45,646 bases of DNA from positions 1 through 45,646 of the forward strand of contig CAMBQF010000005.1 of the NCBI GenBank assembly GCA_945869825.1, given 5' to 3'. The notes under the pieces were generated by a model that had not been told where the DNA came from, ran no database searches, and saw nothing but the letters and a program-made list of their open reading frames with translations. The position numbers were made by a program, and so were the translations under genes. This DNA is from Chitinophaga pinensis (GTDB taxonomy: Bacteria; Bacteroidota; Bacteroidia; CAMBQF01). This document shows, one piece after another, positions 1 through 45,646 of this stretch; the first letter of the stretch is position 1; each line of letters begins with the position of its first letter.

Positions 1-543
1 GAATACATTACCGTTAACGGCAGCAGCCCAATCAGCGCGTCTATCAACGCTTCATCAACCTTAGTAATGGTAGATGAGCTGGTAACCCTGACAGCTAACG
101 CTACCAACGCAAGCGAGTATGTATGGAACTTTGGCGATGGTAACACCCAAACAGGCTCAGCCAACGTGGTACACGCTTACGATGCAGAAGGTACTTACAA
201 CGTAACCCTGACAGCAACTAACAGCGATTGTAACAGCGAAGCCACCAAAATAATTAAGGTTAACAACACCACAACCGGTATTAACGGCACAGCGGCGAGC
301 AACCTGAACATTTATGGACAAGGCGAGCGTGTTGTTATAGAGTTTAATAAATGGGGTGGCGACAAAGCCGACATTTTTATGTACAACACCTTAGGACAAC
401 GCATGGAAAGCCTGACAGGGGTATCAACCCTAAAAGGCCGCCAGGAACTTTATATAGCCGACATTAAACCAGGCTACTACTTTATACAGGTGGTTAGTAA
501 TGGCAAGGTACAAGGCAAAAAAGTGTTCTTAGGAAAACAATAA
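1..543 (+). CDS. PKD-domain protein with T9SS type A C-terminal sorting domain (5' truncated)
   Basis: The frame is open from base 1, so this is the C-terminal end of a larger gene; the first ATG at 67 is probably not the start. A PKD domain is visible early (YVWNFGDGNTQTG, then VVHAYDAEGTYNVTLTATN), the classic WNFGDG...Y...G.Y.VTL pattern of surface beta-sandwich domains. The last ~80 residues resemble a Por secretion (type A) sorting domain: IYGQGERVVIEF, MYNTLGQRM, IADIKPGYYFIQV and a basic end KVQGKKVFLGKQ. In the family this tail directs export by T9SS and is cleaved during attachment or release. The passenger function cannot be told from this fragment. A strong hairpin follows the stop. 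Confidence 0.85.
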   Translation, partial: EYITVNGSSPISASINASSTLVMVDELVTLTANATNASEYVWNFGDGNTQTGSANVVHAYDAEGTYNVTLTATNSDCNSEATKIIKVNNTTTGINGTAASNLNIYGQGERVVIEFNKWGGDKADIFMYNTLGQRMESLTGVSTLKGRQELYIADIKPGYYFIQVVSNGKVQGKKVFLGKQ

Positions 544-571
544 ACCTCTTATCAACCTTACATTAGAATTG

Positions 572-606
572 AAATCGCCCCAGACTGCTAAGCCTGGGGC
601 GATTTT
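572..606 (+). terminator. Rho-independent terminator
   Basis: The stem aaatcgccccag (572-583) pairs with ctggggcgattt (594-605), followed by tttt. It lies 29 bases after the stop of the T9SS protein and fits its transcript end. Confidence 0.75.
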
Positions 607-760
607 CATTATACCTTCTCAGGTACTAGAACAGCCAATTAGGTAATGAGGTATCAAGGGAGGCATTATTCTTTTGGAATAAAGGCCTGACAGCGTTTAT
701 AAGGCAACAATCAGGTTAGGTTTATTATGGGTAGGCATTGTTGTTTTTGGTTCAATATAA

Positions 761-789
761 AGCCCCCATACGCAAAGCGTATGGGGGCT
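761..789 (-). terminator. Hairpin terminator of the acyl-CoA dehydrogenase gene
   Basis: A perfect 13-bp stem, agcccccatacgc / gcgtatgggggct, with a 3-nt loop lies 21 bases beyond the minus-strand stop at 811. It is symmetrical and could also stop plus-strand transcripts. The flanking T-run on the minus strand is weak. Confidence 0.7.
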
Positions 790-810
790 TATAAATATAC
801 TGTAGGCTAA

Positions 811-2442
811 TTAGCTAATCTTATTGAACATCTCAACAAACTTCATCATAGAGCCTATGTTGCTTACTTTAATTTTGCCCATCATAACGGCCATTTGCGC
901 GTTAGTGCGGCCAAGCTCGGTATCGGCATAGGTTTGGTCGGTGGTTTTAACCACACACTTAGGTTCGCCGTGCAAACCATCTTCTACTGTACAAACGCCA
1001 TCGTTTACACGCACAGTAAACTGTCCGCCATCCGGGCCGTCAATTTCAAAATGGTAAGTAATGTCAACGCCTGCGCCTGCTCCGGCTTTTAAGCGTTCTG
1101 GTAGCGAGTTGATAATCTCTTTTGCGGTAGTTGGAGTACTCATTGTTAAAGTGTTAGTTGATGTATTAAGGTTGGTTGAATTACTAGTTGCGTTAAGGGC
1201 ACCGTTGGCTTGCGCTAACGGCTGTGGGGCAGAAGCAGGGGCTGCTTCAACCTTAGCTTTTGGGGCCGGAGGGTTTTTGTAAGCAGAGTCGTACTGCACC
1301 TGGTCGAACATTATTTTGGCAATAATCTCCAGCATAATTTCCGATGTACCACCTACAATAGTACCTACGCGCGCATCGCGGTACATGCGGGCAATTTCAT
1401 ACTCTTCCATAAAGCCGTAACCGCCAAAGCACTGAAGGCAAACGTCGGCCGCTTTTTTGCCAAGTTCGGTTGAAAGTAACTTCAACATAGAGCATTCTTT
1501 AACGGCAAACTCACCCTGGCTATATAACCACGATGTATGGTGGCTTAGCTGACGTACAGCCTCAATCTCCGAAGCTAACTCGGCCAAACGGTGACGAAGT
1601 ACCTGAAACTTGCTAAGCTTGCGGCCAAAGGCCTCGCGCTCGGTCATGTATTTCATGGCAGCATCAAGGGCATATTGTGCACCCTCGGTAGCGGTAATGC
1701 CTGTTACCAGGCGCTCCAGCTGAAAGCTATCCATTATATAATAAAAGCCCATGTTCTCTTCACCCACAAGGTTGGCAACCGGAACTTTAACGTTGTCAAA
1801 AGCAATCTCTCCCGTGTCGCTAGAGTGCCAACCTATTTTCTTGAGCTGCGATGCGGTAAAGCCCGGAGTACCCGCCTCAACCACAATAAGGCTGATGCCA
1901 CCGGCACCGGCTGAAGTATCGGTTTTGCAGGCCACGGTAATAAAGTCGCAAAACACACCATTGGTAATAAAGGTTTTGCTACCGTTGATAATGTAGTAGT
2001 CACCCTCGCGAACAGCAGTGGTGCGTATGTTAGCCACGTCAGACCCTGCAAAAGGCTCAGTAATGCCCAACGCACCCCATTTGGTACCATCTATAGCACC
2101 CGGTAAAATGCGTTGCTTAAGCTCCTCGCTACCTACCTTCATTAAGTGGGCAGTACTCATGTATTGGTGAACGCCAATAGCGGCAGCATAGCCACCCATA
2201 CCGGCGCGGGCAATCTCTTCAAGGTATATTACAGAGTAAAAGAAATCCTGGTTGGTTCCACCGTACGCCTCGTCGTGGTTAATGCCTAAAAAGCCAAGGT
2301 CGCCCATACGTTTCCACACCTCTTTGGGTATGCGCTCGTCGGCTTCCCATTTAGCGGCTTGTGGCCTTACTTCAGTTTCAATGTACTGGCGGACTGTTTG
2401 GCGAAATATTTCGTGGTCCTGGTTAAAATACGGAGATTTCAT
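811..2442 (-). CDS. Acyl-CoA dehydrogenase fused to an SCP2 sterol-carrier domain
   Basis: 543 aa. Residues 1-380 form a complete acyl-CoA dehydrogenase, an FAD enzyme that introduces the alpha,beta double bond in acyl-CoA beta-oxidation. Visible are the FAD-binding ITEPFAGSD (127-135), IINGSKTFITNG (151-162), the R-FGR segment near 269-274, CFGGYGF (338-344) and GGTSEI with the probable catalytic base Glu368. Residues 381-440 are a low-complexity linker, Ala/Pro-rich then Asn/Thr/Ser-rich. Residues 440-543 match the SCP2 lipid-binding fold (FEIDGPDGGQFTVRV...VEDG, then TDQTYADTELG and MMGKIKVSG-like MMGKIKVSN). Family dehydrogenases are usually ~380 aa, so the C-terminal domain is an addition. 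Met434 at the linker end could serve as an internal start for a free SCP2 protein. The Rieske-like gene lies 15 bp upstream on the same strand and may be co-transcribed. Confidence 0.92.
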   Translation of the reverse strand: MKSPYFNQDHEIFRQTVRQYIETEVRPQAAKWEADERIPKEVWKRMGDLGFLGINHDEAYGGTNQDFFYSVIYLEEIARAGMGGYAAAIGVHQYMSTAHLMKVGSEELKQRILPGAIDGTKWGALGITEPFAGSDVANIRTTAVREGDYYIINGSKTFITNGVFCDFITVACKTDTSAGAGGISLIVVEAGTPGFTASQLKKIGWHSSDTGEIAFDNVKVPVANLVGEENMGFYYIMDSFQLERLVTGITATEGAQYALDAAMKYMTEREAFGRKLSKFQVLRHRLAELASEIEAVRQLSHHTSWLYSQGEFAVKECSMLKLLSTELGKKAADVCLQCFGGYGFMEEYEIARMYRDARVGTIVGGTSEIMLEIIAKIMFDQVQYDSAYKNPPAPKAKVEAAPASAPQPLAQANGALNATSNSTNLNTSTNTLTMSTPTTAKEIINSLPERLKAGAGAGVDITYHFEIDGPDGGQFTVRVNDGVCTVEDGLHGEPKCVVKTTDQTYADTELGRTNAQMAVMMGKIKVSNIGSMMKFVEMFNKIS

Positions 2443-2457
2443 CTTCTTTAGAAACTA

Positions 2458-2889
2458 CTAATTGTAAATATGAAGCACCTGGCCTTGCAGGTCGGTTTGA
2501 TACTGTACCATGCCTATAGTTGCAGGCCCGTTTAATACCGTGCCGCCTATCAGGCTGAATTTAGATCCGCAGCAGGTATCTTCTGCGGCCTGGTCTTGCG
2601 CTATTACATTTAGGGTAACACAGCTTCCGTAGGCCTCAAAAGTGCAGTTGCGGTCGTATGCTGTATACTCATCTATATTGCTGTGGTAAACAATCAACCC
2701 TTTCGATCCGCCGTTTACATACACCCAGCCCCCAATGGGCAACAGGTTGGCGTTGCTGGGCTCGTTTAGCGCTACATACACGTTTACCGGCACAAAGGGT
2801 ATAGGCCCCTGGTTATTTTCGTTGCACTGTGGCAACAGAATACCGCCAAAAAGCGTTAAAGCTATAATTATTGACTTACTATGGGGCAT
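2458..2889 (-). CDS. Rieske-like exported protein, Fe-S ligands incomplete
   Basis: 143 aa from the ATG at 2889; upstream in-frame codons to 2997 are also open, but this start puts a hydrophobic export segment (SIIIALTLFGGILLPQC) first. Cys22 may be lipidated although LPQC is a poor lipobox. The body follows the pattern of Bacteroidota Rieske-fold lipoproteins: GGWVYVNGGSKGLIVYHS, AYDRNC (Cys82), Cys90, CCGSKFSL (Cys106-107), then GTVLNGPAT and a final hydrophobic strand. A true Rieske centre needs CxH and CxxH; no His follows either Cys here, so a 2Fe-2S cluster of the usual kind is unlikely. The role is unknown. The gene sits divergently from a small secreted protein, 53 bp apart, and 15 bp upstream of the dehydrogenase. 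Confidence 0.75.
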   Translation of the reverse strand: MPHSKSIIIALTLFGGILLPQCNENNQGPIPFVPVNVYVALNEPSNANLLPIGGWVYVNGGSKGLIVYHSNIDEYTAYDRNCTFEAYGSCVTLNVIAQDQAAEDTCCGSKFSLIGGTVLNGPATIGMVQYQTDLQGQVLHIYN

Positions 2890-2942
2890 AAATAATGGCC
2901 TGAATGTTGCAAAGCTACTCATAAATAATGTTATTTGCCACC

Positions 2943-3215
2943 ATGCGCACCATATTAACAACATCACTACTGTTTTGTTCCGTTTTGGCCTTTGCACAAA
3001 ACACCCAGCCCGATTTGCCCCCCAACGCCAACGCCAAAAAAGAAAAGGAGTGGAAGAAGAAAAAGGACAAAATGGTGGCCGACGAAAACCGCAAAAACGA
3101 GAAAGCCAAAAAAGCCCTCGTTGGCATACAAGACAAAGCCACCCGCAAGCGCATGAAACAATCTAAGCGCAAGGCCAAAAAATTCAACAGCCAAAAGCAT
3201 AAAGGGGATAAGTAG
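2943..3215 (+). CDS. Small Lys-rich secreted protein, unknown function
   Basis: 90 aa. The ATG at 2943 is preferred to the ATG at 2928 because it gives a textbook signal peptide (MRTILTTSLLFCSVLAFAQ). The mature part is about one third Lys/Arg, including EWKKKKDKM and RKRMKQSKRKAKK, and is predicted to be helical. No family was recognised. It is divergent from the Rieske-like gene with a 53-bp shared control region. The strong base bias makes long shadow frames on the other strand; the plus frame is the one with a signal peptide. Confidence 0.7.
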   Translation: MRTILTTSLLFCSVLAFAQNTQPDLPPNANAKKEKEWKKKKDKMVADENRKNEKAKKALVGIQDKATRKRMKQSKRKAKKFNSQKHKGDK

Positions 3216-3301
3216 GTAGCTTATACCTGAAAGATGACATCTGACAGTTATAAGTGAAAAATTAATAGTGCATGAGATTTGTGTTTTTGAATAAAACCAA
3301 A

Positions 3302-3334
3302 AAAGCCCTTTCCGCCTAAGGCGGACGGGGCTTC
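3302..3334. terminator. Bidirectional hairpin terminator
   Basis: The stem aagccc.ttccgcc pairs with ggcgga.ggggctt around taa, with A-run before and T-rich sequence after. It lies between the convergent Lys-rich gene (stop 3215) and carA (stop 3357) and could serve both. Confidence 0.65.
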
Positions 3335-3356
3335 ATTTTATCTCTTTATCAGCTAG

Positions 3357-4457
3357 TTAGCCTAACATCTTCACAAAGTCATCAAACAAGTAGCGGCTAT
3401 CGTGCGGGCCGGGCGATGCCTCCGGATGGTACTGTACAGAGAAGGCCTTTTTACCTTTTATGCGGATGCCCTCAATGGTATCATCGTTTAGGTTGATGTG
3501 CGTAACCTCCACATTTTCGGCCTTCTCCACATCCTGTGGCGATACCGCAAACCCGTGGTTCTGGCTTGTAACCTCGCACTTGCCCGTAATTAAGTTCTTC
3601 ACCGGGTGGTTAATACCACGGTGGCCGCTGTGCATTTTGTAGGTGTTTAAGCCCGCACTTTGCGCCAAAATCTGGTGGCCAAGGCATATGCCGAACAATG
3701 GCACATCGGCATCAATCGCTTTTTTAACCTCGGCAACTACACCGGTAAGGGTTGCAGGGTCGCCGGGGCCGTTAGATATAAGGTAGCCGCTGGGGTTCCA
3801 GGCGGCCATTTCTTCAAATGTAGTATTCCATGGGAACACGCGCACGTAGCAACCGCGGTTGGTAAGCGAGCGAACTATATTGCGCTTAACACCAAGGTCT
3901 AACAAGGCAACTTTGTATTTGCTGTTAGGGTCGCCCTCGTAGTACCCCTCTGTGGTAGATACGGTAGACGATAGCTCCAGGCCCTCCATAGATGGCACAG
4001 CTGCCAGTTGCTTTTTAAGCAGTTCAATATCATCGGTTTCTGAGGATATAATGGCATTCATAGCGCCTTTATCGCGAATGTGGGCTACAATAGCACGGGT
4101 ATCAACATCGCTGATGCCAACCACACTTTCGTTTTCAAAATAGCTGCCAACGCTGCTGTCGCCTTTTTTACGGGAATAGTCTACCGAGAACTTTTTGCAT
4201 ACCAGGCCGGCAATTTTCATATGGCCGCTTTCTACCTCTTCGTTGCTAACGCCGTAGTTACCAATATGCACAGTGGCGGTAACCATTATCTGGCCAGAAT
4301 ACGATGGGTCGGTAAAAATTTCCTGATAGCCGGTCATGCCGGTGTTAAAACAAATCTCGCCGGTAGTAGTACCGATTTTGCCTGCGGCTTTGCCGCGAAA
4401 TATGGTGCCGTCGTCGAGTAATAATACGGCATCTTTAAGGGGTGTATTTTGATTCAT
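3357..4457 (-). CDS. carA: Carbamoyl-phosphate synthase small (glutaminase) subunit
   Basis: 366 aa, normal family length. It releases ammonia from glutamine and passes it to the large subunit CarB for carbamoyl phosphate, the precursor of pyrimidines and arginine. The N-terminal CPSase domain shows FNTGMTGYQEI (37-47) and ISDVDTRAIVAHIRDKGA (115-132). The class I amidotransferase domain has the triad Cys258 in GICLGH, His344 and Glu346 in YHPEASPG, plus HGFAV. carB is not adjacent, so the two subunits are encoded apart. A well-placed -33/-7 promoter precedes it with a very short leader. Confidence 0.97.
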   Translation of the reverse strand: MNQNTPLKDAVLLLDDGTIFRGKAAGKIGTTTGEICFNTGMTGYQEIFTDPSYSGQIMVTATVHIGNYGVSNEEVESGHMKIAGLVCKKFSVDYSRKKGDSSVGSYFENESVVGISDVDTRAIVAHIRDKGAMNAIISSETDDIELLKKQLAAVPSMEGLELSSTVSTTEGYYEGDPNSKYKVALLDLGVKRNIVRSLTNRGCYVRVFPWNTTFEEMAAWNPSGYLISNGPGDPATLTGVVAEVKKAIDADVPLFGICLGHQILAQSAGLNTYKMHSGHRGINHPVKNLITGKCEVTSQNHGFAVSPQDVEKAENVEVTHINLNDDTIEGIRIKGKKAFSVQYHPEASPGPHDSRYLFDDFVKMLG

Positions 4458-4467
4458 ACTCGAAGCG

Positions 4468-4499
4468 CAAAATTAGACAATTTTTGCGTACCTCTCCAA
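4468..4499 (-). promoter_or_regulatory. Bacteroidota-type promoter of carA
   Basis: On the minus strand TTG (4499-4497), 21 nt, then TAATTTTG (4475-4468), a full match to the TAnnTTTG -7 box. Only 10 bases separate the box from the carA ATG, so the expected leader is about 5-6 nt. Confidence 0.6.
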
Positions 4500-4582
4500 T
4501 TCATTTTCATCTCAGGTTATTAAAAACGGGTAAAAGTTATGAGCAGTACAGGTGCTAGGTTTTAGCTTCTAGGTTCTAGCAA

Positions 4583-5305
4583 TTAGATGGAAGCTGCTTT
4601 TTCAGCCTTAAACTCAAGTTCAAACTGCTTAATAAGCTTTTCAAGTAGCAGGTCTTGAACTTCCTGCATAGAGATTTCGCGGCCAAGTTCTTGTTGGAGA
4701 GAGGTTACGCCTTTGTCTTGTATGCCGCAGGCTATGATGTTGTTGAAATAGTTAAGGTCGGTGTTTACGTTTAGGGCAAAGCCGTGCATGGTTACCCAAC
4801 GGCTGCAACGCACGCCAATGGCACAAATTTTACGCTCGCGGCCCGGTATACCTTTGTCAAGCCACACACCGGTAAGCCCTTCAATAGTATCGCCCTTAAG
4901 GCCGTAGTGTTCCAGCAGGTCTATAATGGCAAACTCTACATGGCGTAGGAACTTGTGTATATCGGTAAAGAACACGTCTAAGTCGAATATAGGGTATCCC
5001 ACCAATTGCCCCGGGCCGTGGTAAGTCATATCACCCCCACGGTTTACCTTGTGGAACTCGGCATGGGCATCTTCCAGACCCTTTTCATCAAGCAATAAGT
5101 TCTTTATATCGCCGCTATTGCCAAGGGTGTATACGTGCGGGTGCTGGCAAAGTATCAGGTGACTTTTAACCTCCTGCTTAGGGCCATCGGGGTTATCGCG
5201 GTTATAAGTTTTAGCCGCGACAGTTTCTGCAAAAAGCTGTTCCTGCACATCCCAAACCTGCTTGTAGGGCTGCAAACCAAGTATATGGAGGTAAACGGGT
5301 TTCAT
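4583..5305 (-). CDS. lipB: Lipoyl (octanoyl) transferase LipB
   Basis: 240 aa from the ATG at 5305; an ATG at 5320 would add five residues and cannot be excluded. The enzyme moves octanoate from acyl carrier protein to lipoyl domains of 2-oxoacid dehydrogenases and the glycine cleavage system. Counting from the longer start, the family signature RGGDMTYHGPGQ is at 94-105, the catalytic Lys164 in RKICAIGVR and the catalytic Cys198 in IIACGI. An insert near 35-53 (YNRDNPDGPKQE) before the SHLILCQHPHVYTLG strand is of a kind I associate with Bacteroidota homologues. lipA is not adjacent. A TACCTTTG -7-like box sits at 5373-5366, without a clear -33 element. Confidence 0.95.
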   Translation of the reverse strand: MKPVYLHILGLQPYKQVWDVQEQLFAETVAAKTYNRDNPDGPKQEVKSHLILCQHPHVYTLGNSGDIKNLLLDEKGLEDAHAEFHKVNRGGDMTYHGPGQLVGYPIFDLDVFFTDIHKFLRHVEFAIIDLLEHYGLKGDTIEGLTGVWLDKGIPGRERKICAIGVRCSRWVTMHGFALNVNTDLNYFNNIIACGIQDKGVTSLQQELGREISMQEVQDLLLEKLIKQFELEFKAEKAASI

Positions 5306-5411
5306 TGTGTTGCTATTCAATACCCTGCATTGTTATGTTTAACAACACAGTTAATTAAATTACTGCAAAGGTAAACAAAGCACCCTGCAAAAGGTTAATT
5401 TTGCTTCGGAT

Positions 5412-5846
5412 ATGGCTCGTTTAACACTTTCTGCCGCCGAGGAGTATAACTTTAAACTACTTGGCATTTCATGCCATGCAAAGGACTACCGCCTTTCATG
5501 GGCAATCAATACCGCTTTGGGTATTGAGCTGGAAAAGAACGAACCCCAACCACAGGCCGAAGGCGCCAAGCCCGATTTTTTATCGCAGTTCTCCCTTTTT
5601 ACCTGTTATGATAATGATAACTACCTGAGTTACGCGCTGGTAAGCAACCGCGGCACAGCAGGTTTCTTTGTTACCGAACAAAAAAAGACCGATTATTTCC
5701 TAAAGATAGAGGGCGATATTATTGCCCACCGTTGGGATGATATAGTAAATGCCGTGCGCAAGATAGACCTTGTGTTGGCGGTGTATGATGTAGAAGTGAA
5801 AACCTTAAAATCGAAACAAAATTTTTTATTTATAAATGACAACTAA
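5412..5846 (+). CDS. IPExxxVDY family protein
   Basis: 144 aa. It matches the Bacteroidota IPExxxVDY family by order and context: an N-terminal KLLGISCHAKDYRLSWAIN segment, central SLFTCYDN, and a motif FVTEQKKTDYFLKIEG at the place of the family's IPExxxVDYFL. The first two motif residues deviate here (VTE for IPE). Function of the family is not known to me. The 3' end overlaps pyruvate kinase by 11 bp, implying coupled translation; that neighbourhood is typical for the family. A TAATTTTG box at 5396-5403 lies 8 bases before the ATG. Confidence 0.8.
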   Translation: MARLTLSAAEEYNFKLLGISCHAKDYRLSWAINTALGIELEKNEPQPQAEGAKPDFLSQFSLFTCYDNDNYLSYALVSNRGTAGFFVTEQKKTDYFLKIEGDIIAHRWDDIVNAVRKIDLVLAVYDVEVKTLKSKQNFLFINDN

Positions 5847-7269
5847 CAGCCGTACTAAAATAGTAGCAACCATTGGGCCGGCATCGTCGCCTAAGGAGGT
5901 TTTAAGAGAGATGATACTGGCAGGGACTGATGTGTTCCGCATTAACTTTTCGCACGGCAGCCATGAAGATCATGGCGCTGTTATTAATACCATACGAGAA
6001 CTGAATGATGAGTTAGGTACTTACGTGCCTATCCTGGCCGATTTGCAAGGCCCTAAGCTGCGCATTGGCGTTATGGAAGGCGGTTCTGTTATGCTGGAGG
6101 CAGGCAAAGAAATTGTGTTTAGCACAGTAGATGGGCCCGGCACTGCCGAGCGTGTGTTTATGACCTACAACAACTTTCCTCGCGATACCAAGCCCGGCGA
6201 GAAAATTTTGCTGGATGATGGTAAGCTGTTGATGGAGGTAGTATCTACTAATGGTGTTGATGAGGTAGTTGCCAAAATACTACATGGCGGCCCGCTATCG
6301 TCTAAAAAAGGCGTAAACCTGCCCAATACCAAAATATCTTTACCCTGCTTAACACCTAAAGACCTTAAAGACCTTGACTTTGCGCTGGAGAATGATATTG
6401 AATGGATAGGTTTATCGTTTGTGCGTAACGCCGCCGATATTATAGAGTTGCAACATATTATTGCCGCTAAAGGAAAAGCATCGCGCGTGGTTGCTAAAAT
6501 AGAAAAGCCCGAGGCTATTGAAGATATTGATAACATAATAAAAGAGGCCGATGCGCTAATGGTTGCCCGTGGCGACTTAGGCGTTGAAGTTCCTATGCAA
6601 AGTGTACCGCTGATACAAAAAATGCTGGTGCGTAAATGCCTTAATGCATCAACCCCGGTAATTATTGCTACCCAAATGATGGAGAGCATGATAACCAATA
6701 TATCGCCTACGCGTGCTGAGGTTAACGATGCGGCAAACTCTATCCTTGATGGTGCCGATGCCGTTATGCTATCGGGCGAAACATCAGTAGGGGCGCACCC
6801 GGCAATGGTTATACAGGCCATGCAAAAAATTATTGCCAATGTTGAGGATGAGCAATACCCATACAACCGTCAAAACCAAGACCCATTCCCATCGGTTACA
6901 GACCGTTACGTGTCAGATTCTATTTGCACCACGGCGGCTAAAATGGCGAAGGATGTATCGGCTAAAGCAGTTATAACCATGACGTACTCGGGCTACACAG
7001 CATTCCGTTTGGCAAGCTACAGGCCCAAGGCATTAATCTTCGCATTCACATCAAACAAAGCCATACTAAACACCCTTAGTCTGCTTTGGGGCGTACGTGC
7101 CTTTTACTACGATAAAGAGGTAAGCACCGACCATACCATTGCAGATATTAAGCACCGCCTTAAAAAAGAGGGTTTTATTGATGCTAACGACTTAATTATA
7201 AACATTGCCAGTATACCCATGCACGAACATGGCAGAGCCAATATGATTAAGTTGAGTTTGGTGGATTAG
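5836..7269 (+). CDS. pyk: Pyruvate kinase
   Basis: 477 aa, usual length. It converts phosphoenolpyruvate and ADP to pyruvate and ATP, the last step of glycolysis. Visible: TKIVATIGPASS at the N terminus, INFSHGSHEDH, the B-domain between about 75 and 175, the active-site signature VVAKIEKPEAIEDID with the catalytic Lys, MVARGDLGVEVP, and the magnesium/potassium site segment IATQMMESMITNISPTRAEVND. The C-terminal allosteric domain is complete. It overlaps the IPExxxVDY gene by 11 bp and is probably co-transcribed with it. Confidence 0.98.
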   Translation: MTTNSRTKIVATIGPASSPKEVLREMILAGTDVFRINFSHGSHEDHGAVINTIRELNDELGTYVPILADLQGPKLRIGVMEGGSVMLEAGKEIVFSTVDGPGTAERVFMTYNNFPRDTKPGEKILLDDGKLLMEVVSTNGVDEVVAKILHGGPLSSKKGVNLPNTKISLPCLTPKDLKDLDFALENDIEWIGLSFVRNAADIIELQHIIAAKGKASRVVAKIEKPEAIEDIDNIIKEADALMVARGDLGVEVPMQSVPLIQKMLVRKCLNASTPVIIATQMMESMITNISPTRAEVNDAANSILDGADAVMLSGETSVGAHPAMVIQAMQKIIANVEDEQYPYNRQNQDPFPSVTDRYVSDSICTTAAKMAKDVSAKAVITMTYSGYTAFRLASYRPKALIFAFTSNKAILNTLSLLWGVRAFYYDKEVSTDHTIADIKHRLKKEGFIDANDLIINIASIPMHEHGRANMIKLSLVD

Positions 7270-7315
7270 AGGAGTGGCAAGAGAGGAGTGAGGAGTGTGA
7301 AAAAGATAACAGTAG

Positions 7316-7335
7316 CCCCGACCTTTATGTCGGGG
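7316..7335. terminator. GC-rich hairpin after pyk
   Basis: The stem ccccgac / gtcgggg has a 6-nt loop and is 46 bases after the pyk stop. No T-run follows, so it may be a repeat hairpin or 3'-end stabiliser rather than a true terminator. Just upstream is a degenerate gaggagtg tandem (7268-7300). Confidence 0.4.
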
Positions 7336-7432
7336 AATAAATAAACGACAGTTATAGGGGCTTTAGCCCAATTTTATATTTCATATTTCCTGTCTGTAAT
7401 TTATTCTCCCATTTAACCACTAACATTGCCAA

Positions 7433-8392
7433 ATGAGAGCAGTTGTTTACACCCGATACGGTCCGCCCGAAGTTGTTAAGCTTACAGAAGTACCCAAGCC
7501 TACGCCCAAAGATAATGAGGTACTTATTAAGGTGCATGCTACTACGGTAAACCGCACCGATTGTGGCTTTCGTAAAGCAGAGTATTTTGCCGTAAGGGTT
7601 GTAGGTGGGCTATTTAAACCCAAAAATACCATACTGGGTACAGAGCTTGCCGGAGTGGTTGAAGCCATTGGTAAAGACGTTAAAACCTTTGCTGTTGGCG
7701 ATAAAGTTTTCGGCCTTAGCACATTCAAATTTGGTACACATGCCGATTATGTTTGTGTGCCCGAAGACAAGGCCATTACCCCCATGCCCGTTAACCTGGA
7801 TTTTAATGAAGCTGCCGCCGTGTGCGAGGGTATGTTTTTAGCCTATAACTACATCAAAAGACTAGATTATTCTACCCCTAAAAAGGTACTGGTTAATGGG
7901 GCATCGGGCTCTATTGGCAGTGCAACGCTGCAATTGGCTAAATACTTTGGAGCTGATGTTACGGCAGTTTGCAAAACCTCTGCGGTAGAGTTAGTAAAAT
8001 CGTTGGGGGCAGATAGGGTTATAGATTACACCAAAGAGGATTTTACAACATATAATGAGCAGTACGATGCAGTGTTCGATTCGGTAGGAAAAAGCTCGTT
8101 CTTTAAATGCAAACACTTACTTAAGCCTAAGGGTTTCTATACGTCTACAGAGCTGGGGTATATGTGGCAAAATGTGTGGCTGGCGCTTTTAACCCCGCTA
8201 ATGCCCGGTAAAAAAGTACTGTTCCCTATACCGGTTGATACTAAGAAAGACATGCTGTTTTTTAAGCAGATAATAGAAGAAGGGAAATACAAACCCGTAA
8301 TAGACCGCACCTACCCTTTAGAGCAAATTGTAGAAGCCTATCAATACGTAGAAACCGGCGAGAAAACAGGCAATGTGGTTATTACGTTGTAG
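7433..8392 (+). CDS. Zinc-independent MDR oxidoreductase (NADPH:quinone reductase-like)
   Basis: 319 aa, medium-chain dehydrogenase/reductase family. An N-terminal GroES-like domain (MRAVVYTRYGPPEVVKLTEVPKPTP, GTELAGVVEAIGKDV, VGDKVFG) precedes a Rossmann domain with NGASGSIGSATLQLAKYFGADVTAVC at about residues 154-179. The structural and catalytic zinc cysteines of alcohol dehydrogenases are absent, which places it with quinone reductase-like enzymes using NAD(P)H. The substrate cannot be read from sequence. It is monocistronic by spacing. No clear promoter was seen. Confidence 0.85.
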   Translation: MRAVVYTRYGPPEVVKLTEVPKPTPKDNEVLIKVHATTVNRTDCGFRKAEYFAVRVVGGLFKPKNTILGTELAGVVEAIGKDVKTFAVGDKVFGLSTFKFGTHADYVCVPEDKAITPMPVNLDFNEAAAVCEGMFLAYNYIKRLDYSTPKKVLVNGASGSIGSATLQLAKYFGADVTAVCKTSAVELVKSLGADRVIDYTKEDFTTYNEQYDAVFDSVGKSSFFKCKHLLKPKGFYTSTELGYMWQNVWLALLTPLMPGKKVLFPIPVDTKKDMLFFKQIIEEGKYKPVIDRTYPLEQIVEAYQYVETGEKTGNVVITL

Positions 8393-8422
8393 AGGAGCGA
8401 TAAGCAGTAGAGGTGAGGTACC

Positions 8423-8453
8423 TTGTAAGTAAAAGATATAATAGCTATATTTG
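8423..8453 (+). promoter_or_regulatory. Bacteroidota-type promoter of the DUF433/DUF5615 pair
   Basis: TTG (8423-8425), 20 nt, TATATTTG (8446-8453): full match to both boxes at ideal spacing. The antitoxin ATG begins 6 bases after the box, so the transcript is predicted to start at or next to the A of the ATG. Confidence 0.65.
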
Positions 8454-8458
8454 TATAT

Positions 8459-8701
8459 ATGCATACCATTAAAGAATATATTACTGTAGATAAGGATATA
8501 CAAAACGGACAGCCGGTCTTTGCAGGCACCCGCGTACCTGTTGAAAGTCTTTTGTGGCATTTAGAAAAGGGTATTTCTGTAGATAATTTTTTAGAAGATT
8601 TTCCAAGCGTTTCTAAAGAGCAGGTAGAAGGCGTATTAAGCATATTCCATAAACTATTTAATTCAGAAAATATTAATAAGCTTTATGAAATTGCTGCTTG
8701 A
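8459..8701 (+). CDS. DUF433 family antitoxin
   Basis: 80 aa. It carries the DUF433 pattern: ITVDKDIQNGQPVFAGTRVPVESLLWHLEKGISVDNFLEDFPSVSKEQVEGVLSIF (given here in the order seen, residues ~8-63), with the diagnostic GxPVFAGTRVPV core. DUF433 proteins have a small winged-helix-like fold and in many genomes precede a PIN-like DUF5615 gene, acting as the antitoxin of a type II pair. The toxin start lies inside this gene (17-bp overlap). Base composition is more A/T-rich than the neighbours, suggesting transfer. Confidence 0.85.
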   Translation: MHTIKEYITVDKDIQNGQPVFAGTRVPVESLLWHLEKGISVDNFLEDFPSVSKEQVEGVLSIFHKLFNSENINKLYEIAA

Positions 8702-9008
8702 TGAAAATCTTCCTAAGAAATTAAAAAAGGACTTAGATAATTTTGAAGTATACACGGTAAGAGACAAAGGCTGGCAAAGTAAAAAGAATGGAGAGTTAAT
8801 AAAGCTTATGCTTGATAATGGCTTCTCAATTCTCTTCACATTTGATAAAAATCTCCAGCATCAACAAAATTTCACAAAATATCCTGTAATAGTATTTGTT
8901 CTTGATGCAGAAGATAATTCCTATTTATCCCTTAAACCATTAGTTCCTCAAATTATTAGTAAATTGAAGGAAGAACTAGTGGCGGGAACGGTCTATATTA
9001 TAAAATAA
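8685..9008 (+). CDS. DUF5615 PIN-like toxin
   Basis: 107 aa. The N terminus KLLLDENLPKKL and the later FTFDKNLQHQQNFTKYPVIVFVLD segment are typical of the DUF5615/Mut7-C-type PIN-like domain, a presumed RNase of VapC-like pairs. Asp6 and Glu7 and the mid-domain Asp of FDKN are the probable acidic active-site residues. It overlaps the DUF433 gene by 17 bp, as expected for a coupled toxin-antitoxin operon. Only four bases separate its stop from the convergent stop of the next gene, with no terminator between. Confidence 0.82.
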   Translation: MKLLLDENLPKKLKKDLDNFEVYTVRDKGWQSKKNGELIKLMLDNGFSILFTFDKNLQHQQNFTKYPVIVFVLDAEDNSYLSLKPLVPQIISKLKEELVAGTVYIIK

Positions 9009-9012
9009 ATTT

Positions 9013-9810
9013 CTACCCCACCAACAACTTACCCCGCTGGGTTTTGCCGTTGGCAAGGGTTATAGAATACACATACATACCGGTACTTAATTTAGAAGTA
9101 TCAATAGTAGCTTTATCAGCATTAATATTGGCAATTACCTCAATGGTTTTCCCGGCAATATCATAAATAGTTATAGTCTTTACCTCGCCCACGTTTTGCA
9201 GGCTGAAGGTTACATTATCGGTTGAAGGGTTAGGGTACACATCAATGCTTATATGGTCTTCTATAATGCCGGTGGTTTGGTTGCAAGGATTAGGTGGCGC
9301 GTGTAAAGTGTAAATACCTATTACAGGGCAAACCCCATTTGTATCCGTAATATTGTTTGAGCCGGTATCTCCTAGATCATTAATAGTATCAGCAATCACT
9401 AAATTATTATTACCACCATTAAAAGATATGTTAACATTTTTACCGTAAACAATATTTGAGTCTCCCAATAAATGTACGTTAGAAGTTCCGTTCACATATA
9501 AAGTATTTTTATTGCCAAAAACCATTGCATAAATTTCAGTGCCCTGAGCATATATAACATTATTTCTAGCGATATTACCTATAATGATATGATTTCGATA
9601 TCCTGTATAATATAATGTGTCGTTATTTTCTCTAACAGACACACCAGCAGTATCGTTGGTTACCCAGTATGAATAATTATTATTAGATTGTAAAATAGTA
9701 AATGTATCACACAATACTATTGCATCGTTTGGTATAATGCCTGTACAATCCTGAGCATGCAAGCCTTGTTTGCTTAGTATAATTAACAAGAATAGTAGTA
9801 ATTGTTTCAT
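9013..9810 (-). CDS. Small T9SS-exported protein with beta-helix-like core
   Basis: 265 aa. A signal peptide (MKQLLLFLLIILSKQGLHAQ) is followed by a short-repeat region rich in Asn/Gly (NNTLYVNGTSNVHLLGDSNIVYG; NVISFNGGNNNLVI-like units) that suggests a small beta-solenoid. Residues ~185-265 form a type A sorting domain: VYPNPSTDNVTFSL, ITIYDIAGKTIEV, DTSKLSTGMYVYSI and the basic end KTQRGKLLVG. Function beyond being exported by T9SS is unknown. The core is more A/T-rich than the tail. Confidence 0.82.
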   Translation of the reverse strand: MKQLLLFLLIILSKQGLHAQDCTGIIPNDAIVLCDTFTILQSNNNYSYWVTNDTAGVSVRENNDTLYYTGYRNHIIIGNIARNNVIYAQGTEIYAMVFGNKNTLYVNGTSNVHLLGDSNIVYGKNVNISFNGGNNNLVIADTINDLGDTGSNNITDTNGVCPVIGIYTLHAPPNPCNQTTGIIEDHISIDVYPNPSTDNVTFSLQNVGEVKTITIYDIAGKTIEVIANINADKATIDTSKLSTGMYVYSITLANGKTQRGKLLVG

Positions 9811-9986
9811 AGTTCCATTGGTTTAATACTGTAAAGCTAAGCAACAGTTACAAGGCAGCAAAAAACAAAAAATAGCTTTTGTCGGAAATGCTACTCAAAA
9901 ATTGCGAATGCTATCTACGTTCGGTGCGACATTTTAAAAACGAATAATCTTGCGTAAGCAACAACCGGCCTTAGCTTCGAAACGCG

Positions 9987-10006
9987 CCGATAGCAATAGC
10001 TATCGG
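9987..10006. repeat. Perfect 8-bp inverted repeat
   Basis: ccgatagc (9987-9994) and gctatcgg (9999-10006) with loop aata. Part of a cluster of palindromes with no open frame, similar to REP-type intergenic elements. Confidence 0.6.
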
Positions 10007-10071
10007 AAAGACGAGAAACGTTTATGTTTCGAGTCTGGTCGTTGAGAAGGTTCAGCCGGGAGCTTTCTTTG

Positions 10072-10102
10072 CTTCGTTTCTTTCGCGGAGAAAGAAATGA
10101 AG
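10072..10102. repeat. 13-bp hairpin, REP-like
   Basis: cttcgtttctttc (10072-10084) pairs with gaaagaaatgaag (10090-10102) with one G-U pair and a 5-nt loop. The pyrimidine/purine strand asymmetry and position in a gene-free stretch suggest a dispersed repeat element. Confidence 0.6.
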
Positions 10103-10120
10103 TGCCTGCCGCATAGGCAA

Positions 10121-10187
10121 CCGCCGGTAGGCATTGAAGAAAAGTAATGCCCTCGGCAGAGAACCGCTGGTAGGCATTGAAGAAAAG
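10121..10187. repeat. Two-copy direct repeat, 24-base unit, 43-base period
   Basis: Units at 10121-10144 and 10164-10187 share ccgc.ggtaggcattgaag plus aaaag, differing at one base (C/T at the fifth position). A partial third similarity (gccgcataggcaa) precedes at 10107-10120. Confidence 0.65.
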
Positions 10188-10346
10188 GAATTGCTATTAC
10201 TACCACTCCCGCGGAGTTTACTTTCAGCCCTTCGGGCTTTTAGCAATACTATTAACCACTCTTATTATGCCACAATAATCAGGCATAAACTACAACCACC
10301 AACTACAAACAAATTACTACATTTACCACATCTAAAACGCTCGCTT

Positions 10347-11390
10347 ATGTCTATCAATTTTAAGCTACTAAAAGAAATTTGTGAAACACCCGGCGCCCCC
10401 GGTTACGAACGCCGCATACGCGAGGTTGTACTGCGCGAGGTTAAAAAGCTGGCCGATAAGGTTACCATAGACAATATGGGCAACGTAACGGTTTTCCGCA
10501 AAGGCAAAAAAGATAAAAAAGTAATGGTGGCTGCGCACATGGACGAGATATCGTTCATCGTAACCCATATAGACGATAAAGGCTTTGTACGTTTCCACAC
10601 CCTGGGAGGCTTTGATGCGAAGACCCTTACCGCACAGCGTGTAATAGTACACGGCAAAAAAGACCTTATAGGCGTAATGGGCAGCAAACCCATCCACGTA
10701 ATGTCGCCTGAAGAGCGTAATAAAATGCCACAAACTACCGACTATTTTATCGATATGGGAATGTCGAAGAAAGAGGTAGAAAAGCACGTTAGCGTTGGCG
10801 ACTTTATTACCCGCGAGCGTGAGCTTATAGAAATGGGCGATTGTGTTAACGGCAAGTCGATTGACAACCGCGTATCGGTGTTTATTTTGATTGAAGTACT
10901 GCGCGAGATAAAGAAACTGCCTTATGACTTCTACGCCGTATTCTCGGTACAAGAGGAGGTAGGCCTACGTGGAGTGCAAGCTGCCGCGTTAGAAATAAAT
11001 CCTGACTTTGGTTTTGGCCTTGATACTACCATAGCATTTGATATACCCGGCGCCCGCGAGCATGAAATGATTACCCGCCTGGGCCACGGCGCTGCCATTA
11101 AGGTTATGGACTCGCAAACCATTTGCGATTACCGTATGGTAGATTTTATGAAGAAAACCGCCGATAAGCATAAGATTAAATGGCAACCCGAAATATTACC
11201 TGCCGGTGGCACCGATACTGCCGGTATACAGCGCTATAACCCAAGTGGTGCTATTGCAGGTGCAGTGTCTATACCAACGCGCCATATACACCAGTCGGTA
11301 GAAATGGCCAACAAACAAGACATCCGCGATAGCATAGATTTACTACGCCGCTGCCTGGAAGATATTGATACGCATAATTGGGCTTTTTAG
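10347..11390 (+). CDS. M42 family metallopeptidase (glutamyl/tetrahedral aminopeptidase-like)
   Basis: 347 aa from the ATG at 10347, where homology to the family begins (KLLKEICETPGAPGYERRIREVV); the open frame back to 10134 crosses repeat DNA and is not likely translated. M42 enzymes are co-catalytic di-metal aminopeptidases in the cytosol. Metal and catalytic residues are in place: VAAHMDEI (His, Asp), NGKSIDNRVS (bridging Asp), SVQEEVGLRG (Glu-Glu), GLDTT (Asp) and PTRHIHQSVEM (final His). Substrate range is unknown. An extended palindrome directly follows the stop. Confidence 0.92.
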   Translation: MSINFKLLKEICETPGAPGYERRIREVVLREVKKLADKVTIDNMGNVTVFRKGKKDKKVMVAAHMDEISFIVTHIDDKGFVRFHTLGGFDAKTLTAQRVIVHGKKDLIGVMGSKPIHVMSPEERNKMPQTTDYFIDMGMSKKEVEKHVSVGDFITRERELIEMGDCVNGKSIDNRVSVFILIEVLREIKKLPYDFYAVFSVQEEVGLRGVQAAALEINPDFGFGLDTTIAFDIPGAREHEMITRLGHGAAIKVMDSQTICDYRMVDFMKKTADKHKIKWQPEILPAGGTDTAGIQRYNPSGAIAGAVSIPTRHIHQSVEMANKQDIRDSIDLLRRCLEDIDTHNWAF

Positions 11391-11442
11391 TCTTGAGTTG
11401 TGAGGGCTGAATGTTGAGTTATAATAACTCAAATCTCAAGAC
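11390..11442. terminator. Double-nested palindrome after the M42 gene
   Basis: Outer arms gtcttgag (11390-11397) / ctcaagac (11435-11442) and inner arms ttgagttat (11414-11422) / ataactcaa (11424-11432) nest in one stretch that begins on the last base of the stop codon. There is no T-run. It lies between convergent genes and may end both transcripts. Confidence 0.5.
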
Positions 11443-11455
11443 TCACCACTCAAAA

Positions 11456-12409
11456 TTACCTCCCTCTCCTCAACCTGCGCATTTCGCGTTTCTCTTCACG
11501 AAAGGAAATCATCTCCTCTACAGGCACAGCACCCGTGCGGTAGTATAGGTATATAAGCAGCATACTAATGGCAGTAAATACATGCCACAACGCATGGCCT
11601 TGTAAAGCACTGGTAGGGTTGCAGGCTATGTTAGTGCGGTCCAGTATCCAAATAATGGCAGCCAGCAACAGCACAATAAATGCCGCCCACAGGTACTGTG
11701 TGTAGTAATGCGTTTTGCTTACAAACAGCAGGTAAAATAGGCTGGATACAAATGTTATGGCTATAAGTACAGGAAACAGTACATTAATATCTATAAGCCA
11801 CAGGCGGGTAAATATCAGGTAGTTAAAGCCTAAGGCAAAGGCTATCATTACCGCGTGCGAACTTTTGTATTGCCCTTTTATTCGCATTACGGGGAATATC
11901 TTGTACAGGTTAAAGGTTAGCACCATTACTATTACAGAATACAACCCGGCTTGGTCCAGGTGCTGAAAGGTGCGTGTTAGCGATGCATGGAACAAAAAGC
12001 TGCCTACAAACACATACAGTGCCGAAAGGCCAAACAGCAGCGAGAATATGGGGTAGCGCACCAAAAAGTTGTGCGATTGTTTTCGGTCGGCATATTTAAG
12101 GTCGTGCACGCCTATGGTAAGTGCAAAAAGTCCCACTACAAAATAGGCCAGGTTGCTCCATGTATTTGATGGTTGGCGTATAAGCTGGTCCATGCGGTTA
12201 AGCTCGCAATACTCAAAAGCGTTGCCCGTGGCTACCATCCAGTTAGCCCAAAGGTTTTCAAACCTAAAGGCGTTGTAGTAAATAGCCGTGGCGGCAATGC
12301 TTAACAATAGCACAAAAGCGGGTAATATAAAGGCTTTTACTTCAAGCCTTTCTAGGTACAGGCGGGTGCGTAAAACCTGCCACTTAACGCGAACGGAAAA
12401 CTTACTCAT
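11456..12409 (-). CDS. Ceramidase-like multi-spanning membrane hydrolase (CREST superfamily)
   Basis: 317 aa with about seven hydrophobic segments. The alkaline-ceramidase/CREST features are present: EYCE (66-69) and PSNTWSNLAYF (80-90) after the first segment, Ser137 and His141 in GSFLFHAS, Asp152, and the His pair of GHALWH (His272, His276). In the superfamily the three His, the Asp and the Ser bind zinc and water for amide hydrolysis within the membrane. The N terminus (RVKWQVLRTRLYLERLEVK) and the C-terminal tail (REEKREMRRLRRGR) are basic and probably cytoplasmic. The substrate could be a sphingolipid, as many Bacteroidota make them, but another lipid amide is possible. Confidence 0.78.
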   Translation of the reverse strand: MSKFSVRVKWQVLRTRLYLERLEVKAFILPAFVLLLSIAATAIYYNAFRFENLWANWMVATGNAFEYCELNRMDQLIRQPSNTWSNLAYFVVGLFALTIGVHDLKYADRKQSHNFLVRYPIFSLLFGLSALYVFVGSFLFHASLTRTFQHLDQAGLYSVIVMVLTFNLYKIFPVMRIKGQYKSSHAVMIAFALGFNYLIFTRLWLIDINVLFPVLIAITFVSSLFYLLFVSKTHYYTQYLWAAFIVLLLAAIIWILDRTNIACNPTSALQGHALWHVFTAISMLLIYLYYRTGAVPVEEMISFREEKREMRRLRRGR

Positions 12410-12518
12410 TGATTAGGCAACTATAAAATATTAATACAGGAAATGGGAGAATTATTGTGCTTTTTCAGCACAAAAAACCAATTGCAAAAAGCGCGCCGAA
12501 AATGATGGTTCCAATAAA

Positions 12519-12556
12519 AAAAACCTCCCTTATTAAGTAAGAGAGGCTTTTTACAC
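12519..12556 (-). terminator. Terminator of the TonB receptor operon
   Basis: An imperfect stem (cctc.cttatt pairing with aagtaag.gagg) is flanked by an A-run on the left, which becomes a T-run on the minus strand. It lies 22 bases beyond the receptor stop. Confidence 0.6.
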
Positions 12557-12577
12557 TATCAATTCTAAAATGAAAGC

Positions 12578-14797
12578 TTATTCATAATCTATTTTAAACC
12601 TAAAGCCGGCATAGAACATACGGCCTATGGTTGGGCCCCATACCAGCGATGCATCAAAGTATTGCCCAAATGGGTTTTGCGCATCAATAATTAAATTGTG
12701 CTGCTGAAAGTTGCCCAGGTTTTCGGCGCCTATATATACATCCCAACGGTTGAATGAGCGGCTGGCCTGTGCGTTAAAAATAAAGTAGCCTGGCGATTGC
12801 GCCGGCATTTGTGCAGCCTCCGGATTAGCGGTGGTAGATGGGATACGCTTAGGCCCAAACCACTGGGCGGTAAAATCAAATTTCCACTTCTCGTTATAGG
12901 TTTGGTAACCGAGGTTTATAAACGCCCTGTGTTTGGCAACAAAGGGGCGGTCTAACAAACCGGTGATGTATTGTGTTTTTACATCAAAATAGCGGTAGGC
13001 AACCCGCACCTCTAATCCTTCCAAAGGCTTAAAGTCGAACTGCGCTTGGGCGCTGTTAGAGTACGATGCTCCTTGCAGGTTGTAAAACTGCACCAGCTGC
13101 GGGGTTTCCATATCTACCACAATTTGGTTTACAAAATCTGACCTGTAAAAATCGAGGCTAAAGGTTGCATCGCGCGGGCCTATAAAAAATCCCCAGGTAA
13201 GGTTAGCACCATAGTTATAGGCCACCTCGGGTTGCAGGCCATAGGCCTGCCCGCCATTGCCATTAATAACCCATTGTCTGCTGCTGGCCAATAGGCCCAT
13301 GTTATCAGAAAATACACCTGCAGTACGTTGTCCGCGTCCGCCTGAAAGGCGCACAATCAATAACTCAGTAATATTATATTTTATGTGCAGGCGTGGTGTG
13401 AAAAACAGGCCAAACAGGTTGTGGTAATCGGCACGACCTCCGGCTACAACTACAAAGCGGTCGTCGTTGTTATAGGTATATTCTAAAAAAGCACCTGGCA
13501 CCACCTCGTTACGCAGGTAGGACTGGTTAACAAAGGTTTCGGTTATATTGTCGTACATAAAACTAAGCCCTGTTTTAAAGGTGCTTCGCTCTGTAACCTT
13601 ACCCTGGTAAATAACATTTGCGTACAGCGACCGTTGCTCCTGGTTAAGGGTGCGCAACCCAAACACGTTATTTTGCTTATGGTACGTGGCTGATATAATT
13701 GAGCCTATACTTTGGCCGTCTTTATTAGGAAACACATAGCCATTTTTTGCAAAAACCTCGTAGCGCTGGGTTTGCATATCAAAGCCCCATATTTGGTTTG
13801 ATAGTTTATCCTCTTTCGGGTTAAAACCCATTTGGCCTCCACTGCGGCGGTCGTAAAGGGCCTTTACACCAAACATACTTTCAAAGCCTTTTTTGCCCTG
13901 ATATTTCCAGCGGTTAACAAGGGCATAGTTGTTGCTAAGCGGCATATTCATAAACCCATCGTTGTTCATGTCTATCTGCTTTTGCCAGCCATCAAAGTGA
14001 AGTAACAAGCCGGTGCTCCAGGTACTATCAATGTGGTGAGAAAGGTTTAGGTTGCCTTCAGACCGTAGCATGCTGTTGATGTAGCCGTTTAGGTATAGCC
14101 TTTCACTATTTTCAGGCTTTTTAAGCTCTACGTTTATAAGGCCTGTTGTGCTTTCAAAGCCATTCACCACACTGCCTGCACCCTTAGAAACCTGTATGCT
14201 CTCTATCCACGTACCGGGAATAAAACCAAGCCCATTGGTAGCAGCAAGTCCGCGTGAGTAGGGGATGTTTTCTACCTGCACGGGGCTATATACGCCTGAT
14301 AAGCCCAGCATTTGAATTTGGCGTGTGCCAGTAACAGCATCGCCATAGTTAACGTCTACCGATGGGTTTGTTTCAAAGCTTTCAGATAGGTTGCAGCAGG
14401 GAGCTTTTTCCAGCTCTTTTTCTGTCATAACCTGTGTTTTTATCGGGTTTATGCCCGATACATAGGTTGGCTTATCGCCGCCTTTTACTTCGACGGTTTT
14501 AAGCTGCCTGCCTTCTTTTAGCTTTATGGTAACCGGTGAGGTTTGGGGAGTAATATGGGTAGTATCCGCTGTATAGCCCACATAGGTGGTTATAAGTTGG
14601 TGTTCACTGTCGTCCACATCAATATGAAATACCCCGTTAGAATCGCTAACCGCTACAGCGCCATTAACAGGGGCTTTAATTACTGCTCCAGGCAAAGGAG
14701 CGTTGGCTGTGCCCAACACAGTGCCAATTACGTTATATTGCGCCACGCCCATAAACGGCAGGCATAGCACAGCTAGTACAATGATTATTTTTTCCAT
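12578..14797 (-). CDS. TonB-dependent receptor, likely metal-related
   Basis: 739 aa outer-membrane receptor. A signal peptide (MEKIIIVLAVLCLPFMGVAQ) leads to a carboxypeptidase-like regulatory domain (21-95: VIGTVLGTANAPLPGAVIKA, DSNGVFHIDV, TTYVGY). The plug starts near 110 with Cys134-Cys135 in KAPCCNLSESFETNPSVDV, then QIQMLGLSG, IESIQVSKGAGSVVNGFESTTGLINVEL. The rest is beta-barrel ending in an aromatic strand (MFYAGFRFKIDYE). It follows the HMA gene by 21 bp in the same operon. That context and the Cys pair suggest transport or export linked to copper or a similar soft metal; siderophore-type uptake is not excluded. Confidence 0.88.
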   Translation of the reverse strand: MEKIIIVLAVLCLPFMGVAQYNVIGTVLGTANAPLPGAVIKAPVNGAVAVSDSNGVFHIDVDDSEHQLITTYVGYTADTTHITPQTSPVTIKLKEGRQLKTVEVKGGDKPTYVSGINPIKTQVMTEKELEKAPCCNLSESFETNPSVDVNYGDAVTGTRQIQMLGLSGVYSPVQVENIPYSRGLAATNGLGFIPGTWIESIQVSKGAGSVVNGFESTTGLINVELKKPENSERLYLNGYINSMLRSEGNLNLSHHIDSTWSTGLLLHFDGWQKQIDMNNDGFMNMPLSNNYALVNRWKYQGKKGFESMFGVKALYDRRSGGQMGFNPKEDKLSNQIWGFDMQTQRYEVFAKNGYVFPNKDGQSIGSIISATYHKQNNVFGLRTLNQEQRSLYANVIYQGKVTERSTFKTGLSFMYDNITETFVNQSYLRNEVVPGAFLEYTYNNDDRFVVVAGGRADYHNLFGLFFTPRLHIKYNITELLIVRLSGGRGQRTAGVFSDNMGLLASSRQWVINGNGGQAYGLQPEVAYNYGANLTWGFFIGPRDATFSLDFYRSDFVNQIVVDMETPQLVQFYNLQGASYSNSAQAQFDFKPLEGLEVRVAYRYFDVKTQYITGLLDRPFVAKHRAFINLGYQTYNEKWKFDFTAQWFGPKRIPSTTANPEAAQMPAQSPGYFIFNAQASRSFNRWDVYIGAENLGNFQQHNLIIDAQNPFGQYFDASLVWGPTIGRMFYAGFRFKIDYE

Positions 14798-14818
14798 TCA
14801 AAAAGTAGTTATGGGTGA

Positions 14819-15172
14819 TTACTTTTTGTCGCGCACGTATTTGCAGCACGCAGGCAATTTGCTGTAGGCTGGGTCGGTAGATTTTGCTATGCGGTTATCG
14901 TAACCAGCTTTGGCTACGCTCTCCCCGATAACGGTTAACGACGTTTTAGATGCATCGTAGTTAACAGTAAGCGTTTCGGTTTTATCATCCCAAACGGCAG
15001 TTTTAACACCTTTGGTTTTAAGTGATGCTGATTCTATGCGCTTTTTGCACATCTCGCAGTTGCCCGAAACCTTTAGGGTATCGGTATTAAGGGTTGATTG
15101 GGCCGATACGTTTACGGTGAAAAACAGGGCTATTACGGTGGCTGCAAAGCCGTTTATTGTTAACGATTTCAT
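14819..15172 (-). CDS. Exported heavy-metal-associated (HMA) domain protein
   Basis: 117 aa. A signal peptide (MKSLTINGFAATVIALFFTVNVSAQ) precedes an HMA/CopZ-like fold: LKVSGNCEMCKKRIESA with Cys39 and Cys42 in the metal-binding loop, then VKTAVWDDKTETLTVNYD and VAKAGYDNRIAKS. The usual GMxCxxC is GNCEMC here. A second Cys pair lies near the C terminus (LPACCKYV). Family members bind Cu(I) or another soft metal; with a signal peptide this one works in the periplasm, perhaps passing metal to or from the TonB receptor 21 bp downstream. Confidence 0.88.
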   Translation of the reverse strand: MKSLTINGFAATVIALFFTVNVSAQSTLNTDTLKVSGNCEMCKKRIESASLKTKGVKTAVWDDKTETLTVNYDASKTSLTVIGESVAKAGYDNRIAKSTDPAYSKLPACCKYVRDKK

Positions 15173-15252
15173 TATTGAATATTTTTAAGATTTGAATAAA
15201 TGAATTTGAGGGTATGGCAAAGCTATACCTGTAGTTTATCAATCTTAAAAAA

Positions 15253-15621
15253 TCAAATACGGAGGTTGCCATCACGCAAATAGAGCGGCATGCCGGGTGG
15301 CGGCTTGGCAGTTTCAAAATAAAGCTTTGTAGGGCTTGATGATGGTATTAAATATGTTACAGCATTGCCTGTATTAACAGCTACTGCTATCGGTGTATTT
15401 ACTTTTTGCTTGGTGCCAGGAGTGTGGGTGTCGTTTACCTTGGCCTTAATGTATTTGGTGGTGCAGCACGAGTCTTTTTTCTCTGTTTTGCAGCAACATT
15501 TTTTCTTTCCGGTAACGCTAACAGAACTAATACGCTTTCCGCAGTAGTGCACCGAAAAATTGATGCCTACCACCGCAATGGTGTAAAGTAGTATTAACGC
15601 TATTATTCCGGTCTTTTTCAT
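15253..15621 (-). CDS. HYC_CC_PP family protein
   Basis: 122 aa. Named motifs of this Bacteroidota family are visible: an N-terminal membrane segment (IIALILLYTIAVVGINFSV), HYCGK at 25-29, Cys clusters KKCCCK (42-44) and SCC (52-53), and the late Pro-Pro (AKPPPGMP). The Cys/His content suggests metal binding outside the inner membrane. It is the first gene of the set with the HMA protein (80 bp gap) and TonB receptor. A TATATTTG -7-like box (minus strand, 15639-15632) lies 10 bases before the ATG; no matching -33 box was found. Confidence 0.8.
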   Translation of the reverse strand: MKKTGIIALILLYTIAVVGINFSVHYCGKRISSVSVTGKKKCCCKTEKKDSCCTTKYIKAKVNDTHTPGTKQKVNTPIAVAVNTGNAVTYLIPSSSPTKLYFETAKPPPGMPLYLRDGNLRI

Positions 15622-15736
15622 TGTAGCTATGCAAATATAGCAAAATCAAATCTATCTACCTATAACGGAAGCGCCGCCATTTTGTTTTTCTCCTTATCTT
15701 TACAACATAACAGCTTAATTGGAGTTTATTGGGTTG

Positions 15737-18337
15737 ATGCGTTTGTTGGTACTATACATAACATTGTTTTTCCTGCTTGTGGTGGTGGCCCAATCGGCAT
15801 ACGCTACCCATAACCGTGCGGGCGAGGTTACGTACCGACAAATAGGCTCTTTTACCTACGAGGTTACTATTGTTACTTACACCAAAATAAGCAGCCCTGC
15901 CGACAGGCCCCGCCTGCTTTTGCATTGGGGTGATAACAGTGCCGACTCATTAGACCGTGTGAGCGAAACCCCTGTGGGGAACGATACCAAGGTGAACAAA
16001 TATGTGGGCACGCATACCTACCCGGGTGCCGATACCTACATTATGTATTTTGAAGACCCTAACCGTAATGGAGGGGTGATCAATATCCCCAACTCTATCA
16101 ATGTGGCGTTTTATGTGCAAACCACGCTGGTTATAAACCCGTTTACGGGCTTTAACTCCTCGCCTATATTGCTAAACCCGCCGATAGACGATGCCTGCGT
16201 GAATAAGAAGTTTATCCATAACCCAGCAGCGTTTGATTTGGATGGCGACAGCCTGGCCTATAAGTTGGTAGAGTGTAGGGGCGAGGATGGGCTTTTTATT
16301 CCGGGTTTTACTTTTCCGGCAGCTAACGTATCGTTTACTATTGATGCCTTTACGGGCGATTTAGTTTGGGACTCGCCCCAAAGCCTGGGCGAGTTTAATG
16401 TGGCGATATTGATTGAAGAATGGCGCGATGGGATATTAGTTGGCTCTTTGGTGCGCGATATGCAGATACGGGTGCTTGATTGTGATAATAATCCACCGGT
16501 AATAACCACCCAAACGCAACTGTGTGTAGAGGCGGGTACGCTGCTATCGTTACCTTTTTTAGTAACCGACCCTGATGGGGATGTGATAACCCTATCTGCT
16601 GCCGGCGGTCCGTTTTTATTAAACCCTGCCCCGCAAATACTTGCGCCGGTTACTGTTGCTACCCCGTATGAAGATACTTTAACCTGGCAAACCGCCTGCA
16701 GCCATGTGCGCAAGCAGCCTTACCAGATAAGCCTGAAGGCACAGGACGATGGCATGCCCATAAAGCTGGTAGATATTAAAACGGTGCAGATAACGGTTGT
16801 AGGCCCCGCACCGCAAAACGTGGCTGTAAATCCTGTGGGCAATACCATGGTGGTTAGCTGGGCAGAGCATACGTGCGATAATGTGGTGGGCTATAAAATT
16901 TACCGCCGCGAAGGCTTTTTTGGCTATGTGCATGGCCCTTGCGAAACGGGCGTGCCTGCCTATACGGGCTATACGCTTATTGCAACTACCGACAGCATTA
17001 TTGATACCCTGATAGTAGATAACAACAACGGGGCGGGGTTAAACCATGGTACCGACTATTGCTATATGATTGTGGCGGTGTTTCCTGATGGGGCAGAGAG
17101 CTATGCATCGGCAGAGGTATGTTCTGAACTGGTGAAGGATATACCCGTAATTACCAATGCAAGCATTACGGCAACCGATGGCAGTAACGGTACGATGTAT
17201 GTGGCATGGAGCAAGCCAATACAGATAAATGCAATTACCGCACCAGGCCCATACATCTACCATATTTACCGTGGCACAGGGCTTAATTTTACTAACCCGG
17301 TGTTGATAGATTCATTGTTTAGCCTGAATGATACGACGTATAACGATGTGGGGTTGAATACGGTGAATAACCCATATACCTACCACATCGATCTGATAAA
17401 TAATACCCCCGGCAACCGTTTTAAAATGGGGGCTTCTACTGTGGCATCGTCGGTTTTTTTAAGTGTTGTACCGGCTGATAACGAGTGCCAGCTATCATGG
17501 AATTTAGATGTGCCCTGGAACAATACATTTTACGAGGTTTACCGCAAAGCACCGGGCCAACCAACGTTTACCTTCTTAGATACTACATCAACCCAAACAT
17601 ATAGTGATAACGGCCTTGCCAACGGTAGCCAGTATTGCTACTATATCAAGAGCATTGGTGGGTACTCAGCCAGTGGGTTTGTAAACCCTATAGAGAACCT
17701 TTCGCAAGAGGTGTGTGGCACACCGCTGGATACGATACCGCCTTGTCCGCCGCTTATTAGTGTTGAATCGTCGTGCGATGATGACCAGAATATAGTAAGC
17801 TGGCACCCACAGGCCTTGCCTTGTGCCGATGAGGTGGTGCAGTATACGCTGTACTACAAAGGCCGCTTCGATTTGCCGTACGAGGTAATTGGCACTTTTG
17901 CGCCTAACGATACATCGTTTATCCATGCCAATCTAACAGCATCGGTGGCGGCGTGTTACTATGTAACGGCTACCGACTCGGCGGGGAATGAGAGCAGCCC
18001 ATCGATTGAATGGTGTGTGGATAATTGCCCAAGCTACACCCTGCCTAACGTGTTTACACCCGATAACAACGGGATAAACGATGTGTTCCGCCCGTTCCCC
18101 TACAAATATGTGCAGAGTGTGGATATGACCATTTACAGCCGTTGGGGTAATAAGGTTTTTGGTACCAAGAATGCTGATATATTGTGGAAAGGCACGTTTG
18201 ACAATGGCGCCAAGCCTTGCTCATCGGGCACATATTACTATGTTGGCGAAGTGTATGAAATAACGCTTTACGGTATTGTACCCCGCAAAATTGCCGGGTA
18301 TGTAGAATTAATAATGGTAGAGCCAGTTAATGATTAA
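15737..18337 (+). CDS. Large surface protein with fibronectin III-like repeats and type B (gliding-associated) T9SS tail
   Basis: 866 aa from the ATG at 15737; a TTG 18 bases upstream is in frame but less likely. A signal peptide (RLLVLYITLFFLLVVVAQSAYA) is followed by a region typical of Bacteroidota surface proteins (THNRAGEVTYRQIG...YEVTIVTYTK). Several fibronectin III-like units with paired Cys follow (VVSWAEHTCDNVVGYKIYRRE; CQLSWNLDVPWNNTFYEVYRK; QNIVSWHPQALPC). The last ~90 residues are the gliding-motility-associated C-terminal domain: LPNVFTPDNNGINDVFRP, IYSRWGNKVF, WKGTFDNG, SGTYYYVGEV. This tail is of the type B sorting class. Adhesion or cell-surface enzyme-free scaffolding is the likely role. 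riboflavin synthase starts 7 bases after the stop. Confidence 0.87.
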   Translation: MRLLVLYITLFFLLVVVAQSAYATHNRAGEVTYRQIGSFTYEVTIVTYTKISSPADRPRLLLHWGDNSADSLDRVSETPVGNDTKVNKYVGTHTYPGADTYIMYFEDPNRNGGVINIPNSINVAFYVQTTLVINPFTGFNSSPILLNPPIDDACVNKKFIHNPAAFDLDGDSLAYKLVECRGEDGLFIPGFTFPAANVSFTIDAFTGDLVWDSPQSLGEFNVAILIEEWRDGILVGSLVRDMQIRVLDCDNNPPVITTQTQLCVEAGTLLSLPFLVTDPDGDVITLSAAGGPFLLNPAPQILAPVTVATPYEDTLTWQTACSHVRKQPYQISLKAQDDGMPIKLVDIKTVQITVVGPAPQNVAVNPVGNTMVVSWAEHTCDNVVGYKIYRREGFFGYVHGPCETGVPAYTGYTLIATTDSIIDTLIVDNNNGAGLNHGTDYCYMIVAVFPDGAESYASAEVCSELVKDIPVITNASITATDGSNGTMYVAWSKPIQINAITAPGPYIYHIYRGTGLNFTNPVLIDSLFSLNDTTYNDVGLNTVNNPYTYHIDLINNTPGNRFKMGASTVASSVFLSVVPADNECQLSWNLDVPWNNTFYEVYRKAPGQPTFTFLDTTSTQTYSDNGLANGSQYCYYIKSIGGYSASGFVNPIENLSQEVCGTPLDTIPPCPPLISVESSCDDDQNIVSWHPQALPCADEVVQYTLYYKGRFDLPYEVIGTFAPNDTSFIHANLTASVAACYYVTATDSAGNESSPSIEWCVDNCPSYTLPNVFTPDNNGINDVFRPFPYKYVQSVDMTIYSRWGNKVFGTKNADILWKGTFDNGAKPCSSGTYYYVGEVYEITLYGIVPRKIAGYVELIMVEPVND

Positions 18338-18344
18338 TCAGAAG

Positions 18345-18941
18345 ATGTTTACAGGAATTATAGAATCAATGGGCATAGTGGTAGCCCTGCAACCTAAGGG
18401 AAGCAACCTTGATATTACGGTAGAATGCCCTTTTACCCATGAGTTGAAAATTGACCAAAGCCTGGCCCATAATGGGGTGTGCTTAACGGTAGTTGCTATA
18501 AGCGATGCACAGTATACCGTTACGGCTATTGATGAAACGTTGAAACGCTCTAACCTTGGGCAGTTGCAACCCGGTACTAACATAAACCTGGAACGCTGCC
18601 TTAGGGTAGGCGACAGGCTTGATGGGCACATGGTGCAAGGCCATGTAGACACTATGGGCGAGTGTGTGGAGGTGCGCGAAGCCGATGGCAGCTGGTTGTT
18701 TGCATTTAAACACCCGCAAGGCCCCGGTTTTATGACGGTGGCTAAAGGTTCTATCTGCATAAACGGCGTTAGCCTAACGGTGGTAGATTCAGGTGCTGAT
18801 ACCTTTTCGGTAGCTATTATACCCTATACCTATGAGTATACCAATTTTAAGGATTTAAAAGCGGGCGATAAGGTAAACCTGGAGTTTGATATTGTAGGTA
18901 AGTACCTGCAAAAAAGGGCTGCGGGTTACAGTAACCTATAA
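18345..18941 (+). CDS. ribE: Riboflavin synthase alpha subunit
   Basis: 198 aa from MFTGIIESMG, the invariant family N terminus; the frame open from 18330 overlaps the previous gene and is rejected. The enzyme dismutates two 6,7-dimethyl-8-ribityllumazine molecules to riboflavin. Two lumazine-binding repeats are visible, each with a SLAHNGVCLTV / SICINGVSLTV signature, and GHMVQGHVD between them. The other rib genes are not adjacent. The 3' end overlaps the convergent glycosyltransferase by 16 bp. Confidence 0.96.
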   Translation: MFTGIIESMGIVVALQPKGSNLDITVECPFTHELKIDQSLAHNGVCLTVVAISDAQYTVTAIDETLKRSNLGQLQPGTNINLERCLRVGDRLDGHMVQGHVDTMGECVEVREADGSWLFAFKHPQGPGFMTVAKGSICINGVSLTVVDSGADTFSVAIIPYTYEYTNFKDLKAGDKVNLEFDIVGKYLQKRAAGYSNL

Positions 18942-19798
18942 TTCTTATACTCCCCAATGCGCCAGCCAGTAAGGCGTTCTATTAAGCCCGTAATGCGGTA
19001 TTTTAATGGTGTTTTTATTCCCTTTGTAGGGTCGTAGGTAAAGTGCCAGTTGGTGGTGGCTATGCGCGGCTGCATAACAGCCGGATGTGTCCCCTTAAAA
19101 TGATTCAGCGTATCTATTTGCGAGTAGTCAAATTCATTAGCAGTGCCTACGTTCTCTTGGAGCCACTCATCGCCGTGCCAAAGGCGGTGAAAAGCATGCT
19201 GCTTGGCCTGTTGCTTATCGGGTGGTTTTACCCAGCCATAGTGGTGTATAACGCCACCACAGTGTTTAACATTCAGCTTACGGTTTTCAATCCTAAAGCC
19301 CTGTGCATCGCGGTACGATTGGATGCCCCGGTGCTTGCGCACCACACGCACCTCTCGCCTGTACCAGCGGCGCGAGCCGCCTACATAATCGTACGAGCCG
19401 TAGAAGTGAATATAGTCGAATAGTAAGCCTTCTACCTTACTATCGTCCTTGTATTTCAGCATGGCCTGTTTAACCGATGCTACGCTATCCTCATGCAGCA
19501 CCTCGTCGCCCTGAATGTAGAAACACCAGTCGGCTTGGGGGTTAATGGCATTGTAGGCCTTTTGTGTTTCATCGGCCAGCACCTTGCCGCCCTCGCGCAG
19601 GCTATCGTCCCAAACAGTATCTACAATCCTGATTTTGGGGCTGCCTATGTCCTCTATCAACTGTCTTGTCCCATCCTCTGAATTACCCACAGCCACTACC
19701 ACCTCATCGCACAACGGCAGTATAGACGTTATCGCCTCTACAATGGGGTAATCGTACTTTATGGCATTGCGTATGAATGTGAAGCCGGAGATAAACAT
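18926..19798 (-). CDS. Family 2-type glycosyltransferase
   Basis: 290 aa from the ATG at 19798 (MFISGFTFIRNA), the usual start of the GT-A fold; the eight upstream codons read hydrophobic but add nothing to the fold. Visible are FIRNAIKYDYPIVEAITSI, DEVVVAVGNSEDGTRQLI and a QGDEVL segment in the place of the nucleotide-sugar DxD motif. The C-terminal half (VVRKHRGIQSYRDAQGFRI, HHYGWVKPP, HAFHRLWHGDEW) is rich in His and Trp. Sugar donor and acceptor are unknown. It ends convergently inside ribE. A TATATTTG box (19812-19805, minus) lies 6 bases before the ATG. Confidence 0.85.
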   Translation of the reverse strand: MFISGFTFIRNAIKYDYPIVEAITSILPLCDEVVVAVGNSEDGTRQLIEDIGSPKIRIVDTVWDDSLREGGKVLADETQKAYNAINPQADWCFYIQGDEVLHEDSVASVKQAMLKYKDDSKVEGLLFDYIHFYGSYDYVGGSRRWYRREVRVVRKHRGIQSYRDAQGFRIENRKLNVKHCGGVIHHYGWVKPPDKQQAKQHAFHRLWHGDEWLQENVGTANEFDYSQIDTLNHFKGTHPAVMQPRIATTNWHFTYDPTKGIKTPLKYRITGLIERLTGWRIGEYKNYRLL

Positions 19799-20023
19799 GG
19801 TTGGCAAATATAGGATAATCAACTAATGCATAGTTCAGAATACAAAATGCATGATTTAAATCGAATTGGTGTGGGCTTCTGAAACCATTGCTGTTGTAGT
19901 AAAAATTTGAGTTTTTGCAATGCTTTTTTATGTCGGATTGCATGCGTTTTTCAGGGTAATTGATTTAAGCAAACATCAATTGATAATGCAGTAGAAATCA
20001 ACTTGCCTGCTAATACAAACACC

Positions 20024-20056
20024 TTAACCCCTCTTTTTTGTAGAAAGAAGGGTTAA
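20024..20056. terminator. Terminator-like hairpin in intergenic DNA
   Basis: ttaaccc.tcttt pairs with aaagaagggttaa around a short loop; a run of T lies inside the left arm. It is not directly behind any annotated gene end. Confidence 0.35.
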
Positions 20057-20212
20057 AGCGGATATCATAGTTTTGTTTTAGTCTACTTAGCTTGGATGGG
20101 AGGGAGGCTTTTTTCGACTTTTAGTTCAACTACTTTAATCATTGCGAATGGTTAATTTCTTTACACTAACTATTCCTCATTCTTTTAATTCTTTTGCCTT
20201 TTAATTCAAAAG

Positions 20213-20224
20213 TGCTGTACAGCA
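20213..20224. promoter_or_regulatory. 12-bp perfect palindrome upstream of the polymerase gene
   Basis: tgctgtacagca, about 180 bases before the polymerase ATG. The core CTGTACAG recalls half-sites of SOS boxes, but spacing differs from the known E. coli box; function is a guess. Confidence 0.25.
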
Positions 20225-20363
20225 ATATTATTCTGTTTCCTGAATAACCCCTCAGGCTGGGTGTCACTGGTGTAAATTGCAATTACGGGTACAAAGATAC
20301 TATAATAAGATTCATTTGTCAAGCAAAAAATAATTATTGTTAATAAAATGTACGGGATTTTGA

Positions 20364-20396
20364 TTGATAAATTAACCTTGTTCTGCCTTATCTTTA
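20364..20396 (+). promoter_or_regulatory. Promoter of the Y-family polymerase gene
   Basis: TTG (20364-20366), 22 nt, TATCTTTA (20389-20396; one mismatch to TAnnTTTG). The ATG begins 5 bases later, so the transcript is predicted to be leaderless. Confidence 0.5.
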
Positions 20397-20400
20397 CAGT

Positions 20401-21687
20401 ATGATTCTTTTTATAGACATGAACAGCTTTTTTGCTACTTGCGAGCAGCAATATAATTACTACCTGCGTGGCAGGCCGGTGGGTGTTTGTGTGTATACGG
20501 GTAAGTACGGGGCTATTATTGCCCCATCAATAGAGGCTAAAAGGTTTGGTGTGAAAACTGGTATGCGCCTGAACGATGCCATGCAGCTTTGTCCTGATTT
20601 GGTACCGCTGGAAACAAATTCTGGCCGCTACCGCGAGGTGCATGTTAAGATTATGAATGTGCTGCGCAAATATTCGGGCGATGTGATACCTAAGAGTATT
20701 GACGAGGCTATTGTAGACTTGCAACACCATAAGCACCTTTACAAAAATCTTGACGATATGAAGAGGTTGGCGAACCAGATAAAGGAGGATATCCGTGGTA
20801 TTGGCGATTACCTTAAATGTTCGATAGGTATTGCTCCCAACGCCTTTTTGGCTAAGCTGGCCAGCGATTTGCAAAAGCCTGACGGGTTGAGCATTATTAC
20901 GCCTGAGAATATTGACGAGGTACTGTCCAGGCTAAAGCTGACTGACCTGCCGGGGATTGCCGATGCGATGTCCAACAGGCTGATAAACGCGGGTATTGAT
21001 ACGCCGCTGAAACTGCGCTATGCTGACCCTGCCGTGCTAAAGGTGGCCTGCCAAAGTATTGTGGGTGTATATTGGCATTACAGGCTCAATTTTTCGGAGG
21101 TTGACTTATCGTCTAATCCCTATAAAAATATGCAGGCCATGAGGCAGCTGTCGCGCGAGCAGCGTGCATCGCCCGAATCGATAGAGAACATATTTATAGC
21201 CCTGTGCATGAAGCTGGAAAAACGCATGGTGGCACAGGGGGTTTATTGCAAGGAATTTGGTATGAACATAGCCTACCAAAACGGGCAGCGTTGGAAGTAT
21301 AGCAGCAAAAACGCACCGATACAGGAGGGTACTGTTATTTACCATACGCTGAAAGCGCAGCTGGATAAGTATGCCAAGGAACATGGCGGCAAAACGCTGT
21401 TGCACGAGGGTATTGCGGGCATAGGTATAAACGTAAGCGACTTTGTTACGGCTGATGTGCTACAGGTGGAACTGTTTGAAGATAATGTGAAAAAAGACCA
21501 CCTGCGCAAAGCTGTGTACGACCTTAAAGACCGCTTTGGGTATGATAAGCTGATGCGGGCCATGGAGCTGAAAGAGGGACACTCGGCAGCGTACCAGGAT
21601 TTAATAGGCTTTGGCTCTATTAAGGATATGTATAACGAGGAGGAGTGGGTGAAGAACGGTAATAAAATACAAAACCCCGAAGACTAA
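20401..21687 (+). CDS. Y-family (DinB/ImuB-like) translesion DNA polymerase
   Basis: 428 aa. Catalytic residues are conserved: Asp6 in FIDMNSFFA and Asp101-Glu102 in KSIDEAIVDL, which bind the two magnesium ions. Further landmarks are the nucleotide-binding segment GRPVGVCVYTGKYGAIIAPS (24-43), CSIGIAPNAFLAKLASDLQKP, and the helix-hairpin-helix of the thumb (LPGIADAMSNRLINAGI). The little-finger domain follows to residue ~370 and the C-terminal 50 residues are helical and charged. Y-family enzymes copy past DNA lesions with low fidelity. It is a lone gene, with no imuA or dnaE2 next to it. The exact subfamily (DinB or UmuC-type) is not certain. Confidence 0.88.
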   Translation: MILFIDMNSFFATCEQQYNYYLRGRPVGVCVYTGKYGAIIAPSIEAKRFGVKTGMRLNDAMQLCPDLVPLETNSGRYREVHVKIMNVLRKYSGDVIPKSIDEAIVDLQHHKHLYKNLDDMKRLANQIKEDIRGIGDYLKCSIGIAPNAFLAKLASDLQKPDGLSIITPENIDEVLSRLKLTDLPGIADAMSNRLINAGIDTPLKLRYADPAVLKVACQSIVGVYWHYRLNFSEVDLSSNPYKNMQAMRQLSREQRASPESIENIFIALCMKLEKRMVAQGVYCKEFGMNIAYQNGQRWKYSSKNAPIQEGTVIYHTLKAQLDKYAKEHGGKTLLHEGIAGIGINVSDFVTADVLQVELFEDNVKKDHLRKAVYDLKDRFGYDKLMRAMELKEGHSAAYQDLIGFGSIKDMYNEEEWVKNGNKIQNPED

Positions 21688-21701
21688 GTCTGCGGGGTTT
21701 G
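21672..21701. terminator. Bidirectional terminator between polymerase and efp
   Basis: aaaccccgaagac pairs imperfectly with gtctgcggggttt; the hairpin includes the polymerase stop codon and lies 22 bases beyond the convergent efp stop. Confidence 0.6.
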
Positions 21702-21722
21702 CAATGCTATTAGTAAGGCTAA

Positions 21723-22283
21723 TTATTTAACGCGCTCCATGTATTCACCGGTGGTGGTGTCTACGCGGATAATTTCGCCTGTGTTTACAAACAATGGTAT
21801 CATAACCTCTGCACCTGTTTCAACCTTTGCAGGCTTAAGGGTGCGGGTAGCGGTATCGCCACGTACGCCAGGCTCGGTATAGGTAACTTCAAGCTCAACG
21901 TGTTTTGGCGGCTGAACAAAGATTACATCGTCGCCATTGAAAGCCATGTCGACACTGGTGTTTTCTTTAATGTATTTAGCGGCATCGCCTATAATGCTTT
22001 CAGCTACCGGAATTTGCTCATACGTTTCGTTATCCATGCAGATAAAGTCGTCGCCCTCGCGGTACAGGTATTGCATTGGGCGCATCTCTACGCGAACCAA
22101 ATCAACCTCCTCATCAGGACGGAAACGGTTTTCTAATTGCCTGCCGGTGCGTACGTTACGCATTACCGCCTGGTAAAACGCACGTAGGTTGCCGGGGGTG
22201 CGGTGTTGTAATTCAACTATCTTCATCAACTCGCCGTTAAAGCGAATAAAGTTTCCTGTAGAAAGGTCGCTTGTCTTTGCCAT
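21723..22283 (-). CDS. efp: Elongation factor P with non-lysine tip loop
   Basis: 186 aa, normal three-domain EF-P: N-terminal KOW-like domain (FIRFNGELMKIVELQHRTPGNLRAFYQAVMRN), then two OB domains ending in NTGEIIRVDTTTGEYMERVK. EF-P rescues ribosomes stalled at polyproline. In E. coli the loop PGKGQAF carries the modified Lys34; here the loop is PGNLRAF (30-36), so Asn32 stands at the lysine position and Arg34 lies two residues on. Either a lineage-specific loop acts unmodified or the arginine is used. A TACCTTTG box on the minus strand (22309-22302) is a likely -7 element. Confidence 0.95.
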   Translation of the reverse strand: MAKTSDLSTGNFIRFNGELMKIVELQHRTPGNLRAFYQAVMRNVRTGRQLENRFRPDEEVDLVRVEMRPMQYLYREGDDFICMDNETYEQIPVAESIIGDAAKYIKENTSVDMAFNGDDVIFVQPPKHVELEVTYTEPGVRGDTATRTLKPAKVETGAEVMIPLFVNTGEIIRVDTTTGEYMERVK

Positions 22284-22339
22284 AAAAATTTATTTGGGAT
22301 ACAAAGGTAACTATTTTGGGTAAATAAGTGTAATGTGCC

Positions 22340-22402
22340 GCGGTAAAATCCCCCATCCGAACTTAACATTGCGGATACCCTCTTTAAAAAGGGGGACCTT
22401 AA
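22340..22402. repeat. Intergenic palindromic element
   Basis: Nested inverted pieces: ccccc...ggggg outside and atccg...cggat inside. Similar GC-rich hairpins occur at 32421-32450 and 33521-33600, which suggests dispersed elements; the sequences are not identical. It may also end the GlcD-type oxidase... transcript, whose stop is at 22411. Confidence 0.45.
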
Positions 22403-22410
22403 AAAGCAGG

Positions 22411-23811
22411 TTAAAATATCTTCCCGGGGTTTAGTATGCCCTTAGGGTCGAACACCTGCTTGATGCCTTTTTGCAGGGATAGCGATGTTTCGCCAAAGGC
22501 AATATCCATATAGGGCTTTTGCACCCAGCCTATGCCATGCTCGCCCGATAGGGTACCGCCTAATGAAACAGTAAGCTCAAATAACTGACGGATAGCCTTA
22601 GGTAGTTCGTTCTTCCATACATCGTCGGTAAGGTCGCCCTTAACAATGTTAATGTGGAGGTTGCCATCGCCGGCATGGCCGTAGCATACGCTTTTAAAGC
22701 CGTAGGCCGCGCCAATATCTTTAACGCCCTTAAGCAGTTTAGCCAATTCGGCACGGGGCACTACGGTGTCTTCCTCTTTATAAACCGAGTTGGACTTAAC
22801 CGCCTCGGCTACGCTGCGGCGCATTTTCCAGAGAACGTCTTTTTCGGCGGCGCTCTCGGCAAACAGCACCTCGCCTGCATCAAAAGCCTGCATCACTTCG
22901 GTTATCCGCTCGCAGTCTTTAAACAGTACATCCATATCGCTGCCATCTACCTCTATCAGCAAATGGGCTTTTACATCAGGTTCTACTGTTACGGCAATAT
23001 CGGTGCGGAATTGCAGCACCCAGTCTATAGCATCGCGCTCCATAAACTCCATAGCCGATGGAACTATACCGGCACGGAACACGGCAGATACGGCTTCGCA
23101 AGCCCTTTCGGCAGAATAGAACGGCACCAGCATTACCAGGTTAAAGGCAGGGGCGGGTATTAGCTTTAACACTATTTGGGTTACTATGCCCAGGGTACCC
23201 TCGCTGCCCACCATTAGCTGGGTTAGGTTATAGCCGGTTGAGTTTTTTAAGGTGTTGGCTCCTGTCCATATTATTTCGCCGTTGGCTAATACCACTTGCA
23301 GGTTTAGTACATAGTCTTTTACCACGCCGTACTTAACCGCCCGTGGCCCGCCCGAGTTGTGGGCTATGTTGCCACCAATAAAGCACGACCCGCGGCTTGA
23401 TGGGTCTGGAGGATAATAAAGGCCTTTGGCTAAAACGGTTTCTTGTAGCACCTGGGTAATAACGCCGGGTTCTACGGTTACCTGCAGGTTGCGCTCGTCA
23501 ATCTCCACAATCTTGTTAAACCGCTCCATGCTTAGGATAACTCCGCCATGCACAGGCAATGCCGCGCCGCTTAAGCCCGTACCGCCACCGCGGGTGGTAA
23601 CGGGTATATTACTATCGTTGCAATGTTTTACTATGGCAGAAATCTCGGCAGCATTGGCGGGCTTTAGTACCACCTCGGGTAAATACACCAGGTCTTCGGT
23701 TTCGTCGTGGCCGTAGTTGCGCAGGGCTTCGCTATCGGTTAAAACAAAGGCGTTGCCAAGGGTGGTTTGGAAGAATGATATATCTGCTGAGGTAATTGCC
23801 GCAAATTGCAT
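22411..23811 (-). CDS. FAD-linked oxidase, GlcD / D-lactate dehydrogenase type
   Basis: 466 aa. The N-terminal PCMH FAD-binding domain shows VVLKPANAAEISAIVKHCN, TTRGGGTGLSGAALPVHGGVILSM, and GGNIAHNSGGPRAVKYG. The C-terminal oxidase domain has YGHAGDGNLHINI, typical metal/substrate His residues of the GlcD family, and SGEHGIGWVQKPY. These enzymes oxidise 2-hydroxy acids such as glycolate or D-lactate and pass electrons to the quinone pool or an Fe-S partner. A CCG-type Fe-S protein that could serve as such a partner is encoded far away at 36806-37528, so a link is speculative. Single gene by spacing. Confidence 0.92.
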   Translation of the reverse strand: MQFAAITSADISFFQTTLGNAFVLTDSEALRNYGHDETEDLVYLPEVVLKPANAAEISAIVKHCNDSNIPVTTRGGGTGLSGAALPVHGGVILSMERFNKIVEIDERNLQVTVEPGVITQVLQETVLAKGLYYPPDPSSRGSCFIGGNIAHNSGGPRAVKYGVVKDYVLNLQVVLANGEIIWTGANTLKNSTGYNLTQLMVGSEGTLGIVTQIVLKLIPAPAFNLVMLVPFYSAERACEAVSAVFRAGIVPSAMEFMERDAIDWVLQFRTDIAVTVEPDVKAHLLIEVDGSDMDVLFKDCERITEVMQAFDAGEVLFAESAAEKDVLWKMRRSVAEAVKSNSVYKEEDTVVPRAELAKLLKGVKDIGAAYGFKSVCYGHAGDGNLHINIVKGDLTDDVWKNELPKAIRQLFELTVSLGGTLSGEHGIGWVQKPYMDIAFGETSLSLQKGIKQVFDPKGILNPGKIF

Positions 23812-23857
23812 AAGGCTAAATTACGAAAGGTTAAGGCTCATCAGTCTTGTTATTGCT

Positions 23858-23865
23858 TAACTTTG
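23858..23865 (+). promoter_or_regulatory. -7 box candidate of the hemolysin III gene
   Basis: TAACTTTG matches TAnnTTTG, 47 bases before the ATG at 23913. No TTG at proper distance was found. Confidence 0.3.
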
Positions 23866-23912
23866 CAACATATATTTCAACATTCTGAAGCCCTTTTTGT
23901 ATAGTTTATCAT

Positions 23913-24542
23913 ATGTCTGATTACACCCGCAAGCAAGAAATTGCCAATATTGTTACCCATGCTGCCGGCATACTGTTTGGCGCAGTAGCAGTGCCCGTTT
24001 TGTTGTACAATGCAGTAAAAAACCAAACACCGGCTATCCAGCTGTTAGCTATTGCTATTTATGGCTTTTCGTTGCTGTTGGTGTTTAGCACATCTACCAT
24101 TTACCACTCTATTACCAAGCCCAAGCTTAAAAAGCTGTGGCGCAGTATAGACCATATCGCTATTTTCTTTTTAATAGCAGGCTCGGCTACACCCATTGTG
24201 GTGCGCTACGTTCCAGCCGAAACAGCCAAAATGTTTTTGATAGTACAATGGTCGCTGGTTTTAGGTGGAACTATTTTCAAGCTGTTTTTTACGGGCAAAT
24301 TCCGCTTGGTGTCTACCCTCATATATATAGCTATGGGTATGCTGCCCATAGTAATAGGTGCGCCCTTGTTCAAAGCGCTTCCGCCCGAGGTGTACACAGC
24401 TATAATAGTAGGCGGGGTGTTTTACATCACCGGGGCCTATTTCTACATGTCGAAGAGGTTAACCTATAGCCATGCCATATGGCATGTGTTTGTGCTGGGT
24501 GGCAGCATAGCGCACTTTGCCGCTATAGGTAATACTATTTAA
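23913..24542 (+). CDS. Hemolysin III / PAQR-type seven-helix membrane protein
   Basis: 209 aa with about seven hydrophobic helices. Family hallmarks: N-terminal EIANIVTHAAGILFG (His), FSTSTIYHSI (Ser and His), RSIDHIAIFFLIAGSATP (Asp-His), and SHAIWHVFVLGGSIAHF (His pair). These match the zinc-site pattern of the CREST/PAQR superfamily. Bacterial members (TrhA/YqfA) affect membrane fluidity; haemolysis in old reports is probably secondary. The 3' end overlaps the convergent next gene by 8 bp. Confidence 0.88.
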   Translation: MSDYTRKQEIANIVTHAAGILFGAVAVPVLLYNAVKNQTPAIQLLAIAIYGFSLLLVFSTSTIYHSITKPKLKKLWRSIDHIAIFFLIAGSATPIVVRYVPAETAKMFLIVQWSLVLGGTIFKLFFTGKFRLVSTLIYIAMGMLPIVIGAPLFKALPPEVYTAIIVGGVFYITGAYFYMSKRLTYSHAIWHVFVLGGSIAHFAAIGNTI

Positions 24543-24984
24543 TATAAAAAGCCTTCATATTGGTAATTACCAGGCCGCGGTTGGCTTCTATATAATCGTA
24601 AAGCCCAATAGGCGGTTTGCAGGTTAGCGGTATATCCGGAAAAGCCTTGCCAACAGCCGTGGGGTAGGGTACATTAAACACTTCATCAAACAGGTAAAAG
24701 GCCACATCGCCTTTTTTAACCTTGCCTTTTTTAAAGCAGGCCTCAAAATCAAGCGGGGTGGCGTCGGGTATCAACTCCAGCAACTCCAGCTTCAGCGCTT
24801 TTTTACTGCTCTTGGCTTTTATAAATAGCGAGTCTTGCACCACTTTAGAGCCCTTAATGCTCCAGTTTATTTTCAGGGTTTTAGATAGTTCAATGGTAAT
24901 AGTGTCTTTACCACCGGCTATGTTGTTGGCAAGCCCTGCCTGCGTAGCAAAGGCTATCATAAAAAGTGCAATCAGCTTTTTCAT
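24535..24984 (-). CDS. Exported hypothetical protein
   Basis: 149 aa. Signal peptide MKKLIALFMIAFATQAGLA. The mature part is about 130 residues with two Cys (DFEACFKKG and IPLTCKPP) that may form a disulfide. No family was recognised. The start codon overlaps the DoxX-like gene stop (24981-24984, ATGA), so the two are translationally coupled. Convergent with the hemolysin III gene by 8 bp. Confidence 0.75.
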   Translation of the reverse strand: MKKLIALFMIAFATQAGLANNIAGGKDTITIELSKTLKINWSIKGSKVVQDSLFIKAKSSKKALKLELLELIPDATPLDFEACFKKGKVKKGDVAFYLFDEVFNVPYPTAVGKAFPDIPLTCKPPIGLYDYIEANRGLVITNMKAFYIK

Positions 24985-25382
24985 TTAGTTTGGTTTAGGG
25001 GTTTTTGGGTAAATAGCGCTATCCAGTATATAAGCATAAACTGTACTATAAGCCTTGGCCATGCAAAATATGCCATATTGGCTTCTTCGCCTGGTATGCG
25101 CACAAAGCACATGGCTACATGCACAGGTACAAAGGCCAGTAAATGCAGTAGTATAAATAAGGCACCCCAGCGGCGGGTTTGCGGTAGTATAAATAACAGG
25201 CCTGCCAGTATTTCTGTGGCCCCGCTTAGCATTATTAACTGCCCGGCCAACGCCTCATTACCCGGGGGTAATATATAGTCTAGAAGGTTTAAATAGAAGC
25301 CCGGCGCTATAAAATGGTTAACACCACCAGCTATAAATAGAAAAGCAAAGACTCCAATTAGCACTTTTTGACCTGACTTCAT
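24981..25382 (-). CDS. DoxX-like four-helix membrane protein
   Basis: 133 aa with four hydrophobic segments (VLIGVFAFLFIAGGVNHF, LAGQLIMLSGATEILAGLLFIL, WGALFILLHLLAFVPVHVAMC, WPRLIVQFMLIYWIALF). The pattern AGGVNHFI...P..Y and ATEILAGL fits the DoxX/DUF4267-like quinone-oxidoreductase-subunit family. It is coupled by a 4-bp ATGA overlap to the exported hypothetical downstream. It is divergent from the SnoaL-like gene across 118 bp that contain a palindrome, so both sides could share one regulator. Confidence 0.8.
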   Translation of the reverse strand: MKSGQKVLIGVFAFLFIAGGVNHFIAPGFYLNLLDYILPPGNEALAGQLIMLSGATEILAGLLFILPQTRRWGALFILLHLLAFVPVHVAMCFVRIPGEEANMAYFAWPRLIVQFMLIYWIALFTQKPLNQTK

Positions 25383-25429
25383 AAATTTTTATATTTGAAT
25401 ATCAATAAGTTAATAAATATTTTGCATTA

Positions 25430-25460
25430 TAATGTTGAAACATTAAAGTTATAACATTAA
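25430..25460. promoter_or_regulatory. Candidate operator palindrome over the SnoaL/YceI promoter
   Basis: TAATGTT-GA-AACATTA (25430-25445) is a perfect 7+2+7 inverted repeat and covers the -33 TTG. A further half-site AACATTA (25453-25459) runs into the -7 box. Size and placement fit a MarR dimer site; a marR gene lies 1.2 kb downstream in the same direction. Confidence 0.5.
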
Positions 25461-25465
25461 ATTTG
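25435..25465 (+). promoter_or_regulatory. Promoter of the SnoaL-like/yceI genes
   Basis: TTG (25435-25437), 20 nt, TAAATTTG (25458-25465): full match. The expected start near 25470 gives a leader of about 30 nt. Confidence 0.6.
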
Positions 25466-25500
25466 TCTTGTAATTTTAAGTCGAACTAAAAATAAGAACA

Positions 25501-25863
25501 ATGAATACGTTAAAAGCAAAAGTTGACTATTTAAATGGAGAAATTTTAAAAGGCAACATTTTAGGTGCATTTGAAGAGTTGTATGCAGACAATATTATTA
25601 TGCAGGAAAACAACGATGCCCAACGCATTGGTAAAGATGTAAACCGTGAGTACGAAACCAATTTTGTAAACGCAATTGAAGAATTCCACGGTGCCGAAAT
25701 TAAATCGGTAGCGGTAAACGAAGAAACCGGCACTGCCATGGTAGAATCGTTTATGGATGTTACCTTAAAAGGTTACGGCCGTGTAGCCCGCACCCAGGTT
25801 GCTGTGCAAAAATGGGAAGATGGTAAAATTGTTTTCGAACGTTTTTACTACGCAAACAACTAA
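25501..25863 (+). CDS. SnoaL-like / NTF2-fold protein
   Basis: 120 aa, a single cone-shaped NTF2-like domain: FEELYADNIIMQENNDAQRIGKD, then ETNFVNAIEEFHGAEIKSVAVNEETGTAMVESFMDVTLKGYGRVARTQVAVQKWEDGKIVFERFYY in order along the rest. Such proteins can be small isomerases, hydrolases or binding proteins; no catalytic pair can be assigned. It is 37 bp upstream of yceI in the same operon. Confidence 0.8.
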   Translation: MNTLKAKVDYLNGEILKGNILGAFEELYADNIIMQENNDAQRIGKDVNREYETNFVNAIEEFHGAEIKSVAVNEETGTAMVESFMDVTLKGYGRVARTQVAVQKWEDGKIVFERFYYANN

Positions 25864-25900
25864 TTAAAAAATCTATCAACTAAAATAAAACAATTTAACA

Positions 25901-26563
25901 ATGAAAAAAGCACGTTTATTTTCAGCCGCTATCTTATTGGTAGTAACAATAAGCTTCTTGGCCTTTGGTTTAAAAAGCGACAAAATGGTAGGTATTAAAG
26001 CCGCTAACAGCAATGTTTACACTATTGCAAACCCAGATGCCACTACCTGGACATTAGACCGTTCTCACTCAAGCATCAGCTTTGCAGTTGAACACTTAAT
26101 GGTTTCTGAAGTAGAAGGTAAATTCCGCAAGTTTGAAGGTACTATGACCGGCGAAAAAGATGATTACTCTGATGCCGCTGTTGATTTTAAAGCAGAGGTT
26201 AACTCTATTGATACCGACGACGACAAACGCGACGGCCACTTAAAAAGCGATGACTTTTTTAATGCTGACAAATACCCAAACATCTCTTTCAAAAGCAAAA
26301 CCTTTAAAAAACTATCAGGCAATAAGTACCTTTTAACAGGCGATTTAACTATCCGCGATATTACTAAAAGTGTTACCTGGTCGGTAGTTAGCAAACCAAC
26401 CGTAAAAGATCCCTGGGGCAATACCAAAGCCGGTTTTACTGCAAGCTTAACTGTAAACCGTTTTGATTATAACCTAAAATGGAACACCCTAACCGAGGCG
26501 GGTGGAGCCGTTGTAGGTAAAGACGTTAACATTAAAGTAAACGTAGAATTTACCAAAAAATAA
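25901..26563 (+). CDS. YceI-family periplasmic lipocalin-like protein
   Basis: 220 aa. A signal-like N terminus (KKARLFSAAILLVVTISFLAFGL) precedes the YceI domain from ~45: TTWTLDRSHSSISFAVEHLMVSEVEGKFRKFEGTM, DDKRDGHLKSDDFFNADKYPNISFKSK, YLLTGDLTIRDITKSV. YceI proteins form a beta-barrel that binds isoprenoid chains such as polyprenyl or quinone tails in the periplasm, and are often stress-induced. It shares a promoter with the SnoaL-like gene. Confidence 0.92.
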   Translation: MKKARLFSAAILLVVTISFLAFGLKSDKMVGIKAANSNVYTIANPDATTWTLDRSHSSISFAVEHLMVSEVEGKFRKFEGTMTGEKDDYSDAAVDFKAEVNSIDTDDDKRDGHLKSDDFFNADKYPNISFKSKTFKKLSGNKYLLTGDLTIRDITKSVTWSVVSKPTVKDPWGNTKAGFTASLTVNRFDYNLKWNTLTEAGGAVVGKDVNIKVNVEFTKK

Positions 26564-26638
26564 TTGCCATACTACTTTTCTGCTAATGAGGTTAGAAAAT
26601 ATTTAGTTAATTATATTTTAAATTATTATTAAATTTGC

Positions 26639-26670
26639 AGCCCCGGTTTACGCAAAACGTTTCCGGGGCT
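26639..26670 (+). terminator. Hairpin at the yceI end / marR 5' leader
   Basis: agccccgg pairs with ccggggct, with a weaker inner acg/cgt pair. No T-run follows. A TAAATTTG -7 match ends only one base before it (26630-26637), so the hairpin may begin the marR transcript instead of ending yceI. Confidence 0.5.
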
Positions 26671-26681
26671 TATTGTAAACA

Positions 26682-27146
26682 ATGGGTATAGGAGAAGACA
26701 TAAAACAGTCGCGTTTCCGCCACGAGTGGCAGAAAGGAATGATTAACCTGTTATATACTTATAACTGGGTTAGTTACAGCTTAAGGGGATATTTAGAAGA
26801 GTACGACTTGTCGCACCAGCAGTTTAATGTGCTGCGCATACTAAACGGCAGCCACCCTACACCCCTATCTACACAAGAAATACGCAATCGTATGCTCGAT
26901 AAGGCTTCTGATGCATCGCGCATTGTAGACAGGCTTATTGCTAAAGAACTTTTGATAAAAAAAGGCTGCGATAAAGACAAACGCCTGGTTGACGTTAACA
27001 TTACTGATAAAGGTAAAGACCTTGTAAACATACTTATTGATAAGGAGGATGCCATGATTATGAAAATGATGGGTAACCTTTCTGAAGCCGATGTGCATAA
27101 ACTGAACGAACTGCTGGATAAGATAAGGGCAGGCAAAAGTGAATAA
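26682..27146 (+). CDS. MarR-family transcriptional regulator
   Basis: 154 aa winged-helix regulator. The DNA-binding segment is STQEIRNRMLDKASDASRIVDRLIAKELLIKKGCDKDKRLVDVNITDKGKDL, with the family's D.R...V.IT..G wing. The dimerisation helices surround it (MINLLYTYNWVSYSLRGYLEEYDLSHQQFNVLRIL, and the C-terminal helix). MarR dimers bind short palindromes and release on ligand or oxidation. Context with SnoaL-like and YceI genes and the palindrome at 25430 suggests it controls that operon and maybe the DoxX-like side. Confidence 0.92.
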   Translation: MGIGEDIKQSRFRHEWQKGMINLLYTYNWVSYSLRGYLEEYDLSHQQFNVLRILNGSHPTPLSTQEIRNRMLDKASDASRIVDRLIAKELLIKKGCDKDKRLVDVNITDKGKDLVNILIDKEDAMIMKMMGNLSEADVHKLNELLDKIRAGKSE

Positions 27147-27150
27147 TATT

Positions 27151-27180
27151 TAGCCCCGTTAGGGGCTTTTTTATTTTTTT
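27151..27180 (+). terminator. Terminator of marR
   Basis: agcccc-gtta-ggggct followed by a long T-run; 6 bases after the stop region. Confidence 0.85.
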
Positions 27181-27247
27181 TAACAACGATTTTTAGCTGT
27201 TGGCAATTTTTTTATTAACCGCTCTTTCTTTGTAAGACTTTATTGCC

Positions 27248-27255
27248 TACTTTTG
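27248..27255 (+). promoter_or_regulatory. -7 box candidate of the atp operon
   Basis: TACTTTTG matches TAnnTTTG, 27 bases before the GTG at 27282. A TTTG at 27229-27232 lies 15 bases upstream, shorter than the usual spacing. Confidence 0.4.
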
Positions 27256-27281
27256 CACTCGATTAAAAAAAGGTCTAAAAG

Positions 27282-28469
27282 GTGCGTACTTCAACATATA
27301 ACAAGCTAAAAATCAGTAAATTAAGTTTATTGTTGGCTGTTTTTGCTATGATATTTTTAAATATAGCATTATTGGCTAATGAGCCCGCTCCACATGGAAA
27401 TGAGGAGGCTAAAACTGAAAACCATAACGGCCAGGGTGCTGAAAATACAGACCATACCACTACGGCTGCTACCGGTCACGATGAGTTTGACGGTCATGGC
27501 GAAGAGGACAAGAAGTTTAACCCGGGCGAGATGATTTTGGAACACATTGGCGATGCGCACGACTGGCACCTGTTTGGCGATGTTGCTGTTCCACTTCCCG
27601 TTATCCTGTATTCGAAAGAAAAAGGTTTCAGCGTTTTCCTTTCTTCAGCATTTGAGCATGGCCATAAAGAAGTTAATGGCTACAAATTATTACATAACGG
27701 CAAAGTAGCCACTGTTGATGGCAGCGAGTTTTACGACTTTTCAATCACCAAAAATGTATCCATCCTTTTTGCCAGCCTTTTCTTAATGTGTGTTATCTTT
27801 ATAAGCGTTGCCCGCTCGTTTGCTAAAAACCGCGGCAAGGCTCCTAAAGGCATCCAAGCTATATTCGAACCATTTATTGTCTTCATCCGCGATGATGTTT
27901 CTAAAGCATCTATCGGGCCTAAGTACGAAAAATATACCCCATACCTGTTAATGATATTCTTCTTTATATGGATTAATAACATGATGGGCCTTGTACCGTT
28001 CCCTCCTCCTTTTGGTGGTAACCTAACAGGCAATATAGCCGTGACGGTTACTCTTGCGGTACTTACATTTATTATTACCCATGTTAGTGCAAACAAAAAT
28101 TACTGGTCGCACATATTTAACCCACCGGGCGTTCCCGGCTTCGTATTGCCAATATTAATTCCTATTGAGATTATGGGTGTTTTCATTAAGCCGGTAGTAT
28201 TAACACTGCGTCTTTTTGCAAACATCACGGCAGGCCACATTATCGGTTTAGCTTTCATCAGCCTTATCTTTATTTTTGGCGAGATGAATGCCGGTGCCGG
28301 TTACGGTGTTGCTGTTTTCTCAGTAGCTTTTAAAGTGTTTATGCTTGTGTTAGAGTTGCTGGTAGCCTTTTTACAGGCTTACGTGTTCACCCTGCTATCG
28401 GCCATATACATTGGCACTGCGGTAGAGGAGCACCACCACGATGAGCACGACCATGCACACGCACACTAA
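27282..28469 (+). CDS. atpB: ATP synthase F0 subunit a
   Basis: 395 aa, starting at GTG. This start is chosen because it gives an export-type N terminus (KLSLLLAVFAMIFLNIALLA) as is usual for Bacteroidota subunit a. Residues ~30-75 are acidic and His-rich, predicted outside the membrane. The channel part follows, with the essential Arg in PVVLTLRLFANITAGHII, and helices to the end. The C terminus is a His-rich tail (EEHHHDEHDHAHAH). Subunit a forms the two proton half-channels next to the c-ring. First gene of atpBEFHAG. Confidence 0.95.
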   Translation: MRTSTYNKLKISKLSLLLAVFAMIFLNIALLANEPAPHGNEEAKTENHNGQGAENTDHTTTAATGHDEFDGHGEEDKKFNPGEMILEHIGDAHDWHLFGDVAVPLPVILYSKEKGFSVFLSSAFEHGHKEVNGYKLLHNGKVATVDGSEFYDFSITKNVSILFASLFLMCVIFISVARSFAKNRGKAPKGIQAIFEPFIVFIRDDVSKASIGPKYEKYTPYLLMIFFFIWINNMMGLVPFPPPFGGNLTGNIAVTVTLAVLTFIITHVSANKNYWSHIFNPPGVPGFVLPILIPIEIMGVFIKPVVLTLRLFANITAGHIIGLAFISLIFIFGEMNAGAGYGVAVFSVAFKVFMLVLELLVAFLQAYVFTLLSAIYIGTAVEEHHHDEHDHAHAH

Positions 28470-28473
28470 TTAG

Positions 28474-28752
<279 letters not shown>

Positions 28753-28785
28753 TTATTCTAAGTACACTGAAGAATTAAAATTTTT

Positions 28786-28818
28786 AAACCGTTGCCAACG
28801 GTTGGTTGGCAACGGTTT
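28786..28818 (+). terminator. Perfect 14-bp hairpin between atpE and atpF
   Basis: aaaccgttgccaac (28786-28799) and gttggcaacggttt (28805-28818), loop ggttg. It lies 34 bases after atpE and 41 before atpF, inside the operon. There is no T-run after it, so partial termination or 3'-end protection of an atpBE transcript is more likely than full termination. Confidence 0.7.
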
Positions 28819-28859
28819 ATTTAAAAAGTAAAAAACACACTATAAACTATACAACACGT

Positions 28860-29354
28860 ATGGATTTAATAAAACCCGAGTTAGGCTTATTGTTTTGGAT
28901 GGTTGTTTCCTTCCTTATCGTTTTCTTTTTACTTAAAAAGTTTGCGTGGAAACCTATACTTGATATGCTTAAAGAGCGCGAAACAAGCATTGAAAGCGCC
29001 CTACAGGCTGCAGAAAATGCTAAGTTTGAAATGGCCCGTTTGCAAGCCAACAACGAGCAGCTTATTCAGGAAGCTAAAGCCGAGCGCGACAACATTTTAA
29101 AAGCTGCCCGCGAAGCCAAAGAAAACATGATTAGCGAAGCTAAGGACAAAGCTACCCAGGAAGCCGACCGCCTTATTAAAATTGCCCGCGAAAACATCAA
29201 TAACGAAAAGATGGCGGCCATTACCGATTTGAAAAACCAGGTGGCTTTACTATCGGTAGAAATTGCTGAGAAGTTGATTAAGGCTGAACTGGCTAATAAA
29301 GAAAGCCAAAAAGACCTTATTAATAAATATTTAGAAGAAGCTAAGTTAAACTAA
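28860..29354 (+). CDS. atpF: ATP synthase F0 subunit b
   Basis: 164 aa from the ATG at 28860 (MDLIKPELGLLFWMVVSFLIVFFLLKKF). An upstream TTG frame at 28806 runs through the hairpin and is rejected. One N-terminal membrane helix is followed by a long charged coiled coil (EAKAERDNILKAAREAKENMISEAKDKATQEADRLI), the peripheral stalk. One base separates its stop from atpH. Confidence 0.95.
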   Translation: MDLIKPELGLLFWMVVSFLIVFFLLKKFAWKPILDMLKERETSIESALQAAENAKFEMARLQANNEQLIQEAKAERDNILKAAREAKENMISEAKDKATQEADRLIKIARENINNEKMAAITDLKNQVALLSVEIAEKLIKAELANKESQKDLINKYLEEAKLN

Positions 29355-29355
29355 C

Positions 29356-29916
29356 ATGAGCGGAGGAGGCATAGTAGCTACACGGTACGCCAAATCATTA
29401 TTCGATTTGGCCAAAGAGCAGGGGCAGCAAGAGGTTGTTTTTGCCGATATGGCAGTTATTGCCGAGGCTTGCCGTGCTAACCGCGAGCTTGTGGTGCTGT
29501 TTAACAGCCCTGTTATAAACACTGACAAAAAGAAAGCTGTTGTTGATGCTATTTTTGCAAGCCAAATTGGCAAAATGACATTGGCCTTTTTAAATATAAT
29601 ACTAACCAAACGCAGGGAACACTATGTACCTGGTATTGCCGTTGAGTATTTAAAAATGTATAACCTGTTTAAAGGCATTGAAACAGCCAGTGTAACAACT
29701 GCCGCTCCTTTAGATGAAGAAACGCGCAACAAAATTAGTGCGTTGGTGCATAAACAAACAGGCAAAGAAGTTCAGCTTACAGAAAAAATTGACGCTAACA
29801 TTATTGGCGGCTTTATATTACGTTTTGGCGATAAGCAAATTGATACCAGCATATCTGGCAAGATACGCGAATTGGGCAAGGAGTTTGACCAGAACCTATA
29901 CGTTAAAGAATACTAA
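29356..29916 (+). CDS. atpH: ATP synthase F1 subunit delta
   Basis: 186 aa. N-terminal six-helix domain (ATRYAKSLFDLAKEQGQQEVVFADM) that binds the alpha subunit tip, and C-terminal IDANIIGGFILRFGDKQIDTSISGKIRELGKEF. It connects the peripheral stalk to F1. The start lies one base after the atpF stop, 23 bp before atpA. Confidence 0.94.
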   Translation: MSGGGIVATRYAKSLFDLAKEQGQQEVVFADMAVIAEACRANRELVVLFNSPVINTDKKKAVVDAIFASQIGKMTLAFLNIILTKRREHYVPGIAVEYLKMYNLFKGIETASVTTAAPLDEETRNKISALVHKQTGKEVQLTEKIDANIIGGFILRFGDKQIDTSISGKIRELGKEFDQNLYVKEY

Positions 29917-29939
29917 TAATTTTTTAAAACTTAACAGTA

Positions 29940-31520
29940 ATGGCAGAAGTAAAACCTGCAGAAGTATCGGCGATATTGCGCCAACAGTTGGCCGGCTACA
30001 AAACAGCCGCCGAATTGGAAGAAGTAGGCACAGTGCTACAAGTGGGCGATGGTATTGCCCGCATTTACGGTTTGGACAACGTACAGGCCGGCGAGCTTAT
30101 TGAGTTTGAGAACGGCCTGCAAGGCATCGTTCTTAACTTAGAGGCCGACAACGTAGGCGCTGTATTACTGGGTGCTTCGGGCGATATTAAAGAAGGCGCT
30201 ACCGCTAAACGTACAGGCCGTATTGCCTCTATACGCGTTGGCGAAAGCATGGTGGGCCGGGTGGTAAACACACTGGGCGAACCTATTGATGGCAAAGGCC
30301 CTATTGGTGGCGAATTGTTTGAGATGCCTCTGGAGCGCAAAGCACCAGGCGTTATCTTCCGCCAGCCGGTAAACGAGCCATTGCAAACAGGTATCAAAGC
30401 TATCGACGCGATGATTCCTATTGGCCGTGGCCAACGTGAGCTTATCATTGGCGACCGCCAAACAGGTAAAACTACCGTTGCTATCGATACCATTATTAAC
30501 CAGAAAGAGTTTTACGAAGCAGGCCAGCCTGTATTTTGTATATATGTAGCCTGCGGACAAAAAGGCTCTACCGTTGCCGGCATCGTCCGTACGCTTGAAG
30601 AAAATGGCGCTATGCCATACACTGTAGTAGTTTGTGCAACAGCATCAGACCCTGCACCTATGCAGTTCTTTGCTCCGTTTGCCGGTGCTGCTATTGGCGA
30701 GTATTTCCGCGATACCGGCCGTCCGGCCCTTATTGTGTACGATGACTTGTCTAAACAAGCCGTTGCTTACCGCGAGGTGTCTTTATTACTTCGTCGCCCA
30801 CCGGGGCGCGAGGCTTACCCTGGTGACGTATTCTACCTTCACAGCCGCTTGTTAGAGCGTGCAGCTAAGGTAAATGCTAACGACGATATTGCTAAAAACA
30901 TGAACGACCTTCCACCATCATTAGTGGGTAAGGTTAAAGGTGGTGGCTCGTTAACAGCCCTTCCAATCATTGAAACACAAGCAGGCGACGTATCAGCATA
31001 CATCCCAACCAACGTAATTTCTATTACTGATGGGCAGATTTTCCTTGAGTCGAACTTGTTCAACGCAGGTATACGTCCGGCTATCAACGTAGGTATTTCG
31101 GTATCTCGTGTAGGTGGTAACGCCCAAATTAAATCAATGAAAAAAATTGCCGGTACGTTAAAGCTTGACCAGGCCCAGTTCCGCGAGTTAGAGGCGTTCT
31201 CTAAATTCGGTTCAGACCTTGATGCTGCAACAAAATCGGTACTAGATAAAGGTGCCCGCAACGTTGAAATCCTTAAGCAAGCCCAGTTCTCTCCACTACG
31301 TGTAGAGCAGCAGGTAGCTATTATTTACTGCGGTACTAAAGGCCTGTTGCGCGATGTGCCTGTTGAGAAGGTAAAAGAGTTTGAAGCTAATTTCCTTGCC
31401 CTGCTTGAAGCACAACACAAAAACGTGCTTGACGGTTTGAAAAAAGGCCAGCTAACAGACGAAATTACCAATACATTAGAAAGTGTTGCCCGCGATTTGT
31501 CGAGCACTTATAAAGCTTAA
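29940..31520 (+). CDS. atpA: ATP synthase F1 subunit alpha
   Basis: 526 aa, full length. Walker A GDRQTGKT in [31 protein letters not shown], the signature [14 protein letters not shown] and the arginine finger of the SRVGG segment are present. The N-terminal beta-barrel ([22 protein letters not shown]) is intact. Alpha subunits hold the non-catalytic nucleotide sites. Confidence 0.98.
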
Positions 31521-31531
31521 TAAAATAATAA

Positions 31532-32416
31532 ATGCCGAGTTTAAAAGAGGTTAAAACCCGCATAGTATCGGTAAGCTCTACCGTACAAATTACCAGCGCA
31601 ATGAAGATGGTATCTGCCGCTAAATTAAAGCGTGCACAAGATGCTATTACCCAAATGCGCCCCTATGCAACCAAACTCCGCGAGATTTTGGAAAACCTGA
31701 GCGGTACCCTTGACACTTCAGAAAGTGCTTTTTCTCAAGAGCGCGAGGTTAAAAAGGTATTGGTTGTGGTTATTACATCTAACCGCGGCTTGTGCGGCGC
31801 GTTTAACGCCAACGTACTAAAACAGGTACGCCTAATGTTAAACACAAAATACCCTGCACAAAACCAGGCCGGTAACGTATCGTTTGTTACGTTGGGTAAA
31901 AAAGCTACCGACTTTTACACCAAAAACAAGTTTAACGTTGTGTTGGCTGATAATGGCGTATTTGATGGCCTTAGCTTTGCCAAAGCAAGCTCTATTGCCG
32001 AGTTTATAATGGCTGGCTTTACCGCAGGCGATTATGATGCTGTTGAGATTGTTTACAACAGTTTTAAAAACGCAGCTGTGCAAGAGCTTAAAGCCGAACA
32101 GTTTTTACCGGTGGTAACTGCTGCCCCTGCTGCAGGTGCTAAAAAGGCAATGGCTAACGATTACATTTTTGAGCCATCGAAAGAAGAGATAGTAAAAGAC
32201 CTTATACCAAAGTCGTTGAAAACGCAACTGTACAAGGCTTTATTAGACTCTCACGCATCAGAACACGGTGCACGTATGACAGCCATGCACAAAGCAACAG
32301 ATAACGCTAAAGAGCTTATTAAAGAGCTTAAGCTTACTTACAACAAGGCCCGCCAGGCTTCTATTACTAACGATATCCTTGAGATTGTTGGTGGTGCCGA
32401 AGCATTGAATGGTTAA
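31532..32416 (+). CDS. atpG: ATP synthase F1 subunit gamma
   Basis: 294 aa. The N-terminal helix (EVKTRIVSVSSTVQITSAMKMVSAAKLKRAQDAI) and C-terminal helix (ARMTAMHKATDNAKELIKELKLTYNKARQASITNDILEIVGGAEAL) form the rotor coiled coil; the middle fold contains SNRGLCGAFNANV. Last gene of the cluster; atpD (beta) and atpC (epsilon) are not in the window. Confidence 0.97.
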   Translation: MPSLKEVKTRIVSVSSTVQITSAMKMVSAAKLKRAQDAITQMRPYATKLREILENLSGTLDTSESAFSQEREVKKVLVVVITSNRGLCGAFNANVLKQVRLMLNTKYPAQNQAGNVSFVTLGKKATDFYTKNKFNVVLADNGVFDGLSFAKASSIAEFIMAGFTAGDYDAVEIVYNSFKNAAVQELKAEQFLPVVTAAPAAGAKKAMANDYIFEPSKEEIVKDLIPKSLKTQLYKALLDSHASEHGARMTAMHKATDNAKELIKELKLTYNKARQASITNDILEIVGGAEALNG

Positions 32417-32420
32417 ACAG

Positions 32421-32450
32421 CCCCTCCCTAACCCTCCCCAAGGGGAGGGA
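32421..32450. repeat. GC-rich palindrome after atpG
   Basis: Blocks cccctccc and ccctcccc face aggggaggga; the shape resembles the hairpin chain at 33521-33600. Confidence 0.45.
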
Positions 32451-32461
32451 ACTAAAATAGT

Positions 32462-32492
32462 AAAGCCCCATTCGGAAGAGTGGGGCTTTTTG
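32462..32492 (+). terminator. Terminator of the atp operon
   Basis: aaagccccattc pairs with gagtggggcttt (12-bp stem, one G-U) followed by a T-run. Confidence 0.85.
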
Positions 32493-32849
32493 TTTTAATA
32501 ATGCGCAAAGGCTACTTTTTGCACGGGTATGTTATTGCCTTTGGGTTATGTTGTATATCAATCTGCTAGTTGTGGTTTTAGGATGTAAACTAACTAAACC
32601 TTACACCATATACCTTTGATGTAAATATTTTTTTAGTTTTTATAGTACTGTATATTAGTTAGTTATATGTTTATCTGGATGTTTTCTGGGTTAAAATCAA
32701 AAAAACCTTACACAATGTTGTAACCTTATCTAGAGGGTGGCGTTATAATGGTCGAAATATAAATTTAGACACACCTAAAATATTCTATAGCATATACCTC
32801 TACTCTAAATAGTTATTAGTCGAAATCCAAAATCTAATACGAGGTATAT
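32493..32849. other. A/T-rich leader region of the sigma factor gene
   Basis: About 360 bases without an open frame of note. A TACCTTTG match to the -7 box lies at 32611-32618, which would leave a leader of ~230 nt, but no -33 box was found. No clear hairpin was recognised. Confidence 0.4.
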
Positions 32850-33437
32850 ATGAATACAGAAAACACCAACGACCAACTGTTGCTTAACAATTTTGTTAAT
32901 GGCGATGAACGTTCTTTTGAGATGCTGGTAAAAAAATACCGCAGCCGGATTTACCAAACCGTAATGTACATTGTACGCGATGCCGAAGTGGCAAAGGATA
33001 TTGTACAGGATGTCTTTCTGAAAGCAATTAATGAAATCCGTAAAGGCCGTTATGTTGACCAAAGCTGCTTTGGTGCATGGATAGGCCGCATTGCCCACAA
33101 CATGGCAATTGACCACATCCGCAGGAGTGATAAAATGCAGATGGTACGCAATGATGATGAGGAGTATGATATTTTTGACACCATGCGTGTGTTAGATAAA
33201 AACCGCGAAGATGATATTATAAGCGAGCAGATAAAACAAGACCTTAAAAAGCTTGTAAACTCGCTACCCGAATCGCAACGTGAGATAATATTTTTGCGCC
33301 ACTATGCAGGCCTTAAATTCCACGAAATTGCCGAAGAGATTGACGTTAACCTTAACACCGCCCTAGGCCGTATGCGCTACGCTTTAAAAAACCTGCGCAA
33401 AATGATAGACGATAATGGTGTGCTTTTAGCCTCGTAG
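32850..33437 (+). CDS. ECF-type RNA polymerase sigma factor
   Basis: 195 aa. Region 2 is seen as FVNGDERSFEMLVKKYRSRIYQTVMYIVRDAEVAKDIVQDVFLKA with FGAWIGRIAHNMAIDHIRR, and region 4 as LPESQREIIFLRHYAGLKFHEIAEEIDVNLNTALGRMRYALKNLRKMI. Region 3 is missing, as in all ECF factors. No anti-sigma gene (FecR or zinc-type) lies next to it, so the control partner is elsewhere or absent. The linker is acidic (RNDDEEYDIFDTM). Confidence 0.92.
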   Translation: MNTENTNDQLLLNNFVNGDERSFEMLVKKYRSRIYQTVMYIVRDAEVAKDIVQDVFLKAINEIRKGRYVDQSCFGAWIGRIAHNMAIDHIRRSDKMQMVRNDDEEYDIFDTMRVLDKNREDDIISEQIKQDLKKLVNSLPESQREIIFLRHYAGLKFHEIAEEIDVNLNTALGRMRYALKNLRKMIDDNGVLLAS

Positions 33438-33481
33438 TTAGTTAGATTTTTTAAATAAAAATTAGTTGTTTTGTTGAAGAG

Positions 33482-33515
33482 AAAATCCTGCATCCACGGC
33501 GGGATTTTTTCGTTT
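33482..33515 (+). terminator. Terminator of the sigma factor gene
   Basis: aaaatcctgc pairs with gcgggatttt (one G-U), then a T-run. Confidence 0.8.
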
Positions 33516-33520
33516 TTAAC

Positions 33521-33627
33521 TCCCCTCCTAATGTAGGAGGGGTGCTCTCCCGATTCTTCGGGAGAGCGGGGAGGTATAATACCCCCTCCCTGCTTCGCAG
33601 TACTCCCCCTACTTTAGGGGGAGAGTT
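33521..33627. repeat. Chain of GC-rich hairpins (REP-like) upstream of nth
   Basis: cccctccta / taggagggg (33522-33530 with 33534-33542, loop atg), gctctcccga / tcgggagagc (33544-33553 with 33558-33567), ctgc-ttc-gcag (33590-33600), and ccccct / aggggg (33606-33621). Four stems in ~100 bases with no frame; typical of dispersed palindromic elements. Confidence 0.65.
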
Positions 33628-33646
33628 TTTTTTGCATATTTGCCCT

Positions 33647-34297
33647 ATGACAACCAAGCAGCGCTATAAGGCGGTTTTAGATTATTTTGAGCAGAATAAT
33701 GCCCCTGCCGAAACAGAGCTTAACTATGGCAACCCGTATGAGTTGATTGTAGCTGTTGCCCTGTCTGCACAATGCACAGACAAGCGGGTGAATATAGTTA
33801 CCCCGGCTTTGTTTGAGCGCTTTCCTGATGTTGATACCATGGCGGCATCGAGCCCCGAAGAGGTTTTTGAATACATTAAAAGCATCAGCTACCCTAACAA
33901 CAAGGCTAAACATTTGGTAGGCATGGCTAAGCTGCTAAAAGAAAAGTTTAATGGCGAAGTACCCGCTACTATTGATGAGCTGGTGCAGCTGCCCGGGGTA
34001 GGCCGGAAGACGGCCAATGTAATAGCATCGGTAGTTTTTGACCAACCAACAATGGCGGTTGATACGCATGTATACCGCGTGTCGCGCCGTATAGGCCTGG
34101 CACCTGTTACAGCAACAACCCCGTTGGCGGTAGAAAAGGAATTGATAAAATACATACCCGAGGCATTGGTGCCTAAAGCGCACCACTGGCTTATTTTGCA
34201 TGGACGCTACGTGTGTGTGGCACGCAGCCCCAAGTGTGCTGAGTGTGGCTTAAAACACCTGTGCCTGTTCTTTCAGGGTAAGGTTGATGTGGCGTAA
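33647..34297 (+). CDS. nth: Endonuclease III, DNA glycosylase/AP lyase
   Basis: 216 aa from the ATG at 33647; the frame open from 33542 crosses repeat DNA and is rejected. It removes oxidised pyrimidines. The HhH motif LPGVGRKTANVIASVVF carries catalytic Lys121 and the GPD-type Asp139 is in AVDTHVYRVSRR. The 4Fe-4S loop is Cys190-x6-Cys197-x2-Cys200-x5-Cys206, as in the family. Single gene. Confidence 0.97.
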   Translation: MTTKQRYKAVLDYFEQNNAPAETELNYGNPYELIVAVALSAQCTDKRVNIVTPALFERFPDVDTMAASSPEEVFEYIKSISYPNNKAKHLVGMAKLLKEKFNGEVPATIDELVQLPGVGRKTANVIASVVFDQPTMAVDTHVYRVSRRIGLAPVTATTPLAVEKELIKYIPEALVPKAHHWLILHGRYVCVARSPKCAECGLKHLCLFFQGKVDVA

Positions 34298-34344
34298 TTA
34301 GTCCTCAGGTTCTGGTCATCTGTCTCCCAATGATTTTAGAATAC

Positions 34345-34376
34345 AAAAAAGCCCCTCATTGCTGAAGGGCTTTTCT
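34345..34376. terminator. Bidirectional terminator
   Basis: gcccctca-ttgc-tgaagggc with one mismatch, A-run before and T-run after, between nth and the convergent T9SS gene. Confidence 0.75.
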
Positions 34377-34394
34377 AATATGGTATTGTATAGA

Positions 34395-36770
34395 TTATTT
34401 GATAACTATAATGCGGGTAAACGCTCGGACATGGGTAGCTTTGTTGTTAACCTCAAGCATATAGCAGCCGGGGTTTAGCGCGGTTATATCAAGAGAATAG
34501 TTGCTACCTGTAACCATAGCCTGTGTAAACATTTGTTTGCCTTGCAAATCGTAAACGGCAATGCTTAAGTTATCGGTAAGGTTACCTAATATGGTTACAT
34601 AGTTTTGCGCAGGGTTAGGGAATACTTTAATACCAAACTCTGCTTCTATATTGTTAAGGCCAATAACAAGGTCGCCTCCAACACAGTCTTCGTCAATACC
34701 ATTGTTTGGTACTTCCAGTGTGTTAGGGTGTACATTAGTATTAGTGTCGTCACAGTCTGTATTGTCGGTTACATAACCAGCAGGAGCTATATTAGAGCAA
34801 GTCTGTAAAGAGTCCATAGGGTCGCCGTAGTTATCAGCATCAAAGTCGCGGTAGTAGGTAATGGTAGCAATACCATCGTCAATGCCATTAATACAATCGT
34901 TATCTACACCATCGCATGTTTCAGGGGCGTTAGGGTATACAGAGTTGTTAGCATCATCACAGTCGCCACCAACCAAAATATAGCCTAGAGGAGGTGTTTG
35001 CGAGCAGGTGGCAGAATCTACCGCTGTATTACCAAAGCCATCGTTATCAAAATCCAGGTAGTAGGTAATTAGGGTAAGGCCTTCGTCGGTGCTGCCAGAA
35101 CAGTTATTATCAATGCCATCGCAAATTTCTATAGCACCTGGGTTTATAGCGGGGTTGCCATCATCACAGTCGGCCTGGGCAACAGCATAACCGTTAGGAG
35201 CAGTGGTGCTGCAGGTAGTTATAGGAAAGTTAGAGTCGCCATAGGTATCGTTATCATTATCCTGGTAGTAGGTAAACAGGGTTAGGCCATTGTCTATACC
35301 GCCAGCACAATCGTTATCTATACCATCACAAACCTCGGTAGCGCCTGGGTTAATATTACTATCGTTATCATTACAATCGGTATTGTTAGTTACGTAGCCA
35401 TTGGGGGCTATTACTGAGCATGAAGATATTGATATAGTTGAACCATATCCATCATTATCACCATCTAAGTAGTAAGTGGTAAAAGTTAATCCCTCATCTA
35501 CACCGCCTACGCAATTATTGTCAAGCCCGTCGCACAACTCAGGGGCGCCAGGGTATACAGTGTTATTGTTATCATCGCAATCAACATCAGAGTTAAAACC
35601 ATCATTATCAGTATCAACTACACCTAAGTTGCCATCGCAGTTTTCATCAACATTGTTGTTGGGTATTTCTAAAGCATTAGGATTAATTGCGTTGTTGTTA
35701 TCATCACAATCACCATCATTATTTGCATAACCGCTTGGCGCAGCGCCTAAGCAGCTAACAAGCGGGAAAGCCGCATTGCCAAAGCCATCATCATCATTAT
35801 CGGCATAATAAGTAGTAGTAGTTAAACCATCGTCATTATTGCCATTACAGTTATCATCTATCCCATTACATACTTCAGGGCGCGATGGATTTACAAGCTC
35901 GTTAGCATCGTCACAATCAGCACCTACAGATGCATAGCCTGCCGGGGCTGTAGATGAGCAAGAAGATACAGTAGAACTATTTTGGCCAAAACCATCGTTA
36001 TCATTATCCAGATAGTATGTAAAGCCTGGTGCGCTTACTGTTACAGTTACCATCATACTATCGGTAGCCGCCGCAATGGCACTGCCCTCCTGACGCGATA
36101 CCTTGTATTTAATAGTATGGGTGCCGGCACCTGCAGTAGCGGGGTTAAAGGTGCTACCAGTAATGCCGGGCCCTGTAAAAGTGCCACCGGTTGTGCCTGT
36201 AACTGTTAGGTTAACGGTAGCATCGGTAGTGCAGTAGGTTGATGCAAGGCCTGTAAACGCTGGGTCGGGTAAAACAACCATGTTCAATGGGTACGATGCC
36301 GCATTGTTATTTACCGGCAAAGGAAAACCACATACTATAACATCGGCTAAAAAGTTTACAGTAGGAGTAAAAACACCAATTTGAGTAGGGGTACCTAAAA
36401 AGCGCACACAACCTGCTATGTTGCCTGGGTTTGGCGGGCTGTATGAGTTTTGATTAGCAGTGGCCGTAATGCCTGCAGGCAGTAAAGTGTAGGTAAAGTT
36501 ATCTACATTGGAAATACGCACGTTAGTGCCTGCGTTAGATGGGGAAATTAAACCCGCATCAAAACAGCTACTTGTTATTACAAACGATTCAAAATCGCCA
36601 TTTCCATTGTTGTAAGGTACATTTACCCTGCCTGTAAGTAGCATGGTATCGCAAATGCCGCCATAGGCAGGTAAGCTGCCTAAACAGTTTACGGGTGTGC
36701 ATTGGGCATTGCCTGTTTGGCTTGTTAAAGCAAGCACAAGGGTAACCAGTGGAAGAAGTATTCTTTTCAT
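34395..36770 (-). CDS. T9SS-exported protein with MopE-like metal-binding repeats
   Basis: 791 aa. Signal peptide KRILLPLVTLVLALTSQTGNAQ. Residues 23-250 are a Cys-poor beta-rich region of unknown kind. Residues ~252-700 hold seven repeats of YYxDxDNDGFG...C..APxGY....DCDD.N..INPGA.E.CDGIDN.C.G.IDEGL; the third is a short form without the YY lead. This is the MopE/putative metal-binding motif family; the Asp-rich loops suggest calcium or another cation. Residues ~705-791 form a type A sorting domain (IKVFPNPAQNYVTILG, IAVYDLQGKQMF, LNPGCYMLEV, RIIVIK). It is therefore secreted or surface-attached; its ligand is unknown. Confidence 0.87.
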   Translation of the reverse strand: MKRILLPLVTLVLALTSQTGNAQCTPVNCLGSLPAYGGICDTMLLTGRVNVPYNNGNGDFESFVITSSCFDAGLISPSNAGTNVRISNVDNFTYTLLPAGITATANQNSYSPPNPGNIAGCVRFLGTPTQIGVFTPTVNFLADVIVCGFPLPVNNNAASYPLNMVVLPDPAFTGLASTYCTTDATVNLTVTGTTGGTFTGPGITGSTFNPATAGAGTHTIKYKVSRQEGSAIAAATDSMMVTVTVSAPGFTYYLDNDNDGFGQNSSTVSSCSSTAPAGYASVGADCDDANELVNPSRPEVCNGIDDNCNGNNDDGLTTTTYYADNDDDGFGNAAFPLVSCLGAAPSGYANNDGDCDDNNNAINPNALEIPNNNVDENCDGNLGVVDTDNDGFNSDVDCDDNNNTVYPGAPELCDGLDNNCVGGVDEGLTFTTYYLDGDNDGYGSTISISSCSVIAPNGYVTNNTDCNDNDSNINPGATEVCDGIDNDCAGGIDNGLTLFTYYQDNDNDTYGDSNFPITTCSTTAPNGYAVAQADCDDGNPAINPGAIEICDGIDNNCSGSTDEGLTLITYYLDFDNDGFGNTAVDSATCSQTPPLGYILVGGDCDDANNSVYPNAPETCDGVDNDCINGIDDGIATITYYRDFDADNYGDPMDSLQTCSNIAPAGYVTDNTDCDDTNTNVHPNTLEVPNNGIDEDCVGGDLVIGLNNIEAEFGIKVFPNPAQNYVTILGNLTDNLSIAVYDLQGKQMFTQAMVTGSNYSLDITALNPGCYMLEVNNKATHVRAFTRIIVIK
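34673..36017 (-). repeat. Seven tandem MopE-like repeat units
   Basis: Coding repeats of about 60-70 residues inside the T9SS gene. They are related mainly at the protein level (DNDNDGFG ... CDGIDNDC), and the DNA has diverged, so this is an old expansion. Confidence 0.75.
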
Positions 36771-36805
36771 TTTGGTAGATAGGTTTTTTTATTCGTTCTG
36801 CATTG

Positions 36806-37528
36806 TTATTCCCAACCCTCAGCCAACACATCGGCCAGGTGTTTCACCTCTAAAGGTAAGTTGTTCTTTTTAATATACCCGTCCATGTGCATAAGGCACG
36901 ACAGGTCTGTTGATATTAGGTACTTAGCGCCTGTTTTCATTGCATACTCCACTTTCTGCTCGGCAAGGCTTACAGATATAGCCTCAAACTTAACGGCAAA
37001 AAGGCCTCCAAAACCACAGCAGGTTTCTGTACCCTCCATTTCTTTCAGTTCAAGGCCACGTACTTTCTCAAGCAGCTGGCGCGGCTCTTTTTTTATGCCA
37101 CATTCGCGCAAACCCGCGCACGAGTCGTGATAGGTTGCCAGCCCATTCAGGGTAGCGCCTATGTCGCTTACCTTCAATACGTTTACCAAAAAGTCGCTCA
37201 GTTCAAACATGTTTTTGCGCACGGTGTTACATTGGTTGTGTACTGATGAGTTATTAAACAATTCAGGGTAATAGTTTTTAACCATACCAACGCACGATGC
37301 TGACGGGGAAACAATATAACGGTCGCCGTTAAACTCATTGATAAACTTTTCGCCAATTTCTTTGGCAATATCCCAATGGCCTGCATTAAAGGCCGGCTGA
37401 CCGCAACATGTTTGTTCGGGGTTGTAATTAACTTCGCAACCTACTTTTTCAAGCACCTTAACCATGTTAAAGGCTGTTTGTGGAAACAATTGGTCTACAA
37501 AACAGGGTATAAAAATATCTACTTTCAT
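36806..37528 (-). CDS. CCG-domain Fe-S protein (LutA/GlcF-C-like)
   Basis: 240 aa with two cysteine-rich CCG domains: Cys9 (FIPCFVDQ) with TCCGQP at 40-44, and HDSCAGLREC with TETCCGFGGLF. The family includes LutA, an Fe-S subunit for lactate oxidation, and heterodisulfide-reductase-like subunits. It begins 6 bp after the MFS gene stop on the same strand, so the two are an operon. LutB and LutC are not next to it; a GlcD-type oxidase is at 22411. Confidence 0.87.
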   Translation of the reverse strand: MKVDIFIPCFVDQLFPQTAFNMVKVLEKVGCEVNYNPEQTCCGQPAFNAGHWDIAKEIGEKFINEFNGDRYIVSPSASCVGMVKNYYPELFNNSSVHNQCNTVRKNMFELSDFLVNVLKVSDIGATLNGLATYHDSCAGLRECGIKKEPRQLLEKVRGLELKEMEGTETCCGFGGLFAVKFEAISVSLAEQKVEYAMKTGAKYLISTDLSCLMHMDGYIKKNNLPLEVKHLADVLAEGWE

Positions 37529-37534
37529 TGGATG

Positions 37535-38836
37535 CTAAATTAACCGTTTTTCCTTTTCTATCCTAAGCAAAAACAGTATGCCTATCAGAAAGAATACCGC
37601 CATAGCTAACAAAGAGTAGCGCATACTCTCTGTACGCTGCTCTACCAGCCCAAAACTGGCAGAACCTATAAAGGCTGCCATCTTCTCCATAATATCGTAA
37701 AAACTAAAGAATGATGTATTATCATTTGTAGCCGGCAACAGCTTAGAATAGGTAGAGCGCGACAGTGCCTGCATGCCGCCCATAAACAGGCCAACACAGC
37801 AGGCCACAATAATAAATTCCAGCTGACTATTCATAAAATAGCCATAGGTACACATTATGGCCCAGGCTGCAGCCCCACCAATTAGAACTTTGGTATTACC
37901 GTACGTTTTAGATAAACGGGCAAAGGCTATAGCGCCTACAATGCCTAGTAGTTGTATGCCTACAACAGTGGCAATAAGTAAATTGTCGGGCATTTTTAGC
38001 ACCTTGCTACCAAACGAAGGGGCCAGGTACATCATAGTTAGCAAGCCCATGGTGTAGAAGAAAAAGCCACCTAAAAACAGACGGAGTAGTCGAAGGGTCC
38101 ATATTTGTTTCCAAACGCCCTGCAGCTCTTTATACCCATTGCGTAGCGGGCGCTTTTTGCTTTGCTTATTGTGAATGTTACGCGGAAGGCGTAAAAATGA
38201 GTATTGAGAGAATACTATCCACCAAATGCCTACACTTAAAAACGATATCTGTGCCGGCTTGTTCGATGATTTGTCAAACCCAAACAGCTCTGGCATTAGC
38301 AACATTGCCAGGTTGAAAATAAGCAGCACTATGCCACCCAGGTAGCCCATGGCAAAACCCTGTGCCGATATTTTGTCGTGGTCTTTAGGTTCGGCAATTT
38401 CGGGCAAATACGAGTTATAGTAAACCAAACTGCCCAAATATCCTATCAATGCTGTAGTGTAGCAAATAATACCAAGCTCTACATGGTTACGGTCAAACCA
38501 AAAAAGGGCTATGCAGCTAAAAGCCCCCATATAGGTAAAAAACTTCATAAAAGCCTTCTTCTCGCCAGTATAATCAGCAGCTGATGATAGGAAAGGAGAG
38601 ATAATAGCCGTAAACAGAAAGGCCGCGGCTATGGCATAAGCCAGTAAAACAGTGTTAGGGAAATGATACCCAAAAAAACTCACCATCTGCACATTGTCGG
38701 CAACAGACCCTTTGGTTACCGCCTGATAATATACCGGAAACACTACAGAGGTAACGGTAAGCTGGTAGGCCGAGTTTGCCCAGTCGTACATTATCCACCC
38801 GCGGATAACGCGTTTATCTCCTTTTATTTGTCTCAT
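37535..38836 (-). CDS. MFS transporter, UMF1/Atg22-like
   Basis: 433 aa from the ATG at 38836; the longer frame to 38884 would add 16 codons across the promoter. The first helix region GWIMYDWANSAYQLTVTSVVFPVYY is the UMF1-family mark (DWANSAY). About twelve hydrophobic helices follow; AQGFAMGYLGGIVLL and MGGMQALSRSTYSKLLPATNDNTSFFSFYDIMEK are further family segments. Substrate unknown. A good promoter lies 11 bases before the start, and the Fe-S protein follows in the same operon. Confidence 0.9.
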   Translation of the reverse strand: MRQIKGDKRVIRGWIMYDWANSAYQLTVTSVVFPVYYQAVTKGSVADNVQMVSFFGYHFPNTVLLAYAIAAAFLFTAIISPFLSSAADYTGEKKAFMKFFTYMGAFSCIALFWFDRNHVELGIICYTTALIGYLGSLVYYNSYLPEIAEPKDHDKISAQGFAMGYLGGIVLLIFNLAMLLMPELFGFDKSSNKPAQISFLSVGIWWIVFSQYSFLRLPRNIHNKQSKKRPLRNGYKELQGVWKQIWTLRLLRLFLGGFFFYTMGLLTMMYLAPSFGSKVLKMPDNLLIATVVGIQLLGIVGAIAFARLSKTYGNTKVLIGGAAAWAIMCTYGYFMNSQLEFIIVACCVGLFMGGMQALSRSTYSKLLPATNDNTSFFSFYDIMEKMAAFIGSASFGLVEQRTESMRYSLLAMAVFFLIGILFLLRIEKEKRLI

Positions 38837-38847
38837 ATACTGCTTGG

Positions 38848-38879
38848 CAAATATAATCTTTGGGATGAAATGGCAGCAA
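38848..38879 (-). promoter_or_regulatory. Promoter of the MFS/Fe-S operon
   Basis: Minus strand TTG (38879-38877), 21 nt, TATATTTG (38855-38848): full match. The ATG at 38836 follows 11 bases later. Confidence 0.6.
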
Positions 38880-38893
38880 TTCAAAAAAAGTTC

Positions 38894-38901
38894 TATTTTT
38901 G
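38894..38901 (+). promoter_or_regulatory. -7 box candidate of tRNA-Leu
   Basis: TATTTTTG, 13 bases before the mature tRNA 5' end. No TTG at proper spacing. Confidence 0.4.
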
Positions 38902-38914
38902 CACCCCTATTGTA

Positions 38915-38996
38915 GCCCGGATGGCGGAATTGGTAGACGCGCTGGTCTCAAACACCTGTGTCTTCGGGCATGCCGGTTCGACTCCGGCTCCGGGTA
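38915..38996 (+). tRNA. tRNA-Leu (anticodon CAA)
   Basis: 82 nt class II tRNA. Acceptor gcccgga pairs with tccgggt (one G-U) with A73 as discriminator. The D arm (ggcggaattggtagacgc), anticodon loop ctcaaac with CAA, a variable arm with gtcttcgggc, and the T arm ccggttcgactccgg are present. There is a U-U mismatch in the anticodon stem. CCA is not encoded. It reads UUG codons. Confidence 0.95.
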
Positions 38997-39002
38997 CAAC
39001 TT

Positions 39003-39036
39003 GTAAAAGCCTCTGATAAATCAGGGGCTTTTTTGT
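39003..39036 (+). terminator. Terminator of tRNA-Leu
   Basis: aagcc.ctga / tcag.ggctt followed by tttttt. Confidence 0.8.
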
Positions 39037-39399
39037 TTTGTTCAAACTTGCTATCCTAATCTTAACTATGCTAATAAACAGAATTACTGCAAACCAAAAC
39101 TAAGAAACTACTTTTTGGTATTCTGTATCAAAAAATTAATTGATAATTTGAATTATCTCTTTTACTTAGTAATGGGTTATTGTTGTACACATTATTTTAA
39201 AGTAAAACATTCATAAAGTTTATTTTGGCAATTAACTTATGTTTAACAACAAAGAAATTTATATATAATGCAACTATCAAAAAAATGAGGGATAACCCCT
39301 GTTTTTTTAAATATAATTATAATTTAATTTTATGCAAATAATTAATCTAAAAACATTGTATTAGTGCTTAAAATTATAAATTGCTAAAGTAACCCAATT
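39037..39399. other. Very A/T-rich gap between tRNA-Leu and the HDO gene
   Basis: About 360 bases. One small inverted repeat (tatcaa 39126-39131 with ttgata 39140-39145) was seen. No promoter boxes of the usual type and no open frame. The composition is lower in G/C than the chromosome around it and suggests insertion of foreign DNA behind the tRNA. Confidence 0.5.
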
Positions 39400-40179
39400 A
39401 TGGAACAAATTGCTCAAAAAATTACAGACATTTCGAATTTAAATCATCCTTATCTGGAATCACTTCTGGATGAAGCTATGAACCACCGCGCTGTTAACCA
39501 TCCGTATTTAAAAGCACTGGCAAGCGGCTCGTTTGCCAATATGCCAGCCGTAATGCGAGATTTTGCAGGTCAGTATGGCTTTTATAGTTCATGGTTTCCG
39601 CGTTACCTCACCGGGGTTATTTCTAAAATGGAAAATGCCGAACACCGCAGCCATTTACTAGATAATCTTGCCGAAGAAAGTGGGCATCTCCACGAAGAAG
39701 ATATGGAGGCTATCCGTGCGCTCGGCATTAAAGATGAATGGGTACAGGGTATTCCACACCCCCAGTTGTTTAAGCGTTTTCAGCACGCTATTGGTGCCGA
39801 AACATCGGGCAAACCGGGAATTGAAGTTGAAGTATGGCGCGATGGTTTTTTAACGCTCATTCAAAATACTAATAAATCTGCAGCCAACGTTGTTGGCGCC
39901 ATAGGCTTAGGTACCGAATCGGTGGTAAAATATATTTACAAATATATCATCGAAGCCATTGAAAAGCATACCGATTTAACTCTAGAGCAGTATGTGTTTT
40001 TTCCTTTACACACCGAGGTGGATGATGAACACGGCCTTATTTTGCTAGATATTGCACGCCAAATGATTGATGAGGGGTCACAATCAGCGCACGAAGTGCG
40101 AAAAGGAATGCTTTCAGCACTAAACATGCGGGCTTGTTATTGGGAAGATATGATGGTTCGCGCACAAAAAATAGGATAG
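39400..40179 (+). CDS. Haem-oxygenase-like diiron oxidase (HDO; iron-containing redox enzyme family)
   Basis: 259 aa all-helical protein. The HDO ligand pattern is complete: Glu93-xx-His96 (LAEESGH), Glu173 in GTESVV, and His204-x3-Asp208-x2-His211 in HTEVDDEH. Spacing matches UndA-like oxidases, which cut or oxidise amino or fatty acid substrates with O2. It is also related to CADD and TenA-type folds. The substrate cannot be read. Its TAG stop touches the ATG of the cupin gene, so both are made together. The codon choice differs a little from the neighbours and the upstream gap is A/T-rich, which suggests gene transfer. Confidence 0.85.
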   Translation: MEQIAQKITDISNLNHPYLESLLDEAMNHRAVNHPYLKALASGSFANMPAVMRDFAGQYGFYSSWFPRYLTGVISKMENAEHRSHLLDNLAEESGHLHEEDMEAIRALGIKDEWVQGIPHPQLFKRFQHAIGAETSGKPGIEVEVWRDGFLTLIQNTNKSAANVVGAIGLGTESVVKYIYKYIIEAIEKHTDLTLEQYVFFPLHTEVDDEHGLILLDIARQMIDEGSQSAHEVRKGMLSALNMRACYWEDMMVRAQKIG

Positions 40180-40938
40180 ATGGGGGCTCAGCTTTGTATA
40201 CTCGCTCTTCGTAATCATTGGTTCGAAACGCACGAAATTGAACGTATTCGAGATGGGTTTACTGCCGCAAAAGATGCAATTGCCAATTTATCAACCACGG
40301 TTTTGATTGATAAACCTGCGTTTGCTTCATTACTCTATGTTGCAGCACAGCTAAATCAAGCATTGTTTGATCGCTTTTTTGCAATTCTTGACAATGAAAT
40401 CTCAGGCAGTCCTGAATTTTCCCCCGAAGAGCTTTCTGTTTGGGATGCAGTTTGGATGGATATTCAGTGGCAACGTACCGGAATACTCAATAATAAAATT
40501 AATGCCCGAACAACGCTCACGCACTCAAATCGCGAAGAAGATTTTCGTTCTTCATTAACTGATATTCGTTTGGATGGTATTTACGAAAATCATTCCGATA
40601 AACTCAATATCGATTTTCGGGTGCAGCGTCTGCCATTTCCTTTGGAAGTGCTAGATCCGCGAATAGTGCGCATACCTCCTGGTAAAACAAACGAGCTCCA
40701 TAAGCATGCCCACGAAACGGTATTTATTTTTATGCAGGGCACCGGGTATGTAAAGGTTGATCAGGTTCAAATTTCCGTGGCTCCGGGCGATTTCGTTTTC
40801 ATTCCGCGCTGGTGCCTGCATCAGTCGGTCAACGAGTCGGACGGAGAGATGGTATTTTTGGCTGTGGCCGATTTTGGACTGACTGGCAAATCATTTACAG
40901 GTAACTACCTTAAAACCGCCAGATTAAAAACAGAATAA
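40180..40938 (+). CDS. Protein with unknown helical N-terminal domain and C-terminal cupin
   Basis: 252 aa. The start ATG follows the HDO stop directly (tagatg). Residues 1-115 look helical (WFETHEIERIRDGFTAAKDAI; AAQLNQALFDRFFAIL) and match nothing I know. Residues 150-240 are a cupin: motif 1 with His174, His176, His178 and Glu179 (ELHKHAHETVFIFMQGTGYV), motif 2 G203-x5-Pro209-x4-His214-x3-Asn218 (GDFVFIPRWCLHQSVN). A metal-binding cupin, perhaps iron, is expected. It may act on the HDO product or the same substrate. The function is unknown. Confidence 0.75.
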   Translation: MGAQLCILALRNHWFETHEIERIRDGFTAAKDAIANLSTTVLIDKPAFASLLYVAAQLNQALFDRFFAILDNEISGSPEFSPEELSVWDAVWMDIQWQRTGILNNKINARTTLTHSNREEDFRSSLTDIRLDGIYENHSDKLNIDFRVQRLPFPLEVLDPRIVRIPPGKTNELHKHAHETVFIFMQGTGYVKVDQVQISVAPGDFVFIPRWCLHQSVNESDGEMVFLAVADFGLTGKSFTGNYLKTARLKTE

Positions 40939-40970
40939 TATTCTAAATACGCAACCCTTTGTGCGCACCC

Positions 40971-40998
40971 AAAGCCCTGGCAGAAATGTCAGGGCTTT
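40971..40998 (+). terminator. Terminator of the HDO-cupin operon
   Basis: aaagccctggca-gaaa-tgtcagggcttt, a 12-bp stem with GNRA-type loop (one G-U) and a T-run. Confidence 0.85.
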
Positions 40999-41618
40999 TT
41001 TTATCCTGATTTTTTTGTCTTCTGTCGCTTATCGGCCGGTAGCTGTCAACATCACCCGTGTCTTCTGTTAATTGCAGCGTCAGTATCCGGGCGCTGCGCA
41101 ATAGCTCTCAAAAATAGTAAGCCTTTTTTATTGATAATGGCTTAATTTCAAACGCCCCGATAGCAGATGTACATAAAATACCACACTTGGTAAATGAGTT
41201 ACATTATGTTTCCAATGCTCTGGCTGTTTTCTAAACAGGCTTATTTATAGGCTTTTATTGTGTTTCAATAATTTTTTACCGTTACCGTTCACAAAATCAG
41301 ACGAGTTTTTTGATTTTTTAAATTTCTTGTTAGTGCAATGAATATTAGGCAGTTACAATTTTTATTTGCCTTGTGTTATTTGCAATTCACAAATCGCGGC
41401 AGCGGCGTAACTTGCATATTTCGATATTTTTGTGTAAGTTTGCATTAAATATTTGATATTTTTATTAACTGCTATTTGTTAAAAGCATTGTTATGATTGA
41501 ATTCTGATTTAATTTACCAGTGCTAAAGTTCTCAATGTTGATGTAAGATTTTAGTGTTCTTTTGATAGATATTTTAACAGTAGTACAGATTGCTTAATTG
41601 AAAGAGTTAGAGAATTGA
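40999..41618. other. Gene-free region before the giant surface protein
   Basis: About 620 bases, A/T-rich towards the right. No open frame. It contains the promoter for the surface protein (listed); a second -7 match TATTTTTG is at 41425-41432. No copy of the tRNA 3' end, which might mark an attachment site, was found. Confidence 0.5.
41412..41442 (+). promoter_or_regulatory. Promoter of the giant surface protein gene
   Basis: TTG (41412-41414), 20 nt, TAAGTTTG (41435-41442): full match. The expected leader is about 170 nt, much longer than for the other promoters in this window. Confidence 0.55.
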
Positions 41619-44600
41619 ATGAAAAACCCTACTATGAATAAATTAATACCCACGCTTAAAAGTATTGTAAAAGTGCCACTTGCAGGTAAAAGCCTTGCAG
41701 TTGCATTGGTGTTTTTAGGCAGTACGTTATTTGCCCAGCAACCCGCACTAACAAACCAGATTTTGCCGGCAGGTAATAAACTTACTAAGGTTTCGCCCAA
41801 TGTAAGCAACCCTGCAATTGATGCCATACTGAAAAAGTATGACAAACAAATTTATTTTACAGAGAACAAAGGCCAGTGGCCTTCTAATGTATTTTATAAG
41901 GCAGACTTTACCTATGGCCAGGCTGTAGCTACCCCAAATGGTATGTTAGTTAGCTCGTTTGATCCTGCAGCTGTTGGTGCAAGGTCTAAATGGGTTGTGG
42001 ACCAGGAGGAGGCACAGCATGATGGAAGTGTGTTTGCCACACCAATGCCAAACTTAAAAGGCCATGCCTGGTTGATGAACTTTGTTGGTTCATCTCCAGC
42101 AATGACAATATCTAACAAAGACGGACATAATGATGTTGCCAATTACTTTATTGGCGATGCGAGTGCAACTAATGTGCAAAGCTTTAATGAGGTTTGGTAT
42201 AACAACGTTTACAAAAGTATAGACGTACGTTATTACCCATCGGCGCAAGGTGCTTTAGAGTATGATATAATTGCGAAACCGGGCTCTAACCCTGCCAGCA
42301 TAGCTATAAAATTTGATGGTATTGATAAAATGGAGGTAAATGCCGACGGCCATCTTGTTTTATCTACATCAGTTGGCTCTATGGATTTACCTGAGCCATA
42401 TGCTTACCAAACAATTAACGGCATAGAAGTTAAAGTTGATGCTAAATATGCATTAAATGATAAAGGAGAACTAACCTTTATACTTGGGAAATACAATACT
42501 GATGAGCCTTTAATTATCGACCCAATTGCCATGCGTTGGGCTACATGGATTACCAATAACTCTGCTGCCGATAACCACGGCCACTGTATTTGGGTTGATC
42601 CTGCAGGTAATATTTATGTTGTTTCTCGTTTTACAGGCTCTGGCCTTATAACCACACCAGGTGCATTTGATACAACTCCAAACGGTGGTTTGGATTTAAA
42701 TATTGGTAAATATACTGAGCCTTCTACTGTAGGTGGTACAGGTGTTCGTGTGTGGCAAACCTATTTAGGTGGAAGTAGCGACGAGAACCCCTACGTTTGC
42801 GAAATGGGCCCTGATGGCAATTTATATATTGCAGGCTATACTACCAGTTCAGACTTTCCGCTTTCAGGAGGCACTGGTTTTAGTGGAAGCGGCCTTGACG
42901 GTCGTACTCAATCCGGCGATAACTGTTTTGTTGTTAAAATCAACCCAGCAGGTAACGGTATTAAAGCGGCTGTTGTTGGCGGTAATGGCACTGATGACAT
43001 TTTTGATTTACGCATAACTTCTGCAGGAGATATAGTTATTGGAGGTTTTACAACATCTACTAATCTTTCTACACGTTATACTGGCTCTGGCGCATCTAAT
43101 ACAAACAACGGAGGTAACGACTTTTGGATGTATAGAATTAATCAGGATTTAACCTCTGTAGGTTGGATGAGAAACTATGGTGGCAGTGGTAACGACCAAA
43201 TTAATATCATCAATATTAAATCGTCGAATAACGATATTTACGCAGGTGGCAGCACATCAAGTTCTGGCTTATCATTAGCAAGTCCACGCCAGTCTACTAA
43301 GGCAGGTGGTACCGTAGGTTACCTGCAAAGAATGAATTCAGCTGGCACTATTCAATGGAGTTCATACTTTAATTCATCGGGTAGTAACAACACTAGTATA
43401 TTGTGTATGGAGATGAATGCCAACCAAACAGCATTTTATTTTGGTGGTATGACACAGGGGCTTGCAGCAAGCAATATTTCTTCTTCAGGTGTTTATGATA
43501 ATTCTCAAAATGGCAGTCGCGATTTTTATATTGCCAAAATGGCTTTAGACCAGACTTTTGCCTATTCTACATACGTTGGCAGCACTGCCGATGAGGATAA
43601 TATGATGGGGTTAAATGTAGATGCAAATGATGATGTTTACATTTTTGGTTATACTTATGCTACCGGAACTTTATTTCCAACAACAGGAAATCCATTACAA
43701 TCTTCAATGGCTGGCGGCAGCAGGGATAAGGTGTTTTTTAAATTAAAAACAGATTTGTCTGTATTAAATTACAGCACCTATTATGGCGGCGCTGCTGACG
43801 ATAGCGACCCTGTTGGCCAGCGTGGTATTAAATTCAGCAATTGTCGCATATATACAATTGTTACAGCAGAATCTAATAATATTCCTTTAACACAGGGTGC
43901 CTTAACAACAGGCAAAACAAGCTCTACGAGTATTTACGAGCCCGCGCTTATTGTATGGGCCAACCCGCCTGATTTAGGAAACAATACTATTTCATCAAGC
44001 CAGTTTGTTTGTAACAATGCTACCCCAACCGGTTTAACAGGTTCTACGCCTAACTACGAACTTCCAAATATTGTTCGTAATAACGGTACGCCAACGGCAC
44101 ACCCAAGTGTGGGTACTGCAAGTAGCTACCAGTGGCAGGTTTCAACAGACCAAAACACATGGACCGATATATCGGGTGCTACGGGTATTAACCTAACAGC
44201 GGCCCAAATGGGTCCATCAACAGTTACCAGGTATTTTCGCCGTATTATTAATGGCGATGCCTGCGTACTAAACAATGGTAACTCTTTTGTAACGATAGCC
44301 GTTTTCAGGATTGCAGGTACCCAGGTAAACAATACCTGCTTTGGTGGCACAACGGGTTCTATAACCATTACCCCATCGGGCAACGCCAGCGGCACAATCA
44401 ACTATGTATGGTCTGACGGTGGCCCAAATAGCGCGACACGCACAGGCTTAGCCGCAGGTACATATACTGTTACAGCAACTGCATCAAACGGTTGCACGGC
44501 TTCTGCAACATTTACTATAACAGCCCCTTCACAAATTGCATTTACAGCAACACCAACCAACGCTACCTGCGGAGTTTCTAACGGCAACATTGTTGTTACA

Positions 44601-45646
44601 GGTGTAAGTGGTGGCAGCGGTAGTGGCTATACCTACCAGTTAAATGGAGATGCTTTCCAAAGCGGCAATACCTTTAGTGGCTTAGCAGGTGGAACGTATA
44701 ATATTACCGTAAAAGATGGCAACGGTTGTACACGCAATATACAAGCTACTGTTGGTAGTGTAAATACTTTAACAGCATCAATTAGCAACCAAACCAATGT
44801 ATTATGCTTTGGCAACGCTACTGGCTCGGTAACCATTGGTGTTACAGGTGGCACACCAAGCTACCAATACCAATTGGGTAGCGGCGCGTTCGGCTCAAGC
44901 AATGTATTCACAAGCTTAGCGGCTGGTGCGTATGTTGTTACTGTGAAAGATGCTAACGGTTGTACAACAACTGTAAACGTAAATATAACAGGACCAGCAT
45001 CACCTATAACAGCCGGTATTGGCTCGCAAACCAATGTATTGTGTTTTGGTAATGCAACAGGCTCAGTAACAATAACAGCATCGGGTGGCACAGGCGCACT
45101 TCAATACCAATTGGGTAGCGGAGCGTTTGGCTCAAGCAATGTATTCTCTGACTTAGCGGCTGGTGCGTATGTTGTTACTGTGAAAGACGCTAACGGTTGT
45201 ACAACAACTGTAAACGTAAATATCACTCAACCATCTGCACCTCTTGCGGCTTCAATAGAAGACCAAACCAATGTATTGTGTTTTGGTAATGCAACAGGCT
45301 CAGTAACCATTGGTGCAACCGGTGGCACAACAGCTTACCAATACCAATTGGGTAGCGGCGCGTTTGGCTCAAGCAATGTATTCTCTGACTTAGCGGCTGG
45401 TGCGTATGTTGTTACTGTGAAAGATGCTAACGGTTGTACAACAACTGTGAATGTAAATATAACGCAGCCACAGGCACCACTTGCCGCTTCAATAGAAGAT
45501 CAAACCAATGTATTGTGTTTTGGTAATGCAACAGGCTCAGTAACAATAACAGCATCGGGTGGCACAACAACTTACCAATACCAGTTAGGTAGCGGCGCGT
45601 TCGGCTCAAGCAATGTATTCTCTGACTTAGCGGCTGGTGCGTATGT
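41619..45646 (+). CDS. Giant surface protein: DUF7948-like domain, SBBP propeller, SprB repeats (3' truncated)
   Basis: The frame was followed by eye and is open for 1342 codons to the window end. Start at ATG 41619 (or ATG 41634). A signal peptide (KSLAVALVFLGSTLFAQ) leads to a domain at about 70-305 with IYFTENKGQWPSNVFYKADF, WYNNVYKSIDVRYY, YDIIAKPGSNP and LIIDPIAMRWAT: the DUF7948-type head found with SBBP repeats. Residues ~306-780 are SBBP-like propeller blades (IWVDPAGNIYVVS; GPDGNLYIAGYTTSSDFP; FVVKINPAG). An Ig-like part follows to ~900, then at least six SprB repeats (CFGNATGSVTI...YQLGSGAFGSSNVFSDLAAGAYVVTVKDANGCTTTVNV). SprB is the mobile gliding adhesin of Flavobacterium, but SprB repeats also occur in other surface proteins. 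A T9SS tail is expected beyond the window. Confidence 0.85.
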   Translation, partial: MKNPTMNKLIPTLKSIVKVPLAGKSLAVALVFLGSTLFAQQPALTNQILPAGNKLTKVSPNVSNPAIDAILKKYDKQIYFTENKGQWPSNVFYKADFTYGQAVATPNGMLVSSFDPAAVGARSKWVVDQEEAQHDGSVFATPMPNLKGHAWLMNFVGSSPAMTISNKDGHNDVANYFIGDASATNVQSFNEVWYNNVYKSIDVRYYPSAQGALEYDIIAKPGSNPASIAIKFDGIDKMEVNADGHLVLSTSVGSMDLPEPYAYQTINGIEVKVDAKYALNDKGELTFILGKYNTDEPLIIDPIAMRWATWITNNSAADNHGHCIWVDPAGNIYVVSRFTGSGLITTPGAFDTTPNGGLDLNIGKYTEPSTVGGTGVRVWQTYLGGSSDENPYVCEMGPDGNLYIAGYTTSSDFPLSGGTGFSGSGLDGRTQSGDNCFVVKINPAGNGIKAAVVGGNGTDDIFDLRITSAGDIVIGGFTTSTNLSTRYTGSGASNTNNGGNDFWMYRINQDLTSVGWMRNYGGSGNDQINIINIKSSNNDIYAGGSTSSSGLSLASPRQSTKAGGTVGYLQRMNSAGTIQWSSYFNSSGSNNTSILCMEMNANQTAFYFGGMTQGLAASNISSSGVYDNSQNGSRDFYIAKMALDQTFAYSTYVGSTADEDNMMGLNVDANDDVYIFGYTYATGTLFPTTGNPLQSSMAGGSRDKVFFKLKTDLSVLNYSTYYGGAADDSDPVGQRGIKFSNCRIYTIVTAESNNIPLTQGALTTGKTSSTSIYEPALIVWANPPDLGNNTISSSQFVCNNATPTGLTGSTPNYELPNIVRNNGTPTAHPSVGTASSYQWQVSTDQNTWTDISGATGINLTAAQMGPSTVTRYFRRIINGDACVLNNGNSFVTIAVFRIAGTQVNNTCFGGTTGSITITPSGNASGTINYVWSDGGPNSATRTGLAAGTYTVTATASNGCTASATFTITAPSQIAFTATPTNATCGVSNGNIVVTGVSGGSGSGYTYQLNGDAFQSGNTFSGLAGGTYNITVKDGNGCTRNIQATVGSVNTLTASISNQTNVLCFGNATGSVTIGVTGGTPSYQYQLGSGAFGSSNVFTSLAAGAYVVTVKDANGCTTTVNVNITGPASPITAGIGSQTNVLCFGNATGSVTITASGGTGALQYQLGSGAFGSSNVFSDLAAGAYVVTVKDANGCTTTVNVNITQPSAPLAASIEDQTNVLCFGNATGSVTIGATGGTTAYQYQLGSGAFGSSNVFSDLAAGAYVVTVKDANGCTTTVNVNITQPQAPLAASIEDQTNVLCFGNATGSVTITASGGTTTYQYQLGSGAFGSSNVFSDLAAGAY
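44790..45646 (+). repeat. Tandem 237-bp SprB repeats
   Basis: The phrase aaaccaatgt recurs at 44791, 45028, 45265 and 45502, exactly 237 bp (79 codons) apart. The last three copies are nearly identical in DNA while two older units before 44790 are diverged, so the array has grown or been homogenised recently. It continues past the window end. Confidence 0.92.

Follow-up and report, generated by a model that had tools for sequence, protein, structure and literature searches.

As seen in Table 1, two adjacent genes lie on the forward strand of the window, that is, the whole 45,646-nucleotide stretch of DNA that was analyzed, whose host is an uncultivated Bacteroidota bacterium. The first gene encodes a heme-oxygenase-like dimetal oxidase (HDO) and the second a cupin protein. 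The original prediction of two open reading frames joined stop to start was confirmed, as were the A/T-rich leader (23% GC over positions 39000-39399 versus 44% for the window) and the terminator of the pair's own. The junction is consistent with translational coupling, and similarly tight HDO-cupin junctions are present in the cupin-bearing relatives. No site fitting the Bacteroidota promoter consensus was found in the leader, and the window contains no excess of such sites.

Table 1. Positions of the HDO-cupin pair and of its adjoining signals in the window
Feature	Position	Strand	Basis or remark
tRNA-Leu(CAA)	38915..38997	+	Neighbor, outside the system
A/T-rich leader, 23% GC	38992..39399	+	Runs from the tRNA 3' end and terminator onward
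HDO gene, heme-oxygenase-like dimetal oxidase, PF14518, 259 aa	39400..40179	+	ORF, profile match, alignment
Stop-start junction TAGATG	40177..40182	+	HDO stop touches cupin start
Cupin gene, 252 aa	40180..40938	+	ORF, Cupin_2 profile, alignment
Cupin protein, N-terminal predicted helical domain	about residues 1-135		Poorly conserved
Cupin protein, C-terminal Cupin_2 domain			
Terminator-like hairpin with T-run	40971..40998	+	3' of the cupin gene

The HDO protein scored 57.5 bits against the Pfam profile PF14518 (Haem_oxygenas_2; cut-off 28.9), which places it in the HDO superfamily. In an alignment of nine HDO sequences, 28-68% identical to the window protein and including two from proteobacteria, Glu93, His120, Glu173, His204, Asp208 and His211 are invariant. 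These residues form a 3H/3C set of the E-H-X-H-D/E-H kind; E-H-X-H-D-H is the common HDO motif (PMC11363339), and 3H/3C is given for UndA, CADD and BesC in the HDO literature (PMC11363339; PMC13108848). Because the six-residue set is invariant, the HDO should bind metal, and it is predicted to be a 3H/3C dimetal oxidase. Five of the six ligands originally proposed are among these residues. The sixth, His96, was dropped as a ligand; several Bacteroidota relatives have Asn or Arg in its place, and it is absent from the two proteobacterial ones, where the loop holding it is shortened, whereas His120, the predicted sixth, does not vary. The profile comparison pairs His120 with CADD residue 88, a His that opens the same motif (HPQLFKRF in the window, HIDLWKQF in CADD). 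A metal-less thiaminase of the TenA type, considered from the outset, was ruled out: the TenA/THI-4 profile PF03070 gave 19.5 bits, below its cut-off of 22, and the metal ligands are present. The single-sequence AlphaFold model of the HDO (mean pLDDT 41) was too poor for reading geometry or the seven-helix fold.

The metal-binding cupin foreseen as the second gene is borne out by a Cupin_2 domain score of 56.9 bits (Pfam cut-off 27.2) and by His174, His176 and His214 (HxH...H, the 3-His type), which are invariant in seven cupin sequences. Most cupins carry a Glu at the motif position that is occupied here by Thr180. In a profile search of the PDB, the closest solved relatives were gentisate 1,2-dioxygenases. 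The cupin of SznF has three essential histidines, H407, H409 and H448 (PMC11705231). Judged by its residues, the putative 3-His site with Thr180 resembles those of the gentisate dioxygenases and of the SznF cupin. The N-terminal domain evolves fast, with 18-33% identity between genera; full-length scans gave it no Pfam match, and profile comparison gave it no kinship to HDO. Comparison of the window with its congener G002 yielded a dN/dS of 0.03 for the HDO and 0.11 for the whole cupin protein (0.04 for the cupin domain versus 0.27 for the N-terminal domain). These low values indicate that both genes are under purifying selection and are coding beyond chance. The single-sequence AlphaFold model of the cupin protein (mean pLDDT 35) has unreadable geometry.

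Occurrence and partner genes in relatives

HDO, cupin and a partner methyltransferase were searched for in 395 genomes of the class and were found in 11, eight and six genomes, respectively. Every cupin genome lies within the 11 HDO genomes, as does every methyltransferase genome, and the partner methyltransferase is found nowhere else in the sample. In all eight cupin genomes the cupin gene is immediately 3' of HDO, so the homologues were not found apart; in one of these genomes, G179, the pair is split over two contigs joined by an exact 129-base overlap. In G235 the contig breaks off within the HDO gene, and the cupin was not found in that incomplete genome. Two genomes of family f23 are without the cupin, and their HDO is followed by the methyltransferase and then by a TauD-type oxygenase. 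Hypergeometric p values were 1e-14 for the cupin and 9e-11 for the methyltransferase; both are naive, ignoring shared ancestry, and with the carriers confined to four families, fewer independent cases underlie them than the counts imply. A sample of 396 genomes of the phylum gave no copy besides that of the window, and viral contigs yielded no relative.

The methyltransferase and the TauD-type oxygenase sit together in 6 of the 11 HDO genomes and beside HDO in five; in the other, G118, they occupy a separate locus. At locus L018 a single run reads HDO-cupin-reductase-methyltransferase-TauD, the reductase being a flavin/2Fe-2S protein of the ferredoxin type that occurs in this one genome. At L015 and L019 the methyltransferase and TauD genes are divergent from HDO. 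No methyltransferase or TauD of the partner families was found in the remaining five, the window genome, G002, G149, G179 and G207. It can be seen that the absence of a biosynthetic gene nearby, noted in the original prediction, holds within the window and not for those relatives in which methyltransferase and 2-oxoglutarate (2OG) oxygenase genes adjoin the pair. The accompaniment of HDO by these genes in six genomes also speaks against a minimal pathway as a general description. Because the cupin and the methyltransferase/TauD module are each missing from some genomes, the core is HDO plus one or both of these partner modules.

The TauD-family triad HTD...H is invariant in the partner oxygenases, whose nearest PDB entries are a predicted hydroxylase and gamma-butyrobetaine dioxygenases. 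The partner methyltransferase is of class I, and its identity as an arginine methylase is not obvious. ABC-transporter genes adjoining the pair in genus g84 were judged to be local synteny, not partners. The TauD gene of G222 (L022:6050-7002) is split in two and contains a stretch of unknown residues, which probably reflects a gap in the assembly and not a real break.

Transfer and the tRNA-Leu site

The HDO of G235, a member of genus g84, is 92% identical to that of the window versus 65-69% to those of other g84 members, and the HDO tree rejected a monophyletic genus (AU p = 5e-5). Horizontal transfer of HDO between lineages is supported by these gene comparisons. Misbinning is made less likely by the transporter neighbors on the G235 contig, which resemble those in the other g84 genomes.

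The pair had also been proposed to be a movable unit. The gene tree upholds the transfer; the tRNA-side position proved to be a weak sign, with a recombinase at the same tRNA in congeners. To the left, G002 and G001 stay collinear with the window through the end of tRNA-Leu, after which a serine recombinase stands in place of the HDO pair; in this genus, elements appear to integrate at this tRNA. The HDO-cupin block of G002 lies on another contig and, leader included, shares its sequence with the window from GGGTACA, the tRNA 3' end, onward. The simplest reading would be that insertion of a recombinase element at the tRNA parted it from an older neighbor, the HDO pair; the location beside the tRNA is probably incidental. 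No evidence of synteny came from the right-hand flank, whose nearest homologue in G001 is far from the tRNA.

The serine recombinases at the tRNA-Leu 3' end (L062:2638-4317, minus strand, and L063, about 4628-6184) carry Resolvase and Recombinase domains, and the G001 copy is broken into pieces. In G002, 75-nt imperfect direct repeats (77%; L025:654-728 and L025:2789-2863) flank the HDO-cupin block, and the left repeat abuts GGGTACA. On the other side of the tRNA, positions 36806-37528 of the window (minus strand) encode a free-standing protein bearing two CCG (cysteine-rich) domains that is similar to the C-terminal part of LdhH, a quinone-linked L-lactate dehydrogenase; an Atg22-like MFS transporter gene (37535-38884) adjoins it.

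Chemistry of the pair and its alternatives

Of more than 10,000 HDOs, a reaction is known for only about a dozen; their chemistry is mostly on amino and fatty acids, and most of the reactions found so far are unprecedented in diiron chemistry (PMC13108848). According to the reading that we favor, to which we give a somewhat better than even chance, the two genes form one operon whose products would oxidatively modify a small molecule, probably similar to an amino acid, in two steps. Support for this reading comes from the invariant ligand sets, the TauD-family triad included, the exclusive co-occurrence in the sample, the tight packing of the genes, the single five-gene run at L018, the recurrence of HDO with a methyltransferase in another phylum, the strong selection and the evident transfer. 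As to the metals bound, the order of the steps, the substrate and the product, we infer the following. The HDO would bind two metal ions through its six invariant residues, activate O2 and oxidize the substrate; the candidate reactions are N-oxygenation, C-C cleavage and desaturation. Next, the HDO product would be converted or rearranged by the cupin, whose three histidines would carry one metal ion. In some relatives the class I methyltransferase and the TauD-type 2OG oxygenase may tailor the molecule further, so that methylation and hydroxylation would be optional, and the flavin/2Fe-2S protein may supply electrons. The window genome would operate the HDO-cupin core only and would need general reductants. 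No fixed pathway is defined, because five of the 11 HDO genomes lack the methyltransferase/TauD families and two lack the cupin.

The precedent for an HDO feeding a cupin is SznF, and the favored reading has the pair working in the same way, but as two separate proteins. A 2010 study (PMC2922099), which preceded the characterization of SznF, predicted an operon theme that combines HDO-cupin proteins with an amino-acid methylase. In the streptozotocin system, SznF/StzF, an HDO-cupin fusion, goes together with the methyltransferase SznE, and the same three activities, methyltransferase, HDO and 3-His cupin, come together here. It is conceivable, although rather unlikely, that the pair is a split SznF, in which the HDO would hydroxylate nitrogen atoms of an amino acid N-methylated by the partner methyltransferase and the 3-His cupin would rearrange the product to an N-N group, for example N-nitroso. 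The spacing from the first to the last cupin His is 41 in SznF and 40 here (H174 to H214), and the HDO spacing E281-H311-D315-H318 of SznF resembles E173-H204-D208-H211. However, neither family profile matched SznF in the PDB, at E values of up to 10 (HDO) and 1 (cupin). SznF is also 3H/4C (PMC13108848), and no counterpart of its extra Glu was recognized in the HDO alignment, where the set is 3H/3C. Moreover, the methyltransferase is of a different type from SznE, is not obviously an arginine methylase and is missing as a family from the window genome, and some relatives have a TauD oxygenase in addition. By the tests available, the family is not an SznF homologue: no sequence kinship is detectable, and HDO and cupin are separate proteins where SznF is one chain.

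The other alternatives concern the individual proteins. An HDO of Acinetobacter baumannii, DtpC, has six predicted ligands, protects from desiccation stress and shares a two-gene operon with the catalase KatE (PMC13232832). DtpC is likened by description, and its partner is a catalase where the partner here is a cupin. A protective role against oxidative stress, with the cupin assisting and no metabolite made, would suit the five genomes with a two-gene form and no evident pathway partner; the six relatives with methyltransferase and TauD genes, five of them directly beside HDO, suit the tailoring of a molecule instead, and we regard protection as improbable. A similarly low probability is given to the cupin being a sensor of the product or a regulator rather than an enzyme. 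Weak similarities to AraC_binding and to the ChrR cupin in profile scans and the fast-evolving N-terminal domain would agree with such a function, but no DNA-binding domain was found in the protein, its metal histidines are invariant, the gene is tightly coupled downstream of HDO, and gentisate dioxygenases are its nearest solved kin. A self-sacrificing p-aminobenzoate synthase like CADD and NePabS has hardly any probability left and was rejected, even though CADD is the closest solved relative of the HDO (profile, E = 8.5e-9) and shares its fold family and metal ligands. The profile TIGR04305 gave 57.5 bits, far under its cut-off of 200. The sacrificed residues of CADD, Tyr27 and Lys152 (numbering from PMC13108848), align with Leu37 and Ile183, so that the HDO should not be such a synthase; the loop between the first Glu and His ligands is also longer here, and the partners differ.

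Returning to the two-step oxidative reading, the HDO-cupin pair appears to form the core of a pathway, so far undescribed, that modifies a small molecule, and the literature searched gave no description of this family's partner set and no matching pathway. A bolder extension is doubtful, yet worth stating: a modular, horizontally spread pathway of two to five genes (HDO with cupin, to which methyltransferase with TauD, and then the reductase, are added) might make an undescribed metabolite that is oxidized and in some cases methylated. In it, HDO and cupin as independent proteins would take the place of the SznF fusion and carry out new chemistry without NRPS or PKS. The partners of this HDO are defined by conservation, and its bare two-gene form is simple enough for reconstitution in vitro. 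As a split counterpart to the SznF fusion, it makes the roles of HDO and cupin separable, one protein at a time.

Several other HDO systems can be set beside the pair. BesC, the 4-chloro-allylglycine synthase, is the next-best solved match after CADD and is an HDO acting on a free amino acid; the HDO here scores 26.6 bits on the BesC equivalog profile NF042919 versus a cut-off of 500 and has other pathway partners. HrmI/HrmJ, an HDO paired with a 2OG oxygenase, is likened by description, and neither it nor MboA/MboB is known to have a cupin partner. MboA/MboB, an HDO with a redox partner (PMC13108848), is compared by description with the reductase-bearing locus L018.

On plasmids only distant HDOs were found, in Indioceanicola (38%) and in a Pantoea HDO-aminotransferase fusion (28%). 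On the plasmid of Indioceanicola profundi, an alphaproteobacterium and thus of another phylum, the HDO gene overlaps a methyltransferase gene. This pair comes after flagellar-hook-like genes and a glycosyltransferase, with a DegT aminotransferase and a possible 2OG oxygenase nearby, and the locus (L042:4010-14589) is perhaps one for glycan or flagellar modification. In Pantoea (L043:11923-13923) the HDO domain is fused to a class III aminotransferase of the diaminobutyrate type, the whole being annotated merely as EctB, and the next gene has weak ATP-grasp similarity.
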